A stretch of 64,000 nucleotides of DNA, from contig NZ_SDPN01000005.1 in assembly GCF_004134825.1 (NCBI RefSeq), forward strand, positions 62,001-126,000, in the 5' to 3' direction. Below are positions 1-64,000 of this stretch, piece after piece. Origin of the DNA: Agromyces albus (GTDB lineage: Bacteria > Actinomycetota > Actinomycetes > Actinomycetales > Microbacteriaceae). The position numbers were made by a program, and so were the translations under genes. Below the pieces are notes generated by a model. That model was given only the letters and a program-made list of their open reading frames with translations. It searched no databases and was not told the origin of the DNA. Numbering within the stretch: the stretch's first letter is position 1; every line of letters begins with the position of its first letter.

Positions 1-555
1 GCGATCATCGCCGCGGTCACCGAGGGGGCCGACGACGCGGTCGCCCTGTACGGCAGCTCGTCGGGCGGTGCGATCTCGCTCGCGGCGGCGGCATCCGGGC
101 TCCCGATCTCGAAGCTCGTGCTCTGGGAGGTGCCGCTCGACGAGGAGCTCGGCTCGCAGGGCGCCGAGTTCCTCGCGGGCTTGCGCGAGCGCATCGCCGC
201 CGGTGACGGCGACGCGACGATCGAGTACTTCATGAAGGACATGCCGCGCGAGTGGCTCGAGGGTGCGAAGGCGAGTGGCGGCTGGCCGATCATGACGGCG
301 CTGGGCCCGAGCCTCGAGCCCGACTCCGAGGCGCTCGAGTGGACGCAGAGTGCCCCGCGCGCCGAGCTCTGGCGCGACATCACGCAGCCGACCCTCGCGC
401 TCGTCGGCGATGAGACCCTCGACTTCATGGGGCCGGCGGCCGACTCGATCGTCGCGGCGCTGCCCAACGCCGAGAAGCGCGTCATCCCGGCCGCTGATCA
501 CACCTGGGAGCCGCGGCTCATGGCGCTCACGATCGCGGAGTTCCTCGTCGACTGA
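1..555 (+). CDS. Alpha/beta hydrolase, C-terminal part (5' end outside window)
   Basis: The frame is open from the first base, so only the last 184 residues are present. The visible nucleophile elbow is YGSSSGG (Ser at about residue 20 of the fragment). The likely acid is the Asp in LALVGDETL (about residue 137) and the likely base is the His in PAADHTWEP (about 167), giving the Ser-Asp-His order of alpha/beta hydrolases. The substrate cannot be told. A MarR regulator follows 45 bp downstream on the same strand and may control it. The family call is firm; the function is not. Confidence 0.8.
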   Translation, partial: AIIAAVTEGADDAVALYGSSSGGAISLAAAASGLPISKLVLWEVPLDEELGSQGAEFLAGLRERIAAGDGDATIEYFMKDMPREWLEGAKASGGWPIMTALGPSLEPDSEALEWTQSAPRAELWRDITQPTLALVGDETLDFMGPAADSIVAALPNAEKRVIPAADHTWEPRLMALTIAEFLVD

Positions 556-564
556 TCCTGAAAG

Positions 565-594
565 CTGACGTGTCAACCAAACGTCGAGTAGTCT
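565..594 (+). promoter_or_regulatory. Possible leaderless promoter of the MarR gene
   Basis: A TAGTCT hexamer at 589-594 lies 6 bp before the ATG at 601, and CTGACG at 565-570 is 18 bp further upstream. There is no Shine-Dalgarno sequence before the ATG. This arrangement fits a leaderless transcript, which is common in actinobacteria. It is inferred from spacing only. Confidence 0.4.
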
Positions 595-600
595 GAAGTC

Positions 601-1074
601 ATGTCTGAGGTGTCCGAGATCGACGAGGCCGAATGGGCTCTCTGGAGCGGCTTCGTGGCCATGCACAACCACTTGGCACGCGAGCTCGACCGTCGGCTGC
701 AACGCGACGCGGGCATCTCCCAAGGCGACTACGGGGTTCTGCTCACGCTGTTCAAGGCCCCTGAGCATCAGCTTCGACCGAGTGCTCTCGGCGAGAAGAT
801 CGGCTGGGAGAAGAGCCGGCTGTCGCACCAGCTCACGCGCATGGCGAACCGCGGGCTCGTCGAGCGCATCGAGCACGACACCGACGCCCGCGGCACGCTG
901 GTGGTGCTCACGAAGGCCGGCCGCCTCGCCCTGCTCAAGGCGATGCGCGATCACGCGATGGCGATTCGCAGCCTCTTCCTCGACCAGCTCGAGCCCCACG
1001 AGAAGCAGGCGCTGGCGGATGCCTCGTCTCGCGTGCTCGCCCGCCTAGCCGCTCCGGCTCCGGTGGTTGAGTAG
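601..1074 (+). CDS. MarR family transcriptional regulator
   Basis: 157 residues, the usual size for a MarR dimeric winged-helix repressor. The DNA-binding core is visible as LRPSALGEKIGWEKSRLSHQ (recognition helix), followed by LTRMANRGLVERIEHD and the wing DTDARGTLVVLTKAG. It probably responds to a small phenolic or similar ligand and may regulate the upstream hydrolase or itself. Oddly, its last codons (Val-Glu-stop) are made by an intergenic palindromic repeat that begins at 1062, so the repeat has inserted into or replaced the original 3' end. Confidence 0.88.
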   Translation: MSEVSEIDEAEWALWSGFVAMHNHLARELDRRLQRDAGISQGDYGVLLTLFKAPEHQLRPSALGEKIGWEKSRLSHQLTRMANRGLVERIEHDTDARGTLVVLTKAGRLALLKAMRDHAMAIRSLFLDQLEPHEKQALADASSRVLARLAAPAPVVE

Positions 1075-1102
1075 GCAGCGAAGCAGCCGTATCGAAACCA
1101 CC
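1062..1102. repeat. GGTGGTT...AACCACC palindromic repeat, copy 1
   Basis: A 41-bp element with inverted ends GGTGGTT (1062-1068) and AACCACC (1096-1102). It carries the family hallmarks GAGTAG on one side and CGTATCGAAAC on the other. It lies between the convergent MarR and HhH-GPD genes and overlaps the MarR stop codon (TAG inside GAGTAG). It may fold as a bidirectional terminator. Related copies lie at 1741, 3456, 27095 and 27148. Confidence 0.75.
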
Positions 1103-1137
1103 CTCTGCGAGGAGCTCAGCCCGGCCACCGACCATCC

Positions 1138-1713
1138 TCAGCTCTTCGCGTCCTTCGCGGCGGCCTTGGCCGCTTGCTTCGTGGCACGTACCCTGACGAG
1201 CGACTCGGGGTCGACGATGTCGGCGACCGAGCGATACACGCCGTCTTCGCCGTAGTGACCGGCGGCCTCGCGCCATCCGCTCGCCTTCAACCCCAATTGC
1301 TTGCCGAGCAGCGCCAGGAAGATCTTCGCCTTCTGCTCGCCGAAGCCGGGCAGCGCCTTCAGTCGTCGCAGCACCTCGGCGCCGTCGGGGTCGCCTTGCG
1401 TCCAGATGGCGGATGCGTCGTCGCCCCACTCATCGCGAACGGCGACGGCGAGCGCCTGCACCCGCCCGGCCATCGAGCCGGGGAAACGGTGCACCGCCGG
1501 CGTCTGCTTGAACACGTCGACGAACGCCTCGGGATCGTAGTCGGCGATCGCCGCCGGGTCGATCGTGCCGATGCGCTGGCGGATCTTCTCGGGCCCCGCG
1601 AAGGCGGATTCCATGGGCACCTGCTGGTCGAGCAGCATGCCCGTGAGCAGTGCGAACGCGTCGTTGCCGAGCAGCTCGTCGGCCGCCGTATCTCCCGTGA
1701 TGTTCAGCGCCAT
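1138..1713 (-). CDS. HhH-GPD-type base excision repair protein (DNA glycosylase-like)
   Basis: 191 residues from the ATG at 1713, chosen because the conserved N-terminus MALNITGD begins there; an in-frame upstream ATG would run into the repeat array. The helix-hairpin-helix is LKALPGFGEQKAKIFLALLG (about residues 125-144). The protein matches the small actinobacterial HhH-GPD family often named only as uncharacterised. No iron-sulfur cluster cysteines are present, unlike in EndoIII. The tail is Ala/Lys-rich. A role in removing damaged bases is inferred from the fold; the substrate is unknown. Confidence 0.8.
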   Translation of the reverse strand: MALNITGDTAADELLGNDAFALLTGMLLDQQVPMESAFAGPEKIRQRIGTIDPAAIADYDPEAFVDVFKQTPAVHRFPGSMAGRVQALAVAVRDEWGDDASAIWTQGDPDGAEVLRRLKALPGFGEQKAKIFLALLGKQLGLKASGWREAAGHYGEDGVYRSVADIVDPESLVRVRATKQAAKAAAKDAKS

Positions 1714-1740
1714 GGGGTCAATCTTGGCAGGTCGGGTGTG

Positions 1741-1875
1741 GTTTCGATACGCGTCCGGCTTCGCGCGGGCGCTACTCAACCCAAGGGTTTCGATACGCGT
1801 CCGGCTTCGCGCGGGCGCTACTCAACCCAAGGGTTTCGATACGCGTCCGGCTGCGCCGGGCGCTACTCAACCACC
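1741..1875. repeat. Three tandem copies of the palindromic repeat (46-bp period)
   Basis: Copies start at 1741, 1787 and 1833. The first two are identical; the third differs in the central GC-rich part and ends in the family terminus AACCACC. Each begins GTTTCGATACGCGTC and ends GCTACTCAAC. The array lies in the divergent promoter region between the HhH-GPD gene and the VOC gene, so it could affect both promoters. The tandem arrangement shows local amplification. Confidence 0.85.
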
Positions 1876-1942
1876 GGGTGCGAACGTCGGCGGGCAGTGC
1901 CACGATGAAACAGATCGCCACTCGAGAAGGAGAGCACGCCCC

Positions 1943-2323
1943 ATGGACTGGAAGATCGAACTCATCTTCGTGCCCGTCACCGACGTCGACCGCGCGAAGG
2001 ACTTCTACGTGAACAAGCTCGGCTTCAACGCCGACCACGACCAGCGGGTCTCCGAGTCGCTGCGCTTCGTGCAGTGCACGCCGCCCGGCTCGGCCTGCTC
2101 GATCGCGTTCGGCGAGGGCATCGGCGGCACGCTGCAGCCGGGCCAGCAGGACTCGATCCAGGTCGTCATCCCCGACGCCGATGCCGTGCTCGCGCAGCTC
2201 CGCGCCAAGGGCGTCGAGGCCGAGGGCGTCGACGAGCAGCCGTGGGGCCGATTCATCACCGTGAACGACCCCGACGGCAACAAGTGGACCCTGCAGCAGC
2301 TGCCCGATTACTCGGCCGCGTAG
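1943..2323 (+). CDS. VOC family (glyoxalase/bleomycin-resistance fold) protein
   Basis: 126 residues. It starts at the ATG at 1943 behind a GAGAAGGAGAG ribosome site. The N-terminal half MDWKIELIFVPVTDVDRAKDFY and the closing ITVNDPDGNKWTLQQ are the two beta-alpha-beta-beta-beta halves typical of single-VOC proteins. In dioxygenase members metal ligands come from both halves. Here a Glu (residue 6) is present, but the usual first-half His is not obvious, so the catalytic role is open. It could be a glyoxalase-like enzyme or a ligand-binding protein. Confidence 0.82.
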   Translation: MDWKIELIFVPVTDVDRAKDFYVNKLGFNADHDQRVSESLRFVQCTPPGSACSIAFGEGIGGTLQPGQQDSIQVVIPDADAVLAQLRAKGVEAEGVDEQPWGRFITVNDPDGNKWTLQQLPDYSAA

Positions 2324-2461
2324 CCGAGCGGATGCCGCGCTCGCGGCGCCAGGCGGGCGCGCCGGGCAGACCTGAATTGGGGCCTGCGCACGCGGTGCCG
2401 CAGTGGGACACTGTGCTCATTGCACGCCCCATCCACTCTTCGCCGAGAGGAAGGCACCGCT

Positions 2462-3397
2462 ATGACCACCGTCGACAACGCCGACCAGCCGGTGCGCGAA
2501 GCTCCGCGCGGCGTGCTCGCGCGGCATCCGCTGATCTCGTTCTTCGTGATGGCATACGCCTTCGCATGGCTCGTCGAGTTGCCGGTCGTGCTTTCGGAGA
2601 CCGGCACCGGCCTCTTGCCCTATACGCTTCCGAAACCCGTCATCGCGTTGTCGCTCGCCGCCGCCACCTACCTGGGCCCGACGGTGTCGGCGTTCATCAT
2701 GACGGGCGTGACCGAAGGCCGGGCGGGCATTCGCCGTCTATTGCGCCGGTACGTCCAGTGGCGAGTGGGGGTTCAGTGGTACCTGTTCGTTCTCGTGGGC
2801 ATCCCGATCATCATCCTCTTGGGGGCGATCGTCGTGCCTGGGGTCCTCGCTTCGTTCGAGCCGCTGACGCTCTCGTTGATCCTCGCCTACCCGTTGGCGT
2901 TCGTGACGACCCTCCTCCTCGGGGGGCCGCTGGGCGAGGAGCCCGGCTGGCGTGGCTTCGCCCTCCCCCGCTTGCAGCGGCGAAACGGCCCACTTCTCGG
3001 GTCCGTCATCCTCGGCGTCCTGTGGGCGCTGTGGCACCTCCCCCTGTTCTGGACCGGCGTGTGGACGCCGCCCACGATCCCGAACATCCTCATGTTCATC
3101 GTGATGATCACCGCGCTCACGATCATCATGACGTGGGTCTTCAACCACGCGAACGGCAGCCTGCTCATCACGATGCTGATGCACGCATCCTTCAACACCT
3201 TCGCCAACAAGGTCGAGGCGCCGCTCTTCCCCGCTCCGATCCTGAACGAGTTCGGACTCCTGCCAGTGCTCATCGGCTTCACGGCGACGGCGTTGGTGCT
3301 GATCGCGGTGACGCGCGGCCGACTCGGGTACGAGCACTACCACCCCGAGGAAATCGCTGACGCGGGCTCCCGGCGCGAGGTGCAGCAGAGCGAGTAG
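2462..3397 (+). CDS. CPBP family intramembrane metalloprotease
   Basis: 311 residues, several membrane segments. The start is the ATG at 2462, behind AGAGGAAGG. The family motifs are visible: motif 1 EEPGWRGFALPRL (Glu-Glu-x3-Arg), motif 2 in the LWALWHLPLF segment (His), and motif 3 as LLITMLMHASFN (His/Asn). These glutamic-type intramembrane proteases relate to CAAX prenyl endopeptidases and to bacteriocin-immunity (Abi) proteins. The partner is unknown. It is monocistronic between two repeat-bearing gaps. Confidence 0.88.
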   Translation: MTTVDNADQPVREAPRGVLARHPLISFFVMAYAFAWLVELPVVLSETGTGLLPYTLPKPVIALSLAAATYLGPTVSAFIMTGVTEGRAGIRRLLRRYVQWRVGVQWYLFVLVGIPIIILLGAIVVPGVLASFEPLTLSLILAYPLAFVTTLLLGGPLGEEPGWRGFALPRLQRRNGPLLGSVILGVLWALWHLPLFWTGVWTPPTIPNILMFIVMITALTIIMTWVFNHANGSLLITMLMHASFNTFANKVEAPLFPAPILNEFGLLPVLIGFTATALVLIAVTRGRLGYEHYHPEEIADAGSRREVQQSE

Positions 3398-3455
3398 CCG
3401 AGCGGATGTCGGCGCGCCAGCGGCGGGGCACCTCGTCCCGACCCCACTGCACGCG

Positions 3456-3502
3456 GGTGGTTTCGATACGCGTCCGGCTTCGCCGGGCGCTACTCAACCA
3501 CC
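3456..3502. repeat. GGTGGTT...AACCACC palindromic repeat, copy between convergent genes
   Basis: A 47-bp element with perfect inverted ends GGTGGTT and AACCACC, plus an inner CCGGC-TTC-GCCGG hairpin. It lies between the CPBP gene (+) and lacI1 (-), whose stop is 5 bp away. It probably serves as a bidirectional terminator and belongs to the family also seen at 1062, 1741 and 27095-27194. Confidence 0.78.
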
Positions 3503-3507
3503 GGGGT

Positions 3508-4548
3508 TCAGGGGGTGAGGGCGACGCGATCGCGGCTCGGGGCAGACGTGCTCGCCCGCACGATGAGGTCGGGCACGCTCGGCTCGGGCACGAGCCGCTC
3601 GTCGTCGCCGAGCACGCCGAGCACCCCGGCCATGGCGGCACGGCCGAGCGCGTCGAAGTCCTGGCGCACGGTCGTGAGCGGCGGGGCGACGTAGGCCGCC
3701 TCGGGGATGTCGTCGAAGCCGACGATGCTCACATCATCGGGCACCGAGAGGCCCGCCTCGGCGAGCGCGTGCATCACGCCGATCGCCATCTGGTCGTTCG
3801 ACACGAACACTGCGGTCATCTCGGCGTCGCGCGCGAGCACGCGGCCGTGCACGTAGCCGCTGCCGGGCGTCCAGTCGCCGAGCAACGGCTCGCGGGCGGG
3901 CAGTCCGTGCTCGGCGAGCGCGGCCGACCAGCCGCGCACGCGCTCGGCGGCGTCCATCGCGTTGGGCGGTCCGCCGAGGTGCCGGATCTCGCGGTGGCCC
4001 AGGCTGACGAGGTGGTCGACGGCGAGCCGCGCGCCGGCGTACTGGTCGAGCCAGACCCGATGCATGCCGCCGCGATCCTCGGAGGCGACCGCGATGAGCG
4101 GCACGCCGAGCTCGATGCCGTCGAGCGCGTCGAGCGCTGCACGCTGCGCCGCGATGAGCACGATCGCCTCGACGTTCTGCCGTACGAGCAGCTCGGCCGC
4201 GGAGCGCATTACCGCGGCATCCGTCTCGAGCATGCTCGCCGTGATCACCGAGTACCGGGCGTCGCGCGCCGCCTCGTTGAAGTGCAGCGCGGTGCTCGAC
4301 GGTCCGTAGTCGGGGGCGCCGGTCACGATGAGGCCGAGGGTGCGGGTGCGGCGCGTGACGAGCGCCCGGGCTGCGGGCGAGGGCACGTAGCGCAGCTGCT
4401 TGATCGCCTGTTCCACTCGCGCGCGAGTCGCGGGGCGCACGTTGGGCAGGTCGTTGAGCACGCGCGACACGGTCTGATGCGACACGCCTGCGAGTCGCGC
4501 GACGTCGAAGATCGTCGCGACGCGCCCCTTGTCGTCCCGGTCGCTCAC
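3508..4548 (-). CDS. LacI family transcriptional regulator (lacI1)
   Basis: 346 residues from a GTG start. The N-terminal helix-turn-helix IFDVARLAGVSHQTVSRVLN (about residues 13-32) is followed by a hinge and a periplasmic-binding-like sugar domain with DYGPSSTALHFNEAARDARY and SIVGFDDIPEAAYVAPPLTT. It is the last gene of the YtfQ/R/T-YjfF-like transport unit, 83 bp after the final permease. It closely resembles lacI2 and lacI3 in the sensor domain, suggesting one repressor subfamily serving the pentose block. The likely effector is a pentose or its oligosaccharide; this is inferred from context. Confidence 0.9.
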   Translation of the reverse strand: MSDRDDKGRVATIFDVARLAGVSHQTVSRVLNDLPNVRPATRARVEQAIKQLRYVPSPAARALVTRRTRTLGLIVTGAPDYGPSSTALHFNEAARDARYSVITASMLETDAAVMRSAAELLVRQNVEAIVLIAAQRAALDALDGIELGVPLIAVASEDRGGMHRVWLDQYAGARLAVDHLVSLGHREIRHLGGPPNAMDAAERVRGWSAALAEHGLPAREPLLGDWTPGSGYVHGRVLARDAEMTAVFVSNDQMAIGVMHALAEAGLSVPDDVSIVGFDDIPEAAYVAPPLTTVRQDFDALGRAAMAGVLGVLGDDERLVPEPSVPDLIVRASTSAPSRDRVALTP

Positions 4549-4631
4549 TCGCTGCTGCGCTCCTGCCTCGCGCCCCCGGCGCGTTCACTACCGTTGATTA
4601 TGCTGCCCACGGTTCCCCGGGCCCGGGAGGC

Positions 4632-5678
4632 TCAGCGCCTTCGGGCGGTAAGCACCTTCTGCAGAATGATGAACACGAGCAGCAGGGCCCCGATGAAGAT
4701 CCTCGTCCACCACGACGAGAGGGTGCCCTCGAACGTGATGATGGTCTGGATCACGCCGAGCACGAGCACGCCGAGCACCGACCCCAGTACGAAGCCGTAG
4801 CCGCCCGTGAGCAGCGTGCCGCCGATGACGACCGCGGCGATGGCGTCGAGCTCGGTGCCGATCGCGGTGAGCGGATACCCCGAGAGCGTGTAGAAGGTGA
4901 AGAGCACGCCGGCCAGGCCAGAGCAGAAGCCGCTGATCACGTAGACGAGCACCTTCGTGCGTGCGACCGGGAGGCCCATGAGCAGGCCGCTCTGCTCGCC
5001 GGCGCCGATCGCGTACACGGTGCGGCCGAACCGCGTCGCGTGCAGCACCCACACGGCGATCGCGACGACGACGAGGGCGATGATGACGCTCGGCGTGATC
5101 GAGAGGATGCCGCCGAGCGGAATGCGGGTCTGCGCGAGCGACACGAACACCGGGTCGGTGATCGAGATCGAGCTCTGGCTCACCATGTAGCAGAGGCCGC
5201 GAGCGAGGAACATCGCCGCCAACGTGGCGATGAACGGTTGCACCTTGAAGACATGGATCATGAGCCCGACGAGCAGGCCGAGCACGCTCGTGAGCACGAG
5301 AATGAGCGGGATCACCACGGAGGGCGACCAGCCGGTCTGCAGCAGGCTCGCGGCGATCATGCCGCTCAATGCCACCACCGCCCCGACCGACAGGTCGATG
5401 CCGCCCGTGAGGATCACGAACGTCATGCCCACGGCGAGCACGATCAGGTACGAGTTGTCGACGAGGAGGTTGAGGAACACCTGGCCCGAGAAGAACCCGC
5501 GGTAGCGCACGCCGCCGATGACGAACACGGCGATGAAGAGCACGGCGGTGACGATGACCGGCCCGTACTTCGGGCTCGTCATGAGGTTGCGGATCGTGGC
5601 TCCGAGCCGACGCGTGGACGGCGTGCCCGGGCCAGCGGGGAGCTTCGGTTGCTGCGGGGCTTCGAGGAGGTTCGTCAT
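4632..5678 (-). CDS. yjfF: CUT2 sugar ABC transporter permease, YjfF-like
   Basis: 348 residues with about ten hydrophobic segments. The family hallmark LTGGIDLSVGAVVALSG is near residues 83-99, and GLPVARTKVLVYVISG is the cytoplasmic coupling region. It overlaps the preceding permease by 4 bp (ATGA), so the two are translationally coupled and should form a heterodimer channel. E. coli YtfQRT-YjfF imports galactofuranose. Placement next to araDBA makes a furanose pentose such as L-arabinose a good alternative substrate. The symbol is by similarity of arrangement and sequence type. Confidence 0.82.
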   Translation of the reverse strand: MTNLLEAPQQPKLPAGPGTPSTRRLGATIRNLMTSPKYGPVIVTAVLFIAVFVIGGVRYRGFFSGQVFLNLLVDNSYLIVLAVGMTFVILTGGIDLSVGAVVALSGMIAASLLQTGWSPSVVIPLILVLTSVLGLLVGLMIHVFKVQPFIATLAAMFLARGLCYMVSQSSISITDPVFVSLAQTRIPLGGILSITPSVIIALVVVAIAVWVLHATRFGRTVYAIGAGEQSGLLMGLPVARTKVLVYVISGFCSGLAGVLFTFYTLSGYPLTAIGTELDAIAAVVIGGTLLTGGYGFVLGSVLGVLVLGVIQTIITFEGTLSSWWTRIFIGALLLVFIILQKVLTARRR

Positions 5679-6721
5679 GATGCTGCGACGCCCTTTCCGG
5701 CTCGAATGGCGAGTCGTTGTCGGAATCCTCGCAACGCCTCTGCGGTCGTGGGCGACTGCAACAGGCACACGGCGGTGACGACCGCGGCCTTGAAGACCAT
5801 GGTCGCGATCGGCGGGATGCCGACGGTGTAGACCGTCGTGACGAGCGTCTGGATCACGAGCGCCCCGACGAGGGTGCCCACGAGCGAGTACCGCCCACCG
5901 GCGAGCGACGTGCCGCCGATGACGACCGCGAGGATCGCGTCGAGCTCGATGAACAACCCGGTGTTGTTCGCGTCGGCCGCGGCGGTGTTCGCGGTGAGGA
6001 TGAGCCCCGCGATCGCGGCGCAGAACGCGCTGAACGTGTAGACGACGAAGAGGAGCCCTCGCGCCCGGACGCCCGCCTGGCGGCTCGCCTCGGGGTTGAT
6101 GCCGACCGACTCGATGAACATGCCGAGCGCCGTGCGGCGCGTGACGAGCGCGGCGACCGCGAAGACCACCGCAGCGATGATCACCGCGATCGGGATGCCG
6201 AACCAGAACCCCGACCCGAGGAACTTGAACGGCGGGCTGTTGACCGTGAGGATCTGCCCCTCGGTGATGAGCATCGCGATGCCGCGACCGGCCGTCATGA
6301 GGATGAGCGTCGCGATGATCGGCTGCACGCCGACGACGGCGACGAGGAATCCGTTCCACATGCCGAGCACGAGCGCGATGAGCATCGCCACCGTCACGGC
6401 GACGGCCACCGTCGAGAGGCTCCCGGGCGTCGGCGATCCGAGGATGATCGAGCACGCGACGGCACCCGAGATCGCGCACACCGCGCCGACCGAGAGGTCG
6501 ATGCCGCGGGTGGCGATCACGAGCGTCATGCCGATCGCGATGATGAGCGTCGGCGCGCCGTTGCGCAGGATGTCGATGAGGCTTCCGAACAGGTGCCCGT
6601 CGCGAATGGTGACGGTGAAGAACCCCGGGAAGGCGATCAGGTTGATGGTGAAGAGCACGAGGAGCATCACGACGGGCCAGAACAGCCGGTGCGCGACGAC
6701 CCGAGCGAACAGGGCGCTCAT
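5675..6721 (-). CDS. ytfT: CUT2 sugar ABC transporter permease, YtfT-like
   Basis: 348 residues, multispanning. The hallmark IATRGIDLSVGAVCAISG and the RRTALGMFIESVGINPEASRQAG segment mark a CUT2 (ribose/galactofuranose type) permease. It overlaps the ATPase gene upstream (6718-6721) and the YjfF-like gene downstream (5675-5678), each by ATGA. Its product pairs with YjfF-like protein and is powered by the double-cassette ATPase. Confidence 0.82.
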   Translation of the reverse strand: MSALFARVVAHRLFWPVVMLLVLFTINLIAFPGFFTVTIRDGHLFGSLIDILRNGAPTLIIAIGMTLVIATRGIDLSVGAVCAISGAVACSIILGSPTPGSLSTVAVAVTVAMLIALVLGMWNGFLVAVVGVQPIIATLILMTAGRGIAMLITEGQILTVNSPPFKFLGSGFWFGIPIAVIIAAVVFAVAALVTRRTALGMFIESVGINPEASRQAGVRARGLLFVVYTFSAFCAAIAGLILTANTAAADANNTGLFIELDAILAVVIGGTSLAGGRYSLVGTLVGALVIQTLVTTVYTVGIPPIATMVFKAAVVTAVCLLQSPTTAEALRGFRQRLAIRAGKGVAAS

Positions 6722-8385
6722 CGGCGGCCTCCTGGAACATTGTCGATGGTGAGGTGGTCGGAGGTCTCGGATGCGTCGGATGCCCCGAGCACGGCGACGC
6801 GATCGCCGTTCGTGCCGCTTGCGGCATCCGTGTCATCCGCTTCGACGGAGCCGTCGGCGATGAGCGCGAGCAGCGCGTCGACGGTGAGCCCGTCGTTCTC
6901 GAGGTCGGCGACGACGTGACGGTCGCGCAGCACCACGACGCGGTGGCTGAGGCGCAGCACCTCTTCGAGCTCGGCGGAGATGAACAGCACGCTCATGCCG
7001 TTCTCGGCGAGGTTGAAGACGAGCTTCTGGATCTCGGCCTTCGCGCCGATGTCGATGCCGCGCGTCGGCTCGTCGAGGATCAGCAGGCCGGGTGCGATGG
7101 CGAGCCAGCGGGCGAGCAGCACTTTCTGCTGGTTGCCGCCCGAGAGGTTGCGCACGAGCGCGTCGGGATTGCCCGGACGGATGTGGAGGGCCTGGATGTA
7201 GCTCTGCGTGAGCTCGTCGCGACGCTTCTTTGGGATGGGACGGAACCATCCGCGATCGGCCTGCAGGGCGAGCACGATGTTGTCGCGCACCGTGAGGTCG
7301 CCGACGATGCCCTCGTCGCGGCGGTTCTCTGACGAGAACGCGATGCGGTGCGAGATCGCCTGGCGCGGCGTGCGCAGCTTCGTGGCCTTGCCGCGGATCG
7401 TGAGCTCGCCGGAGTCGGCGCGGTCGATGCCGCCGAGAAGGCGCGCGAGCTCGGTGCGACCCGAGCCGAGCAGGCCGGCGAGACCCACGACCTCGCCCAC
7501 GGCGATCGGCAGGTCGGCCGGGTTGATCGCGCCGCGACGGCCGAGCCGTGCGGCGGTCACGAAGTTCGCGGCATCCGACTCATCGACGACGACGGACCGA
7601 GCGCGCTGCTCGAGATCGTCGAGCGTCGTGAGCTCTTTGCCGATCATCTTCTGCACGAGGTCGATGCGCAGGAGCTCTTCGGTGAGGTACTCCCCCACGA
7701 GCTTGCCGTTGCGCAGCACCGTGAGTCGATCGCAGATCTCGTAGACCTGGTCGAGGAAGTGCGAGACGAAGAGGATCGCGACGCCCTGCTCCTTCAGCGA
7801 GCGGATGACGCGGAAGAGCTCGGCCACCTCGTCGGTGTCGAGGCTCGAGGTGGGCTCGTCGAGGATCAGGACCTTCGCCTGCACGTCGATCGCGCGGGCG
7901 ATCGCGATGAGCTGCTGCACCGCGAGCGAGTGGTCGCCGAGCAGCGAGCCCGGGTCGATGTCGAGATTGAGCCCTGCGAGGAGCTGCGCCGAGCGGCGGC
8001 GCATGGCCCGCCAGTCGATCGAGCCGAACCGGCGGGGCTCCCGGCCGAGCATGATGTTCTCGGCGACCGACAGGTTCGGCAGCAGGTGCACCTCTTGGTA
8101 CACCGTCGAGATGCCGGCGGCCTGCGCTTGTGCCGGGCCGCTGAACGACACCTGGTCGCCGGCGAGTGTGATGGTGCCCGCGTCGATGCCGTACACACCG
8201 GTGAGCGCCTTGATGAGCGTGGACTTGCCGGCGCCGTTCTCGCCCATGAGCGAGTGCACCTCGCCGGGGAACATTCGGAAGTCGACGTCGTCGAGTGCCT
8301 TGACGCCCGGGAAGGTGATCGAGATGCCGCGCATCTCGACGACCGCCGTGGGCGGGTCGGTGTGGTTGGTCACGGTGCTCTCCAT
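6718..8385 (-). CDS. ytfR: CUT2 sugar ABC transporter ATP-binding protein, YtfR-like (two cassettes)
   Basis: About 555 residues with two fused ABC cassettes. Cassette 1 has Walker [10 protein letters not shown] (residues 48-56) and Walker B LILDEPTSSLD. Cassette 2 has the degenerate P-loop GLLGSGRTE, signature [10 protein letters not shown] and [17 protein letters not shown], as in RbsA/AraG/YtfR. The start is uncertain: 8385 (MESTVTNH) is chosen, with in-frame ATGs at 8415 and 8481. The 8481 start falls inside a strong hairpin and is unlikely. No clear Shine-Dalgarno sequence precedes any of them. Confidence 0.88.
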   Translation of the reverse strand: MESTVTNHTDPPTAVVEMRGISITFPGVKALDDVDFRMFPGEVHSLMGENGAGKSTLIKALTGVYGIDAGTITLAGDQVSFSGPAQAQAAGISTVYQEVHLLPNLSVAENIMLGREPRRFGSIDWRAMRRRSAQLLAGLNLDIDPGSLLGDHSLAVQQLIAIARAIDVQAKVLILDEPTSSLDTDEVAELFRVIRSLKEQGVAILFVSHFLDQVYEICDRLTVLRNGKLVGEYLTEELLRIDLVQKMIGKELTTLDDLEQRARSVVVDESDAANFVTAARLGRRGAINPADLPIAVGEVVGLAGLLGSGRTELARLLGGIDRADSGELTIRGKATKLRTPRQAISHRIAFSSENRRDEGIVGDLTVRDNIVLALQADRGWFRPIPKKRRDELTQSYIQALHIRPGNPDALVRNLSGGNQQKVLLARWLAIAPGLLILDEPTRGIDIGAKAEIQKLVFNLAENGMSVLFISAELEEVLRLSHRVVVLRDRHVVADLENDGLTVDALLALIADGSVEADDTDAASGTNGDRVAVLGASDASETSDHLTIDNVPGGRR

Positions 8386-8466
8386 CGAGTCGTCGGTGGG
8401 CCGGTCACGGGGCATCCGGCGTCGGATGCGGCCGCCGGGGCCGACACGGTTCTGAGAATACGGGGT

Positions 8467-8536
8467 GCGGGTGCGCGGCATGGATCCCGCGCACCCGCCC
8501 GACGATCCGGTCGGCGGATGCCCCGAGGCATCCGCC
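8467..8536 (-). promoter_or_regulatory. Two tandem intercistronic hairpins between binding-protein and ATPase genes
   Basis: Hairpin 1 pairs 8513-8522 with 8527-8536 (GGCGGATGCC/GGCATCCGCC, loop CCGA). Hairpin 2 pairs 8467-8478 with 8487-8498 (12 bp, 8-nt loop). Neither is followed by a T-run. Such structures after a solute-binding protein gene typically protect the upstream mRNA or attenuate downstream transcription, giving more binding protein than membrane subunits. Confidence 0.65.
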
Positions 8537-8545
8537 GGCTCGGAA

Positions 8546-9523
8546 TCAGTACTGCCGGTCGGGCAGGGCCTCGATGGCCTGCTCCTGGTTGAATTCGCCT
8601 TCTTCGGTGATGATGCGCTTCTCGGGGGTCTCGCCGGCGTTGATCTGCTCGACGATCTCGACGAGCTGCTTGCCGAGCAGCGGCGAGCACTCGACGATGT
8701 AGTTGATCTTGCCGTCGGCGAGGGCCTGCATGCCGTCTTTCACGGCGTCGATCGTGAGGATCTTGATGTCGACGCCCGGAACGAGCCCGGCCGCCTCGAT
8801 GGCCTCGATCGCGCCGAGACCCATGTCGTCGTTGTGCGCGTAGATGAGGTCGACGCCCGGGTTGGACTTCAGGAGCGCCTCGGTGACCTGCTTGCCACCG
8901 GCACGGGTGAAGTCACCCGTCTGGCTCGCAACGACCTGGAGGTTGGGGTTCTCGGCGATGACCTCGGCGAAGCCCTCGGCGCGGTCGATCGCCGGAGCGG
9001 CGCCCGTCGTGCCCTCGAGCTGGATGATCTCGACGGGCTCGGTCGCGTCGGCGAATTCGGCGAGCGCCCAGGCGCCGGCCTTCTCGCCCTCGACGACGAA
9101 GTCGGAGCCGAGGAACGACTCGTAGAGCGAGTCATCCTTCGAGTCGACCGCACGGTCGGTGAGCACGACAGGGATGCCGGCGGCCTTCGCCTCGTTGAGC
9201 ACGGCGTCCCAGCCGGTCTCGACGACCGGCGAGAAGGCGATCACGTCGACCTGCTGCTGGATGTAGGAGCGGATCGCCTTGATCTGGTTCTCCTGCTTCT
9301 GCTGCGCGTCGGAGAACTTGAGCTCGATGCCGGCCTCTTCGAAAGCGGCCTGGATGTCCTTCGTGTTCGCCGTGCGCCATCCGCTCTCAGAGCCGACCTG
9401 CGAGAAGCCCACGACGAGTTCGTCGAGAGGCTTGGGACCGGATGCCTCGCCGGCGCCGTTGGCGCAACCTGCGAGTGCGACGAGCATTGCTCCGGCCGCT
9501 GCGATTCCGATGAGCTTCTTCAT
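8546..9523 (-). CDS. ytfQ: Sugar ABC transporter substrate-binding lipoprotein, YtfQ-like
   Basis: 325 residues. A short signal peptide ends in the lipobox LAGC (Cys at about residue 19), so the protein is anchored outside the membrane by a lipid. The mature part is a periplasmic-binding fold of the ribose/galactofuranose class, with ELVVGFSQVGSESGWR at its start and the VLTDRAVDSKDDSLYESFLG segment typical of YtfQ. A strong AAGGAGG ribosome site precedes the ATG. It heads the ytfQRT-yjfF unit and is driven by an operator-bearing promoter at 9612-9641. Confidence 0.87.
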   Translation of the reverse strand: MKKLIGIAAAGAMLVALAGCANGAGEASGPKPLDELVVGFSQVGSESGWRTANTKDIQAAFEEAGIELKFSDAQQKQENQIKAIRSYIQQQVDVIAFSPVVETGWDAVLNEAKAAGIPVVLTDRAVDSKDDSLYESFLGSDFVVEGEKAGAWALAEFADATEPVEIIQLEGTTGAAPAIDRAEGFAEVIAENPNLQVVASQTGDFTRAGGKQVTEALLKSNPGVDLIYAHNDDMGLGAIEAIEAAGLVPGVDIKILTIDAVKDGMQALADGKINYIVECSPLLGKQLVEIVEQINAGETPEKRIITEEGEFNQEQAIEALPDRQY

Positions 9524-9611
9524 CTGGATGAACCTCCTTGTTCAATGAGCCGGCCTGAGCGTGCTGCGTTCCTGGTGTGCCGGACGACGGGGTCGTTCCT
9601 GTCGTTCTTGG

Positions 9612-9641
9612 ATGTTAGCGCTCACTTGTTAGCGCTCACAA
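9612..9641 (-). promoter_or_regulatory. ytfQ promoter with two overlapping LacI-type operators
   Basis: On the minus strand, TTGTGA (9636-9641) and TAACAT (9612-9617) form a -35/-10 pair with an 18-bp spacer. Two near-identical operator copies, TGTTAGCGCTCA, start at 9613 and 9627, so they cover the whole promoter. The AGCGCT core matches the araD1 operators. Repression by lacI1 or lacI2 is inferred. Confidence 0.68.
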
Positions 9642-9727
9642 GTCGAGTTTGTAACAGATGTATCACGGACGAATGGCACGCCTCGGGCGGTGCTGCTCGG
9701 CGCGGCCGACGCGGAGGCTCGGGAATG

Positions 9728-9737
9728 TGAGCGCTCA
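9728..9737. promoter_or_regulatory. Auxiliary LacI-type operator TGAGCGCTCA
   Basis: A perfect 10-bp palindrome TGAGCGCTCA in the gap between lacI2 and ytfQ, about 90-100 bp upstream of the double operator. The position suits DNA looping by a tetrameric or paired repressor. Confidence 0.5.
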
Positions 9738-9755
9738 TATTCGCGTTGGCCCGAG

Positions 9756-10901
9756 TCAGGGAGCAGCAGTGCGCGGCGGCGCCGTGCTCTCGCGCACGAC
9801 GAGCTCGGGCACGCGTGCCGTGCGATCGGGCGCAGTCGGCTCGTCGCGGAGCACGTCGAGCACGGTCGCCATGATGTCGCGGCCGAGGCCGTCGAAGTCC
9901 TGCCGCATGGTCGTGAGCGGCGGCGCGAAGTATGCCGCCTCGGGGATGTCGTCGAACCCGATGACACTGACGTCCTCGGGCACCAGGAGGCCGGCGCTTC
10001 GGAACGCCGCAAGCAGACCGAGTGACATCTGGTCGTTCGACACGAACACGGCGGTCATCTCGGGGTCGGTACGCAAGAGCTCGCCCGCTGCGTGGCCCGA
10101 CGGCGGCATCCAGTCCCCCACGATCGGGTCGTGCAGCACGAGGCCGTGCTCGCGGATCGCGTCGGCGAACCCGCGGCGCCGCTCGGCGGCATCCATCGAG
10201 TCGGAGGGCCCAGCGACCTGCCGGATCTCGCGGTGGCCGAGGCCGATGAGGTGCTCCGTCGCGAGGCGCGCGCCCGCGTACTGGTCGAGCGAGACCCGGT
10301 GCGTGCCGGGTTCGTCCTCGGATGCCACAGCCACGAGCGGCAGTCCGGCCTGGATGCCCCGCAGCACCTCGACGGCCTCGCGCTCGCCCGAGATGAGCAC
10401 GATCGCCTCGACGCGCTGGAGCGCGAGCCGATGCACCGCTTGGGTGAGCGTGTCGGCGTCAAGGGTGCGCATGCTCGTCTGGCTCACGGTGAACCCGGCG
10501 GCGCGGGCCGCCTCGTTGAAGCCGAGCGCAGCGCTCGACGGTCCGTAGTCGGGTCGCCCGGCCTGGATGAGCCCGATCGATCCCGACCGGCGCTTGGCCA
10601 TGGCACGCGCCGCGGGCGACGGCGTGTAGTTCAGCTCGGCGATCGCCTGCTCGACCCGGAGCTTCGTGGAGGCGGCCACGCCGGTGAGGTCGTTGAGCAC
10701 TCGGGAGACCGTCTGGTGCGAGACGCCCGCGCGGCGCGCGACGTCGAACATCGTCGGCACGCCGGCGGGCTCCGCCTGGGCGGAATCGGGCGGAGCGGGC
10801 TCCGCCTGGGCGGGTTCGGGCGACCCCGGCTCGGGCGGGGCGGGCTCGGGCGACTCGGGCTCGGGCGCATCCGCCCGGCCCGAGTCATCCGTGCGGCCCA
10901 T
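9756..10901 (-). CDS. LacI family transcriptional regulator (lacI2) with Pro/Glu-rich N-terminal extension
   Basis: 381 residues, about 35 longer than its paralogs. Residues 12-46 are a low-complexity repeat of PEP/APPEP/AQAEP units; the helix-turn-helix MFDVARRAGVSHQTVSRVLN follows at about 51-70. The sensor domain has DYGPSSAALGFNEAARAAG and SVIGFDDIPEAAYFAPPLTT, nearly the same as in lacI1. The gene begins 11 bp after araA and so belongs to the araDBA unit. It likely represses ara and ytf promoters through the AGCGCT-core operators. The start has a GGAG ribosome site. Confidence 0.9.
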   Translation of the reverse strand: MGRTDDSGRADAPEPESPEPAPPEPGSPEPAQAEPAPPDSAQAEPAGVPTMFDVARRAGVSHQTVSRVLNDLTGVAASTKLRVEQAIAELNYTPSPAARAMAKRRSGSIGLIQAGRPDYGPSSAALGFNEAARAAGFTVSQTSMRTLDADTLTQAVHRLALQRVEAIVLISGEREAVEVLRGIQAGLPLVAVASEDEPGTHRVSLDQYAGARLATEHLIGLGHREIRQVAGPSDSMDAAERRRGFADAIREHGLVLHDPIVGDWMPPSGHAAGELLRTDPEMTAVFVSNDQMSLGLLAAFRSAGLLVPEDVSVIGFDDIPEAAYFAPPLTTMRQDFDGLGRDIMATVLDVLRDEPTAPDRTARVPELVVRESTAPPRTAAP

Positions 10902-10912
10902 GCGTGCTCCGA

Positions 10913-12436
10913 TCAGAGACCCTGCGCCAGGCGGTAGTAGGCCTGGTTCCAGCGCACCTCGCGCTGGAAGTCACGGGTCGTCGTGTCTTCGTCGATGACG
11001 AGCAGCTCGAGCTTCGCCATGTCGGCGAAGTCGCGGAAGACCTCGACGCCCACGGCCGTCGACATGACGGTGTGGTGCGCCGCGCCGGCGGTGAGCCAGG
11101 CGGCGGCACTCGTCGCGAAGTCGGGGGCGGGCTTCCAGACGGCGCGCCCCACGGGGAGCTTCGGCAGCGGATGCCGCAGCTCGACGTTCTCGACGACGTT
11201 CGCGGTGAGGCGGAACCGGTCGCGCATGTCGCTCATCGCGACGACGACGGCGGGGCCGGGGTCGGCCGTGAAGACGAGGCGCACGGGGTCTTCCTTGCCG
11301 CCGATGCCGAGCGGGTGGATCTCGAGCGACGGCTTCGAGGTCGTGAGCGACGGCGAGACCTCGAGCATGTGCGCGCCGAGGATGAGCTCGTCGCCGGGCG
11401 TGAGGTCATACGTGTAGTCCTCCATGAGCGACGCGCCGCCCGGGAGCCCTGCACCCATGACGTTCGCGATGCGCACGAGCACGGCGGTCTTCCAGTCGCC
11501 CTCGGCGCCGAAGCCGTAGCCCTCGGCCATGAGCCGCTGCACCGCGAGGCCCGGCAGCTGCTTCAGGGCACCGAGGTCTTCGAACGAGGTGGTGAACGCG
11601 CCGAAGCCGCCCTCCTCGAGGAAGGAGCGCAGGCCGAGCTCGATCGCCGCACCGTCGCGCAACGACTGGTGCCGTTCGCCGCCGTTCCGCAGCTCGGGCA
11701 CGACCTCGTAGAGCTCCTCGTACTCGGCGACGAGCGCGTCGACATCGGAATCGGATGCCGCGGCCACCGCCTCGGCGAGCTCGTTGACGCCCCACGTGTT
11801 GACCTGCACGCCGAGTCGCAGCTCGGCCTCGGTCTTGTCGCCCTCGGTCACGGCGACGTAGCGCATGTTGTCGCCGAACCGGGCGAGCTTCATGCTGCGT
11901 GATGCCGCGAGGCCGGCCGCGGCACGCTGCCACGTGCCGAACTCCTGCTGCACGCGCGGGTCGCTCGCGTGGCCGACGATCGTCTTGCGGGGCACGCCGA
12001 GCCGGGTCTGGATGTACCCGAACTCCCGGTCGCCGTGAGCGGCCTGGTTGAGGTTCATGAAGTCGAAGTCGATCTCGCCCCATGGCAGCTCGACGTTCGC
12101 TTGCGTGTGCAGGTGGGCGAGCGGCTTCTGCAGGGCGTCGAGGCCGCCGATCCACATCTTCGCGGGGCTGAAGGTGTGCATCCACGCGACGAGGCCGATG
12201 ACGTTGTCGGCCGCGTTCGCCTCGAGGGCGGTGCGGCGGATCGCGTCGGAGTCGGTGAGCACGGGCTTCCACACCACCTTCACGGGCACGGCGGATGCCG
12301 CGTCGAGCGTCTCGGCGACCTGCCGTGACTGGTCGGCGACCTGCTTGAGGGTCTCTGGGCCGTAGAGGTGCTGGCTGCCGGTGAGGAACCAGACCTCGTA
12401 GCCGTCGAGCGACGTGGTGAGCGGGGTGCGGGTCAT
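10913..12436 (-). CDS. araA: L-arabinose isomerase
   Basis: 507 residues, normal for AraA (about 500). It interconverts L-arabinose and L-ribulose in the cytosol, needing a divalent metal. The start region [19 protein letters not shown] is the family signature, and [16 protein letters not shown] and [11 protein letters not shown] contain conserved active-site region residues. It is third in the araD-araB-araA order, 41 bp after araB, with an AAGGAG ribosome site. Confidence 0.96.
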
Positions 12437-12477
12437 GCGTGTCTCCTTGGTACGGGGTTCGGTGTCGGTGCGCGCAG

Positions 12478-14088
12478 TCAGAGCGCTTCGACGGCGGCGG
12501 CCTCGGCGGCGAGGCCCGCCCGGTAACGGTCGAGGAATGCAGCGAAGCCGGCGACGTCGTCGGGGTTCGGGTCGACGGTGTCGACGGCCGCGCCGGCGAA
12601 GACGCGCTCGTTCAGGTAGGCGCCGAGGTCGGTCTGCGCGGATGCCGAGAGGTACGACGCCAGCACGGCGATGCCCCAGGCGCCGCCCTCCGACGCCGTC
12701 TCGCCGACGGCGACCGGCGCGTCGAGCGCGCCGGCGAGGAGCCGCTGGGCGACGCCCGCGGTGCGGAAGATGCCGCCGTGCGCGAACATCCGGTCGAGCT
12801 CGACGCCCTCACGGTCGAGCACCCGCATGCCGAGCGCGAGCGTGCCGAACACGCCGTAGAGCTGCGCGCGCATGAGGTTCGCGAGGGTGAGCCGGCTGTC
12901 GGGCGTGCGGACGACCATCGGCCGACCCTCCGTGAGCCCCGCGATCGGCTCTCCGGCGAGGTGGTTGTACGCGAGCAGCCCGCCCGCGTCGGCCTCGCCG
13001 TCGAGGGCCTCCCGGAAGAGCAGCTCGAAGATCGCATCGCTGTCGAGGCCGGTGGCCGCGGCATCCGCGAACCGCCCGAACACGCCCACCCACGCGGCGA
13101 GCTCGCTCGCCCCGTTGTTGCAGTGCACCATCGCGACGGGGTCGCCCGCCGGCGTCGTGACGAGGTCGAGCTCGTGATGCGGCTCCGACAGTGGACGCTC
13201 GAGCACGACCATCGCGAAGATGCTCGTGCCCGCGCTCACGTTGCCGGTGCGCGGCGCGACCGCGTTGGTCGCGACCATGCCCGTGCCGGCATCGCCTTCG
13301 GGCGGGCACAACGGCGCGCCGGGCTGCAGCGCGCCCGACGGGTCGAGGAGCGCGGCGCCATCGGCGGTCAGGCGACCGGCTTCGCGCCCGGCCGCGAGCA
13401 CTTCGGGGAGCAGCTCGGCGACCTGCAGGCCCGGTGCCCGGTCGGCGACGAGCCCGTCGTACACGCCGAGCAGCCGCGAGTCGTAGTCGTTCGTCGAGGA
13501 GTCGATCGGGAACATCCCCGAGGCATCGCCGACACCGATCACCTTGCGGCCCGTGAGCCGCCAGTGCACATAGCCCGCGAGGGTCGTGACGAAGCGGATG
13601 TCGGGGACGTGCGCCTCCTCGTCGAGGATCGCCTGGTGCAGGTGGGCGATCGACCAGCGCAGCGGGATGTTGAGCCCGAACCGCTCGCTGAGCTCAGCGG
13701 AGGCCACACCCGTCGACGTGTTGCGCCACGTGCGGAATGGCACGAGCAGCTCGTCGTTCGCGTCGAACGCGAGGTAGCCGTGCATCATCGCCGACACGCC
13801 GATCGCGCCGAACGTCTGCGGTTCCACGTCGTAGCGGCGTCGCACGTCGGCGACGAGGTCGGCGTACGCCTCCTGGAGGCCCGACCAGACGTCTTCGAGC
13901 GAGTAGGTCCAGACGCGGTCGACGAACCGGTTCTCCCACTCGTGGCTGCCGACGGCGAGCACGACGGTGGGGTCCTCCCCGACGAGGCACGCCTTGATGC
14001 GGGTCGAGCCGAACTCGATGCCGAGCGACGTGCGTCCTTCGAGGATCGCGGCCCGCGCTTCATCCGGTGTCGTGACGGTCTCGGTCAT
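12478..14088 (-). CDS. araB: FGGY carbohydrate kinase, ribulokinase by context
   Basis: 536 residues. The N-terminal phosphate-binding motif is [13 protein letters not shown] (about residues 21-33). The central region has [10 protein letters not shown] and [13 protein letters not shown], and the C-terminal FGGY half includes [21 protein letters not shown]. The sequence is the FGGY type common in Gram-positive ara operons rather than close to E. coli AraB. It would phosphorylate L-ribulose to L-ribulose 5-phosphate. Its ATG overlaps the araD1 stop by 4 bp. Xylulokinase activity is the main alternative. Confidence 0.85.
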
Positions 14089-14840
14089 CGGGATGCATCT
14101 CCACTCTGTTCGGCTGCGCCTTCTCGACGTGCATCACCAGTCTGCCCGTAGACGTTCTGGTAGCGGTCGTAGAGGCGGTCGATCGCATGCTGCGGAATCG
14201 GGATGAGCGGTCCGGCCTCGCGGGCGAAGTGCACGCTGCGGGCCACGTCTTCGACCATGACGGCGGCCTTGACCGCGTCCTTCGCGTTCTTGCCGATCGT
14301 GAACGGACCGTGATTCTGCATGAGGACGGCGCGGGACCGGTGGCCGGTGAGTGTCTCGACGATGCCGCGGCCGATCGAGTCGTCGCCGATGATCGCGAAC
14401 GGGCCGATCGGGATCGGCCCGCCGAACTCGTCGGCCATCGCGGTGATGACGCACGGGATCTCTTCACCGCGCGCGGCCCAGGCGACCGCGAAGGTCGAGT
14501 GGGTGTGCACGACGCCGCCGACCTCGGGCATGTGCCGGTAGACGTAGGCGTGCGCTGCGGTGTCGCTCGACGGGCTGCGGTCGGAACCGGGCGTGCCCGG
14601 GATCACGTTGCCGTCGAGGTCGCAGAGGATCATGTTCTCGGGTGCGAGTTCGTCGTACGAGACGCCCGAGGGCTTGATCACGAACAGGTCGGCACCCGGC
14701 ACGCGGCCCGACACGTTTCCGCCCGTCCAGACGACGAGCCCGTTGCGGGTCAGTTCGCCGTGCAGCTTCGCGACGTCGTCGCGCACCTGCGCGATCGCCG
14801 CCTCGGTCTCGGGTTCGAACTCGGGGGCCGTGCCGCTCAA
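14085..14840 (-). CDS. araD: L-ribulose-5-phosphate 4-epimerase (copy 1)
   Basis: 251 residues. It converts L-ribulose 5-phosphate to D-xylulose 5-phosphate. Class II aldolase-fold features are visible: GNVSGR, KPSGVSY, the zinc-binding HTHST and QNHGPF histidines, and [10 protein letters not shown] with the catalytic-region Tyr. The start is TTG at 14840: the frame is closed upstream without ATG or GTG, and homology with copy 2 begins at the same TTG-AGC. The TTG overlaps the TGA of a 14-codon leader ORF. It heads araDBA. Confidence 0.92.
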   Translation of the reverse strand: MSGTAPEFEPETEAAIAQVRDDVAKLHGELTRNGLVVWTGGNVSGRVPGADLFVIKPSGVSYDELAPENMILCDLDGNVIPGTPGSDRSPSSDTAAHAYVYRHMPEVGGVVHTHSTFAVAWAARGEEIPCVITAMADEFGGPIPIGPFAIIGDDSIGRGIVETLTGHRSRAVLMQNHGPFTIGKNAKDAVKAAVMVEDVARSVHFAREAGPLIPIPQHAIDRLYDRYQNVYGQTGDARREGAAEQSGDASR

Positions 14841-14881
14841 ATCGACACCGCCCGGTTCACGCTCTGCACTTGGTGCGGCAC
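14837..14881 (-). CDS. Putative 14-residue leader peptide coupled to araD1
   Basis: A GTG at 14881 sits 5 bp behind a strong GAAGGAG ribosome site (14887-14893) and opens a frame VPHQVQSVNRAVSI ending in TGA at 14837-14839. The stop overlaps the araD1 TTG start in TTGA. The araD1 start itself has only a weak ribosome site (GGGCGG). The same ribosome site, GTG and TTGA overlap recur before araD2, which argues that this leader is translated and that araD is reached by reinitiation. It has no database-recognisable family. Confidence 0.6.
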   Translation of the reverse strand: MPHQVQSVNRAVSI

Positions 14882-14901
14882 GGGGACTCCTTCGTCATGG
14901 C

Positions 14902-14955
14902 GCTTCGTTAGCGCTAACGAAGCAAGATGTTAGCGCTAACGAAGCCGAGCTTCAA
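14902..14955 (-). promoter_or_regulatory. araD1 promoter with two GTTAGCGCTAAC operators
   Basis: A perfect 22-bp palindrome lies at 14902-14923 and a second 12-bp one, GTTAGCGCTAAC, at 14929-14940. Their centres are 22 bp apart, about two helical turns. On the minus strand TTGAAG (14950-14955) and TAACAT (14927-14932) are spaced 17 bp. Initiation would fall near 14920, inside the downstream operator, about 38 nt before the leader GTG. LacI-type repression is inferred. Confidence 0.72.
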
Positions 14956-14995
14956 GCCAGGCTCGCTCTTCACCCGAGATCGAGAGCACGACGAA

Positions 14996-15023
14996 GGGGG
15001 CGGATGCCGCAGCATCCGCCCCC
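14996..15023 (-). terminator. Strong hairpin terminator after the MmsB-like permease
   Basis: Twelve perfect base pairs, 14996-15007 with 15012-15023, loop CGCA. It starts 14 bp beyond the permease stop at 15037. There is no long T-run, as is usual for high-GC actinobacterial terminators. It separates the mms operon from the araD1 promoter. Confidence 0.7.
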
Positions 15024-15036
15024 ATGGTCGATCTGC

Positions 15037-16281
15037 CTAGCGGCCGCCGGAGCGGCGCTTGTTGTAGACGTCGAAGGCCACCGCGAGCAGCAGCACGAGG
15101 CCCTTGACGGCCTGCTGCCACTCGATGCCGATGCCCATGATCGACATGCCGTTGTTCAGCACACCGATGATGAGACCACCGATGATCGCGCCGCCGATCG
15201 TGCCGACGCCGCCCTGCACCGCAGCGCCGCCGATGAAGGCCGCCGAGATCGCCTCGAGCTCGAAGCCGTCACCGGCCTTCGGCCCCGCAAGGTTCAGTCG
15301 AGCGGTGAAGATGAGGCCGGCGAGCGCGGCGAGCACGCCCATGTTGACGAAGAGCCAGAAATCGACGCGTCGCGTCTTGATGCCCGAGAGCTCCGCCGCG
15401 TGGCGGTTGCCGCCGATCGCGTAGATGTGGCGGCCGAACACCGAGCGGTTCATCACGACGCCGTACACGAGCACGAGCACCGCAAGGATGATGAGCGTGA
15501 CCGGGATGCCCTTGTACGACGCGAGCGAGTAGACGAAGAAGCTGATTCCCGCTCCGACGAGCACGAGCTTCGTGATGAACCAGATGAGGGGCTCGACCTC
15601 TTGGCCGTACTTCTGTCGCCCGAGCCGGGTGCGCACCTGCTGCACGACGAGGGCGATGATCGCGATGGCGCCGATGCCGAGCGTCAGCGGATCGATCTCG
15701 AACTCACCCAGCAGGTCGGTGAGGAAGCCGTTGCCGATGCCGCGGTACTCGGCGGGGAACGAGCCGATGTTCGCGTTGCCGAGCACGACGAGCGCGAGGC
15801 CGCGGAAGATGAGCATTCCCGCGAGTGTCACGATGAACGCTGGAATGCCCACGAAGGCGATCCAGAATCCCTGCCACACCCCCACGGCGGCGCCGATCGC
15901 GAGCGAGAGGATGACGGCGATCCACCAGGGCATGCCCCAGTGCACCGCGAAGACGCCCGAACAGGCTCCGACGAACGCCGCGACCGATCCGACCGAGAGG
16001 TCGATGTGGCCGGCGATGATGACCATCACCATGCCGATCGCGAGCACGAGGATGTAGCCGTTCTGCACCACGAGGTTCGAGATGTTCTGCGGCCGCAGCA
16101 GGATGCCGTTCGTGAGGAACGAGAACAGCACGACCACCGCGATCAGGGCGATGAAGATGCCGTTCTTGCCGAGGTCGGCGAGGATGTGGCTGAGGCGCTC
16201 GGTGAACTTGTTCTCGACGGGGTTGATGGTGCCGCCGACGGCATGCGACTCGGTGGTCTCAGTTGGATTGGGATTCGACAT
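15037..16281 (-). CDS. mmsB: Multiple-sugar CUT2 ABC transporter permease, MmsB/GguB-like
   Basis: 414 residues, longer than YjfF-type permeases and typical of the GguB/XylH group, with 10-12 membrane segments. IIAGHIDLSVGSVAAFVG is the CUT2 hallmark, and GGNRHAAELSGIKTRRVDF is the coupling-loop region. The cytoplasmic insert near the middle (VQQVRTRLGRQKYGQEVEPL) is typical of this group. It is last in the araD2-binding protein-ATPase-permease unit and ends at a strong hairpin. ChvE/GguAB systems take up arabinose, galactose and xylose. Confidence 0.87.
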   Translation of the reverse strand: MSNPNPTETTESHAVGGTINPVENKFTERLSHILADLGKNGIFIALIAVVVLFSFLTNGILLRPQNISNLVVQNGYILVLAIGMVMVIIAGHIDLSVGSVAAFVGACSGVFAVHWGMPWWIAVILSLAIGAAVGVWQGFWIAFVGIPAFIVTLAGMLIFRGLALVVLGNANIGSFPAEYRGIGNGFLTDLLGEFEIDPLTLGIGAIAIIALVVQQVRTRLGRQKYGQEVEPLIWFITKLVLVGAGISFFVYSLASYKGIPVTLIILAVLVLVYGVVMNRSVFGRHIYAIGGNRHAAELSGIKTRRVDFWLFVNMGVLAALAGLIFTARLNLAGPKAGDGFELEAISAAFIGGAAVQGGVGTIGGAIIGGLIIGVLNNGMSIMGIGIEWQQAVKGLVLLLAVAFDVYNKRRSGGR

Positions 16282-16312
16282 CGTGTCTCCTGTGTGTTCC
16301 GCTCGCGTCGGC

Positions 16313-17842
16313 TTAGCGGGGCTTTTCCATGGTCATGAGCTTGAGCATTGCTTCGGGCGTCGCCTCGGCGACGGGCAGTTCGCCGGTGATGCGACCCTCG
16401 GAGAGGGCGTACACCCGGTCGCAGATGCCGAGCAGCTCGGGCAGCTCGGAGGAGATGACGATGATGCCCTTCCCCTCGGCCGCGAGCCGGTTGATGATCG
16501 AGTAGATCTCGTACTTCGCGCCCACGTCGATGCCGCGGGTGGGCTCATCGAGGATGAGCACCTGGGGATCCGAGTAGATCCACTTCGAGAGCACGACCTT
16601 CTGCTGGTTGCCGCCCGAGAGCTTGCCGGTCTTCACGAGCACGTTCGGCGCCTTGATGTTCATCGAGTGCCGGTACTCGTTCGCGACCTTGTACTCCTCG
16701 TTGTCGTGCACGAGGCCGTACTTCTCGAGCTTCTTGAGCGACGCCATCGAGATGTTGCGCTTGATGTCCTCGATGAGGTTGAGGCCGTAGGTCTTGCGAT
16801 CCTCCGTTGCATAGGCGATGCCGTGGTCGATCGCCTCGGCGACCGAGCGCGTCTTGATCTCCTTGCCGCGCAGGAACACGCTGCCCGAGATCTTCGACCC
16901 GTAGGAGTGCCCGAAGAGGCTCATCGCGAACTCGGTGCGGCCGGCGCCCATGAGGCCCGCGATGCCGACGATCTCGCCCGCGCGCACGTTGAGGTTGACC
17001 TTGTCGACCATGACGCGAGTGGTGTCTTGCGGGTGGTGGGCCGTCCAGTCCTCGACGCGCAGCAGCTCCTCGCCGATATGCGGCGTGTGGTCGGGGTAGC
17101 GGTGCTCGAGATCGCGGCCGACCATGTCCTTGATGATGCGGTCTTCGGTGACGTCGGCCTTCGCGATGGTCTCGATCGTCTTGCCGTCGCGGATCACGGT
17201 TACCGAGTCGGCGACCTTCTTGATCTCGTTGAGCTTGTGGCTGATGATGATCGACGTGATGCCCTGCTCCTTGAGGTGCAGGATCAGGTTCAGCAGGTGA
17301 TCGGAGTCCTCGTCGTTGAGGGCCGCGGTCGGCTCGTCGAGAATGAGCAGCTTCACGCGCTTCGAGAGCGCCTTCGCGATCTCGACGAGCTGCTGCTTTC
17401 CGACGCCGATGTCGAGGATCTTCGTCGTGGGGTTCTCGCGCAGTCCGACGCGCGCGAGGAGCTTCGACGCCTCGTGGTTCGTCTTGTTCCAGTCGATCAG
17501 GCCCGAGCGGCTCTTCTGCTCGTTGTTGAGGAAGATGTTCTCGGCGATCGACAGGTAGGGGCTGAGGGCGAGCTCCTGGTGGATGATCACGATGCCCTTG
17601 GCCTCGCTGTCGGTGAGGTCCTTGAACTCCACCGTCTCGTTCTCGAAGACGATGTCGCCCTCGTAGGTGCCGTGCGGGTAGACGCCCGAGAGCACCTTCA
17701 TCAGCGTCGACTTGCCGGCGCCGTTCTCGCCGCAGATCGCGTGCACTTCGCCGCGAGCGACGCCGAGCGTGACGTTGGAGAGCGCCTTCACGCCGGGGAA
17801 GGTCTTCGTGATGCCCTGCATCTCGAGAATGTTCGTGGTCAT
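16313..17842 (-). CDS. mmsA: Multiple-sugar CUT2 ABC transporter ATP-binding protein, MmsA/GguA-like
   Basis: 509 residues, two ABC cassettes. Cassette 1 has GENGAGKST and [13 protein letters not shown]. Cassette 2 has [11 protein letters not shown], the signature [15 protein letters not shown] and [18 protein letters not shown]. Distinctive group features are [11 protein letters not shown] and the conserved [20 protein letters not shown]. The permease follows 31 bp downstream. It powers import of monosaccharides captured by the adjacent ChvE-like lipoprotein. Confidence 0.9.
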
Positions 17843-17872
17843 CCTTGCTCCTGCTTCGTTGCCGGGGGCCGG

Positions 17873-17958
17873 CCGGATGACGATGCCTCCGCGGTCGGGA
17901 CCTGAGGCGAGAGTACTCCCGCTCAGGCCCCGACACGCAGCGGTGGACCGTCATCCGG
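17873..17958 (-). promoter_or_regulatory. Nested intercistronic hairpins between ChvE-like and MmsA-like genes
   Basis: Outer arms CCGGATGACG (17873-17882) and CGTCATCCGG (17949-17958) enclose an inner stem pairing GTCGGG/CCTGAG (17894-17906) with CTCAGG/CCCGAC (17922-17934). The fold fills most of the 136-bp gap. It probably stabilises the binding-protein message or limits read-through, as at 8467-8536. Confidence 0.6.
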
Positions 17959-17978
17959 TCAGCGTGTACCGGTGGTGA

Positions 17979-19106
17979 CTAGCCCTGGATTTCCTCTTCG
18001 GTCCAGTAGCCGCTGTCGACCAGGGTCTCGGTGATGTTGTCCTTGACGACGATCACCGGGTCGAGGAGGAACGACGGCACGACCTTCACGCCGTTGTCGT
18101 AGTCCTCGGTGTTGTTCACCTCGGGCTCCTCGTCGTTCAGGAGGGCGACGGCCATGTCCACGGCCACGACCGCGAGCTCGCGGGTGTCCTTGAAGATGGT
18201 GGCGTACTGCTCACCCGAGTTGATCGCCTTGACCGAGTCGAGCTCGGCGTCCTGGCCGGAGATGATCGGCCATCCTTCGCCGACCGAGTAGCCGGCGTCG
18301 GTGAGTGCCGAGATGATGCCGCGCGAGATGCCGTCGTAGGGCGAGAGCACCGCGTTGACCGTCGAGCCGTCGGAGTAGTTCGCAGTGAGGATGTCCTCCA
18401 TGCGGCTCTGGGCGGTCTCGCCGTCCCAACGGAGCGTCGCGACCTGCTCGATGTCGGTCTGGCCCGACTTCACGACGAGCGTTCCGTCGTCGATGAGCGG
18501 CTGGAGCACGTCCATCGCACCGTCGAAGAAGAAGAACGCGTTGTTGTCGTCGAGCGAGCCCGCGAAGAGCTCGATGTTGAACGGGCCGGCCGGAGCGCCC
18601 TCGATGGGCGTGCCGTCGAGCTCGGTGAGGCCGAGGCCGTTGAGCACCGACCACGCCTGCTGCTGTCCGACGACGAAGTTGTCGAACGAGGCGTAGTAGT
18701 TGACGTTCTCGGTCTCGCGGATGAGGCGGTCGTAGGCGATGACGGGGATGTCAGCGTCAGCGGCATCCTGCAGCACGCTCGTGAGCGTGGTGCCGTCGAT
18801 CGCGGCGATGATCAGGGCCTCAGCACCCTTGGTGATCATGTTCTCGACCTGCGAGACCTGGGTGGGGATGTCGTCCTCTGCGTACTGGAGGTCGACGGTG
18901 TAGCCCTGGTCCTCGAGCTGGGCCTTGACGGCGTCGCCGTCCTGGATCCAGCGCTCCGAGCTCTTGGTGGGCATCGCGACGCCGATGAGGCCGCCGCCGC
19001 CTTCGCCGTCGCCTTCGCCGCCGCCGCCGCCGCCTGCGCACGCCGCGAGCGCGAGCATGGAGCCCGCTGCGAGCGTCGCGAGAAGCACCTTCTTCGTGTT
19101 CTTCAC
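17979..19106 (-). CDS. chvE: Multiple-sugar-binding lipoprotein, ChvE-like
   Basis: 375 residues from the GTG at 19106, chosen for its AAAGGAAA ribosome site and a proper signal peptide ([15 protein letters not shown]). The lipobox is LAAC (Cys at about residue 23), followed by a Gly/Glu linker of about 15 residues. The mature domain begins [19 protein letters not shown], the hallmark of the ChvE/GguA-system binding proteins. It delivers arabinose, galactose or xylose to MmsAB. araD2 lies 136 bp upstream on the same strand. Confidence 0.87.
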
Positions 19107-19242
19107 GGTGTTTCCTTTCACTGTGTCCGTCTGGACGTCGTTGTCTTGGTGACAGTCGGATGCGGCTGCGTCCATGCCAGCCGTCTCCCTCGCGCCAACC
19201 CGATGGTTGGGGTGCGCAAGCTCCATGTGACCGGGCGATCGT

Positions 19243-20004
19243 TCATCGCCGGTCGACTTTCTTCCGGCGGGCGTCGTTCGACTGCCCGTCTGCGGTCGTC
19301 AGGCGGGCATCGCCCTGCTGCCCGTACACGTTCTGGTACCGGTCGTAGAGCCGGTCGATCGCGTCCTGTGGAATCGGGACCAACGGGCCCGACTCACGAG
19401 CCAGATGCACCGTGCGGGCGACATCCTCGACCATCACGGCCGCCTTCACGGCGTCCTTCGCGTTCGCGCCGATGGTGAACGGGCCGTGGTTCTGCATCAG
19501 CACCGCGCGGGACCGGTGGCCCGTGAGCGTCTCGACGATGCCCTGGCCGATCGAGTCATCGCCGATGATCGCGAACGGACCGACGGGGATCGGCCCGCCG
19601 AACTCGTCGGCCATCGCGGTGATGACGCACGGGATCTCCTCGCCGCGCGACGCCCACGCCGTCGCATACGTGGAGTGCGTGTGCACGACGCCGCCGATCT
19701 CCGGCATGTGCCGGTACACGTAGGCGTGCGCCGCCGTGTCTGACGACGGGGCCCGATCGCTGCCCGGAGTGCCCGGCACCACGTTGCCGTCGAGGTCGCA
19801 CAGGATCATGTTCTCGGGTGCGAGCTCGTCGTACGAGACGCCCGAGGGCTTGATCACGAACAGGTCGGCACCCGGCACGCGGCCCGACACGTTGCCGCCC
19901 GTCCACACGACGAGGCCATACCGGGTCAACTCCCCGTGCAGCCGTGCCACGTCGGCACGCACTCGTGCGATGGCGACCTCGATCTGGGGCCCGAAGGTGC
20001 TCAA
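19243..20004 (-). CDS. araD: L-ribulose-5-phosphate 4-epimerase (copy 2)
   Basis: 253 residues, very similar to copy 1 over its length (GNVSGR, HTHST, QNHGPF and [10 protein letters not shown] all kept). The start is placed at TTG 20004 ([16 protein letters not shown]), behind GGAG with 7-bp spacing, because copy 1 starts at the matching TTG-AGC. A longer form from the ATG at 20109 would add a 35-residue tail with no counterpart in copy 1. The TTG overlaps the TGA of a 25-codon leader. It opens the multiple-sugar transporter unit. Confidence 0.88.
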
Positions 20005-20078
20005 CGCACTGCTCCGCAGCTCGCGCTGGACCGGCCGGAACTGCAGCGGCGGTCGTGCGAGGTGGGCGCTGTCAGCAC
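20001..20078 (-). CDS. Putative 25-residue leader peptide coupled to araD2
   Basis: A GTG at 20078 follows the ribosome site GAAGGAG (20084-20090) and opens 25 codons (start VLTAPTSHDRRC, end GAVR). Its TGA at 20001-20003 overlaps the araD2 TTG as TTGA. The block GACGAAGGAGTCYCCGTGC is shared with the araD1 leader. The peptide sequences differ and the leader is 11 codons longer, yet frame and overlap are kept. This points to selection on coupling rather than on the peptide. Confidence 0.55.
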   Translation of the reverse strand: MLTAPTSHDRRCSSGRSSASCGAVR

Positions 20079-20113
20079 GGAGACTCCTTCGTCGATCAGG
20101 TTGGGGCATTCCA

Positions 20114-20181
20114 TGTGACAGTCAATGTGACCGTTCACATGGCGACACTCATGTTAGCCATATGGCCGAAGCTTCTGTCAA
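20114..20181 (-). promoter_or_regulatory. araD2/chvE promoter with TGTGA-type LacI operator
   Basis: TTGACA (minus strand, 20176-20181) and TAACAT (20151-20156) give a 19-bp spacer. Downstream of the -10 lies TGTGACCGTTCACA (20126-20139), a near-perfect LacI-family palindrome with central CG, and a partial copy TGTGACAGTCA starts at 20114. The same half-site occurs upstream of lacI3, so lacI3 is the likely repressor. Confidence 0.62.
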
Positions 20182-20244
20182 CTCCGGGTCGTCACGAATC
20201 GGTAACGACGGAACTTCCGAGCCGAGCGTTCGGCAACGGAGCCG

Positions 20245-21270
20245 TCAGAACGCCGGAGCGCCGGTGGTGCCGCGCACCACGAGTTCCGGCGTGATCGTGC
20301 CGCGGTAGTCGGGCGCTGCGGGGTCGAGGTCGCCGAGGAGCAAGGCCACGCAGCGGCGGCCCAACTCGGCGAAGTCCTGCCGCACGGTCGTGAGCGGCGG
20401 CCAGAAGTGCGCCGCCTCGGGGATGTCGTCGAATCCGACGATCGAGACGTCGCGCGGGATCTCGAGGCCGGCGTCGCGGACGGCGTGCATGAGGCCGAGC
20501 GCCATCTGGTCGTTCGACGAGAAGATCGCCGTGAAGTCGCGTACCGTCAGCAGCTCACGGCCGGCGTGATAGCCGAAGTCGGCCGTCCAGTCGCCGAGGA
20601 TCGGCGCGGTCGTGGGCACGTCCCTGGCGCTCATCTCATCGAGGAAGCCACGCATCCGCGCTTCGGCCTCGATCCAGTCCTGCGGGCCGGTGAGGTGGTA
20701 GATGCTGCGGTGTCCGAGGTCGATGAGGTGCCTCGTCGCCATGCGCGCACCGGCGATCTGGTCGACCGAGAGCGCGTGGTCGGGGTCGCGGGCGGTCGAC
20801 TGGAGCGTCACGTAGGGCACGTCGATCGAGAGCTGCTCGAGCGTGTCGAACACGCGCACCTGCGGGGCGATCACGACGAGGCCCTCGATGCCCTGCGCCG
20901 CGAGATGCGCCAGCCCGTCGGCGATGGAACGCGCATCCGACGACTCGATGTTCGCGGTGCTGACCCAGTAGCCGGCAGCGCGCGCGGCCTCTTCGATCGC
21001 CGCGATGCTCGAGGCGGGGCCGTACCAGGTGCTCGACGCCGAGAGGATTCCGATCGTGCGCGAGCGGCTCGTCACGAGCGCCCGGGCTGCGCGGTTCGGC
21101 TTGTACTGGAGCTCTTCGATCACGTCGAGCACACGTTGCTTCGTCTCTGGACGGATGCTCGGATGGTGGTTGAGCACCCGCGACACCGTCTGGTGCGAGA
21201 CGCCTGCGAGGCGTGCGACATCGCGGATGCTCGGGGCGCGAACCCTCTGCAGTTCCTCCGTCACGGGCAC
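20245..21270 (-). CDS. LacI family transcriptional regulator (lacI3)
   Basis: 341 residues. The helix-turn-helix is IRDVARLAGVSHQTVSRVLN (about residues 15-34). The sensor domain has SIVGFDDIPEAAHFWPPLTTVRQDF and SVDQIAGARMATRHLIDLGH. The recognition helix matches lacI1 and lacI2, but the operators around it are TGTGA-type rather than AGCGCT-type. It lies just upstream of the araD2-chvE-mmsA-mmsB unit on the same strand and probably represses that unit and itself in the absence of sugar. Confidence 0.9.
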   Translation of the reverse strand: MPVTEELQRVRAPSIRDVARLAGVSHQTVSRVLNHHPSIRPETKQRVLDVIEELQYKPNRAARALVTSRSRTIGILSASSTWYGPASSIAAIEEAARAAGYWVSTANIESSDARSIADGLAHLAAQGIEGLVVIAPQVRVFDTLEQLSIDVPYVTLQSTARDPDHALSVDQIAGARMATRHLIDLGHRSIYHLTGPQDWIEAEARMRGFLDEMSARDVPTTAPILGDWTADFGYHAGRELLTVRDFTAIFSSNDQMALGLMHAVRDAGLEIPRDVSIVGFDDIPEAAHFWPPLTTVRQDFAELGRRCVALLLGDLDPAAPDYRGTITPELVVRGTTGAPAF

Positions 21271-21289
21271 CTTCGATCGATTTCGGCAT

Positions 21290-21369
21290 GTTCACGGTCA
21301 CACACGCCGGCCTGACCATTATGCACACTTCCGAACGGAATGTGACTGTCACAGATGTGACGTCACATC
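21290..21369 (-). promoter_or_regulatory. lacI3 promoter region with three TGTGA-type operators
   Basis: Three dyads lie here: GATGTGACGTCACATC (21354-21369, perfect 16 bp), TGTGACTGTCACA (21341-21353) and a looser TGTTCACGGTCACA (from about 21289). A CATAAT -10 (minus strand, 21318-21323) lies between the last two. Their match to the araD2 operator suggests autoregulation by lacI3. Confidence 0.6.
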
Positions 21370-21373
21370 GGCG

Positions 21374-22837
21374 CTATGAGCCGGCGGATGCCCCGGCGCT
21401 CGGCCGCACGCGCTGCGCGAGCACGACCGCCACCACCGCGATGGCCACGCTGACGGCGAACTCCGCCGTGAACGCCCCGCCCACGACGGCGCTTGCCGCG
21501 AGTGCCGTGATCGCGAGCGCGACGGATGCCCCGAGCGACTCGCCGATCGAGAGCGCCGCACTGTTGAACCCTTGCGACGACACGGGCGAGAGGCTCAGCA
21601 CCGCCACCGAGAAGCGCGGGTACATGAAGCCCATCGCGCCGCCCGCGAGGGTCCACGCGGCGAAGGCGATGAACGGCGAGAGCATGAATGCCGCGACGAG
21701 GAGCACGACGACGAGCGACACGGCGAGGAGCCCGGCTCCGATCTGCACCGATTGCGTGTTCGACACCCGGTCGCCGAGGCGGCCCTGCAGCCAGGAGGCC
21801 GCCGCCCAGGAGACGCCAGCGCCGGTGAGCACTGCGCCCGCAAGGCTCGGCGAGAACTCGTACCGCTCGATGAAGAGGTACGGCAGGTAGATCTCAGAGC
21901 CGAAGAACGCACCCGCGACGATGAGCCGCAGCAGCACTGTAGCGGGCATGCCCCGCGCGGCACGCAACGTGCCCGCGGGCATGAGAGGGCGCACCGCAAC
22001 CACGACGAGGCCGATCGACAGCACTGCGATGATCCAGCGCCACGGCTCGGGGAACTCCTTCGAGAGCGCGAGTGCGAGGGCGGCGACCGCCGTGAGCACC
22101 GACCAGCCGACCCGGCCGAGACTCCAGCGCACCGTGGGATCGCCCTGCACCTGGTCGCGCACGCGCAGGATCGGCGGCAGCATCATCGCGGCCGCGGGCA
22201 GCATGAGCCCGATCACGCCGAGGAACACCCAGTGCCAGCTCACGGCCTCGGCGACGACGCCGGCGAGCGCCGGGCCGATGATCGACGGGATGACCCACGC
22301 CGCCGCGAACCCCGCGAACACGCGCGCCCGAAGCGCTTCGGGATACACCCGCGCCACGATGACGTAGAGCGGCACGATCACGGCGGCGCCGCTCAAGCCG
22401 TGCACGAAACGGCCGACGATGAACACGCCCATGTCGGCCGCCGTGCCCGCGATCAGCAGGCCGATCACGAAGAGCAGCGCCGAGACGACAAGCGACGGCA
22501 ACGGCCCCGACCGGTCGGTCCAGTTGCCGGCGAGCACCATGCCGATGATGCCGGCCGCGAGCGGCACGGCGAACGCGAGGGCGAAGAACTCCACGCCGTC
22601 GAGGTCGCGGGCGACGAGGGGCATCACGGTGGTGACCGCCATCGCCTCGAACGCCGCGAGGAAGATCAGCGAGAACATGCCGATCGACAGCCACCGGTAG
22701 GGCAGGGAGAGCGGGCCGCTGTCGCGGCCCGAGCGCGTCGACGGTTCGGTCGCGCCGGTCTGCGAAAATCGCTCGGCGTCGTCGAGGTCGCCGAGCTCAG
22801 CCGCGCGCGGGTTCGGCTCCGTCATCGGTTCACTCAC
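21374..22837 (-). CDS. MFS transporter (drug/metabolite efflux type)
   Basis: 487 residues, with about 12-14 hydrophobic segments starting at about residue 47. GRFVHGLSGAAVIVPLYVIVARVYPEALRARVFAG is the region of motif A/B. A conserved Asp-Arg (GNWTDRSG) sits in the loop 2-3 motif. Substrate unknown; the family is best known for proton-driven export. The promoter carries a MerR-type 19-bp spacer dyad, so expression is probably induced by a metal, oxidant or drug through a regulator encoded elsewhere. The neighbouring aldo/keto reductase is a separate unit. Confidence 0.85.
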   Translation of the reverse strand: MSEPMTEPNPRAAELGDLDDAERFSQTGATEPSTRSGRDSGPLSLPYRWLSIGMFSLIFLAAFEAMAVTTVMPLVARDLDGVEFFALAFAVPLAAGIIGMVLAGNWTDRSGPLPSLVVSALLFVIGLLIAGTAADMGVFIVGRFVHGLSGAAVIVPLYVIVARVYPEALRARVFAGFAAAWVIPSIIGPALAGVVAEAVSWHWVFLGVIGLMLPAAAMMLPPILRVRDQVQGDPTVRWSLGRVGWSVLTAVAALALALSKEFPEPWRWIIAVLSIGLVVVAVRPLMPAGTLRAARGMPATVLLRLIVAGAFFGSEIYLPYLFIERYEFSPSLAGAVLTGAGVSWAAASWLQGRLGDRVSNTQSVQIGAGLLAVSLVVVLLVAAFMLSPFIAFAAWTLAGGAMGFMYPRFSVAVLSLSPVSSQGFNSAALSIGESLGASVALAITALAASAVVGGAFTAEFAVSVAIAVVAVVLAQRVRPSAGASAGS

Positions 22838-22844
22838 TCGAACG

Positions 22845-22875
22845 ACGCTAGGACTTCAACCGAACTTGAGGTCAA
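22845..22875 (-). promoter_or_regulatory. MerR-family-type promoter of the MFS gene (19-bp spacer with dyad)
   Basis: On the minus strand the -35 is TTGACC (22870-22875) and the -10 is TAGCGT (22845-22850), separated by 19 bp. The spacer holds the imperfect dyad at 22853-22872 (plus strand ACTTCAACCGAACTTGAGGT), which resembles SoxR/MerR boxes (CCTCAAG...CTTGAGG). Over-long spacers with a central dyad are the hallmark of MerR-activated promoters. Confidence 0.6.
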
Positions 22876-22896
22876 CCGATGCGAGCACATCGGTGC

Positions 22897-23727
22897 TCAG
22901 AACTCCTCATGCGTGTCGGGGTCGCCGCCCCAGAGGCGTCCGCGCGCGAGCGACGAGATCGCCTCGACCTCGTCATTGGAGAGCTCGAACCCGAACACGT
23001 CGATGTTCTCGCGTTGGCGTGCGGCATCCGACGACTTCGGAATCGGAATGGCCTCGAGCTCGATGTGCCATCGCAGCACCGTCTGCGCGGGCGTGACCTG
23101 GTGCTCGGCCGCGATCGCGGTGACGACGGGCTCGGCGAGCAGTTCGCGGCCCTTCGCGAGCGGGGTCCAGCTCTCGGTGCGGATCTCGTGCTCGTCGTGG
23201 AAGGCGCGCAGCTCGGCCTGGGGCAGGTAGGGGTGCAGCTCGACCTGGTTCACGACAGGGGTGACGCCGGTCTCGTCGATGAGTCTCGTGAGCATCGACG
23301 GCGTGAAGTTCGAGACGCCGATCGAGCGCACGAGACCCTTCTCCCGCAGGGAGATCATCGCCCGCCAGCTCTGGAGGTACTTGTCGACGCGCGGCAGCGG
23401 CCAGTGGATGAGGTAGAGGTCGACCCAATCGAGGTCGAGGCGGGAGCGGGACTGCTCGAAGCTCGCGAGCGTCTCGTCGAAGCCGTGATGACGGCCCGGG
23501 AGCTTCGTCGTGATGACGAGGTCGCTGCGGTCGACGCCCGAGCGACGGATCGCCTCGCCGACCTCTTCTTCGTTGCCGTAGTTGTAGGCCGTGTCGACGA
23601 GCCGATAGCCGGCGTTGATGCCCGCGGTGATCGCGTGGATGCCCGTCTGGTCGTTCAACCCGAAGGTTCCGAGGCCGATGGCCGGAATCGAGTTGCCGTC
23701 GCGAAGGGCGTACGCGGGAGCAGTCAT
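22897..23727 (-). CDS. Aldo/keto reductase
   Basis: 276 residues from the ATG at 23727; an in-frame GTG 18 bp upstream is possible. The AKR tetrad is visible: Asp and Tyr in LVDTAYNYGNE, Lys in VITTKLPGRHH, and His in LYLIHWPLP. The C-terminal NADPH-binding stretch is IPIPKSSDAARQRENIDVFGF. It resembles the 2,5-diketo-D-gluconate reductase-like AKR group. The substrate is probably a small aldehyde or keto-sugar. It starts a little upstream of the cyclase stop, on the same strand. Confidence 0.9.
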   Translation of the reverse strand: MTAPAYALRDGNSIPAIGLGTFGLNDQTGIHAITAGINAGYRLVDTAYNYGNEEEVGEAIRRSGVDRSDLVITTKLPGRHHGFDETLASFEQSRSRLDLDWVDLYLIHWPLPRVDKYLQSWRAMISLREKGLVRSIGVSNFTPSMLTRLIDETGVTPVVNQVELHPYLPQAELRAFHDEHEIRTESWTPLAKGRELLAEPVVTAIAAEHQVTPAQTVLRWHIELEAIPIPKSSDAARQRENIDVFGFELSNDEVEAISSLARGRLWGGDPDTHEEF

Positions 23728-23769
23728 TGTTCCATCCTCACCCACCCACGCGGTTGATGCCAGCAGGCA

Positions 23770-23790
23770 CCGCCCGCGCGGCGTGGGCGG
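23770..23790 (-). terminator. Short GC hairpin after the cyclase gene
   Basis: CCGCCC (23770-23775) pairs with GGGCGG (23785-23790), directly beyond the cyclase stop codon at 23791. No T-run follows. It probably marks the end of the permease-cyclase unit. Confidence 0.4.
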
Positions 23791-24732
23791 CTAGGAGGCG
23801 GGTACCTCCGCGAACGCCCGCACCGGGAACGTGCCGAAGCCCTCGACCCGCGGCGGCACCGCGGTGAAGCTCGCGCCGCGCACCGGCACCCGATCGAGCG
23901 CCGTGAGGTGCTCCACGACGTGGATGCCGGCCTCGAGCAGGATCGAGTGCGCCGGCCGCTCGCCGCCGCTCTCGGTGTCGTCGATGTTGAGCGCGTCGAT
24001 GCCCACGATGAGCACGCCGACGTCGGCGAGGTGCTGCGCGCCCGCCTCGGTGAGGAACGGCGACCCGTGGAGGTACTCGGGCCGGCCGAAGTGGCGGCTC
24101 CAGCCGGTGTGCAGCAGCACGGCCGTGCCCGCGAGTTCACGGTCGAAGAAGACCTCGGCCGGGATGCCGCGGCTCGAGGCATCCGTCATCCGGAAGACCT
24201 CGGCGGGCACGCCCACGAGCGTGTCGAGCTCGAGGCTCGCGAGGTCGCCGCCGCTCTCGTAGCGGTGGAACGGGCTGTCGAGGTAGGTGCCGGTGTTGCC
24301 GATCATCGTGATGATGTCCATCGCGAACTCGGTGCCGGGCGCGTAGACGCCGCGCGAGGCCTCACGCGTGAGGTGCGGCGTGATCGTGGGCGAGGGCAGG
24401 CCCGGGTAGGTGACGAGTCCCGCACGGATCGTATGGCTGAGGTCGACGAGTTCGCCGCGACGAGCGGCCGGGACTGCGGATGCCGCGGCTGCGGCGCCCA
24501 CGCCGTCGCCGCCCACGCTGCGCGAGCCGCGGTGGGCCTCCTCGACGATCTCGAGGTTCGCGAGCTCGACGCGGCCCACGAGCGCGAGCCCGAGATGGCG
24601 CACGAGGAGCTCGGCGATCTCGGCTTCGGTGACGCTCGCCGACGGCAGGTCGAGGCGGAAGCCGTGGGCGCGCAGCCCGCCCCCGTTCACGAACTCGATC
24701 TCCGCGTCGAAACGGGCGCGGTACTCGGTCAC
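23791..24732 (-). CDS. Cyclase family protein (KynB-like fold) with altered metal motif
   Basis: 313 residues from the GTG at 24732, which overlaps the permease stop (GTGA) and has a GAGGAG site. Residues 1-70 form a separate N-terminal region (EFVNGGGLRAHGFRLD). The cyclase/kynurenine formamidase domain starts at LVDLSHTIRAG (about residue 95). The canonical HxGTHxDxPxH motif reads NTGTYLDSPFH (146-156), so two metal-binding His are replaced by Asn and Tyr. A subgroup of cyclase-family proteins shares this. It may act on a compound brought in by the coupled permease; the reaction is unknown. Confidence 0.82.
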   Translation of the reverse strand: MTEYRARFDAEIEFVNGGGLRAHGFRLDLPSASVTEAEIAELLVRHLGLALVGRVELANLEIVEEAHRGSRSVGGDGVGAAAAASAVPAARRGELVDLSHTIRAGLVTYPGLPSPTITPHLTREASRGVYAPGTEFAMDIITMIGNTGTYLDSPFHRYESGGDLASLELDTLVGVPAEVFRMTDASSRGIPAEVFFDRELAGTAVLLHTGWSRHFGRPEYLHGSPFLTEAGAQHLADVGVLIVGIDALNIDDTESGGERPAHSILLEAGIHVVEHLTALDRVPVRGASFTAVPPRVEGFGTFPVRAFAEVPAS

Positions 24733-26177
24733 TCGGTCTCCTCTGCGGTTGCGGATGCTGCGGCGGAAGCGCCCACCGGCACGCGCGGGCGCGCGTCGTC
24801 GACGGGGTCGGGCATGGGCTGTGCTGCGGCATCCGCTCGCCAGCTGCGGCCGCGCCGGACGCGGCGCACGACGGTCACGATCACCGCAGCGACCGCCAGC
24901 ACGAGCGGCACCACGAGGTTCGCCCACGCGAGCACGAGGAGGCCGGCCGTCATCACGGTGGCGATCACGGCGAGCCACCAGCCGAAGCTCCACCGGCGCA
25001 GCAGGAGCGTCGCCGCGACCATGCCGAGGGCGTAGATCGCGACCATGTTGCTCGTGTGGATGAGGATGAAGCCCGTGAGGTCGAGGTCGTTCAGCAGCAT
25101 GAGGCCGAAGTACACGATGATGAGCACGCCCGTGAGCGCGAGGGAGCGACGCGGGATCTCGCCGTCGGCCGCGCCCTTCGCGAAGAACCGGGGCAGGTCG
25201 CCGTCGCGGCCGAGCGCGGCCCCGAGCTTGCCGAAGGCCGGCAGGTAGGCGTTCATCACGCCGAACGTGACGATCGCGGCGACGATCGCGATGAGCACCG
25301 GCCCGACGCCGGGCATCGTGGTCTCGACGAGGTCGACGAGCGGCGCTTGGCCATTGCCGGCACGGTCGCCGAGCACGGCAACGGTGACGAACTGCAGCGC
25401 GAGGTAGCCGACGCCGACGACGACGATCGCGATGCCCGTGGCGAGCGGGATGGTGCGCCGAGGGTTCTTGAACTCGCCCGCGATGTGGGTGCCGACCTCC
25501 CATCCGGCGAACGCCCAGACGAACAGGCTGATCGCGAGGCCGACACCGGTCCAGCCATTGGGCAGGAACGGCTCGAAGTTCGAGGCGTCGACCGCCGGGA
25601 ACGTGACGGCCACGACTCCGACGACGACCGAGATCAGCAAGCCCGTGAGCACGAACTGCACCCACCCGGCCACGCGCACGCCGAACCAGTTCGCGATGAA
25701 CGGCGGCACGAAGACCGCGAAGCCGATGATCGGCACGGCGGAACGGTCGACCCCCAGCACGGCGACCACGTATTCGCCACCGAGGATCGCGAGCACGGGC
25801 GCGCCCACGCACACGCCGAAGAAGAACCAGTACCCGGTCATGCGCGCGGCGGTGCCGCCGAGGGCGCGCCGCACGAAGCTCGCCACTCCCCCGGCATCGG
25901 GATAGCGCGCGGCGAGCGCGGCGAACGTGCCGGCGAGCGGGATCGAGAGCACGAGCACCGCAGCCACCGCGAGGATCGACGCCGGGCCGGCCGCGGCGGC
26001 CGCGAGCCCGGGCAGCACGAGGATGCCGGTGCCGAGCACGCTTCCGATGTAGAGCGCGGTGCCCTGGCCGAGGCCGAGGGTGCCGCCGTGCGCCTTCGCA
26101 CCGTCGGTGGCGGGAGCTATGGTGCCAGCTGCGGCGGTGGCGGACTGATTCGAGGTCACCCGCTCACTCTGCCGCAC
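24729..26177 (-). CDS. APC superfamily amino acid/polyamine permease
   Basis: 482 residues with about 12 membrane segments. TM1 holds the family motif GSVLGTGILVLPGLAA (about residues 44-59), the unwound substrate-binding helix. FVWAFAGWEVGTHIAGEFKNPRRTIPLA is the conserved TM6-TM7 region with the usual Glu and Pro-Arg. The start is the GTG at 26177 or another GTG 18 bp downstream. The stop overlaps the cyclase start by 4 bp, so the two are co-translated. An inverted repeat at 26196-26230 probably controls it. Confidence 0.88.
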   Translation of the reverse strand: MRQSERVTSNQSATAAAGTIAPATDGAKAHGGTLGLGQGTALYIGSVLGTGILVLPGLAAAAAGPASILAVAAVLVLSIPLAGTFAALAARYPDAGGVASFVRRALGGTAARMTGYWFFFGVCVGAPVLAILGGEYVVAVLGVDRSAVPIIGFAVFVPPFIANWFGVRVAGWVQFVLTGLLISVVVGVVAVTFPAVDASNFEPFLPNGWTGVGLAISLFVWAFAGWEVGTHIAGEFKNPRRTIPLATGIAIVVVGVGYLALQFVTVAVLGDRAGNGQAPLVDLVETTMPGVGPVLIAIVAAIVTFGVMNAYLPAFGKLGAALGRDGDLPRFFAKGAADGEIPRRSLALTGVLIIVYFGLMLLNDLDLTGFILIHTSNMVAIYALGMVAATLLLRRWSFGWWLAVIATVMTAGLLVLAWANLVVPLVLAVAAVIVTVVRRVRRGRSWRADAAAQPMPDPVDDARPRVPVGASAAASATAEETE

Positions 26178-26195
26178 CTCACCGACATTTGACGA

Positions 26196-26230
26196 TGGCA
26201 GGATTGACAGCGTTCGTCAATATCCTGCCA
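26196..26230. promoter_or_regulatory. 35-bp inverted repeat upstream of the permease-cyclase unit
   Basis: TGGCAGGA (26196-26203) and TTGAC (26204-26208) are mirrored by GTCAA (26216-26220) and TCCTGCCA (26223-26230), with a 7-nt centre and a 2-nt offset. It lies between the SPFH stop (26236) and the permease start (26177). It could be an operator for the permease or a terminator for the SPFH gene. The lack of a T-run favours the operator reading. Confidence 0.5.
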
Positions 26231-26235
26231 CCGTC

Positions 26236-27027
26236 TCAATGCCCGCGAACCTGCGCCGTCGCCGACTCCCGGTCGATGAAGCTCGTGAGCTCCCCGATGG
26301 TGCTCATGAGTGGCGCCGGGAACAGCACGAGCGTGTTCTTGTCGACGCCGACCTCGACGAGCGTCTGCAGCGTGCGCAGTTGCAGGGCGAGCGGATGCGC
26401 CATCATCGTGTCGCTCGCCACCCCGAGTTGCGACGCGGCGAGCGCCTCGCCCTCGGCGGCGATGATCTTCGCGCGCTTCTCGCGCTCGGCTTCGGCCTGC
26501 TTCGCCATCGCTCGCTTCATCGAGTCGGGCAGGAGGATGTCCTTCAGCTCGACGAGCGTCACCTCGGCGCCCCACTCAGCGGTGATCACCTCGAGGAACT
26601 GCTTGATGTCCGCATTGAGCTTGGCGGTCTCGGACAACGTCTCGTCGAGGTGGTGCTGGCCGACGACCTTGCGGAGCGTGGTCTGCGCGATCTGGTCGAT
26701 CGCCGACTTCACGTTCTCGATCGCGATCACCGACTTCACCGGATCCACGATCCGGTAGTACGCGACCGCGGAGACGCCGACGCTCACGTTGTCGCGCGTG
26801 ATGATCCCCTGCGACTGGATCGGCACGGTGACGATGCGCAGCGACACCTTGATCATCACGTCGACGATGGGAATGATGAAGCGGATGCCGGGCTCGCGCA
26901 CATTGTGCAATCGCCCGAAACGCAGCACGACGCCGCGCTCGTACTGCCTCACGATGCGTGCCGACATGAAGAACAGCACGATCGCGATCACGCCGACGAT
27001 GATCAGGGTGACGATGAGGGCGGTCAT
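26236..27027 (-). CDS. SPFH/Band 7 stomatin-like membrane protein
   Basis: 263 residues from the ATG at 27027, behind AGGAGGTGG. A single N-terminal membrane segment (ALIVTLIIVGVIAIVLFFM) is followed by the Band 7 domain: YERGVVLRFGRLHNVREPG, VDPVKSVIAIENVKSAIDQ, and a coiled-coil KQAEAEREKRAKIIAAEGEALAA. This slipin/stomatin arrangement organises membrane microdomains and often partners with an NfeD-type protein. No NfeD gene is adjacent here. It appears monocistronic. Confidence 0.92.
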   Translation of the reverse strand: MTALIVTLIIVGVIAIVLFFMSARIVRQYERGVVLRFGRLHNVREPGIRFIIPIVDVMIKVSLRIVTVPIQSQGIITRDNVSVGVSAVAYYRIVDPVKSVIAIENVKSAIDQIAQTTLRKVVGQHHLDETLSETAKLNADIKQFLEVITAEWGAEVTLVELKDILLPDSMKRAMAKQAEAEREKRAKIIAAEGEALAASQLGVASDTMMAHPLALQLRTLQTLVEVGVDKNTLVLFPAPLMSTIGELTSFIDRESATAQVRGH

Positions 27028-27094
27028 CGGATCCACCTCCTGGGCGCCGGTGACGTGCCGTACGCCACTCCCATTCTCCCACCCGCGCTCACCC

Positions 27095-27137
27095 GGTGGT
27101 CGAGTAGCGCCGCGAAGCGACGCGTATCGAGGCCACC
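27095..27137. repeat. Palindromic repeat, reverse-oriented copy
   Basis: Begins GGTGGTCGAGTAG and ends CGTATCGAGGCCACC, the opposite orientation to the next copy at 27148. It belongs to the GGTGGTT...AACCACC family. The two copies stand head to head between the SPFH and metB-like genes. Confidence 0.7.
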
Positions 27138-27147
27138 GTTGCCCCAA

Positions 27148-27194
27148 GGTGATTTCGATACGCGTCGCGCTGCGCGCGGCGCTACTCAATCACC
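27148..27194. repeat. Palindromic repeat, forward-oriented copy
   Basis: Begins GGTGATTTCGATACG and ends GCTACTCAATCACC. The terminal inverted repeat has changed to GGTGATT/AATCACC, a compensatory pair of substitutions relative to GGTGGTT/AACCACC, which supports selection for a stem. It ends 13 bp from the metB-like stop. Confidence 0.72.
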
Positions 27195-27207
27195 GGGGTT
27201 CGTGGCG

Positions 27208-28371
27208 TCAGAGCCGCTCGAGCGCGCGGTCGATGTCGTCGAGCAGGTCGTCGACGTCTTCGATGCCCACCGAGAGGCGCACGACCGACTCCGGCACTTC
27301 GGCCTCGGTGCCGCGCACCGACGCGTGCGTCATCTCGGCCGGGTAGTTCACGAGCGACTCCACGCCACCGAGCGACTCGGCGAGCTGGAACACCTCGGTC
27401 GACTCGGCGAACCGGCGCGCGGCCTCGCCGCCGCCCGAGAGCGCGATCGAGATCATGCCGCCGAAGCCCGACATCTGCCGTCCGGCGAGCTCGTGCCCGG
27501 GGTGCGACTCGAGACCCGGGTAGTAGACGTGCTCGATGCCGGCGTGCTCCTCGAGTCGCCGCGCGATCGCGAGCGCGTTCTGGCTGTGCCGCTGCATCCG
27601 GATTCCGAGGGTCTTGATGCCGCGTGTGGTGAGGAACGCGTCGAACGGGCTCGAGACCGCGCCCGCGGCGAACTGCGTGAACGTCACGCGCTCGGCGAGC
27701 TCGTCGAGGCCCTCGGCGAAGACGAGGCCTCCGCCGATGATGTCGGAGTGGCCGCCGAGGTACTTCGTCGTGGAGTGCACGACGACGTCGGCTCCGAGCG
27801 CGAGCGGCTGCTGCAGCGCCGGCGACGCGAACGTGTTGTCGACGACGACGAGCACGCCGGCCTCTGTGCCGAGCTCGGCGAGCGCGGCGATGTCGGAGAT
27901 CTTCATGAGCGGGTTCGACGGCGTCTCGACCCAGAGCACCTTCGTCGCGCCGAGCTCGATCGCATCGCGCACGGCGCCGAGATCGCTCGTGTCGACGGTC
28001 GTGTGACGGATGCCCCATGCGCCGAAGATCTTGCGGATGAGCCGGTGCGTGCCGCCGTACACGTCGTTGCCGATGACGACGTGGTCGCCCGGCACGAGCA
28101 CGGTGCGCAGCAGCGCGTCTTCGGCGGCGAGGCCCGACGCGAACGAGAGCCCGTGGGCGCCGCCCTCGAGCGCGGCGAGCTGGGTCTCGAGCGCCGTGCG
28201 CGTGGGGTTGCCGCCGCGCGAGTACTCGTAGCCGCCGCGAAGGCCGCCGATTCCGTCTTGTACGTACGTGGAGGTGAGGTAGACGGGCGGGATGACCGCA
28301 CCGGTCGTGGGATCGAACTCCTGGCCCGCGTGGATGGCGCGAGTGTCGAAGCGAGCGTTGGTGGTGTCCAT
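27208..28371 (-). CDS. metB: Cystathionine gamma-synthase/gamma-lyase-type PLP enzyme
   Basis: 387 residues. The Cys/Met metabolism PLP fold is clear: YEYSRGGNPTRTALETQLAALEGG, VVVDNTFASPALQQPL, and the PLP-binding Lys in VVHSTTKYLGGHSD. Position 30 bp after cystathionine beta-synthase suggests reverse transsulfuration, so the enzyme may act mainly as cystathionine gamma-lyase, releasing cysteine. Sequence alone cannot separate lyase from synthase in this family; metB is the common actinobacterial label. Weak ribosome site (GAAAGAAA). Confidence 0.85.
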   Translation of the reverse strand: MDTTNARFDTRAIHAGQEFDPTTGAVIPPVYLTSTYVQDGIGGLRGGYEYSRGGNPTRTALETQLAALEGGAHGLSFASGLAAEDALLRTVLVPGDHVVIGNDVYGGTHRLIRKIFGAWGIRHTTVDTSDLGAVRDAIELGATKVLWVETPSNPLMKISDIAALAELGTEAGVLVVVDNTFASPALQQPLALGADVVVHSTTKYLGGHSDIIGGGLVFAEGLDELAERVTFTQFAAGAVSSPFDAFLTTRGIKTLGIRMQRHSQNALAIARRLEEHAGIEHVYYPGLESHPGHELAGRQMSGFGGMISIALSGGGEAARRFAESTEVFQLAESLGGVESLVNYPAEMTHASVRGTEAEVPESVVRLSVGIEDVDDLLDDIDRALERL

Positions 28372-28401
28372 TGTCGTGTTTCTTTCGGCGATGCGCGGCG
28401 G

Positions 28402-29769
28402 TCAGGCTGAGAGGTAGGAGAGCAGGTCGGAGCGGGTGATGACGCCGAGCGCCTTGCCGCCGTCGGTGACGAGCATCGCGGGCGTCGTCGTGAAGGCACT
28501 GCGCGCCGCCGCCACCGGCTCGTTCACGCCGATGAGCGGCAGCGGCTCCCCCACGACGCTCGACACCTTGTCGGTGAGCTTCGCCTGGCCAGAGAAGACG
28601 AGCTCGAGCAGCTCCTCCTCGTGCAGTGCGCCGGCGATCTCGCCGAGCACGACGGGCGGCTCGGCAGAGAGCACGAGCAGTTGCGAGACACCCGACGCGG
28701 TCATCGTGTCGATGGCCTCGCGGATGGTGTCGTTCGGGTGCACGTAGACGAGCGGCGGCATCCGATCGGCCTTGGCGCCGAGGAGTTGCGCGATCGTGTG
28801 CCCGGCGGGGGCGTTCGAGAAGCCGTAGGCGCGCAGCCACTTGTCGTTGAAGATCTTGCCGAGGTAGCCGCGGCCGCCGTCGGGCAGCAGCACCACGAAG
28901 ACATCGTCGGGACCAGCGGATGCCGCGGCCTTGAGCGCCGCAACCACGGCCATGCCGCTCGAGCCGCCCACGAGGATGCCCTCCTCGCGCGCGAGGCGAC
29001 GCGTCATGTCGAACGACTCGGCGTCGCTGACGGCGATGATCTCGTGCGGCACGGTGGGGTCGTAGGCCGCCGGCCAGAAGTCCTCGCCGACGCCCTCGAC
29101 GAGGTAGGGCCGCCCGGTGCCGCCCGAGTACACGGACCCCTCGGGGTCGGCGCCGATGATGCGCACCGAGTCGCCCGACACCTCGCGCAGATAGCGGCCG
29201 GCGCCCGTGATCGTGCCGCCCGTGCCGACGCCGGCGACGAAGTGCGTGACCTTGCCCTCGGTGTCGCGCCAGATCTCGGGGCCGGTGGTCTCGTAGTGCG
29301 AACGCGGGCCGTTGGGGTTGGAGTACTGGTCGGGCTTGAACGCGCCGGGGATCTCGCGCGCGAGCCGGTCGGAGACCCCGTAATAGGACTCAGGGCTGTC
29401 GGGCGCGACGGCAGTGGGCGTCACGACGACCTCCGCGCCGTAGGCCGTGAGCACGTTGCGCTTGTCTTCACCGACCTTGTCGGGGCACACGAAGATGCAC
29501 TTGTAGCCGCGCTGCTGTGCCACGAGCGCGAGGCCGACACCGGTGTTGCCCGAGGTGGGCTCGACGATCGTGCCGCCGGGCTTCAGCTTGCCCTCGGCCT
29601 CGGCCGCGTCGATGATGCGCTCGGCGATGCGGTCTTTCGAGGAGCCGCCGGGGTTGAAGTATTCGAGCTTCACGAGCACCGTGGCATCCGTGACCCCCTC
29701 GGTCACTCGATGGAGCTTCACGAGCGGGGTGTCACCGACCAGGTCGACGATGGTCTCTGCGTACTTCAT
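28402..29769 (-). CDS. cbs: Cystathionine beta-synthase with C-terminal CBS domains
   Basis: 455 residues. The N-terminal PLP domain holds NPGGSSKDRIA (PLP Lys at about 43) and PTSGNTGVGLA; from about residue 320 a CBS pair follows (MPPLVYVHPNDTIREAIDTM and GVITRSDLLSYLSA). It condenses serine or O-acetylserine with homocysteine to give cystathionine. There is no haem-binding N-terminal extension, as is usual for bacterial forms. It is the first gene of a two-gene unit with metB. Confidence 0.92.
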   Translation of the reverse strand: MKYAETIVDLVGDTPLVKLHRVTEGVTDATVLVKLEYFNPGGSSKDRIAERIIDAAEAEGKLKPGGTIVEPTSGNTGVGLALVAQQRGYKCIFVCPDKVGEDKRNVLTAYGAEVVVTPTAVAPDSPESYYGVSDRLAREIPGAFKPDQYSNPNGPRSHYETTGPEIWRDTEGKVTHFVAGVGTGGTITGAGRYLREVSGDSVRIIGADPEGSVYSGGTGRPYLVEGVGEDFWPAAYDPTVPHEIIAVSDAESFDMTRRLAREEGILVGGSSGMAVVAALKAAASAGPDDVFVVLLPDGGRGYLGKIFNDKWLRAYGFSNAPAGHTIAQLLGAKADRMPPLVYVHPNDTIREAIDTMTASGVSQLLVLSAEPPVVLGEIAGALHEEELLELVFSGQAKLTDKVSSVVGEPLPLIGVNEPVAAARSAFTTTPAMLVTDGGKALGVITRSDLLSYLSA

Positions 29770-30046
29770 GCGGTGTCCTTCGGTAGTCGACTCGCGCGCC
29801 GCCCATCCGGCGGCGTGGCGGATACGGGCGAGCGGTCGGGCGTGTGGGGTCGGGCGACTTCGGCGTCAGCGACAACACAAGGAGAGGACCACGCCGCCAA
29901 CTCTAGTCGCGGGGCCCGCGCGCTGTCACCCGCGCCGGAACGGCGGGACGACTGTGAATGCGCTGTGAAGTACGCCTCTCGCGGAGGAGAACCGGTGTGG
30001 CATACGTTCGTATGGTTGCATCCCCACGATCGAGAGAGGCCTCCGC
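29770..30046. promoter_or_regulatory. Divergent intergenic region, with palindrome CATACG-TT-CGTATG
   Basis: This 277-bp gap separates cbs (-) from the DUF3105 gene (+). At 30001-30014 lies CATACG-TT-CGTATG, a 14-bp dyad about 33 bp before the GTG start, well placed for an operator or overlapping promoter. I see no convincing SAM or T-box riboswitch for cbs, and no other gene. Confidence 0.4.
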
Positions 30047-30727
30047 GTGAGCGCGACCCCGCCCGTTCCCCCGTCCGTCAAGAAGCAGCTCACCGTCAAG
30101 CAGCAACGCGCCGAGCAGCGCGCGAAGAAGCTCGAGGAGTACCGCAAGCGCGAGCAGCGCTCGAAGCGCAACCGTCGCATCGGCATCGGCGCCGCGGTCG
30201 TGGGAGGCGTCGCCGTCGTCGCGCTGCTGGTGTCGGCGATCGTGCTCACGCCGCAGCCCGCCTCGTACAGCCCCGGCGGCACGGGCGCCGAGGTCGAGGG
30301 CGTCGAGACCTTCGAGAACGAGTCGACGCACGTCGAGGGGGTCGTCGACTACCCGCAGACGCCGCCGACCGGCGGCGAGCACAACCAGGTGTGGCTGAAC
30401 TGCGGCGTCTACACCGAGCCCGTGCCGAACGAGAACGCCGTGCACTCGATGGAGCACGGCGCGCTCTGGGTCACCTATGACCCATCGCTCGCCGACGACG
30501 AACTCGCCGCGCTCCGCGCGAAGCTGCCTTCGACCTACGTGATCCTCTCGCCGTTCGAGGGCCTGCCCTCGCCCATCGTGGTGAGCGGCTGGAACACCCA
30601 GCTGCAGGTCGAGGATGCCGACGACGAGCGCATCGCCGCGTTCTTCGAGGAGTACTGGAAGAGCCAGAACGTGCCCGAGCCCGGCGCCCTCTGCACGGGC
30701 GGCATCGACGGGCCCGGCAAGGCGTGA
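30047..30727 (+). CDS. DUF3105 domain membrane-anchored protein
   Basis: 226 residues from a GTG start with a GAGAGG site. A charged, probably coiled-coil cytoplasmic stretch (KKQLTVKQQRAEQRAKKLEE) precedes one membrane segment (about residues 45-67). The extracytoplasmic DUF3105 domain contains YPQTPPTGGEHNQVWLNCGVY, VHSMEHGALWVTYDP and LPSPIVVSGWNTQL. The conserved His residues in GGEH and MEHG suggest metal binding. The biochemical role is not established. Its stop overlaps the DUF305 start by 4 bp (GTGA), so both are made together. Confidence 0.88.
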   Translation: MSATPPVPPSVKKQLTVKQQRAEQRAKKLEEYRKREQRSKRNRRIGIGAAVVGGVAVVALLVSAIVLTPQPASYSPGGTGAEVEGVETFENESTHVEGVVDYPQTPPTGGEHNQVWLNCGVYTEPVPNENAVHSMEHGALWVTYDPSLADDELAALRAKLPSTYVILSPFEGLPSPIVVSGWNTQLQVEDADDERIAAFFEEYWKSQNVPEPGALCTGGIDGPGKA

Positions 30728-31383
30728 CCGAACCGGCGGGCCGCGCGGGCCGGGGCTCTCGCGTGGCCGTGCTCGTCGCGGCATCCGTCGCGCTCGCCGT
30801 CGTGGCGATCGTGGCCTTCTCGATCGGCCGGCTCTCGACGCTCGCCGACCCGACGCCCGTCGACGCGAGCGCTGAGGCCGGATTCGCTCGCGACATGCAG
30901 GTGCACCACCTGCAGGGCGTCGATCTCGCGATGATCGTGCGCGACGCTACCGACGACGACGAGGTGCGGCGGCTCGCCTACGACATCGCGACGACCCAGG
31001 CGCAGCAGGCCGGCCAGATGTACGGCTGGCTCAGCACGTGGGACCTGTCGCAAGCCGGCGGAGAGCCGTCGATGACGTGGATGTCGCGGCCCGCCGAGGG
31101 CGAAGCGCACGACTCGCACGCGGCGACGCACACGGCCGGCGCGCCGATGCCCGGACTTGCGACCCCGGCGCAGATCGAGGAGCTTCGTGCGGCGACCGGG
31201 GTGGAGGCCGAGCGCCGGTTCCTCGAGCTCATGATCGTGCATCACCAGGGCGCGGTCGAGATGGCCGAGGCGCTGCTCGCGCGCTCGTCGAACGACGTGG
31301 TGGTGAGTCTCGCGACCTCGATCGTCGCCAGCCAGACCTCCGAGATCGCACTCATGGAGCAGATGCTGGCAGAGCGCAGCTGA
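30724..31383 (+). CDS. DUF305 domain exported protein
   Basis: 219 residues from a GTG. An N-terminal membrane segment (VAVLVAASVALAVVAIVAFSI) anchors a ferritin-like four-helix DUF305 domain. The domain shows duplicated His motifs: RDMQVHHLQGVDLAMIV and LMIVHHQGAVEMAEALL. DUF305 proteins are often linked to copper, but metal binding here is inferred from the His pairs. Translationally coupled to DUF3105, a pairing seen often in actinobacteria. Confidence 0.88.
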   Translation: MTEPAGRAGRGSRVAVLVAASVALAVVAIVAFSIGRLSTLADPTPVDASAEAGFARDMQVHHLQGVDLAMIVRDATDDDEVRRLAYDIATTQAQQAGQMYGWLSTWDLSQAGGEPSMTWMSRPAEGEAHDSHAATHTAGAPMPGLATPAQIEELRAATGVEAERRFLELMIVHHQGAVEMAEALLARSSNDVVVSLATSIVASQTSEIALMEQMLAERS

Positions 31384-31395
31384 GCCTCGCCGGCC

Positions 31396-33330
31396 TCAGC
31401 CCTCGAGCACGGGCCGCTCCGCCTGCTGTCGATAGAGCGAGGCGTAGACGCCCTCGGCCCCCACGAGCTCAGCGTGCGTACCCCGTTCGACGATCCTGCC
31501 CCCGGCGATGACGAAGATCACGTCGGCCGCCACGACCGTCGAGAGGCGGTGCGCGATCGCGATGGTCGTGCGCCCGCGCGCGGCATCGTCGAGCGCCTCC
31601 TGCACCACGCGCTCCGAGATCGTGTCGAGGGCGCTCGTCGCCTCGTCGAGCACGAGCACCGCGGGATCCTTCAGCAGCACCCGGGCGATCGCGATGCGCT
31701 GCTTCTCGCCGCCCGAGAGCCGGTATCCGCGCTCGCCCACGACGGTGTCGTAGCCCTCTGGGAATGAGGCGATGGTCTCGTGGATGTTCGCGGCCCGAGC
31801 GGCGGCCTCGACCTCGGCGTCGGTGGCGTCGGGCTTCGCGTAGCGCAGGTTCTCGCCGATCGTGGCATGGAAGAGGTACGTCTCCTGGCTCACGATGCCG
31901 ATGTTCGAGATGAGCGACTCCTGGCGGAGCTCTCGCACGTCGACCCCGGCGAAGCGCACCGAGCCGGCGGATGCCTCGTACAGTCGCGGCACGAGGTAGG
32001 AGACCGTCGTCTTGCCTGCTCCACTCGGCCCCACGAACGCCGCGAACTGGCCGGGCTCGATCACGAAGCTCACGCCGTCGAGAGTCGGACGCGAGTCGCC
32101 GTCGGTGTCGGGGTAGCGGAAGCTGACGTCGTCGAACTCGACGCGACCGAGCGACCCGTCGGCGGGAACCTCACGGGCGTCGGCGCGATCGGTGATCGAC
32201 GGCTTCAGGTCGAGGTACTCGAAGATCCGGGCGAAGAGCGCGCTCGACGTCTGCAGGTCGAGCGCGACGCGCATGAGGCCCATGAGGGGGAAGAGGAGTC
32301 GCGCCTGCACGGTCGTGAACGCGACGATGGTTCCGGCGGTGACATCCGCAGCGCCTCCCGTGATGAGCCAGCCCGCGACCAGATAGACGATCGCGGGGAT
32401 CGACGACATGAAGATGTTCACCATCGCGAAGAACCATTGGCCGGTCATCTGCTGCCGCACCTGCAGGGCGATCTGGTTGCGGTTCTCGTCGGCGTAGCGA
32501 TCGATCTCGCTGCCCTGCCGGGTGAAGCTCTTCGAGAGCAGGATGCCCGAGACCGAGAGGGTCTCCTGTGTGATCGCCGTCATCTCGGAGAGGGACTCCT
32601 GGGTCTTGCCGGCGATGCGCGCCCGCACCTGCCCCACGCGACGCTGCGCGATCACCATGATGGGCATGAGCACGAGCGCGATCACCGTGAGCTGCCAGTT
32701 CAGGATCACCATCGCGACGAACGCCGAGATCACCGTGACGGTGTTGCCGAGCACGCTCGAGACGGTGTTGGTCAGCACGCCGGCGACCCCGCCCACGTCG
32801 TTCTGCAGGCGGGACTGGATGACGCCCGTCTTCGTGCGGGTGAAGAAGCTGAGCTCCATCGACTGCAGGTGGGTGAAGAGGCGCACGCGGAGCGCGCCCA
32901 TGACCTTGTTGCCGATCGTCGCGGTGAGCCAGGTCTGCCACACCCCGAGCAGCGCCGAGACGATGAACACGGCGATCATCGCGGTGACGAGGCCCGTCAG
33001 CACCGGCACATCAGGGCCGCCCTCGGCGAACAGCCCGTCGTCGAAGGCCCGTTGTGTGAGCAGCGGCGGCACGACGCTGAGCGCAGCGCCCACGAGCACG
33101 AGCACGCCCGTGGTGATGAGCGCGACCTTGTGCGGGGCGAACAGCTCGCCGATGCGGCGCAGGAGATGCGGGATCTTCGGCGCCTCGGCATTGGCCGCGC
33201 GCTGCGCCTCTTCGTCGGCCGAGCCGATGCGGCGGCCGCCGCCCGGGACTCCGCCGCCTCCCGGGCCGCCCGGGCCATGAGTCGTTGCTCCGCCGCGGCC
33301 GCTGCCGCCACGCCCGCCGACATTGCTCAT
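31396..33330 (-). CDS. ABC exporter, fused permease-ATPase (multidrug/lipid type)
   Basis: 644 residues. A Gly-rich N-terminal tail of about 35 residues precedes a six-TM exporter domain (from KVALITTGVLVLVGAAL), then an ATPase with Walker A GPSGAGKTT, Q-loop IVSQETYLFH, signature RLSGGEKQRIAIARVLL and Walker B VLVLDEATSALD, plus the H-loop AHRLSTV. This is the half-transporter type that works as a homodimer or with a partner. No partner is adjacent. Substrate unknown. Its 3' end lies 13 bp from the convergent DUF305 gene. Confidence 0.92.
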   Translation of the reverse strand: MSNVGGRGGSGRGGATTHGPGGPGGGGVPGGGRRIGSADEEAQRAANAEAPKIPHLLRRIGELFAPHKVALITTGVLVLVGAALSVVPPLLTQRAFDDGLFAEGGPDVPVLTGLVTAMIAVFIVSALLGVWQTWLTATIGNKVMGALRVRLFTHLQSMELSFFTRTKTGVIQSRLQNDVGGVAGVLTNTVSSVLGNTVTVISAFVAMVILNWQLTVIALVLMPIMVIAQRRVGQVRARIAGKTQESLSEMTAITQETLSVSGILLSKSFTRQGSEIDRYADENRNQIALQVRQQMTGQWFFAMVNIFMSSIPAIVYLVAGWLITGGAADVTAGTIVAFTTVQARLLFPLMGLMRVALDLQTSSALFARIFEYLDLKPSITDRADAREVPADGSLGRVEFDDVSFRYPDTDGDSRPTLDGVSFVIEPGQFAAFVGPSGAGKTTVSYLVPRLYEASAGSVRFAGVDVRELRQESLISNIGIVSQETYLFHATIGENLRYAKPDATDAEVEAAARAANIHETIASFPEGYDTVVGERGYRLSGGEKQRIAIARVLLKDPAVLVLDEATSALDTISERVVQEALDDAARGRTTIAIAHRLSTVVAADVIFVIAGGRIVERGTHAELVGAEGVYASLYRQQAERPVLEG

Positions 33331-33377
33331 GGATTCACCCTAAGCCGGTGAACGCAGGTGACGGCCGGGGGCACGTA

Positions 33378-33430
33378 CCCCGAATGGGGCGGTTCGCTCT
33401 CCGCGTGACCGGAGTAGTTTGGGCCCAAAC
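33378..33430. promoter_or_regulatory. Two palindromes in the luxR-type gene promoter region
   Basis: CCCC-GAAT-GGGG (33378-33389) and the perfect 14-bp GTTTGGGCCCAAAC (33417-33430) lie 110-165 bp before the LuxR-type start, in the divergent gap with the ABC exporter gene. CCCC-N-GGGG dyads suit LuxR-class regulators. Binding by the adjacent regulator is a guess. Confidence 0.42.
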
Positions 33431-33542
33431 CCGAAGAAGTCTCGACACGGCGACAGCCGCCCTCGATCACCCGAAGTTCACACCCGTTTCGTCAGAGAGC
33501 CACCCGAGGCTCACCGGCGACGCCTCCCTGTAAAGGAGGCCC

Positions 33543-35066
33543 ATGCAGGAGTCACCCGAAGACCCCGCTGGGATCTCATGGCGTACCATCGCCCGCGAGT
33601 GCGGATCAGCCCTGCGCAGTCGCATCAGCACTGAACCCGAGCAGTCCTGGTCGAGCGACCCCGCGAAGCTGCTCGCACTCGCGGGCGGCTTCCGCGCCGC
33701 CGGTGCAACGAACCCGTACGCGGCCGAACCGTACCTCGACGCCGCCGATGCCCTCCTCGCCGACGGCACGGCGGAGCCGGGCCTCACGGCGCTCGCCCTG
33801 GTCGTGCGCTCGGTCACGATGCGCGAGCTCGGGCGCTACTCATCGGCTCGCAGTCTCCTCCGAACGGCCAGCGGTTCACTCGCCAGGGCCGACCTCTCAT
33901 TCAGCGAGCGGATCGAGCTCAGGGCCCTCGTGGTCATGCACGAGGGCTTCTGCGAACTCCAGCAGGGCGACCTCGACTCGGCACGGAGGACGCTCGTGCG
34001 CGCCCTCCATCTGGCCGGCGACCGAACGGCACCCGCCCTCCTTGCCGAGGGGTACGGATGCACCGCGCTCATCGAACTGCGCACGGGCAGTCTCCGCGAC
34101 GCCGAGGCGACCATCACCACGGCACTCGAAATCGCCCGATCCGCCGAGCTCGGCAACGAACCCTGCACAGCGCCCGCACGGCTCGCACAGGCCTCGCTGG
34201 CCATCGAGCGCGGACAGCTCGACGGGGTCGGCGATCGACTCGCCGAGCTCGCACATGACACCGCAGGCACCGAATACGCGCCGCTCGTTCTCGCCATGAC
34301 CAGCAGCTTCCATGAAGCAGTCGGCGACGACGACGGCGCGATGGATGACCTGCAGGAGTTGCAGCTCGTGATCCGCGACTGGGAGGCGCCGAGTCTTTCA
34401 CGGACCCTGCACGACTACGCGCGGGTGGGACTGCTCGTGCGGCATCAGGAAACGGCGAGCGCTCGCGCGCAACTCGCGCGACTCGAACCGGATGCCACCC
34501 ACTCCCGGTGCCCCGCGGCATGGTCTGCGCGAATCGCGCTCGACACCGGCGACTATGCCGGTGCGATCGAGCTCACCAACCCGTGCCTCGCAATGGGTGA
34601 CATGCACGCGCCTGGTACCGCGACGCTCGCGAACCTCGCGAACGCGGCCGCACACGACCTGCTCGGCGACGTCAAGACCGCCGACACGCTCTTCGCTCGC
34701 GCGCTCCTGCTGGCCTCTTCTGCTGGACTCGTGCGACCGTTCGGCTTCCTGCCTCGCCAGCACCTCGCCCAACTCGTCGAGCGGGCCAACGGCATGCGGC
34801 AACCCCAGCACGTGCAGCGGATGCTCGAACTGATCTCGACGAGGCTCACCGATGATCACGCGGATGGCGCCGCCGTACTGAGCCCGAGAGAGCACATCGT
34901 GCTCGAGCGACTCGTCGAGGGCGAAACGCAGCAGCGCATCTCATTCGAGCTCTCGGTGTCGCCGAACACGGTCAAGACACAGTTGCGCAGCATCTACCGC
35001 AAGCTCGGTGTGACGACCCGGGACGGCGCGGTGCAACGGGCTCGCACCCTCGGAATCATCAGCTGA
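33543..35066 (+). CDS. LuxR-type transcriptional regulator with TPR-like helical repeats
   Basis: 507 residues; ATG behind AAAGGAGG. The long N-terminal part (about 30-430) is Ala/Leu-rich helical repeat sequence resembling the TPR region of MalT/LAL regulators, but without an ATP-binding domain. The C-terminal GerE-type helix-turn-helix is LSPREHIVLERLVEGETQQR through SPNTVKTQLRSIYRKLGVTT (about 446-495). There is no receiver domain, so control is probably by protein or ligand contact. The next gene, 192 bp on, encodes a surface protein and is a likely target. Confidence 0.88.
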   Translation: MQESPEDPAGISWRTIARECGSALRSRISTEPEQSWSSDPAKLLALAGGFRAAGATNPYAAEPYLDAADALLADGTAEPGLTALALVVRSVTMRELGRYSSARSLLRTASGSLARADLSFSERIELRALVVMHEGFCELQQGDLDSARRTLVRALHLAGDRTAPALLAEGYGCTALIELRTGSLRDAEATITTALEIARSAELGNEPCTAPARLAQASLAIERGQLDGVGDRLAELAHDTAGTEYAPLVLAMTSSFHEAVGDDDGAMDDLQELQLVIRDWEAPSLSRTLHDYARVGLLVRHQETASARAQLARLEPDATHSRCPAAWSARIALDTGDYAGAIELTNPCLAMGDMHAPGTATLANLANAAAHDLLGDVKTADTLFARALLLASSAGLVRPFGFLPRQHLAQLVERANGMRQPQHVQRMLELISTRLTDDHADGAAVLSPREHIVLERLVEGETQQRISFELSVSPNTVKTQLRSIYRKLGVTTRDGAVQRARTLGIIS

Positions 35067-35120
35067 CACCATCACGTCCCGCGTGAGTTTCGGCGCGCCC
35101 GCATGCGACCGAGCCATCGA

Positions 35121-35184
35121 GTGACCTGTTCAGGATCATCACAGGTTCACCCTCCGGTCACCATTCGAAGCTCTCACAGGTCAC
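35121..35184 (+). promoter_or_regulatory. Three ACAGGT(T)CAC sites upstream of the surface protein
   Basis: GTGACCTGT (35121-35129, inverted), ACAGGTTCAC (35141-35150) and ACAGGTCAC (35176-35184) lie 75-140 bp before the start of the surface protein. The first two form an inverted repeat; the third is a direct copy. A plausible binding array for the upstream LuxR-type regulator. Confidence 0.5.
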
Positions 35185-35258
35185 CCGCCGGGTGGTGCTT
35201 GCATGAGCCCTGTATGGCCACCCGAGCCATCGATCCTTTCAGAAGGAGGGGGACACCG

Positions 35259-36482
35259 ATGCATTCACGCAAGGGTCTCGCTGAGCGACATGAGGGACGA
35301 CCCGAATCGTTCCGCGATAATCAAGCGACCGAAGACCGTCAGAAATGGCGGCGAGTACTCGCCGCGATCGCCATTTCAGCTCTCGCCGTCGGCGGTATGA
35401 GCGCCTTGGTGGCTTCGCCTGCCGCAGCCGACGAGGGCACGGAGGTCGTTCTGGAGGAAGCGGCCGAACTCGTCGAGGAGGTGACCGAGCCGGCTGAGGT
35501 CGAGGAGGTCGAGGAGGTCGTCGAGGAAGTCGTCGAAGAGGTCGTCGAACCCGTCGTCGAGGAAGTCGTCGAAGAGGTCGTCGAACCCGTTGTCGAAGAG
35601 GTCGTCGAACCCGCGGCCGAGGCTGTCGTCGAAGATTCGGCCCAATCACTCGCCAAGGTCGCTGACGAGGAGGTGACCACGGAGCTCGAAGCTCCCATCG
35701 TCGCGCTTCTCGTACCGCCGGACCCCGAAGAGGTCATCCACCAGATCGACATCTGTCACTCCACGGGTGCGCACAACAACCCGTACGTGATCAACCATCC
35801 GGCTGCCGACGGCGATGTCGCAGGACACGCCGATCACACCGGACCGATCTGGTTCCCGGGCATCGAGGTCGAATGGGGCGACATCATCCCGCCGTTCACC
35901 TATGAAGGAGGGGGCGGAGAGATACTCACCTTCGAGGGTCTGAACTGGGACGCCTTCGGACAGCTGATCTTCGAGAACGACTGCAACATTCCGCCCGCGG
36001 AGCTGGCAGTCACGGCCGTGGCATGCCCCACCCATGGCGGCACGGGAACCGTGTCGTTCTCGGTGATCTTCCTGCTGGACGAGGACTACCGCTTGACGAT
36101 CCTCGACTCCGAAGGCGCATTCGTCGACGCGGTGACGTTCGACGGTGCCGGGGGTGCCGGGACGTTCGAGGGTTCCTTCTCGCTACCGCCTGGTAACTAC
36201 GAGATCGTGTTCGAGCAGCTGAACGGCCAGGCAACCGAGCTCGACCGGCAGCTCTTCACGATCGGCGCCTGCCCGCCGCCGCCTCCGCCGCCTCCGCCGG
36301 CACCGCCGGCACCGCCGGCACCGCCGGCACCGGCACCCGTGGTTCCCGTGAAGACGCTCGCAGCGACGGGCGCCGAGACGGCTGAGCCGCTCCTGGCAGG
36401 TGGCATGATCATGCTGCTGCTGGGCGGGGCGGCGCTGCTTGCAGCGAACCGCCGCCGCTGGGGAACCTCGCACTCCGAGTAG
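35259..36482 (+). CDS. LAxTG-anchored surface protein with Val-Glu repeat stalk
   Basis: 407 residues from the ATG at 35259 (AGAAGGAGG site). Order: long signal peptide with hydrophobic core at about 33-53; acidic VEEV/VEPV repeat stalk (about 61-125); a small domain beginning DICHSTGAHNNPYVINHP (about 164-181) and closing WGDIIPPF (207-213); a beta-rich domain around VACPTHGGTGTVSFSVIF; a Pro-rich linker; then LAATG (367-371), a hydrophobic helix and an RRR tail. The last part is a class E sortase signal. Its partner or ligand is unknown. It ends before a strong terminator. Confidence 0.85.
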   Translation: MHSRKGLAERHEGRPESFRDNQATEDRQKWRRVLAAIAISALAVGGMSALVASPAAADEGTEVVLEEAAELVEEVTEPAEVEEVEEVVEEVVEEVVEPVVEEVVEEVVEPVVEEVVEPAAEAVVEDSAQSLAKVADEEVTTELEAPIVALLVPPDPEEVIHQIDICHSTGAHNNPYVINHPAADGDVAGHADHTGPIWFPGIEVEWGDIIPPFTYEGGGGEILTFEGLNWDAFGQLIFENDCNIPPAELAVTAVACPTHGGTGTVSFSVIFLLDEDYRLTILDSEGAFVDAVTFDGAGGAGTFEGSFSLPPGNYEIVFEQLNGQATELDRQLFTIGACPPPPPPPPPAPPAPPAPPAPAPVVPVKTLAATGAETAEPLLAGGMIMLLLGGAALLAANRRRWGTSHSE

Positions 36483-36501
36483 TCGAGATCCTGCAACGAA
36501 C

Positions 36502-36533
36502 GATGGCGGGTGCCCTCACGGGCACCCGCCATC
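36502..36533. terminator. Bidirectional hairpin terminator
   Basis: A 14-bp perfect stem (36502-36515 with 36520-36533, loop TCAC) lies 20 bp after the surface protein stop and 17 bp beyond the convergent permease stop at 36550, so it can end both transcripts. Confidence 0.8.
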
Positions 36534-36549
36534 ACCCTGTCCGGAAGGA

Positions 36550-37536
36550 CTACCCCTTCGTCGAGCCCGCCAGCAGGCCGCGCACGAAGTAGCGCTGCAG
36601 GCTGAAGAACACGATGAGCGGAATGATCAGCGAGATGAAGGCGGCGGCCGTGAGGCGCTGCCACTCCTGACCGCGGTTTCCGGTGAGCTCCGCCAATCGC
36701 TGGGTCAGCGGCGCGACATCCGCTGTGCCTCCTGAGAAGACGAGCGCGACCAGCAGGTCGTTCCAGACCCAGAGGAACTGGAAGATGGCGAACGACGCGA
36801 GGATCGGCACCGACAGCGGGAGGATGATCCGGAGGAAGATCTGCCCGTGGTTGGCGCCGTCGACCCGTGCTGCCTCGACGAGTTCGTTCGGGATGTCCGA
36901 GATGAAGTTGTGCAACAGGAAGATCGCGAGCGGGAGTCCGAAGATCGTGTGCGCGATCCAGACCTGGATGTAGCTCTGGTCGGGGATGATCGGGATGACG
37001 TCGTGGATCGCCCGCTGGACCGGCAGCAGCCAGGTCGTGAACATCTGCAGCAGCGGGATGAGCGCCATCTGCAGCGGCACGATCTGCAGCGCGAAGATCG
37101 CGATGAAGATGATGCCCGCGCCCTTGAACGGGATCCACGCCAGTGCGTAGGCCGCCATCGCGGCGAGCACCGTCGCGAACACGACCACGGGGACCGTGAT
37201 CGCGATCGAGTTCACGAAGTACGAGCCGAGCTGCGGCGCCGACGACGACGACGACAACAGCACCTCGCTGTAGTTGTCGAGGGTCCAGCCCCAGTTCTCG
37301 AAGATGGTCCACCAGCCGGTGGTCTTGATGAGCTCCTCTGGCCGGAACGACGAGATGAGCAGGCCGAAGGTGGGGATGACCCAGATCACCGCGATGATGA
37401 GGGAGACGATCGTGGCCGTGCGCGAGGTCAGCCGCTTCTTGACGCGAGTCGCCTTCGTGCCGTCGGCGTTGTACCCGCGGCGAAGCTCGGCTTTCGTGTC
37501 GGAGTCGACCGGGATCTCGATCGGTGTGTAGGTCAT
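36550..37536 (-). CDS. CUT1 carbohydrate ABC transporter permease, MalG-like
   Basis: 328 residues, six membrane segments. The EAA loop is seen as ELVEAARVDGANHGQIFLRIILPLSVP (about 213-239), the contact site for a MalK-type ATPase. The N-terminal cytoplasmic part is charged (KATRVKKRLTS). It overlaps the MalF-like gene by 4 bp. No ATPase is encoded in this operon, so it must use a shared MsiK-type ATPase from elsewhere, as is usual in actinobacteria. Confidence 0.9.
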   Translation of the reverse strand: MTYTPIEIPVDSDTKAELRRGYNADGTKATRVKKRLTSRTATIVSLIIAVIWVIPTFGLLISSFRPEELIKTTGWWTIFENWGWTLDNYSEVLLSSSSSAPQLGSYFVNSIAITVPVVVFATVLAAMAAYALAWIPFKGAGIIFIAIFALQIVPLQMALIPLLQMFTTWLLPVQRAIHDVIPIIPDQSYIQVWIAHTIFGLPLAIFLLHNFISDIPNELVEAARVDGANHGQIFLRIILPLSVPILASFAIFQFLWVWNDLLVALVFSGGTADVAPLTQRLAELTGNRGQEWQRLTAAAFISLIIPLIVFFSLQRYFVRGLLAGSTKG

Positions 37537-38504
37537 CGGATCTCCTTCTGCTGCCGGAGCACTCGAACGTTGTAGACGACGATGGGCAGCACCAGCACGA
37601 ACAGCACGAGCGCGAGCGCCGAACCGCGCCCCGGCTCGAGCGCCCGGAAGGCCTGGGTATACATCTCGTTCGCGACGACGCTCGTCTCGAAGTTGCCGCC
37701 CGTCATGGTGCGCACGATGTCGAAGACCTTCAGTGTCGCGATGGAGATCGTGGTGACGACCACGACGAGCGCCCCGCGGATGCCCGGGAGCGTGACGTTC
37801 GTGAAGCGTTGCCAGCCGTTCGTGCCGTCGAGCTCGGCGGCTTCGAGTTGCTCGGCGGGAATTCCCTTGATCGCGGCGGAGAGCACGACGACCGCGAAAC
37901 CGGTCTGCACCCAGATCATCACGACGATGAGGAGCAGGGTGTTCGCGGGTGGCGACTGCAGCCAGAGCACGGGATCCTGACCGAGCCAGACGAGGATCTG
38001 GTTGAGGAGGCCGATCTGGTCGCGGCCGGCCGGCCGGAACTCGTAGACGAACTTCCAGATGATGCCGGCGCCGACGAACGAGATGGCGAACGGCATGAAG
38101 ATGAGCGCCTTGTAGATGCGCTCACCGCGTGACCGGTCGATGAAGTTCGCATACGCGAGGCCGATGATCGTGGAGATCGTCGGCACGAGGAGCACCCAGA
38201 TGACCGTGTTGCGCAGCGTGATGAGCGCTTCGGGCTGGGTGAACATCCAGACGAAGTTGTCGAATCCGACGAACTCCCCCGCCCTGTTGGCGAAGGCCGC
38301 GATGGTCGTGAGGACGAACGGGTAGACCAGTCCCACCGCGAGCAGGATGACCGCGGGAAGGAGGAAGAGCAGCAACTGCAGCACGTCACGGCCGCGCTTG
38401 GGTGCCTTGTCGATGAAGAACAGGATGAGGCCGATGACGGCGACGAACACCGCGATACCGGCAACGAGCTGGACGATCTTGCCGATGAGATCAAAGGTCG
38501 TCAT
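37533..38504 (-). CDS. CUT1 carbohydrate ABC transporter permease, MalF-like
   Basis: 323 residues, with about seven membrane segments and the EAA loop AEQLEAAELDGTNGWQRFTNVTLPGIR (about 220-246). A GGAG ribosome site precedes the ATG. Its stop overlaps the MalG-like start (ATGA). A GC hairpin at 38537-38562 separates it from the binding-protein gene. Together with MalG-like it forms the channel for an oligosaccharide. Confidence 0.9.
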   Translation of the reverse strand: MTTFDLIGKIVQLVAGIAVFVAVIGLILFFIDKAPKRGRDVLQLLLFLLPAVILLAVGLVYPFVLTTIAAFANRAGEFVGFDNFVWMFTQPEALITLRNTVIWVLLVPTISTIIGLAYANFIDRSRGERIYKALIFMPFAISFVGAGIIWKFVYEFRPAGRDQIGLLNQILVWLGQDPVLWLQSPPANTLLLIVVMIWVQTGFAVVVLSAAIKGIPAEQLEAAELDGTNGWQRFTNVTLPGIRGALVVVVTTISIATLKVFDIVRTMTGGNFETSVVANEMYTQAFRALEPGRGSALALVLFVLVLPIVVYNVRVLRQQKEIR

Positions 38505-38536
38505 GCGGAGCTCCTCTCCGTTGAGGGGTGGCAGCA

Positions 38537-38562
38537 GGGCCGCGCGGCGAGCCGCGCGGCCC
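38537..38562 (-). promoter_or_regulatory. Intercistronic hairpin between binding protein and MalF-like gene
   Basis: GGGCCGCGCGG (38537-38547) and CCGCGCGGCCC (38552-38562) form an 11-bp stem with loop CGAG, 38 bp after the binding-protein stop. It probably lowers expression of the permeases relative to the binding protein. Confidence 0.65.
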
Positions 38563-38599
38563 CACTGGTCTCGATGCTAGATCAGTGGTCGGTTCGCGA

Positions 38600-39943
38600 C
38601 TACTGCGGCCAGCTGTCCTGGATGAACTTCGTGGTGTCGGCGGTGGACTTTCCGCCGATCCAGTCGACCATGCCCTTCCAGAACGACCCCGCACCCACCG
38701 CACCCGGCATGAGGTCCGAAGCGTCGAAGCGGAACGTGGTCTCGGGGTCCTGGAGGATCCCGACGGCGTTCGACAGGAGGTCGCTCGACGCGTTCTCGGG
38801 GTCGAGACCCTTGTTGGCGCTGATCACACCGCCGAGTTCGACCCGGATGTTCGCCCAGGTGTCGCTCGAGAGGTATGTCTGGAAGGCGGCGACCTCTTCG
38901 GCGTCGCTGTACGCGGCCACGATCTCGCCACCACCGGTGACGGCGTTGGCGCCGGCCTCGGTGCCGGGAAGGAGGAATGCCCAGACGTCGCCGTCTTCGG
39001 CGACCGTCGTGCCCTCGGGCCAGAAGCCCTCGTAGAACGTCGCCTGGTGGTGCAGGGCGCACGTGCCGTCGAGGATCGGGAGACCCGCGTCGCCGAACTC
39101 GGTCGTCGCGATCGAGTTGACGTCGCCGAGGCCGCCGTTGACCATGGCGGGCTCACGGATGAACGCGCCGACGGAGTCGAACGCGGTCGTGATCGGCTCG
39201 TCGGTGAACTTCACCTCGTTGGTGACCCACTGGTCGTAGACCTCGGGGCCGGCCTGCCGGAGCACGAAGTCTTCGATCCAGTCGGTGCCGGGCCATCCGG
39301 TGGCGTCACCGGAGGCGAAGCCGACGCACCAGGGCTTGTCGACGGTGCCTGCACCTGCGATCTCCTCGGAGAGCGTCGTGAGCTCGTCGAGCGTCTCGGG
39401 GACCTCCCAGCCGTTCTCCTCGAACATCGTCGGCGAGTACCAGACGTAGCCCTTGACGCTCGCCATCAGCGGCGCACCGTAGACCGTGTCTTCGACGGTG
39501 CCGTAGGCCTGCCAGTCCTCAGACCAGAATTCCTGTGCGTTGGCCACGACCGAGTCGGGCGCCGGCACGAGGTATCCGGCCTCGGCCTGCGCGGCCAGGA
39601 GACCGGGCTGCGGGAAGATCGCGAGGTTCGGCGGGTTGCCGCCCTGTGCGCGCACGTTGATCTGGGTCTCGAACTCCTTGCTGGGCTCGTAGACCACGTC
39701 GATACCGGTGCAGGACTCGAAGTCGGCCCAGGACTCGTTGAGGCGATCGGCTTCGACGTCGCTGATGGTGCCGTAGATGCTCACCTCAGTGCCCTCGTCG
39801 AAGGTGCCGTAGGTTTCGTAGGGCCCACAGTCCGCATCGGATGTCTCGGGGGCTGTGTCCCCCGTGCATCCGGTGAGGGCGAGGCCCACGGTTGCAGCCG
39901 CTGCGAGTGGAATCAGCAGACGGCGATGCCGTGTTGAACGCAT
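38600..39943 (-). CDS. Extracellular carbohydrate-binding lipoprotein (CUT1, MalE/AglE type)
   Basis: 447 residues from the ATG at 39943, behind GAGGAGAGA. The lipobox is LTGC (Cys at about residue 25). The mature protein is a family 1 solute-binding fold, with EVSIYGTISDVEADRLNESW near the start and TVVAEDGDVWAFLLPG in the second lobe. It feeds the MalF/MalG-like permeases. Two GGAACCGGTTCC operators lie upstream, in the divergent gap with lacI4. An alpha-glucoside or plant-wall oligosaccharide is likely; this is inferred from the family and the neighbouring lyase. Confidence 0.88.
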   Translation of the reverse strand: MRSTRHRRLLIPLAAAATVGLALTGCTGDTAPETSDADCGPYETYGTFDEGTEVSIYGTISDVEADRLNESWADFESCTGIDVVYEPSKEFETQINVRAQGGNPPNLAIFPQPGLLAAQAEAGYLVPAPDSVVANAQEFWSEDWQAYGTVEDTVYGAPLMASVKGYVWYSPTMFEENGWEVPETLDELTTLSEEIAGAGTVDKPWCVGFASGDATGWPGTDWIEDFVLRQAGPEVYDQWVTNEVKFTDEPITTAFDSVGAFIREPAMVNGGLGDVNSIATTEFGDAGLPILDGTCALHHQATFYEGFWPEGTTVAEDGDVWAFLLPGTEAGANAVTGGGEIVAAYSDAEEVAAFQTYLSSDTWANIRVELGGVISANKGLDPENASSDLLSNAVGILQDPETTFRFDASDLMPGAVGAGSFWKGMVDWIGGKSTADTTKFIQDSWPQ

Positions 39944-39978
39944 ATCTCTCTCCTCATTGAGTGGTGCAGGGGAAGCCG

Positions 39979-40157
39979 GGAACCGGTTCCAGCCTCCAAC
40001 GTAGGACAGGACGCCGCTCGGCCACAAGATATCGATGGTCACGAAACGGACACTGCTCGGATCTTGGAGTCAATCGGCCGGTCGCGCGGGGAGAGCGCTC
40101 TCACAACGAACTGGCCTGAGGACCTCCGTTGCAGGCCGCCTCGTCGGAACCGGTTCC
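39979..40157. promoter_or_regulatory. lacI4 operators in the divergent malE-like/lacI4 region
   Basis: Perfect GGAACCGGTTCC palindromes lie at 39979-39990 and 40146-40157, 36 bp and 61 bp from the two divergent starts, about 167 bp apart. Between them GAGAGCGCTCTC (40091-40102) is also perfect. LacI4 probably holds both promoters shut by binding the outer pair, perhaps looping; binding is inferred. Confidence 0.7.
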
Positions 40158-40217
40158 ACTCACGTCCCCTTCGCGACTACACTCTGCAAACGGAGCTGCC
40201 CGACGAAGGGAGGCGCT

Positions 40218-41243
40218 ATGGCTGCGATCAGCGACGTCGCGCGCCTCGCGGGCGTCTCCAAGGCGACGGCATCGCGCGCGCTGAGCGGCCGCGGCGCCGT
40301 GGCCGACGAGACCCGCCGCCGCGTCGAGGCCGCAGCCGCCGAGATCGGCTTCATCGCCTCGCCCGCCGCCGCGAGCCTCGTCACTGGCCGCACGATGAAC
40401 GTGGGCGTCATCATCCCGTTCGTCAATCGCTGGTTCTTCGGCGAGGTGCTCGAGGGCATCGAGCGGGCGCTGCTCGCCGCCGGCTACGACCTCACGCTCT
40501 ACAACCTGGCCGACCACGGACCCGAGCGGGCGCGCGTGTTCGACTTCTTCCTCGCCCGCAAGCGCGTCGACGCCGTCATCGCCATCGGGGTCGATCTCTC
40601 CGAGCGTGAGATCGCGTCACTCGAACAACGCGGCAAGCCGATCGTGGCGCTCGGCGGCGCCGAGGCGGGGGTGCCGAGCCTGACGATCGACGACCGCGCG
40701 GTCGGCTTGCTCGCCACCGAGCACCTCCTCCACCTCGGGCACACGAGGATCGCCCACCTCGCGGGCACTGGTGCGGCGGCGATGCCGAACAGCGTCCACG
40801 GGCGACGACGGCACGGATTCCTCGAGGCGATGACCGCGGCAGGGCTCGCGCCCGGCGGGCGGGCGCACATCCACGAGACCGAGATGAGCATGCCCGGCGG
40901 GTACACGGGCACGCTGCAGCTCCTCGGTCATCCCGGGCGGCGGCCGACCGCGCTCTTCGCCGTGTCCGACGAGGTCGCCTTCGGCGCGTTCCGCGCGGCC
41001 GAGCACCTGGGCATCACGATTCCGGGCGAGTTGTCGATCATCGGCATCGACGGCCACGAGTACAGCGAGATGTTCGGGCTCACGACGGTGGAGCAGTATC
41101 CGGGCGAGCAGGGCAGGCTGGCGGTCGACGTCGTGCTGCGCCTGCTCGGCGAGGGGGAAGAAGCCGACCCGCTCCCCGACTCCGGGGCCCCACTGCCGAC
41201 GCGGCTCGTCGTGCGCTCGAGCACGACGTCCGCCCCGCGCTGA
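40218..41243 (+). CDS. LacI family transcriptional regulator (lacI4)
   Basis: 341 residues from the ATG at 40218 (GAAGGGAGG site). Helix-turn-helix ISDVARLAGVSKATASRALS at about residues 4-23; the recognition helix differs from lacI1-3 (KATAS instead of HQTVS), matching the different operator GGAACCGGTTCC. Sensor domain with NVGVIIPFVNRWFFGEVLEG and SIIGIDGHEYSEMFGLTTVEQ. Transcribed divergently from the binding-protein operon, which it should repress until oligosaccharide is present. Confidence 0.92.
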   Translation: MAAISDVARLAGVSKATASRALSGRGAVADETRRRVEAAAAEIGFIASPAAASLVTGRTMNVGVIIPFVNRWFFGEVLEGIERALLAAGYDLTLYNLADHGPERARVFDFFLARKRVDAVIAIGVDLSEREIASLEQRGKPIVALGGAEAGVPSLTIDDRAVGLLATEHLLHLGHTRIAHLAGTGAAAMPNSVHGRRRHGFLEAMTAAGLAPGGRAHIHETEMSMPGGYTGTLQLLGHPGRRPTALFAVSDEVAFGAFRAAEHLGITIPGELSIIGIDGHEYSEMFGLTTVEQYPGEQGRLAVDVVLRLLGEGEEADPLPDSGAPLPTRLVVRSSTTSAPR

Positions 41244-41349
41244 GGCGGATTCCGCGAATGCCCTTGTAGGACCACGCATGCGTATGTGAGGATGCCGCTC
41301 AACGGAAACCGCTATCCCGCTGCCGCCCCCTACGACGGAACGGAAGTCA

Positions 41350-43068
41350 ATGTCGACGAATCATAGCCACCCTCAGTCATCCGGTCATGGGATTTCGCGC
41401 AGGTCCTTCGTAGCGGGTGCCTCCATCGCCGTGCCGCTGGCCATCTTCGCCCCCGCCGGAGCATCCGCGGTCCCGGGCGGAACCCGCCGGCCAGTTCCGC
41501 GCATCGCCGCGGCATCGGGCGCGACGTCAACGTACGCTCACCCCGGGCTCGTGCACACCCTGTCAGATCTCGAGCGCGCGTCGGCGCAGGTCGCCGGCGG
41601 CGCCGAGCCGTGGGCGGGAGGCTGGGGCCGCCTCGTCGCGAACGGCCGCTCGAGCGCGGGGTGGTCGCCGCGTCCGGTCGAGACCGTCATCCGCGGCGGT
41701 GACGGATCGAACTACGGGCCGCTGTTCCTCGACATCCATGCCGCCTACCAGAACGCCCTGCGGTGGCACATCTCGGGCGAGGAGGCTCACGGTGCCACCG
41801 CGGTGCGGATCCTCAACGCATGGTCGGCGACGCTGAAGACGGTCACGGGCAACGCCGACCGCTTCCTCGCCGCGGGCATCTACGGCTACCAGTTCGCGAA
41901 TGCGGCCGAGCTGGTGCGCGATCGCCCCGACTTCGAGTTCGAGCGATTCCGCGAGATGCTGCTCGGAATCTTCCACCCGATGAACGAGCACTTCCTCACG
42001 AACCACAACGGTGCGGTGATCACGAACTACTGGGCGAACTGGGACCTCTGCAACATGGCGTCGATCCTCGCGATCGGCATCTTCGCCGACCGCGACGACC
42101 TCGTCGACCGGGCCGTCGAGTACTTCCACAACGGTGCAGGGAACGGCTCCCTGCCGCACGCCGTGCCCTTCGTCTATGACGACCAGGGCCTCGCGCAGTG
42201 GCAGGAGAGCGGTCGCGACCAGGCGCACTCGATCATGGGCATCGGACTCATGGGCGCGTTCTGCGAGATGGCCTGGAACCAGGGCATCGACTGCTACGGC
42301 GTGGATGACAACCGCTTCCTCAAGGGCGCCGAGTACGTCGCGAAGTACAACCTCGGGCACGACGTGCCGTTCACGCCGTACACCTGGCAGTCGGGTCCGT
42401 CGACCACCGCGTCCCACGCCGGCTGGCAGACGCACACCGTCCCGAGTCCGTCCGCTCGCGGACAGGGCCGACCGGTGTGGGACCAGGTGCTGGGGCACTA
42501 CTCGGGCCGCATGGGACTCGACACCCCATGGGTCGCGCAGATCGCCGAGAGCCTGCGACCCGATGGCGGAGGCGGCGACTACGGCCCGAACTCGGGAGGA
42601 TACGACCAGCTCGGATTCGGCACCCTCATGCAATACCCGGCCGAGACGGGCAGGCGCGTCGTGCGGCTGCAGAGCTTCAACTACCCCGAGCGCTACGTTC
42701 GGCATTCGGGAACGGCGGTGCGAATCGACCCGACGGCGTCGCCGCTCGGAGATTCCCAGTTCCGGGTGGTTCCGGGCCTTGCCGGCACTGCCGACGGGCG
42801 TGTCTCCTTCGAGTCCGTCGACGCGCCCGGTCACTTCCTGCGGCACGCGAGCTACAGGCTCGGTCTCGTCAGGAATGACGGCTCGGCGCAATTCGCCGCC
42901 GATGCCACGTTCCTCCCGGTCGCGGGGCTGGCGCACTCCCGACTCACGTCATTCCGGGCGCACAACTTCGCCGACCGCTACCTCCGTCACTACGCCTACG
43001 GCCTCCGGCTCGATCCGGTCTCGACCGACCTCGCTCGCGCCGACGCGACGTTCCGCATGGTCGACTGA
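41350..43068 (+). CDS. Tat-exported polysaccharide lyase (alginate-lyase fold) with C-terminal AbfB/CBM42 domain
   Basis: 572 residues. The N-terminus has a twin-arginine signal (ISRRSFVAGASIAVPLAIFA). Residues about 60-430 form an alpha-helical lyase domain with LFLDIHAAYQNALRWHISG, NHNGAVITNYWANWDLCN and DQAHSIMGIGLMGAF, where Asn, His and Tyr residues probably form the active site. Residues about 435-572 repeat SFNYPERYVRHSG and SFRAHNFADRYLRHYA, the arabinofuranose-binding CBM42 beta-trefoil pattern. It probably cuts an arabinose-decorated uronic polymer outside the cell. The neighbouring importer would take up products. Confidence 0.8.
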   Translation: MSTNHSHPQSSGHGISRRSFVAGASIAVPLAIFAPAGASAVPGGTRRPVPRIAAASGATSTYAHPGLVHTLSDLERASAQVAGGAEPWAGGWGRLVANGRSSAGWSPRPVETVIRGGDGSNYGPLFLDIHAAYQNALRWHISGEEAHGATAVRILNAWSATLKTVTGNADRFLAAGIYGYQFANAAELVRDRPDFEFERFREMLLGIFHPMNEHFLTNHNGAVITNYWANWDLCNMASILAIGIFADRDDLVDRAVEYFHNGAGNGSLPHAVPFVYDDQGLAQWQESGRDQAHSIMGIGLMGAFCEMAWNQGIDCYGVDDNRFLKGAEYVAKYNLGHDVPFTPYTWQSGPSTTASHAGWQTHTVPSPSARGQGRPVWDQVLGHYSGRMGLDTPWVAQIAESLRPDGGGGDYGPNSGGYDQLGFGTLMQYPAETGRRVVRLQSFNYPERYVRHSGTAVRIDPTASPLGDSQFRVVPGLAGTADGRVSFESVDAPGHFLRHASYRLGLVRNDGSAQFAADATFLPVAGLAHSRLTSFRAHNFADRYLRHYAYGLRLDPVSTDLARADATFRMVD

Positions 43069-43242
43069 ACAGGCCGGAGACGGATGCCTCGCCATCGGCA
43101 GATTCTTGAAGATGCACGTGGGACCTGCAGGAAGATCGGCTCGGCGCGCCGATCCCAGTGGGGCGACACGCCGTCGGGATGAGGATTCTTCCTGCATTTC
43201 CGTTTCGGATACCTGTGAGGGCCGCAAATTCCGGGTGGTACG

Positions 43243-43280
43243 ACGGATGCCCCGTGGCTCGTGAGCCACGGGGCATCCGT
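43243..43280. terminator. Bidirectional terminator between lyase gene and rplL
   Basis: Eighteen bases at 43243-43260 pair with 43263-43280 around a tiny GT centre (effectively a 4-nt loop). It is followed by GTGTTT on the plus strand. It serves the lyase gene (+) and rplL (-). The remaining 43069-43338 gap shows nothing else. Confidence 0.8.
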
Positions 43281-43338
43281 GTGTTTCAGGTGACGCTGGT
43301 CACCTCAAGCTGCGGCGCGCTCGAACGAGCGCGTGCAA

Positions 43339-43722
43339 TTACTTGAGGGTGACGGTGGCGCCGGCCTCTTCGAGAGCAGCCTTCGCCTTGTCAGCGGCTT
43401 CCTTGGTTGCGCCCTCGAGCACAGCCTTGGGAGCGCCGTCGACGACGGCCTTGGCCTCGCCGAGGCCGAGCGAGGTGAGCTCGCGCACGACCTTGATGAC
43501 CTGGATCTTCTTCTCGCCAGCGGCCTCGAGCACGACGTCGAACGCCGTCTGCTCTTCGACCTCTTCAGCAGCAGCCGCGGGGCCCGCGACGCCGGCAACG
43601 GCGACGGGGGCAGCAGCGGTGACCTCGAAGGTCTCCTCGAATGCCTTGACGAACTCAGAGAGCTCGATGAGGGTCAGGCCCTTGAACTGCTCGAGCAGCT
43701 CTTCAGTGGACAGCTTCGCCAT
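43339..43722 (-). CDS. rplL: 50S ribosomal protein L7/L12
   Basis: 127 residues. Begins [20 protein letters not shown], the dimerisation domain; then an Ala-rich hinge ([19 protein letters not shown]) and the factor-binding domain [20 protein letters not shown] ... [15 protein letters not shown]. It forms the stalk that recruits translation GTPases. It follows rplJ by 48 bp, behind an AAGGAG site. Confidence 0.98.
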
Positions 43723-43770
43723 GATTTTTCTCCTTAGATTCTGTGGTTACTCACCGCTGGAGGCTCTCGC

Positions 43771-44286
43771 CTACGCAGCGGACTCCTGCTTCTCACGCAG
43801 CGCGTCGACCGTGCGAACGGCCTTCGACAGCGGTGCGTTGAACAGATATGCGGCTCCGAACAGCGAGGCCTTGAATGCACCGGCGAGCTTCGCCAGCAGC
43901 ACTTCGCGGGACTCGAGGTCGGCGAGCTTGCCTACCTCTTCAGCGGTCAGGGGCTTGCCATCGAAATAGCCGCCCTTGACCACGAGGAGGGGGTTCGCCT
44001 TGGTGAAGTCACGCAGTGCCTTCGCGACGGCGACCGGGTCACCGTGCACGAATGCGATCGCGGAGGGACCGGCGAGCTCGTCATCGAACGACGAGATGCC
44101 GGCGTTGTTCGCCGCGATCTTGGTCAGCGTGTTCTTCACCACGGCGTAGCTCGCGTCCTCACTGATGGACTTGCGCAGCGTCTTGAGCTGGGCAACAGTG
44201 AGGCCGCGGTATTCGGTCAGCAGAACGGCGGTCGAGCTCTCGAACAGGTTCGTGAGTTCGGCAACCGAGGCTTCCTTGTTCGCCAT
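43771..44286 (-). CDS. rplJ: 50S ribosomal protein L10
   Basis: 171 residues from the ATG at 44286 (AAGGAGTGG site). [20 protein letters not shown] and [20 protein letters not shown] are the conserved N-terminal rRNA-binding part; the C-terminal helix binds L7/L12 dimers. The gene is preceded by an L10 leader with a terminator-like stem, through which L10 normally represses its own operon. No rplK/rplA or rpoB is adjacent in this window. Confidence 0.97.
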
Positions 44287-44385
44287 GGCCACTCCTTGTG
44301 TCTTCAACGTGCATCGCGGAAGCGGTGCACGGCCTGGAGCCGCTGGGCTGCTGCTCATTCGAGCGGCAAAAAAGAGAAAGAAAAA

Positions 44386-44505
44386 AGCTCCGGCGCAGTT
44401 GCGCGGAGCTCGGCCCGATTCATCGGGAAGTCTTCGTCACACCTGCGCGGGCCCTTGCTTTCGCAAGACTTCGGTCATGCTCCCCGATTGTGTCAATCGG
44501 CGCGC
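44386..44505 (-). ncRNA. Ribosomal protein L10 leader RNA with attenuator
   Basis: About 120 nt upstream of rplJ. The last element pairs AGCTCCG with CGGAGCT (44386-44410), followed on the minus strand by TTTTTT and another T-rich run, a textbook intrinsic terminator 100 bp before the start codon. Upstream are further stems (CCGATTG...CAATCGG near 44480-44500) and a purine-rich internal loop. This matches the L10 leader, where L10(L12) binding promotes termination. Boundaries are approximate. Confidence 0.62.
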
Positions 44506-44587
44506 ACGAACAACCAGCGGTCTTCGGCTCCGACAAGGCTAACGGATGCCCCGCCCCCTCGCAAATCGACGGCCGCCGCTTGGCGCC

Positions 44588-45304
44588 TCAGCCCTCGTTG
44601 ATGCGGTACCCGATGCTGCGAACGGTCTCGAGCAGGTGGCTCGACTCCGGAGCGGCGGTCTCGAACTTCTTGCGCACGCGGGTGACGAGCACTCGCGTCG
44701 CGGCAATGCTCCCCTCGTCATACGTGGCCAGGGCGCGCGCGAGCTCTTCGACACGCACGACCCGCGGACTGGCCTGCATCAGGCACTGCACGAGCAGGAA
44801 CTCCCTCGGTGTGAGCGTCACGGTCGCTTCGCCGATGGACACCTTGAACGCCTGTGGATCGAGGACGAGGTCGCCGACCCTCAGCGTGCGCGCGGAAGGC
44901 TCCATCCGGATGCCGCAGGCCCGAACCGCCGCGATGAGCTGCTCGGCCCGACACGGGAGGGCGAGGATCGACCGCGCGCCCCGCGCAATGGCCTCGTATG
45001 CGAGGTCGGTGGCGTGCTCGTGCGTCGCGAGTCCGACGATCACGGGCACGTCGCTCCTGGCGGCCATCGCCTCGATGAAGCTGAGGAAGTCGACGTTGAT
45101 CATGTCGGTCGGGGCGACGATCGCCGCCGGCTCAGACGACCGGGCGGCCAGCAGGGCACCGATCGCGTCGCGGTATCCGTGGATCTCGAATCCATGGGTC
45201 TCGAACGAGTCGACCGGATGCCCCGGGGCAGATCGTGACTCGATGAAGAGCACGCGAGCGGGCCAACTGGGCGCGAGAGTGATCTTCGGCGCGTCCTCGT
45301 GCAC
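44588..45304 (-). CDS. OmpR-type winged-helix regulator with degenerate receiver domain
   Basis: 238 residues from a GTG. The C-terminal winged helix is typical: LVLDPQAFKVSIGEATVTLTPREF ... VTRVRKKFETAAPESSHLLETVRSIGYRI (about 144-237). The N-terminal half has a receiver-like length and pattern (RVLFIESR, IVAPTDMINVDFLSFI, ILALPCRAEQLIAAV), but the phospho-accepting Asp (near residue 64) and the conserved Lys (near 117) are missing. It is probably controlled without phosphorylation. No kinase is adjacent. Targets unknown. Confidence 0.82.
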   Translation of the reverse strand: MHEDAPKITLAPSWPARVLFIESRSAPGHPVDSFETHGFEIHGYRDAIGALLAARSSEPAAIVAPTDMINVDFLSFIEAMAARSDVPVIVGLATHEHATDLAYEAIARGARSILALPCRAEQLIAAVRACGIRMEPSARTLRVGDLVLDPQAFKVSIGEATVTLTPREFLLVQCLMQASPRVVRVEELARALATYDEGSIAATRVLVTRVRKKFETAAPESSHLLETVRSIGYRINEG

Positions 45305-45445
45305 GATTGCCTCGCTCAGCCGAATGTTCAGTCGCCGGCGAGCGCCGACCTATCCATAGAAGGACGTCACGATGAACTCGATGTGAACGGCGGCTTTCTG
45401 TTCACCGACGAACGCTCGAGGACTTCGACCGTCGAACCGCGTTAG

Positions 45446-45477
45446 TTGACGAAAGTCCACTATCAACATATAGTTGA
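45446..45477 (+). promoter_or_regulatory. emrB-type exporter promoter with MarR-type operator
   Basis: TTGACG (45446-45451) and TATAGT (45469-45474) are spaced 17 bp, close to the sigma-70 consensus. The dyad TCAAC-ATATA-GTTGA (45463-45477) covers the -10, an arrangement in which the co-encoded MarR protein would block RNA polymerase. Confidence 0.68.
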
Positions 45478-45504
45478 CCATCGTCAATCAATAACGGGAG
45501 TTCC

Positions 45505-47280
45505 ATGGCCAGCACCACGAGCACGCGAACGCGCACGAAGAATCCGGATGTCGCGGCATCCGTCGAGCTCACCGAAAGCGGCATGACGCACCGGCAGGTG
45601 CTCTCCGCACTCTCGGGCCTGCTGCTCGGCATGTTCGTGTCGATGATCGCGACGACGGTGGTCGGCACCTCGCTGCCGCTCATCATCGCCGACCTCGAGG
45701 GCGACCAGGCGTCGTTCACGTGGGTGGTCACGGCGACGCTGCTCGCGACGACGGTGTCGACGCCGATCTGGGGCAAGCTCGCCGACCTCTTCAATCGCAA
45801 GCTGCTGCTGCAGCTCGCGCTCGTGATCTTCGTCGTGGCGTCGGCGATCGCCGGCTTCTCTCAAGACCCGGGCATGCTCATCACGATGCGCGTGTTCCAG
45901 GGCCTCGGCGCCGGCGGCCTCGCCGCGCTCAGCCAGATCGTGATGGCCGACATCATCAGCCCGCGTGAGCGCGGCAGGTACGCGGGCCTCTTCGGAGCGG
46001 TCATGGCCGTGGCGACCGTCGGCGGACCGTTGCTCGGCGGCGTCATCACCGACACGCTCGGCTGGCGGTGGAACTTCTTCGTCGGGCTCCCGATCGCCAT
46101 CGTCGCCCTCGTCCTGCTGCAGCGCACCCTGCACCTGCCGAAGCGCCCGAAGACCAAGGTCTCGATCGACTACCTCGGCATCGTGCTCATCACCGCCGGC
46201 GTCTCGCTGCTGCTGCTCTGGGTGAGCTTCGCGGGGCAGCAGTTCGAGTGGAACTCGCAGCAGAGCTACCTGATGGTCGGCGGCGCCGCCGTGCTGCTGC
46301 TCGCGGCCGTCTTGGTCGAGCTCAAGGCGAAGGAGCCCGTCATCCCGCTCGGGCTCTTCAAGAACCGCACGTTCACGCTCTCGGTCATCGCGAGCCTCTC
46401 GGTGGGCGTCGCGATGTTCGGCACGGCGGTGTTCCTCAGCCAGTACATGCAGCTCGCGCGCGGCGCGACTCCCACCGAGTCGGGCCTGCTCACCATCCCG
46501 ATGATGGCAGGGCTGCTCATCGCCTCCACCGTGGTCGGCGGTCTCATCAGCCGGCGCGGCAAGTGGAAGGCGTACATGATCACCGGCGCCGCGCTCGTCG
46601 TCGCCGGCAGCCTGCTGCTCTCGCGACTGCACTACGACACCGACTTCTGGTACGTGGGCATCTCGATGTTCGTGCTCGGCGCGGGCGTCGGAATGGTGAT
46701 GCAGAACCTCGTGCTCGTCGTGCAGAACACCGCCGAGGTGAAGCACCTCGGCGTCGCCACGAGCGCCGTCACGTTCTTCCGCAGCCTCGGCGGCACGGTC
46801 GGCGTCGCCGTCATGGGCTCCGTGCTCGGCACGATCGTCGCCGAGCAGATCAAGACCGGCGTCGGCACGCTCGAGCCCGAGCAGCAGGCCGTCGCCGCCC
46901 AGACCCTCGGCTCCGGCACCATCCCGACCATCAGCGCGCTGCCCGACTACCTGCGCGTCGTCGTCGAGTCGGCGTACGGCACCGGCGTCGGCAACGTCTT
47001 CCTCGTGGCCGTGCCGCTCGCGATCGTCACGCTCATCGCGGTGATCTTCCTGCCCAACAGCGATCTCGGCACGCTGAGCGCCGTGCAGCGCGCGAAGGCC
47101 GAGGCGCGCCATCACCGCGAGGTCGAGGACGCGGAGGATGCCGCGATCGATGTCGCCACGGCATCCGTCGCCCTCGCTCCGGTCGGCCTCGCGCACCCCG
47201 CCGGCGACCGCGCTGCCGGCAGCGAGCGCGACGGCGCGAACCGCGACGCCGGCCGTTCCGCCGGATCGCGCGACGAATAG
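45505..47280 (+). CDS. MFS multidrug exporter, DHA2 (EmrB/QacA) family
   Basis: 591 residues, 14 predicted membrane segments. TM1 starts near residue 36 (LSALSGLLLGMFVSMIATTV). Conserved motif A is GKLADLFNRKLLLQ and the antiporter motif C is LFGAVMAVATVGGPLLGGVI (Gly/Pro-rich TM5). The C-terminal cytoplasmic tail of about 80 residues is Ala-rich and unusual in length. Co-transcribed with a MarR gene 9 bp downstream; probable inducible drug or phenolic export by proton antiport. Confidence 0.93.
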   Translation: MASTTSTRTRTKNPDVAASVELTESGMTHRQVLSALSGLLLGMFVSMIATTVVGTSLPLIIADLEGDQASFTWVVTATLLATTVSTPIWGKLADLFNRKLLLQLALVIFVVASAIAGFSQDPGMLITMRVFQGLGAGGLAALSQIVMADIISPRERGRYAGLFGAVMAVATVGGPLLGGVITDTLGWRWNFFVGLPIAIVALVLLQRTLHLPKRPKTKVSIDYLGIVLITAGVSLLLLWVSFAGQQFEWNSQQSYLMVGGAAVLLLAAVLVELKAKEPVIPLGLFKNRTFTLSVIASLSVGVAMFGTAVFLSQYMQLARGATPTESGLLTIPMMAGLLIASTVVGGLISRRGKWKAYMITGAALVVAGSLLLSRLHYDTDFWYVGISMFVLGAGVGMVMQNLVLVVQNTAEVKHLGVATSAVTFFRSLGGTVGVAVMGSVLGTIVAEQIKTGVGTLEPEQQAVAAQTLGSGTIPTISALPDYLRVVVESAYGTGVGNVFLVAVPLAIVTLIAVIFLPNSDLGTLSAVQRAKAEARHHREVEDAEDAAIDVATASVALAPVGLAHPAGDRAAGSERDGANRDAGRSAGSRDE

Positions 47281-47289
47281 GATGCCCGC

Positions 47290-47799
47290 ATGACCGCCAC
47301 CGCACCGTCGGCCGCCCGCACGGCCACCGACACCGAGATCGCCGCGGTCGAGGAGCAGCTCCGGCTGCTGTTCGTGCGCGTGCGAGCGGTGTGGAAGGAG
47401 GCCGCGGCCGCGGTGCACCCTGAGCTGCAGCCCGTGGGCTACAAGATCCTCGTCACCGTCGCGCGCCGTGGTCCAATGCAGCCCGGCGCGCTCGCCGACC
47501 ATCTCGTGATCGACAAGAGCGTCGTCAGCCGTCAGATGAAGCACCTCGAGTCCCTCGGTCTCGCCGAGGTGCGCGTCGACCCGGCCGACGGGCGCGCCCG
47601 CATCCTCGAGGCCACACCGGCGGCGGTCGAGACCGTCAGCCAGCGGGGATCGCGGATGCAGCAGCAGCTCTACGCGCAGTTGCGCACGTGGCCCGGGCAC
47701 GACGTCGACGAGCTCGCGCGACTGCTCGGCCGGCTCACGTCAGAGGTCGTCGGGCCCGCCGCGGACTCGCCGCAGGATCGCGCCGACGCGCTGGAGTGA
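47290..47799 (+). CDS. MarR family transcriptional regulator of the exporter
   Basis: 169 residues. Winged helix with MQPGALADHLVIDKSVVSRQ (recognition helix), MKHLESLGLAEVRVDPADGR and the wing RARILEATPAAVE. It starts 9 bp after the exporter stop, so it is in the same transcript and probably represses the promoter at 45446-45477 until a toxic ligand binds. Confidence 0.92.
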   Translation: MTATAPSAARTATDTEIAAVEEQLRLLFVRVRAVWKEAAAAVHPELQPVGYKILVTVARRGPMQPGALADHLVIDKSVVSRQMKHLESLGLAEVRVDPADGRARILEATPAAVETVSQRGSRMQQQLYAQLRTWPGHDVDELARLLGRLTSEVVGPAADSPQDRADALE

Positions 47800-47883
47800 C
47801 CGTGTTCGCGCAGAGGCTCTGATCCGCACCACTCAGCCGGAACACCATCACTCCAGCGCGATGCGAGCGCGAGCCGGCCGGCC

Positions 47884-49434
47884 TCAGCGAGCGGGTTCCG
47901 CCTCCGCGCCGGCCGGGGCGGCGGGCAACCGCACCGTGAAGCGCGTCGAACCGGGCTCGCTCACGACGCCGACGGTGCCGTGGTGCGCCTCGACGACGGC
48001 CCGCACGATCGCGAGGCCGAGCCCGGTGCTGCCCGCAAGCCGCGAGCGCGACGAGTCGCCGCGGGCGAAGCGTTCGAAGAGCGACTCGGCCAGCTGCTGC
48101 GGGATGCCGGGGCCGTTGTCCTCCACCGAGAGTACGACCTCGTCGCCGTCACGATCGAGGGTCGCAACGACCTCGGTGCCCTCGGGCGTGTGGATGCGCG
48201 CGTTCGCGAGCAGGTTCGACACCACCTGGCGCAAGCGCGGCTCGTCGCCCATCACGTGCGGGGCGGCATCCGGCATCCGCACCTCCCAGTCATGATCGGG
48301 GCCGGCTGCCTGCGCGTCGCCGACCGCCTCGCCGACGATGCGGCCGAGGTCGACGGGCTGCGACGCGAGCTCGCGTCCCTCGTCGAGGCGGGCGAGCAGC
48401 AGCAGGTCCTCGACGAGCTCCGTCATGCGCACTGACTCCGACTCGATGCGGCCGATCGCGTGGATCACGTCGGGCGGCAGGTCGCGACCGTGCATCCTCG
48501 TGAGCTCGGCGTAGCCGCGGATCGACGCGAGCGGTGTGCGCAACTCGTGGCTCGCGTCGGCGACGAAGCGGCGCACCTTCTGCTCACTGTGCTCACGGGC
48601 GGTGAGGGCGGATGCCACGTGGCCGAGCATGCGGTTGAACGCCGTGCCGAGCCGGCCGACCTCGGTGACCTCGTCGGCCTCGGCCACACGCTCGGTCAGA
48701 TCGACGTCGCCCCGGTCGAGCGGCAGTTCCGAGACGGCTTTGGCGGTCGCGGTCACGCGGCCCAGAGGCGCGAGCGCCCGGCTCACGACGAGCCATCCGA
48801 CGCCGAGCGCGAGGACGAGGCCAACGGCAGCGACGATCGCGACGGTCCACGCCAGTTGCGCTGTCTGCGTGTTGACGTCGGCCAGTGGCAGCGCGAGCAC
48901 GGTGCGCACTTGAGGATGGGACTCGACGGACAACGCGCGGTACTCGCCGAGCGGGCCTGCGGCGATGGTGTGCGGCTCCCCGTCGGGCGGAACGGACGCG
49001 AGCGCCGCGATCGCAGCACCGCCCGGCTCGAGCAACTCGCCGGTCTCCGAGATGTAGGCGGCGCTGACGGTATCGCCCGCGACGAGCACACCGAGCGTCC
49101 CCACCGGCTGACCGGGCACCTGCAGGAACTCGACCACCGTCGCCCGTGGGTCGGAGGGGAAGCCCGGCGGGGCGGCCTCGGTCGCCCGCGATGCCGTCGC
49201 TCGCAGACTCATGTCGAGACGCTCGACAGAGGAGGTGTGGAAGACAAGTACGGTGGCGATGCCGATGACGGCGCTCACCGCCACCAGGAGCCCCGCGACG
49301 ATCACCAGTAGCCGACGACGGAGGGTCCACGGTCGACGACGGTTCGTGGCATCCGGCACGACCGAAGAGTCGGTCTCGTGCGCTCGCGCCTCGCGTGCCG
49401 AAGCCGCGTACCCGGGTTCGCCCGGGCGCGTCAT
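47884..49434 (-). CDS. Two-component sensor histidine kinase
   Basis: 516 residues. TM1 about 38-60 (LLVIVAGLLVAVSAVIGIATV), an extracytoplasmic sensor of about 130 residues, TM2 about 190-212, HAMP (RALAPLGRVTATAKAVSELP), HisKA with the phospho-His in DASHELRTPLASIRGYAEL, then HATPase with N-box NLLANARIHTPEG, G1 VEDNGPGIP, and G2 STGLGLAIV. Its start overlaps the response regulator stop by 4 bp. The signal is unknown. An FtsX-type exporter operon lies about 2 kb away, a common partner of such systems. Confidence 0.94.
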   Translation of the reverse strand: MTRPGEPGYAASAREARAHETDSSVVPDATNRRRPWTLRRRLLVIVAGLLVAVSAVIGIATVLVFHTSSVERLDMSLRATASRATEAAPPGFPSDPRATVVEFLQVPGQPVGTLGVLVAGDTVSAAYISETGELLEPGGAAIAALASVPPDGEPHTIAAGPLGEYRALSVESHPQVRTVLALPLADVNTQTAQLAWTVAIVAAVGLVLALGVGWLVVSRALAPLGRVTATAKAVSELPLDRGDVDLTERVAEADEVTEVGRLGTAFNRMLGHVASALTAREHSEQKVRRFVADASHELRTPLASIRGYAELTRMHGRDLPPDVIHAIGRIESESVRMTELVEDLLLLARLDEGRELASQPVDLGRIVGEAVGDAQAAGPDHDWEVRMPDAAPHVMGDEPRLRQVVSNLLANARIHTPEGTEVVATLDRDGDEVVLSVEDNGPGIPQQLAESLFERFARGDSSRSRLAGSTGLGLAIVRAVVEAHHGTVGVVSEPGSTRFTVRLPAAPAGAEAEPAR

Positions 49435-50174
49435 CCGGTGGCCTTCAGCATGTAGCCGGCACCGCGAACGGTGTGGATCATGGGCTCGCGGCCCGCGTCG
49501 ATCTTCTTGCGCAGGTAGGAGATGTAGAGCTCGACGACCGACTCCTTGCCGCCGAAGTCGTACGACCAGACCCGGTCGAGGATCTGCGCCTTCGAGAGCA
49601 CACGGCGAGGGTTGCGCATGAGGAACCGCAGCAGCTCGAACTCGGTCGCGGTGAGCTCGATCGGGGTGCCCGCCCGGGCGACCTCGTACGAGTCCTCGTC
49701 GAGCGTGAGGTCGCCGACGGTGAGCACCGGGTCCTTCGCCTGCGCGAGGGTCAGGGTCGAGCGGCGGATGAGGCCGCGCAAGCGCGCCACGACCTCCTCG
49801 AGGCTGAACGGCTTGGTCACGTAGTCGTCGCCGCCCGCCGTGAGCCCGGCGATGCGATCGTCGAGCGAGTCCTTCGCGGTGAGGAAGAGCACGGGGGTCT
49901 CGGTGCCGTCGGCGCGCACCCGCTGCAACACCTCGAGGCCGTCGATGTCGGGGAGCATGATGTCGAGCACGATCGCGTCGGGGCGGAACTCGCGGGCGAC
50001 CTTCACGGCGCTGAACCCGTCGACGGCCGTGCGCACGTCCCAGCCCTCGTAGCGCAGGGCCATCTTCAGCAGCTCGGTGAGCGAGTGCTCGTCGTCGACG
50101 ACGAGCACGCGCACCATCGAGCCGTCGCCCTTCGTGATCGCGGGGGCGCGGTGGGGTGCGGGGGCGTTGCTCAT
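49431..50174 (-). CDS. OmpR/PhoB-family response regulator
   Basis: 247 residues. A full receiver is present: acidic pair in VLVVDDEHS, phospho-Asp in IVLDIMLPD, Thr in LFLTAKD, Lys in VTKPFSLEE. The winged helix follows (LTLDEDSYEVARAGTPIELTATEF ... VVELYISYLRKKIDAG). The start may be the ATG at 50174 or one just before VRVLVVDDE (residue 20). Co-translated with the sensor kinase. Confidence 0.94.
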   Translation of the reverse strand: MSNAPAPHRAPAITKGDGSMVRVLVVDDEHSLTELLKMALRYEGWDVRTAVDGFSAVKVAREFRPDAIVLDIMLPDIDGLEVLQRVRADGTETPVLFLTAKDSLDDRIAGLTAGGDDYVTKPFSLEEVVARLRGLIRRSTLTLAQAKDPVLTVGDLTLDEDSYEVARAGTPIELTATEFELLRFLMRNPRRVLSKAQILDRVWSYDFGGKESVVELYISYLRKKIDAGREPMIHTVRGAGYMLKATG

Positions 50175-50301
50175 GCTTCCAGTATCCGGACGGCGCTATG
50201 CGTTTCCTATGAACCAGATGAGCGGATGCCGCGCGGCGGCGCCGCCGCCGCGCTCGTGGCGCCCGATGACGACGGCTTCATCCGAGGCATCCGTGCGTCG
50301 G

Positions 50302-50307
50302 TACCCT
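50302..50307 (+). promoter_or_regulatory. Possible leaderless -10 of the HAD gene
   Basis: TACCCT at 50302-50307 lies 6 bp before the ATG at 50314, and no ribosome site is present. This suggests a leaderless transcript. No clear -35 is visible. Confidence 0.3.
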
Positions 50308-50313
50308 TGACGG

Positions 50314-51246
50314 ATGATCCGGACGAGTGACTCCCCGCGCCCGCGCACGCAGCCGAACGCACCGGCGCTCGGACTGCTGCTCGACGTCGACGGACCCATC
50401 GCGAGCCCGGTCAGCCGCTCGATCGCGATCCCGACGATCACCCGCGATCTCGTGCGGCTCGCGGCAGCCGGCGTGCCGATCATCTTCAACACGGGTCGCT
50501 CCGAGGCGTTCCTTCGCGAGCAGGTCGTCGGGCCGCTCCTCGAGGCCGGGCTTCCCGAGCACGCGACGGTCTTCGCCGTCTGCGAGAAGGGCGCCGTCTG
50601 GTTCGAGATCACCGCCGCGGGCATGGGCGAGGTACAGGTCGCCGAGGAACTCGCCGTGCCGTCCGCATACGGCCGCGCCATCGAGACACTCGTCGCCGAG
50701 CGCTTCGCGCAGCACGTCTTCTTCGATGAGACGAAGCGCGCGATGGTCTCGGTCGAGCAGCGTACCGAGATCACGAACGAGCAGTACCGTCCCGTGCAGC
50801 GCGAGTTCGACGCGCTCGCGTTCGCCGAGTTCGAGCGGCACGGGCTCGGGGTCACCGACGGCGAGCGTGACGTCGCGGCATCGGACGGGGCGGTCGACTT
50901 CCGTATCGACGCGACGATCATCTCGACCGACATCGAGTCGGTGCTGCTCGGCAAGGATCTCGGCGCGCGGCGGGCGATCGAGTGGCTCGAGCGTCACGGC
51001 ACCCTGCCGATCGCGTGGCGCACCGTGGGCGATTCCCGCACGGACTACGCGATGGCGGACTGGCTGCACGAGCACGGCTTCGACGTCGCGCACGTCGACG
51101 TGCGACCGGCCGACGGCATTCCCGAGAAGCCCTACCCGGTGCTCACCGCCGACGAGCTCATCCACGACGAGGCGGGCGCCGCATTCCTCTCGCGCTGGGT
51201 CGACATGGTCGCCGGGGTCGCAGACCACGACCGCGACGTCGCATAG
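50314..51246 (+). CDS. HAD superfamily hydrolase
   Basis: 310 residues. Motif I LLLDVDGPIASP (nucleophile Asp, about residue 24), motif II in IIFNTGRSEAF (Thr), and motif IV VGDSRTDYAMADWL late in the sequence (about 236). A cap of about 120 residues sits between motifs II and III, Cof-like in layout. It should be a small-molecule phosphatase, perhaps for a sugar phosphate. It is transcribed away from the response regulator. Confidence 0.82.
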   Translation: MIRTSDSPRPRTQPNAPALGLLLDVDGPIASPVSRSIAIPTITRDLVRLAAAGVPIIFNTGRSEAFLREQVVGPLLEAGLPEHATVFAVCEKGAVWFEITAAGMGEVQVAEELAVPSAYGRAIETLVAERFAQHVFFDETKRAMVSVEQRTEITNEQYRPVQREFDALAFAEFERHGLGVTDGERDVAASDGAVDFRIDATIISTDIESVLLGKDLGARRAIEWLERHGTLPIAWRTVGDSRTDYAMADWLHEHGFDVAHVDVRPADGIPEKPYPVLTADELIHDEAGAAFLSRWVDMVAGVADHDRDVA

Positions 51247-51429
51247 CGCACGGTCTTCTCGTCCGACGTCGGCAGGAGCCCGGGCGCCCGCGCCCGTCGG
51301 ATGCCGCGCACACGCCTCCGGAAACGCATAGCGACTCCCGTGGCGCGCCATAGGGCGTGCATAGAGCGGGCTCCTAGCGTCGCGATCGACGCCCCGGCCG
51401 GTGCGTCGCCACCGACCCAGAGGACCATC

Positions 51430-52938
51430 ATGTTCATCACCTACCTCCGGCGCGAGCTCGCCGGGCGGCGCAGGCAGACCGCGATCATCGCGATCGGCAT
51501 GGCGCTCGCGATCGCGCTCGTCATGATCGTGAACTCCGTTTCGAGCGGCGTGCGCGACGCGCAGGCCTCAGTGCTCGAGTCCGTCTACGGCGTGGGTACC
51601 GACCTCACCGTGTCCGAAGAGCCGGCGGCGCCAGGCGAGGGCGAGGCCGCAGGCCCCGGCCGCTTCGAGTTCGGCGCCGACGCCGGCACCACCGAGGGCG
51701 AATCCACCGAAATCAGCCAGTCGCGGCTCACGGCCGGCTTCGGTGCAGCGACGTTCGACCAGTCGGCGCTCGAGACCGCGCAGGACATCGACGGCGTGTC
51801 CGCGGCATCCGCGGCCCTCGCCCTCACGAACATGACGTTCGAGGGCGAGCTGCCCGACTTCGCGCAGCGGGTCGAGGGAGGGCCGAGCGACGAGTTCGTC
51901 GAGGGCGGCGACACTGCCGATGCGCCGACCGGCGGCTTCGACGGGGCGGGCGGCAGCGCCTTCGACGTCAACAGCTTCTCGGTGCTCGGGATCGACCCCG
52001 CGGCCGATGCGGTCGGCCCGCTCTCGTCGGTGGAGCTCGACGAGGGACGTGGGCTCGAGGCATCCGACGCAGGCCAGGCCGTTGCCGTGCTCGACGCGAG
52101 CTATGCCACGAGTGCCGAGCTCGCGGTCGGCGACACGATCGACGTGGGCGGTACCGTCTTCGAGATCGTCGGCACCGTCACCTCGACGTCGGCCGATGCC
52201 GCGACCGCGGCCAACGTGTACATCCCGCTCGACCTCGCGCAGGAGATCGCCGGCCTCGACGGCCAGGTGAGCGACATCTACGTGCAGGCCGAGTCGGCAG
52301 ACCTGATCGACGCCGTGCAGTCCGACCTCGAGGAAGCGCTGCCGGATGCCACGGTGTCGACGCAAGCCGACCTCGCCGCCTCGGTGTCGGGGTCGCTCGC
52401 GACCGCCTCGAGCCTCATCGCGAACCTCGGACTCTGGCTCTCGCTCGCGGTGCTCGCGGCGGCCTTCCTCATCGCGATCCTCTTCACGATCCAGGGCGTC
52501 ACGCGCCGCACTCGAGAGTTCGGCACGCTCAAGGCGATCGGATGGTCGAACCGGCGCATCGTCGGCCAGGTCACGGGCGAGTCGCTCGTGCAGGGACTCA
52601 TCGGCGGGGCGGCGGGTCTCGCGCTCGGCCTCGCGGGCATCTGGGTCGTGAACCTCATCGCCCCGACACTCGGCGGCAGCGCCGGTGACGGTGCACAGCC
52701 CGGGGGCGTCCTCGCAGCAGGGCCGCAGGGCGGCGACGGCGCGACCACCGGCGGGCCGTTCGGCGGGCGCGTCGACACCGCGGCCGCCACCGAGGTCGTC
52801 CTGAACGCACCCGTGACCGTGAGCGTCATCGTGATCGCGATCGGGCTCGCCGTGCTCGGCGGACTGCTCGCCGGCGCCATCGGCGGATGGCGCGCCGCCC
52901 GTCTCCGCCCGGCCGAGGCGCTCCGCAGTGTCGCTTGA
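51430..52938 (+). CDS. FtsX/MacB-type ABC transporter permease
   Basis: 502 residues from the ATG at 51430 (AGAGGA site). TM1 is near residues 17-38 (TAIIAIGMALAIALVMIVNS). It is followed by a large extracytoplasmic domain of about 300 residues rich in Asp, Glu and Gly. Three TM segments in the last 150 residues contain the FtsX core (ILFTIQGVTRRTREFGTLKAIGWSN). Such permeases pass mechanical signals or export peptides and lipoproteins. Its ATPase follows 31 bp on. Confidence 0.9.
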   Translation: MFITYLRRELAGRRRQTAIIAIGMALAIALVMIVNSVSSGVRDAQASVLESVYGVGTDLTVSEEPAAPGEGEAAGPGRFEFGADAGTTEGESTEISQSRLTAGFGAATFDQSALETAQDIDGVSAASAALALTNMTFEGELPDFAQRVEGGPSDEFVEGGDTADAPTGGFDGAGGSAFDVNSFSVLGIDPAADAVGPLSSVELDEGRGLEASDAGQAVAVLDASYATSAELAVGDTIDVGGTVFEIVGTVTSTSADAATAANVYIPLDLAQEIAGLDGQVSDIYVQAESADLIDAVQSDLEEALPDATVSTQADLAASVSGSLATASSLIANLGLWLSLAVLAAAFLIAILFTIQGVTRRTREFGTLKAIGWSNRRIVGQVTGESLVQGLIGGAAGLALGLAGIWVVNLIAPTLGGSAGDGAQPGGVLAAGPQGGDGATTGGPFGGRVDTAAATEVVLNAPVTVSVIVIAIGLAVLGGLLAGAIGGWRAARLRPAEALRSVA

Positions 52939-52969
52939 AACCCCCACCGACTTCTCGAGAGGAACCACC

Positions 52970-53638
52970 ATGTACACGCTCGAACACGTCTCGAAGACCT
53001 ACACGCAATCGAAGCGGCGCGTCGACGCGCTGAAGGACGTGACCCTCACGATCCCGTCGGGCCAGCTCGTCGCGATCCAGGGCCCAACCGGCGGCGGCAA
53101 GTCGACGCTCCTGCAGATGCTCGGCGCGCTCGACCGGCCGAGCACCGGGAGCATCATGCTCGGTCAGTCGGAGCTCTCGCACCTGCCCGACCGCAAGCTC
53201 GGCGGCATCCGTGCCAAGGAGATCGGCTTCGTCTTCCAGGGCTTCAACCTCATCCCCACACTCACCGCCCAGGAGAACGTCGAGACCGCGCTCGAGCCGC
53301 TCGGCGTGAGCGGGGAGGAGCGGCGGCGACGCGCCCTCGAGGCGCTCGCCTCGGTGAGCCTCGCCGATCGCGCGAGCCACGTGCCCGGCGAGCTCTCGGG
53401 CGGGCAGCAGCAGCGGGTCGCGATCGCACGTGCGCTCGTGAAGGAACCCGAGGTGCTGCTCGCCGACGAGCCCACCGGCAACCTCGACGAGGAGACCCGT
53501 GACGAGATCATGGACCTGCTCGAGGGGCTCTGGCGCGACCGGGGTCTCACGCTCGTGATCGTGACGCACGATTCCGCGATCGCGAAGCGGGCCGAGCGAC
53601 GGCTGCACATCAAGAACGGCACGGTGTCCGAGCGCTGA
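52970..53638 (+). CDS. ABC transporter ATP-binding protein (LolD/MacB type)
   Basis: 222 residues from the ATG at 52970 (GAGAGG site). Walker A GPTGGGKST, Q-loop IGFVFQGFNLIPTLTAQENV, signature LSGGQQQRVAIARALV, Walker B VLLADEPTGNLD, and H-loop VIVTHDSAIAKRAER. It is the motor for the adjacent FtsX-type permease. Single-cassette length fits. Confidence 0.95.
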   Translation: MYTLEHVSKTYTQSKRRVDALKDVTLTIPSGQLVAIQGPTGGGKSTLLQMLGALDRPSTGSIMLGQSELSHLPDRKLGGIRAKEIGFVFQGFNLIPTLTAQENVETALEPLGVSGEERRRRALEALASVSLADRASHVPGELSGGQQQRVAIARALVKEPEVLLADEPTGNLDEETRDEIMDLLEGLWRDRGLTLVIVTHDSAIAKRAERRLHIKNGTVSER

Positions 53639-53667
53639 GCCGGCTCGCTGTTCATTGCCGCAGAAGC

Positions 53668-53732
53668 GGCAGACCGGCACCTGAGCGTTTGGGATCGACG
53701 CTCGAAAAGCGCCCGCTCAGTGCCGGTCTGCC
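53668..53732. terminator. Large imperfect hairpin after the ABC exporter operon
   Basis: GGCAGACCGGCA (53668-53679) and CTGAGCG (53681-53687) pair with CGCTCAG (53714-53720) and TGCCGGTCTGCC (53721-53732), with a single bulged C and a 26-nt loop. It begins 30 bp after the ATPase stop. It may be a terminator or a repeat relic. The rest of the 300-bp gap 53639-53938 contains no gene that I can support. Confidence 0.6.
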
Positions 53733-53938
53733 ATGGGTCCCCCACGACCCACAACTGTTCTAACCCGTGGTTCGAGAGGGATGAAACCCCTTGACACGGG
53801 ATGCCGCGCATGCAGGCCGACCAGCTCCGGTGGACGGTGCCGTCGTCGATCAGCCGGAAGGCGAGGCGTCGGGCGCGAGCCGCGGACGAGTGACGCGCGC
53901 TAGGTTTGCCGGCATGGGCATACGGATGCATCAGCGAT

Positions 53939-54697
53939 ATGAACGGGGCTGATCCCGACCGGTGGTCGGGCGTCGCCGCGAACTGGGCCGAGCTCTGGGG
54001 CGGCTTCTCCGATCCGGCGCGGCGGGCGCTCGTCGAGCACGCCGACGTGGGCCCAGGCACGCGAGTGCTCGACGTCGGATGCGGCAGCGGCGAGTTCCTG
54101 GCCCTCCTCGCCGACCTCGGCGCCGAGGCGGTCGGGGTCGATCCCGCGCCGGGAATGGTCGCGGTGGCACGACGGTCGCTTCCGGACGCCGACATTCGCG
54201 AGGGTGACTTCAGTGCACTCCCCTGGCCCGACGGAACGTTCGACGTCGTCACCGCCGTGAACTCCCTGCAGTTCGCCGACGACATGGTCGCGGCGCTTCG
54301 CGAGGCGACGCGCGTGCTTCGGCCGGGTGGGCGCATCGGAATCGCCAACTGGGCGGAAGCCGCCCTGAACGACCTCGACACCATCGAGGACGCGGTGGCG
54401 CTCGCGGCAGGTGAGAAGCCGAGGCGGGGCGGCGACTACCGGCGGGCGGGCGGACTGCAGTCGCTCTTCGCGAGGGCCGGCCTCGAGGTCACCGCCGCGG
54501 GACTCGTCGAGACGCCCTGGCGGGCTGCCGACGAGGACACGCTCGTTCGCGGCGTGCTCCTCGGCGACGACGCGGCCAGGGTGGCAGCCGTTCGGGATGT
54601 CGTCGTCGAGGCGGCGCAGCCGTTCCGCACGGCCGACGGCGGCTACCTGCTGCGCAATGCGTTCCGCTATGCCGTCGGGCACGATCGCACGACGTGA
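53939..54697 (+). CDS. Class I SAM-dependent methyltransferase
   Basis: 252 residues from the ATG at 53939 (no clear ribosome site; a TTG 33 bp upstream is possible). Motif I is VLDVGCGSGEFLALL (about 43-57), the acidic motif II is AVGVDPAPGMV, then LPWPDGTFDVVTAVNSLQFA and VLRPGGRIGIANW. A Methyltransf_11-type enzyme; the acceptor is unknown. Its 3' end nearly meets the convergent cupin gene. Confidence 0.88.
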   Translation: MNGADPDRWSGVAANWAELWGGFSDPARRALVEHADVGPGTRVLDVGCGSGEFLALLADLGAEAVGVDPAPGMVAVARRSLPDADIREGDFSALPWPDGTFDVVTAVNSLQFADDMVAALREATRVLRPGGRIGIANWAEAALNDLDTIEDAVALAAGEKPRRGGDYRRAGGLQSLFARAGLEVTAAGLVETPWRAADEDTLVRGVLLGDDAARVAAVRDVVVEAAQPFRTADGGYLLRNAFRYAVGHDRTT

Positions 54698-54727
54698 GCA
54701 GGCGTGCGCCCGACGCTCGGCGAGCCG

Positions 54728-55066
54728 CTATGCGCCGGCGGGGCCGAGGGGCGACCCCGTGACGTCGCCGCCCGTGCGGAGCTCGACGAAGATCACATGC
54801 GTCGGGGTGTCACCGATGTTCTCGCCGAAGTGCTCCTGGGCCGGCACCCACGTCACCACGCCGGCAGGCAGCTCGACCTCTCGGGTCATGCTGCCCGACG
54901 TGAGCCGGCGGCGGAACGCACTGAGCGTGTACATGACGCTGTCGGGGTGCGCGTGAGGTGTGGTCGCATCGCCCGGCTGATCGGTGTACTCCAGCACACG
55001 CACCGACGCGTTCTCGAGGATGACCTTGTAGTGGTCGGGGTTGGTGGCTACGGGATCGAGGTCCAT
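54728..55066 (-). CDS. Small single-domain cupin protein
   Basis: 112 residues. Cupin motif 1 is spread over TTPHAHPDSVMYTLSAFRR (His pair), and motif 2 is FGENIGDTPTHVIFVELR (His). The start is the ATG at 55066, with only a weak ribosome site. Such small cupins often bind a metal and a sugar or organic acid. No partner is obvious in the 30 bp to the methyltransferase or in the divergent amidase. Confidence 0.75.
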   Translation of the reverse strand: MDLDPVATNPDHYKVILENASVRVLEYTDQPGDATTPHAHPDSVMYTLSAFRRRLTSGSMTREVELPAGVVTWVPAQEHFGENIGDTPTHVIFVELRTGGDVTGSPLGPAGA

Positions 55067-55138
55067 GCCACATGGTAGGCCGCGAGCACCCAGCCTCCGC
55101 CAAGGTTGGGCATAGCTTCGCTCCATAGTGTCGTATGG

Positions 55139-55864
55139 ATGTCCCCCTCGCACCGGCTCCCCGTCTCCCGACCGCGTCGAACCCGCCTCATCGTGATGTC
55201 TCTCGCCGGTGCCCTCGTGACCGGCGGCGTCGCGACCACCATCGCCGTCACCAGCGCCAACAGCGGCGACGAACCTGCAGCCGCGGGCGCCGGCGACACG
55301 ACAACCGTCGGGACCCGCCCGCAGCCGACCGAGCCCGAGGCCGCGGCGGCCGCGGCGCCTGCCGGCATTGCCTCCTCCCCCGCCGTGCAGGCGCAGCTCG
55401 ACTACGTGCGCGAGCACTGGGACGACACCGAGAGCGAGCAGTTCGGCGTGCTCGGCGACACCGATTGCGTGAACTTCGCGAGCCAGTCGCTGCTCGCCCG
55501 CGGCTGGCAGACCGACGACGAGTGGTGGTACTCCGACTCGGGCGACCCCTGGGCCCACTCCGACGCGTGGGTCAGTTCGACCGCGCTCATGGAGTACCTC
55601 GAGGAGCACCCCGAGCGCGCCACCGCGCTCACCGATGACGAGCGTGCGTCGGTGAAGGTCGGCGACCTCGTGCAGTTCGACTGGGACGACTCGGGCGACC
55701 GCGACCACACGGGCATCGTCACCTCGGTGACCACGAACGCCGACGGCACCACGACCGTGCTCTACGCGGGCCACACGGATGCCACGTGGGACCGCTCCGT
55801 CGACACCGCGATCACCGAGCTGCACCCGGGCGGCACCGCGTACTACTGGAGCATCCCCGAGTAG
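55139..55864 (+). CDS. Secreted amidase-domain (Amidase_6 type) protein
   Basis: About 241 residues from the ATG at 55139; a GTG 12 bp earlier is possible. A signal-like segment (LIVMSLAGALVTGGVATTIAV) is followed by an Ala/Pro/Thr-rich linker, then a papain-like domain with catalytic Cys in LGDTDCVNFASQSLLARGW and catalytic His in DRDHTGIVTSV. This is the putative amidase (NlpC/P60-related) pattern of cell-wall enzymes. It ends WSIPE. Peptidoglycan or another amide is the probable substrate. Confidence 0.82.
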   Translation: MSPSHRLPVSRPRRTRLIVMSLAGALVTGGVATTIAVTSANSGDEPAAAGAGDTTTVGTRPQPTEPEAAAAAAPAGIASSPAVQAQLDYVREHWDDTESEQFGVLGDTDCVNFASQSLLARGWQTDDEWWYSDSGDPWAHSDAWVSSTALMEYLEEHPERATALTDDERASVKVGDLVQFDWDDSGDRDHTGIVTSVTTNADGTTTVLYAGHTDATWDRSVDTAITELHPGGTAYYWSIPE

Positions 55865-55895
55865 CGCCGGCCACGCGGCATCCGCTCGACTGGTT

Positions 55896-56933
55896 CTACT
55901 GGTTCGAGAACGCGGCGTCGAACGACGCGCTCGGCAATGGCCACAGCTTCGAGCGGATGTAGCCCACCGCCTCGGCGGCGCCGTGCAGGCGGTCCATGCC
56001 GGCGTCCTCCCACTCGACCGAGATCGGGCCCTTGTAGCCGATCGACTCGAGGGCGCGGAACGCGTCCTCCCAGGGCACGTCGCCGTGCCCCGTCGAGACG
56101 AAATCCCAGCCGCGGCGCGGGTCGCCCCACGGCAGGTGCGAGCCGAGCACGCCGGCGCGGCCGTTGGCCGGACGCATCCGCGTGTCCTTGCAGTCCACGT
56201 GGTAGATGCGATCTTGGAAGTCGAGGATGAAGCCGACCGGGTCGATGTTCTGCCACATCATGTGGCTCGGGTCCCAGTTGAAGCCGAACGCCGGGCGGCG
56301 GCCGATCGCCTCGAGCGCGCGCACCGAGCTCCAGTAGTCGTACGCGATCTCGCTCGGATGCACCTCGTGCGCGAACCGCACGCCTTCGTCGTCGAACACG
56401 TCGAGGATCGGGTTCCAGCGGTTCGCGAAGTCCTCGAAGCCCTCGTCGATGACCGACGCCGGCACCGGCGGGAACATCGCGACGTACGGCCAGATCTTCG
56501 AGCCCGTGAAGCCCACGACGGTGTCGACGCCGAGCGCACGGGCCACGCGTGCGGCGCGCTTCATGTCGTCGGCGGCGCGCTGCCTGACACCTTCGGCATC
56601 GCCGTCGCCCCACGTGTAGGAGCGCAGGATGTCCCGGTGGCGGAAGTCGATCGGGTCGTCGCACACGGACTGCCCCGCGAGGTGATTCGAGATCGCGTAC
56701 ACCGACAAGCCATGTCGCTTCAGGATCTCGCGGCGCTCGTCGAGGTACCCGGGCTCCTCCTCGGCGAGCTTCAGGTCGAGGTGGTCGCCCGAGCACGCGA
56801 TCTCGAGGCCGTCGTAGCCCCAGCCCGCGGCGAGGCGCGCAACCTCCTCGAACGGCAGGTCGGCCCACTGGCCCGTGAAGAGCGTGACGGGGTGGGTGGC
56901 GGCGGGGGTGGCGGGCGCTGCGGCATCCGTCAT
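55896..56933 (-). CDS. TIM-barrel sugar phosphate isomerase/epimerase family protein
   Basis: 345 residues (ATG at 56933, AAAGGGAA site). AP_endonuc_2-type barrel with metal-ligand residues in GYDGLEIACSGDHLDL, VRFAHEVHPSEIAYD (Glu/His), FGFNWDPSHMMWQNIDP (Asp/His), YHVDCKDTRM and ISVEWEDAGMDR (Glu). Paired, overlapping, with another barrel gene. Such enzymes commonly work with Gfo/Idh/MocA dehydrogenases on keto-sugars or inositols; the dehydrogenase of this locus is at the window's edge. Confidence 0.88.
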   Translation of the reverse strand: MTDAAAPATPAATHPVTLFTGQWADLPFEEVARLAAGWGYDGLEIACSGDHLDLKLAEEEPGYLDERREILKRHGLSVYAISNHLAGQSVCDDPIDFRHRDILRSYTWGDGDAEGVRQRAADDMKRAARVARALGVDTVVGFTGSKIWPYVAMFPPVPASVIDEGFEDFANRWNPILDVFDDEGVRFAHEVHPSEIAYDYWSSVRALEAIGRRPAFGFNWDPSHMMWQNIDPVGFILDFQDRIYHVDCKDTRMRPANGRAGVLGSHLPWGDPRRGWDFVSTGHGDVPWEDAFRALESIGYKGPISVEWEDAGMDRLHGAAEAVGYIRSKLWPLPSASFDAAFSNQ

Positions 56934-57799
56934 GGTCGTTCCCTTTCGTCTTGCAGAGCGGAGAGATAGCGGATGCTGCGCTCCGCGAGCTCGTCTTGGC
57001 TCGGTGCGAGCGGTCGCCACACCGAGGCGGCCACCGCGATGGTGTCGTTGTCGCCGGTGAAGCTCTCGAGGCCGAGCGGACCGGGGTAGCCGGCGTCGTC
57101 GAGCGCGTCGAGGAAGGCCGGCCAGTCGGTGTGGTCGTCGCCGACGGCGCCGCGGTCGTTGCCGCACACCTGCACGTGCGCGAGGTGCTCGCCGGCCGCC
57201 CGGATGGCGTCGCCGACGTGCTTCTCCTCGATGTTCAAGTGGTAGCTGTCGAGCGCGAGGCCGAGGCCGGGTCCGAGCATCGGGCCGAGCGCCTCGAGGG
57301 CCTGCTCGACGGTGTTCACGAGGCTCGTCTCGTAGCGATTGAGCGGTTCGACGGCGAGACGGATGCCGCTGCGCTCCGCCGCGCGCACGACCGGGCCGAG
57401 GCTGCCGACGAGTTCCCGGTAGCGCGACTCGCGCTCCTCGGCATCCATGCGCCAGGTGCGGCCGGTCGCGGCCGTGAACGGACCGGCGACGACGCGCGAC
57501 CCCAGCCGCTCGGCGACGGCGATGCAGTGCACGAGGTAGTTCTGCGTCGCGACGACCTCCGAGCCGGGCGCGGCGACGAGGTTGCGGCCGGGCGCCATCG
57601 CTCCGATGACGATGGGCTGCAAGCGGTGCTCGGCGAGCACGTCGGCCGCGACATCCGGTGACCAATCCCCTGGCTGCTCCACCGGGAGCTCGAGGGCGCC
57701 GAACCCCATCGACTTGGCCTTCGCCGCGATCTCCACGAGCGAGTCGTCGTCGAGCGGCGAGGTCCAGACCCACGTGTTGACGCCGATGGTGCGGCGCAT
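56930..57799 (-). CDS. TIM-barrel sugar isomerase/epimerase family protein (tagatose-3-epimerase-like)
   Basis: 289 residues from the ATG at 57799 (CGAGGAGG site). IGVNTWVWTSPLDDDSLVE at the start, GFGALELPVEQPGDW, and metal ligands in LAVEPLNRYETSLVNT (Glu), LALDSYHLNIEE (Asp/His), LAHVQVCGNDRG (His) and PLGLESF (Glu), the D-psicose/tagatose 3-epimerase pattern. It overlaps the next barrel gene by 4 bp and is the first of the two-gene unit, with unusual repeats upstream. Confidence 0.88.
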   Translation of the reverse strand: MRRTIGVNTWVWTSPLDDDSLVEIAAKAKSMGFGALELPVEQPGDWSPDVAADVLAEHRLQPIVIGAMAPGRNLVAAPGSEVVATQNYLVHCIAVAERLGSRVVAGPFTAATGRTWRMDAEERESRYRELVGSLGPVVRAAERSGIRLAVEPLNRYETSLVNTVEQALEALGPMLGPGLGLALDSYHLNIEEKHVGDAIRAAGEHLAHVQVCGNDRGAVGDDHTDWPAFLDALDDAGYPGPLGLESFTGDNDTIAVAASVWRPLAPSQDELAERSIRYLSALQDERERP

Positions 57800-57823
57800 G
57801 CTGCCTCCTCGTCCCAGTTCCTC

Positions 57824-57957
57824 TTCAGAATTCAGGAGTCCCATGCTCATCATTCAGGAACACACGGCGTGCCGCGGCCGGTGGCGGGGTGATTCCTGCC
57901 ATTCCGCGCCGCGACACGCCTCCCGGTTCCTGAATTCTGAACCCGGTGTTCCTGAAT
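57824..57957. promoter_or_regulatory. Two interleaved inverted-repeat pairs upstream of the epimerase unit
   Basis: TTCAGAATTCAGGA (57824-57837) recurs inverted at 57928-57941, and ATTCAGGAACAC (57852-57863) recurs inverted at 57946-57957. The order is A, B, A', B'. All carry the half-site TTCAGGA. They lie between the binding-protein stop (57980) and the epimerase start (57799), a suitable place for a repressor that loops DNA. Confidence 0.6.
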
Positions 57958-57979
57958 TGTGGTGGTGGTGAGGGGTCGG

Positions 57980-59185
57980 TTACGGGATGATGCGGTCCTG
58001 CCAGACCTGCGGGTAGCCCGGAAGGTCCTCGCCGCCGAACTTCGCGTAGTGCCCGTCGGGCATGCCGTCGTTTGCCTCGAGGTACTGGTCGACCTCTCCA
58101 GCGGTGATCGGGCTCTGCGGAAGCACCCATTCCTTCGGGATCTCCTCACCGGCGAAGATCTTCTGCGCCGCGAGGAGCGGCGTGCGCCACTGGAAGTTGG
58201 AGTACACCGGCGCGAGGCCCGTGAGTCCCGTGTCCTTCCACTTGCGGAGGAAGCTCATCTCGTCTTCGCCCGTCATGACGGGGTAGTCGACGCCGGCGTC
58301 CTCGAACGCCTCGATGGCCGCGACGGCGCCGTCACCGGCATCCATCCACACGCCGTGCACGTCGCCCTTGGCGAGCTCGTCGGAGATGATCTTCTTGATC
58401 TCGGTGGGGTCGGCTCCCGTGAAGTAGTCGACCGCCTCGATGCCGGCCTCGTCGAACAGCTTCTCGGCGGCAGCCCAGCGCTGCTCGAGCACGTCGACAC
58501 CCGGGAGGATGCGGAGCGCCACGACCTTGTCGCCCTCTTCGAGCTCGTCGATGAGGAACTCAGCCGTGTCGATGCCCCACGCGAACCCGCCGATGGGGTG
58601 GATGAACGTGACGGGGCAATCGGTCTGAACGCCGCGGTCGAACACGACGACCGGCTTGCCGGTGTCGCACGCCCGCTCGACGGCCGGGGTCATCGCCGCG
58701 GTGGAGTTCGGCGAGATGATGAAGATGTCGCAGTTGCCCTCATTGATGAAGTAGTCGATGTCGGCGATCTGCGTGTCGTCGGAGTCCTGCGCGTCGCGGG
58801 TCTCCATCTCGGAGATGACGCCGGCCTCCTGCAGCACCTGCAGCTGCTGGTTCATCGTGATCCAGCCCGTCTGGCGCCACGGGTTCGAGATCGAGGCGTT
58901 CGCGAAGCACGCCTTCTTCGCCCCTTCACTCGCGAATGCCGCCGTGTCGACCATCTCGGCGTTGATGTACTGCAGCCACGGCTGGTCTTCAGGACCCTCG
59001 GGCGCGACACCCCGCTCTGCGTCTTGCTTGTCGAAGAGCTCCTGGTCGAACCACTCGACCTCTTCCGCTGCCGGCTCCGTCTCGTCCGTGGGTGAGCCCA
59101 CGTTCGGATCGGTGGTACAACCGGCGAGTGTCATCAGCGCGAGAACGCCGACCGTGGCGGATGCCACTGTGAACCTGCGTCGCAT
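57980..59185 (-). CDS. CUT2-type sugar-binding lipoprotein
   Basis: 401 residues from the ATG at 59185 (GGGAGG site, 6-bp spacing). Lipobox LAGC (Cys about 22), acidic linker, then the sugar-binding domain with ASISNPWRQTGWITMNQQLQ and SPNSTAAMTPAVERACDTGK. It is last in the five-gene unit (dehydrogenase, ATPase, two permeases, binding protein); its start overlaps the permease stop by 1 bp (TGATG). A rare order: here the binding protein comes last. Confidence 0.88.
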   Translation of the reverse strand: MRRRFTVASATVGVLALMTLAGCTTDPNVGSPTDETEPAAEEVEWFDQELFDKQDAERGVAPEGPEDQPWLQYINAEMVDTAAFASEGAKKACFANASISNPWRQTGWITMNQQLQVLQEAGVISEMETRDAQDSDDTQIADIDYFINEGNCDIFIISPNSTAAMTPAVERACDTGKPVVVFDRGVQTDCPVTFIHPIGGFAWGIDTAEFLIDELEEGDKVVALRILPGVDVLEQRWAAAEKLFDEAGIEAVDYFTGADPTEIKKIISDELAKGDVHGVWMDAGDGAVAAIEAFEDAGVDYPVMTGEDEMSFLRKWKDTGLTGLAPVYSNFQWRTPLLAAQKIFAGEEIPKEWVLPQSPITAGEVDQYLEANDGMPDGHYAKFGGEDLPGYPQVWQDRIIP

Positions 59186-60312
59186 CACGAACCTCCCTTG
59201 GTTTCGTTGTCAGCCCTCGACGTCGAGGGAATGGGTGCAGGACGAGCAGGGTCCTCGGAGGGATCCGGCTCCTTCGCCTCTGGTGCCGGCGAAGTCTCGA
59301 GGGCGCGGCCACGACGGCGCGCGCGGATGGTGGTCGCGGCATAGGCGACGGCGAGGATGATGATGGCGCCCTGCACCGCCTCGCGGTAGGTCGAGGGCAC
59401 GCCGGCGAAGTTCAGCAGGGTGAAGAGCGCCTCGAGCGCGAACGCCCCGGCCGCCGCGGCGACGACCCAGCCGCGCCCTCCGCCGAGCACCACGCCGCCG
59501 AGCACGACCGCGGTGATCGCGGTGAACTCGTAGCCGCGGCCCACGCTCGGGTGCACGCCCGCGTACCCGACGAGGAGCACACCGGCGACAGTCGCCGAGA
59601 GCGACGAGAGCACGAAGGTCGAGGTCTTCACCCACCAGGTGCGGGTGCCCGAGTAGTGCGCGGTGGTGGGGTTGTCGCCGAGCGCCTTGATGCTGCGGCC
59701 GAAGGGGCGTCGGGCGAACCAGATCGCGATGACGAGCAGCACGACGAGGATCACGACCGACCACGGCAGCACCCCGATGACCGGGAGGTCGCGGATGCCG
59801 CCGCGACCGATCTGCCGGAACCCGTCGGCCGGGTTGCCGGTGGCTGCGCCGCCCGTCCAGTAGAGCGTCGCCCCGAGCAGGGCGAGCATCATGCCGAGCG
59901 TCGCGATGAAGCTCGGCACCTTGAGGAACGACACGATGAGGCCGTTGACGAGCCCGATGAACGCGCCGAACGCGAGCATGAAGAGCAGCACCGGGATCGA
60001 CTTCGACTCGTCCTGCCCGATGAGGTTGCCGGCGATCACGACTTGCGCGGTGACGACCGAGCCCATCGAGAGGTCGAACTCGCCGCCGACGATCACGAAG
60101 TACTGGCCGATCGCCACGATCGCCACCGGCGCGACCCGCTGCACGAATCGCACGAACTGCGAGGGCTCGGCGAACGACGGATTCAGCACGGTGATCGCGA
60201 TGAGCAGCACGATGAGCAGGAGGAAGACGGCGCCGCGCGGGCTGATGAGCGTGCGACCGAATCCCGCGAGGCGGTGGCCGAGGTGCTGGGAATCGGATGT
60301 CACGGCGCTCAT
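59185..60312 (-). CDS. CUT2 sugar ABC transporter permease (second of pair)
   Basis: 375 residues. CUT2 hallmark VGGEFDLSMGSVVTAQVV (about 73-90) and coupling region GDNPTTAHYSGTRTWWVK. The C-terminal tail (about 40 residues, Pro/Glu-rich) is unusually long and soluble. Its ATG overlaps the preceding permease stop by 4 bp (60309-60312). Confidence 0.87.
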   Translation of the reverse strand: MSAVTSDSQHLGHRLAGFGRTLISPRGAVFLLLIVLLIAITVLNPSFAEPSQFVRFVQRVAPVAIVAIGQYFVIVGGEFDLSMGSVVTAQVVIAGNLIGQDESKSIPVLLFMLAFGAFIGLVNGLIVSFLKVPSFIATLGMMLALLGATLYWTGGAATGNPADGFRQIGRGGIRDLPVIGVLPWSVVILVVLLVIAIWFARRPFGRSIKALGDNPTTAHYSGTRTWWVKTSTFVLSSLSATVAGVLLVGYAGVHPSVGRGYEFTAITAVVLGGVVLGGGRGWVVAAAAGAFALEALFTLLNFAGVPSTYREAVQGAIIILAVAYAATTIRARRRGRALETSPAPEAKEPDPSEDPARPAPIPSTSRADNETKGGS

Positions 60313-61442
60313 GCCCCGGCCTCCTTCTGGGGGTCCTCTACCGGCGAGTCGCTGTGGGCGACGCCGGCGTTGTCGAGCGAGTCGGGCCCGATGCGCTCGG
60401 ATGCGCCGCCCGCGCCGTCCGGCGTCGGCGACCCCGCGGTGAAGCGCGGTCGGCGCCGTTCGGTGACCCGCGCGGTGTAGACGGCCACTGCGGCGACGAT
60501 GACGATGCCGCGCACGACGTCTTTCAGGAACGGGTTGACCTGCATCACGCTCATGACGTTGTCGACGACGGCGAAGATCGCGACGCCGCCGATCGTGCCC
60601 CAGATCGAGCCGCGGCCACCGAGCAGCAGGGTGCCGCCGAGCACGACGGCGGCGATCGAGAGCAGGTCGTACCCGCCCTGGCTGCCGACCGTGGGGCTGC
60701 CGACGCCGAGGCGGCTCGCGAGCAGGAGGCCCGCGAGGGCCGCGGTCATCGAGCACAGCAGGTGAGCGATGATGACCGGCCGCGCCGTGCGGATGCCCGA
60801 CAGCCGGGCCACCTGCTCGTTGCCGCCGACGGCGAACATGTGGTTGCCGGTGCGAGTTCGAGCGAGGAAGAGCGCGCCGAGCACCGCCACGCCGAGCATG
60901 ATGAGCGTCGAGACCGGCACCGGACCGACGCCCGTCGCCCCGATGAGCTGGAACTCCCACGGCACGCTGCCGCTCGTGCCCTTGTAGTTCGTGTCGAGGT
61001 AGCCCTTGATGATGAGGCCCGTGCCGAGGGTCGCGATGAAGCCGTTCACCTTGAGCTTCGTCACGATGAGGCCGTTGGCCGTGCCGATGAGCGCGGCCAC
61101 GACGAGCACCGTGAGCACCGCGGCGGGGATGTTGCCCGGGTTGCCGGCCATCATGTCGGCCGCGATGAGGCTCGAGAGGCTCACGACGTAGGGCACCGAC
61201 AGGTCGAGCGAGGCGCACAGGATCACGAGGGTCTGCCCGATGGCCACGAAGCCGAGCACGCTCATGCCCGTGAGGATGTCGCGGATGTTGCCTGCGCTGA
61301 AGAAGTTGCGGCCGACGCTCGCGACGAGCACCGAGCCGATGATGATGACGCCCACGAGCGCGATGCCGACGATGAGGCTCGCGTCGAGGCGACGGCGGCG
61401 CGGCCGGCGCACGGGGGCCGGGGCTTCGGTGAGGGTGCTCAT
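60309..61442 (-). CDS. CUT2 sugar ABC transporter permease (first of pair)
   Basis: 377 residues. Hallmark LCASLDLSVPYVVSLSSLI (the usual Gly-Gly-Ile is Ala-Ser-Leu), plus GGNEQVARLSGIRTARP and a C-terminal soluble tail of about 45 residues (PDGAGGASERIG). It overlaps the ATPase gene upstream and the second permease downstream, each by ATGA, so the two channel subunits are strictly co-translated. Confidence 0.87.
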   Translation of the reverse strand: MSTLTEAPAPVRRPRRRRLDASLIVGIALVGVIIIGSVLVASVGRNFFSAGNIRDILTGMSVLGFVAIGQTLVILCASLDLSVPYVVSLSSLIAADMMAGNPGNIPAAVLTVLVVAALIGTANGLIVTKLKVNGFIATLGTGLIIKGYLDTNYKGTSGSVPWEFQLIGATGVGPVPVSTLIMLGVAVLGALFLARTRTGNHMFAVGGNEQVARLSGIRTARPVIIAHLLCSMTAALAGLLLASRLGVGSPTVGSQGGYDLLSIAAVVLGGTLLLGGRGSIWGTIGGVAIFAVVDNVMSVMQVNPFLKDVVRGIVIVAAVAVYTARVTERRRPRFTAGSPTPDGAGGASERIGPDSLDNAGVAHSDSPVEDPQKEAGA

Positions 61443-62953
61443 GGTTGCGCCCCCGTCTCGAGCTTGAGCGTGCCGGTCGCGGCGGCGAGGATCGTCGCCT
61501 CGTCCGACCGTGCCGGCAGTTCGGCGGAGGCCCGGCCGTCGTGCATCACGATGATGCGGTCGGACATGCCGATGACCTCGGGCAGTTCCGAGGAGATCAT
61601 GAGGATGGCGACCCCTTCTTTCGCGAGCCGGCGCATGAGGTGGTACACGGCGACCTTCGCGCCGACGTCGATGCCGCGAGTGGGCTCGTCGAGCAGCACG
61701 ACGCTCGGTTTCGTGGCGAGCCACTTCGCGAGCACGACCTTCTGCTGGTTGCCGCCCGAGAGGTATTGCACCTCCTGGTCGACTCCGCGCGAGACGACTT
61801 CGAGCGACGAGAGCACTCCCGGCAGTTCGCGCCTCGCCTCGGTCGTGCGGCGTGCGAAGACGGATCGGATCACGAGCAGGGCGTTGTCGGCGATGGACTG
61901 GTTGAGCGCGAGTCCCTGGGCCTTGCGGTCTTCGGTGATGAGGGCGATGCCCGAGCGCACGGCCTGGCGCGCCGAGGTGACGTGGATCGGCCGGCCGTCG
62001 AGCTGCATCTCGCCGCGAGTGAAGGGCGTGATGCCGAAGACGCCCTCGACGAGCTCGGTGCGGCCCGAGCCCTGCAGTCCCGCGACGCCGACGATCTCGC
62101 CGGCGCGGAGCTCGAGGTCGACCCCCTCGACGTAGTCGTTGCCGACCCCCGTGAGCTGGAGGCGGGGCTCACCGAGCACCGTGCCGGGTTCGGCGTCGGG
62201 GAAATAGGCGGAGATCGGGCGGCCGACCATGCGCCGCACGAGCTCGTCGGTGTTGAGCTCCGACGCGGGACCGGTCGAGACGAGCGCGCCGTCCTTCAGC
62301 ACGGTGATGGTGTCGCAGAGGTCGAAGATCTCCTTGAGCCGATGCGAGACGTAGAGGATGGCCACGCCCCGAGCCGCGAGGCGGCGCACGATCGCGTAGA
62401 GCAGCTCCACCTCGTGACCGGCGAGCGCAGCCGTCGGCTCGTCCATCTGGATGACGCGGGCGTCGGTCGAGAGCGCCTTCACGATCTCGACGATCTGCTG
62501 CTCGGCGACGGTGAGGGTTCGCACCGGGGCATCCGCGTCGATCGTGTCGATGCCGAGCTCGTCGAGCAGCGCTCGCGTCTCACGCTGCATCGCCGCCCGG
62601 TCGACGAGACCGCGGCGTTTCGGCTCGCGGCCGAGGAACACATTCTGGGCGACGGTGCGCTCGGGCAGCAGGTTGAACTCCTGGAACACCGTGGCGAGGC
62701 CGGCGTGCGCGGCTTGCACCGGGTGGGTGAAGTCGACCTTCTCGCCGCCGAGCGTGATCGTGCCGGCGTCGCGCTCGTAGACGCCCGCGAGGAGCTTCAT
62801 GAACGTCGACTTGCCCGCGCCGTTCTCGCCGACGAGGCCGTGCACCTCGCCCGGTGCGAGTGTGAGGCCGACACCGCGCAGCACCTGCACTCCGAAGAAC
62901 GACTTCTCGAGGCCCTTGGCCACGAGCACCGGTGTCGCGTCGGTGTCGTTCAT
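61439..62953 (-). CDS. CUT2 sugar ABC transporter ATP-binding protein (two cassettes)
   Basis: 504 residues. Cassette 1: Walker [10 protein letters not shown], signature region LTVAEQQIVEIVKAL, Walker B VIQMDEPTAAL. Cassette 2: GLQGSGRTELVEG, signature [17 protein letters not shown], Walker [17 protein letters not shown]. RbsA/XylG-like. Its ATG overlaps the dehydrogenase stop by 4 bp (62950-62953). Confidence 0.92.
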   Translation of the reverse strand: MNDTDATPVLVAKGLEKSFFGVQVLRGVGLTLAPGEVHGLVGENGAGKSTFMKLLAGVYERDAGTITLGGEKVDFTHPVQAAHAGLATVFQEFNLLPERTVAQNVFLGREPKRRGLVDRAAMQRETRALLDELGIDTIDADAPVRTLTVAEQQIVEIVKALSTDARVIQMDEPTAALAGHEVELLYAIVRRLAARGVAILYVSHRLKEIFDLCDTITVLKDGALVSTGPASELNTDELVRRMVGRPISAYFPDAEPGTVLGEPRLQLTGVGNDYVEGVDLELRAGEIVGVAGLQGSGRTELVEGVFGITPFTRGEMQLDGRPIHVTSARQAVRSGIALITEDRKAQGLALNQSIADNALLVIRSVFARRTTEARRELPGVLSSLEVVSRGVDQEVQYLSGGNQQKVVLAKWLATKPSVVLLDEPTRGIDVGAKVAVYHLMRRLAKEGVAILMISSELPEVIGMSDRIIVMHDGRASAELPARSDEATILAAATGTLKLETGAQP

Positions 62954-64000
62954 GCGGCGGCCACCTCCACCCAGCCGTCGGAGGCCGCCGAGGCGAGCAC
63001 GGCCTCGGTGAGGCGCACAGCGCGCAGCCCGTCGGCGAATCGGGGAAGCCCGTCGGGAGCGCTGCCGTCGATGGCAGCGTACGCGTCGGCGACGAAGGCG
63101 TTGAAGGCGTCTTGATAGCCCATCGGATGCCCCGCCGGCACGAGCGCGAGGCGCGCCGCGTCGGGGGCGAGCCGGGCCGGGTCGCGTTCGAGCACACTCG
63201 AGCCGTCGACCCTGCCGAGCCAGAGCTGCTCGGGTCGCTCCTGCTCGAACCGGATGCTGCCGCTCGCGCCCGAGAGCTCGATCGAGAGCCCGTTCTTGTG
63301 CCCTGCCGCGACCTGCGACACGAGCAGCGTGCCGATCGCACCCGACTCGAGTTCGACGACGACGGCCACGAGGTCTTCGGTGGCGATGTCGGCGTGTCTC
63401 GAGCGAGCCGCGTACACCGTGCGCGTCGAGGCGTTCAGGCGCACGATGCGCTCGCCCGACACGAACTCGAGCAGGTCGACGAGATGCGAGCCGATGTCGG
63501 CGAAGGCGCGCGAGGGCCCGCCGAGCTCGGCGTCGACGCGCCAGTCGTCGTCGTGGGGCTCGGCGAGCCAGTCTTGGAGGTAGGCGCCTTGCACGCTGAG
63601 GAGCCTTCCGGTCTCGCCCCGGGCGACGCGCGCTCGGGCCTCTCTCGCCATCGGGTGGAACCGGTAGACGAAGGGCACCGCCGCCACGAGGCCGCGGTCG
63701 GCGGCGAGCGCGGTGAGCTCGGCGGCATCCGTCACCGTCGTTGCGAGGGGCTTCTCGCAGATCACGTGCTTGCCGGCCTCGAGGGCGGCACGGGCGATCG
63801 CGGCGTGCGTGCTGTTCGGCGTGCAGATGTGCACGACGTCGATGCCGGGGTCGGCGAGCAATGCGTCGACCGAGTCGAAGGCCGCACCGAGACCGAGGCG
63901 ATCGGCGGCGTCGCGGGCACGGTCCGCCGATGACGACGCGCCGCCCGTGAGTTCGGCTCGAGCTGCCCGTGCAGCATGCGTGTGCACGGCGGCCATGAAG
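62950..64000 (-). CDS. Gfo/Idh/MocA family oxidoreductase (N-terminus outside window)
   Basis: About 350 residues are visible. The reading frame continues past 64000, and the preceding codon is Phe, so the Rossmann GxGxxG lies beyond the edge. Present are HICTPNSTHAAIARAALEAGKHVICEKPLATT (the EKP catalytic Lys), GLVAAVPFVYRFHPMAREA and WRVDAELGGPSRAFADIGSHLVDLLEF (His/Asp). It likely oxidises an inositol or sugar, fitting the transporter and isomerases next to it. First known gene of the operon. Confidence 0.9.
   Translation of the reverse strand, partial: FMAAVHTHAARAARAELTGGASSSADRARDAADRLGLGAAFDSVDALLADPGIDVVHICTPNSTHAAIARAALEAGKHVICEKPLATTVTDAAELTALAADRGLVAAVPFVYRFHPMAREARARVARGETGRLLSVQGAYLQDWLAEPHDDDWRVDAELGGPSRAFADIGSHLVDLLEFVSGERIVRLNASTRTVYAARSRHADIATEDLVAVVVELESGAIGTLLVSQVAAGHKNGLSIELSGASGSIRFEQERPEQLWLGRVDGSSVLERDPARLAPDAARLALVPAGHPMGYQDAFNAFVADAYAAIDGSAPDGLPRFADGLRAVRLTEAVLASAASDGWVEVAAA

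Follow-up and report, generated by a model that had tools for sequence, protein, structure and literature searches.

A sortase-anchored type of surface protein in Agromyces albus carries a CH-DIIPP domain found in no family searched and is encoded at a probably regulated, fast-varying locus

Introduction

Adhesins of Gram-positive bacteria combining an LPXTG anchor with Ig-like or SpaA-type repeats are known, and LuxR-type regulators of the MalT/LAL type are activators. A surface protein encoded by the soil bacterium Agromyces albus in the window (that is, the whole 64-kb stretch of DNA that was analysed) resembles these adhesins in having a stalk, a tip domain, an Ig-like unit and an anchor, but its tip domain has no counterpart found among solved folds. 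The adjacent regulator resembles the MalT/LAL-type activators, with a LuxR HTH, a sub-threshold match to TPR_MalT and spaced direct-repeat sites upstream of the surface gene; unlike them, it showed no ATPase domain in the Pfam scan, and its presumed target is a surface protein gene. A third point of comparison is Streptomyces ChpC, described as a LAXTG substrate of the class E sortases of Actinobacteria (PMC5148588). With such substrates the A. albus protein shares an LAATG motif, a hydrophobic stretch, a basic tail and a class E sortase encoded in the genome, and it differs from them in an exposed domain without a chaplin family match, a variable acidic stalk and a LuxR-linked slot.

The plan of a sortase-anchored surface protein is ordinary. 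Its tip domain is strongly conserved and uncatalogued in the sources searched, and the spread of this domain over Actinomycetota, Patescibacteria and phages is unusual. With roughly even confidence, we read the protein as a regulated, fast-varying surface recognition or adhesion protein, anchored by a class E sortase, in which a tip domain with a metal-shaped site stands on an acidic spacer.

Architecture and predicted wall anchoring

The gene occupies exactly the reading frame given in the initial annotation of this DNA (Table 1). The 36-bp Val-Glu repeat reported there is also real, Tandem Repeats Finder placing it at 35517-35609 (2.6 copies, 94% matches), nested in the 12-bp periodicity that forms the core of a wider acidic stalk. 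The stalk length, then put at about 65 residues, falls between the strict VEEV/VEPV portion (ca. 34 residues) and the entire acidic stretch, for which boundaries set by the analyst give 87 residues with 39% D/E and 1% K/R.

Table 1. Features of the surface protein gene and its surroundings, in positions of the window
Feature	Position	Strand	Basis or remark
ABC exporter, left edge of the slot	31396..33330	-	
LuxR-type regulator	33543..35066	+	LuxR HTH 49.2 bits; sub-threshold TPR_MalT match, 35.9 vs. 45
TCACC site 1 of the conserved triplet	35147..35151	+	
TCACC site 2, 11 bp on	35158..35162	+	
TCACC site 3, 23 bp on	35181..35185	+	
Nearly invariant GTGCTTGCAT..TGTAYGGC block	35195..35218	+	single changes in L059 and in L062
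AAGGAGG ribosome-binding site, 9 bases 5' of the ATG	35243..35249	+	sequence
Surface protein gene, 407 aa (Agromyces albus)	35259..36482	+	ATG 35259, stop 36482
Polar/basic N-terminal tail and signal-peptide-like hydrophobic stretch, ending in ASPAAA	35259..35426	+	read from translation
Val-Glu stalk repeat, 12-bp period with 36-bp higher period	35508..35609	+	
CH..H..H..WGDIIPPF..C domain (CH-DIIPP domain), in no family searched	35745..35987	+	search, alignment, model
Ig-like beta-sandwich domain	35994..36269	+	model residues 88-182
Proline-rich (Pro/Ala) linker	36276..36332	+	sequence
LAATG sorting motif, ahead of a hydrophobic stretch and the RRR tail	36357..36371	+	translation, NCBIfam
Sugar-type ABC permease, right edge of the slot	36550..37536	-	'sugar' read from operon

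The class E sorting signal proposed at the C-terminus was borne out by the LAATG motif, hydrophobic stretch and RRR tail, together with a class E sortase encoded in the genome. The NCBIfam model LPXTG_anchor scored over its cut-off (16.5 vs. 15.9) and strep_LAETG just under its own (27.6 vs. 30). Two genes match the sortase family PF04203 above cut-off, and the search for a class E enzyme that the initial annotation had suggested found one of them, L001 (NF033747, 243.3 bits vs. a cut-off of 160), which contains TTCNP. The second sortase-like gene (L002:1120-2133, minus strand) reached 54.8 against the class E cut-off of 160 and reads ILTTARGAP where L001 has ITLTTCNP (compared by eye); it seems to be without the catalytic Cys and may be a non-catalytic relative. 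The ABC gene beside it resembles pstB.

All 22 further genomes tested, each bearing the domain and represented by 22 of the 36 loci of the motif scan described below, encode a PF04203 sortase. Among 69 distinct closed ORFs with the domain, 48 end in a hydrophobic stretch with K/R, L[PA]x[TS]G being present in 33 of the 48, and this tail is absent from 21, including very small proteins consisting of little more than the domain. Wall display of the window protein is well supported by these predicted signals: the class E sortase would anchor the protein, and the acidic spacer would hold a small recognition domain off the cell wall. The open-access literature searched contained nothing joining sortase, Agromyces and surface protein.

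Conservation and predicted fold of the CH-DIIPP domain

In the window protein, the conserved residues of the domain come in the order CHSTG..NPY..H..H..WGDIIPPF..GLNW..C. The check for a known family, another suggestion of the initial annotation, placed the domain in none of Pfam, NCBIfam and PHROGs. Neither the protein in Pfam nor the domain in Pfam and NCBIfam matched any family at E<=1; the protein matched only anchor models and chance-level entries in NCBIfam, and the single PHROGs match of the window member (E 0.34) fell on the Ig part. When 37 members were compared with the three collections, no family fitted, matches being limited to one or two members each, and the best Pfam match was DUF7155 in one member (E 0.0013). 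A sequence search of the PDB returned no credible relative of the domain. In the open-access papers searched, the string DIIPPF had no match, and the matches to five motif strings were unrelated, as judged by title. For a possible resemblance to a CHIPPGNP-type motif, a scan run without a positive control had matches in 0 of 197 genomes.

A motif scan of GTDB genomes, which required [ED]WGDIIPP or NPYV[IV]N[EH]P, returned 36 loci. Together with the window they share 13 invariant columns (C8, H9, P17, H32, H35, W48, G49, D50, I51, I52, P53, P54 and N71), with C84 kept in at least 90%; the invariance of the stretches that the scan required, WGDIIPP with Asp50 among them, is partly due to this choice of loci. 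Profile A6 gave 101 distinct matches across all loci, 84 of them filling at least 60 columns, and 52 of those 84 lie outside the scan loci, some being second copies of scan genes. All 32 members contributed by the motif scan have the residues CH..H..H..D[IVL]xP in this order, as do 46 of the 52 others. Column by column, the members outside the scan loci keep the first Cys in 52/52, the first His in 49/52, the later His in 37/52 and 37/50, the Asp in 48/52, the Asn in 51/52 and the last Cys in 48/48. In three of the six pattern misses, Cys-Leu replaces Cys-His and the His pair is missing too, a joint loss that would be expected if these residues work together. Over all 84 matches, the two Cys columns are conserved in 84/84 and 78/78. 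Eight members found by sequence search alone have C, H, T, D, G, N, W and the last C invariant, the Asp being kept in 8/8, and the later His columns are not. The CHxTG-NPY-DIIPPF domain pointed out at the outset is thus real and far from chance, its residues recurring in 36 other loci and in members found without the motif.

The set CH..H..H..D provides the conserved ligand-type residues looked for in a candidate metal site. The earlier suggestion that His residues of this domain bind metal is strengthened by their conservation, while metal binding itself stays putative. Most likely, His9, His32, His35 and Asp50 would bind a metal ion, which could shape or form a site that recognises a ligand on another cell, a glycan or a phage. 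The conserved polar His, Asp and Asn (the latter in 83/84) of this compact domain might instead build a small metal-dependent active site, such as that of a hydrolase acting on wall or extracellular polymers. Such an enzyme has a slim chance in our estimate, as the domain comprises only some 80 residues, had no fold or family match to an enzyme among those found, and is repeated within several proteins, as binding modules are.

AlphaFold modelled the two domains together with a pLDDT of 90.9; this model was matched through its Ig part, and the CH-DIIPP domain was therefore refolded alone (pLDDT 88.9, pTM 0.81). The resulting model comprises strands 7-10 and 18-21, helix 25-29, strands 55-58 and 64-67, and helix 74-81, consistent with a beta-beta-alpha / beta-beta-alpha unit that would probably be closed by a Cys8-Cys84 disulfide. 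Against the PDB, the domain alone gave a best E of 2.0 with Foldseek and Z>=2 in 0 of 195 chains with VIA-align; the absence of a structural match to this model falls short of proving a new fold. The second domain is modelled as an Ig-like sandwich of the ordinary kind (Z 9.7-10.2 over 83-92 residues, among the 50 matches listed). A BFVD search returned one match, A0A5J6TPX3 (E 0.018, probability 0.99, 249 aa), which fits phage Mimi gp189 by length (both 249 aa) and is a candidate for the same protein. A strictly kept Cys pair and nearly fixed His and Asp across several phyla, with neither a catalogue entry nor a known fold found, make the domain a clear target for a first structure.

Distribution among bacteria

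As a single query, the plain window domain had no matches in genome contigs, plasmids or phages, and its relatives were reached with the family alignment or another member as query. Counting the own genome each time, the domain was found in 8/199 genomes of the family by single-sequence search, in 32/60 genomes of the genus (E<=0.01) and 21/394 of the class (E<=0.001) with profile A1, and in 8/296 of the phylum (E<=0.0001) with profile A6. The 36 scan loci, two of which (L098 and L103) share one bin, come from Agromyces, Aeromicrobium, Rhodoluna and other actinobacterial bins, and also from Gottesmanbacteria, Yanofskybacteria, Dojkabacteria, WWE3, Moraniibacteriota, Saccharibacteria and Berkelbacteria bins and one Dehalococcoidia bin. 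In the phylum of the Gottesmanbacteria genome, the domain occurred in 13/286 genomes, four of them already known from the scan. The pattern had been recognised as that of actinobacterial surface proteins; it does occur in Actinomycetota but is not limited to them, being present in Patescibacteria bins, the Dehalococcoidia bin and phages. The Patescibacteria, which have small genomes, are a radiation that includes episymbionts of actinobacteria.

In a tree of 39 rows and 88 columns, the resolution of which is that of a short domain with 17/36 inner branches open and of bins that may hold foreign contigs, at least three changes on starred branches are required to account for the Actinomycetota, and the seven-row group of the window (93/96, not starred) contains a Dojkabacteria row. 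A second count, on Patescibacteria labels, gave six changes with rows L077 and L086 labelled by guess; the genome of L077 was later drawn within the Gottesmanbacteria phylum. Transfer of the domain between phyla appears likely from these patterns.

Large members from Patescibacteria carry the domain amid many repeats (by eye). Small secreted proteins of about the size of the domain were also observed (L067:5448-5786, L068:5410-5757 and L069:5022-5438). In L067 and L068, a gene near the small version resembles purA, and the ORF neighbours of such versions (L067-L070) gave no functional clue.

Phage and viral copies

In gp190, the domain protein of Arthrobacter phage Racecar, a signal stretch precedes the domain, after which come MPDTG, a hydrophobic stretch and the residues KRRESK. 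A whole-protein search with gp190 returned seven records from six phages, all on A. globiformis (Racecar, Talia1610, Mimi, Atuin, Qui with two records, and Paella). In the five copies whose tails were read, the motif before the hydrophobic stretch is MPDTG (Racecar, Talia1610), TPDTG (Mimi), TANTG (Atuin) or LPEMG (Qui). These tails are anchor-like and qualify as predicted anchors only, and none of the NCBIfam anchor models scored above cut-off in Racecar, Atuin, Mimi or the IMG/VR protein described next. In the Mimi copy, CQ replaces CH and the His pair is lost. An annotated minor tail protein precedes the gene in Racecar and Mimi, and the secreted Arthrobacter phage domain proteins at L164:5851-6642, L171:5896-6666, L172:5875-6624 and L174:4935-5654 are annotated solely as hypothetical or membrane protein.

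A further copy, on a 100-kb IMG/VR contig (L163:4494-5897), is secreted, with a Pro/Thr stalk, LPSSG and a hydrophobic basic tail. Viral scans with profile A3 led to one contig and with A7 to the same contig again, and those with the phage sequence itself and with the short-loop group gave no contigs. Infected cells, we infer, may display the phage domain proteins.

A slot between exporter and permease

In eight other Agromyces genomes the exporter lies to the left of the surface gene, with further sequence between them in L063 and L064, and the same permease lies to its right in the seven Agromyces loci whose contig reaches that far. The LuxR gene is present at six of the nine Agromyces loci, the window included. 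With at most 25 candidates scored per genome, a search of 60 genomes of the genus for LuxR orthologues (E<=1e-60) returned precisely these six genomes, each with the surface gene beside LuxR. For comparison, 20 of the 47 remaining permease-bearing genomes were chosen non-randomly. Each of the 20 has the exporter as the next neighbour of the permease, and LuxR and the surface protein had no match there at 1e-10; the gap between aligned ends measures 77-299 bases in 11 and 0.8-3.2 kb in nine. The domain occurs elsewhere in the genome in 13 of these 20. At least in L146 (gap 7897-9544) and L162 (gap 6304-9550), the same slot is occupied, as judged by eye, by Ig-type surface proteins that lack the CH domain. 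The interval between exporter and permease looks like a cargo slot for surface genes. Near the exporter in L063 and L064, a second region resembling the Ig part of the surface protein was observed (L063:11381-11662 and L064:11223-11513).

These neighbours bear on another possible role, in which the anchored domain, instead of making contact, would store or sense a transition metal at the cell surface. The conserved His set and Asp, the acidic stalk and the free-standing small secreted versions in Agromyces are all in keeping with metal capture. We nevertheless regard it as rather unlikely, for the gene is flanked by an exporter-type ABC protein, a LuxR regulator and an apparent sugar transporter operon with no recognised metal transporter among them, and metal capture gives no reason for the phage copies or for the exchange of the exposed part described below.

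Putative upstream control region

Within 180 bases 5' of the start, three TCACC units at 11- and 23-bp steps occur in 6/6 loci with LuxR, and the three loci without it hold 0, 1 and 0 TCACC, with the triplet in 0/3. At each of the six loci, no more than 0.1% of 2000 single-base shuffles contained as many TCACC units as observed; the six genomes are related, so that the common footprint does not amount to six independent events. In this small sample, the operator-like footprint is limited to loci with the regulator. The repeat array noticed upstream of the gene is present, but the ACAGGT(T)CAC form first given for it is kept only in the nearest relatives, the conserved core being the three TCACC units. 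The idea of regulated display is likewise strengthened, by the co-occurrence of LuxR and by the common triplet, while regulation itself remains putative. The neighbouring LuxR-type regulator would most likely activate the gene by binding the three units. The GTGCTTGCAT..TGTAYGGC block is a possible core promoter, and no match to a sigma-70 consensus promoter was found. With its regulator, three-site operator and exchangeable surface gene, the Agromyces locus offers a compact system, dissectable in soil strains.

Divergence of the exposed part

Comparison with two sister genomes revealed a valley of divergence over the surface gene. In the segments compared over exporter and transporter, 92-100% of the nucleotides are identical, and over LuxR 82-98%, with a dip to 82-84% already inside LuxR; only 8 and 70 of 250 bases of the stalk could be aligned, the domain reaches 78-80% and the Ig part 61-70%, and identity is back to 95% at 36501, beyond the surface gene, the outer flanks being at about 95%. 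At the protein level, identity is 96-99% for exporter and transporter, 90-94% for LuxR and, within the surface protein, 90-93% in the N-terminus, 72-80% in the domain, 46-65% in the Ig unit and 86-91% in the anchor. Synonymous divergence (dS) reaches 0.34-0.60 in the exposed domains, compared with 0.06-0.20 for exporter and transporter and 0.22-0.44 for LuxR; this rise in the exposed part is as indicative of recombinational import as of selection. Omega values of 0.20-0.45 in the CH-DIIPP domain and 0.46-1.09 in the Ig unit are no proof of positive selection. A value of 2.4 in the anchor was set aside, with very few synonymous changes over 43 codons.

The stalk is replaced outright between orthologues, the Val-Glu repeat of the window giving way to Ala/Gln/Glu or Ala/Glu/Lys repeats or, elsewhere, to Pro/Glu. 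In the nine orthologues measured, it is 75-150 aa long, acidic residues making up 18-39% of it and basic ones 0-8%, though the repeats differ, and it looks like a spacer selected for composition. The CH-DIIPP domain could itself be a structural spacer or mechanical wall unit conserved for folding alone, a role compatible with its occurrence alongside Ig-like and other repeats in long proteins and with the Cys pair kept in every member having both columns. We consider this improbable: polar residues such as the conserved His and Asp are seldom fixed by folding alone, and the neighbouring Ig unit diverges more than the CH-DIIPP domain does.

Recognition or adhesion is the likeliest task of the protein, and its locus varies fast and is probably regulated. 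The exposed part would be exchanged or diversified fast while the near promoter, the signal peptide and the anchor stay, as might be expected of a surface contact molecule pressed by phages or neighbours. More speculatively, CH-DIIPP could be a contact module common to actinobacteria, Patescibacteria and Arthrobacter phages, with which bacteria bind or refuse neighbours and a secreted, anchor-tailed phage copy alters the surface of the infected cell, for example to exclude a second phage; related bacteria would then swap the exposed part, in the manner of an antigen cassette, at a LuxR-controlled locus. We think this wider picture doubtful. The presence of the domain in Patescibacteria and in phages of soil actinobacteria makes it testable whether one surface module serves contact or exclusion in actinobacteria, reduced-genome bacteria and phages alike.

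Rfam and tRNA scans of the 64-kb window gave no matches. Further along the window, positions 41350-43068 encode an alginate-lyase-like protein with an AbfB domain, adjoining a LacI regulator.
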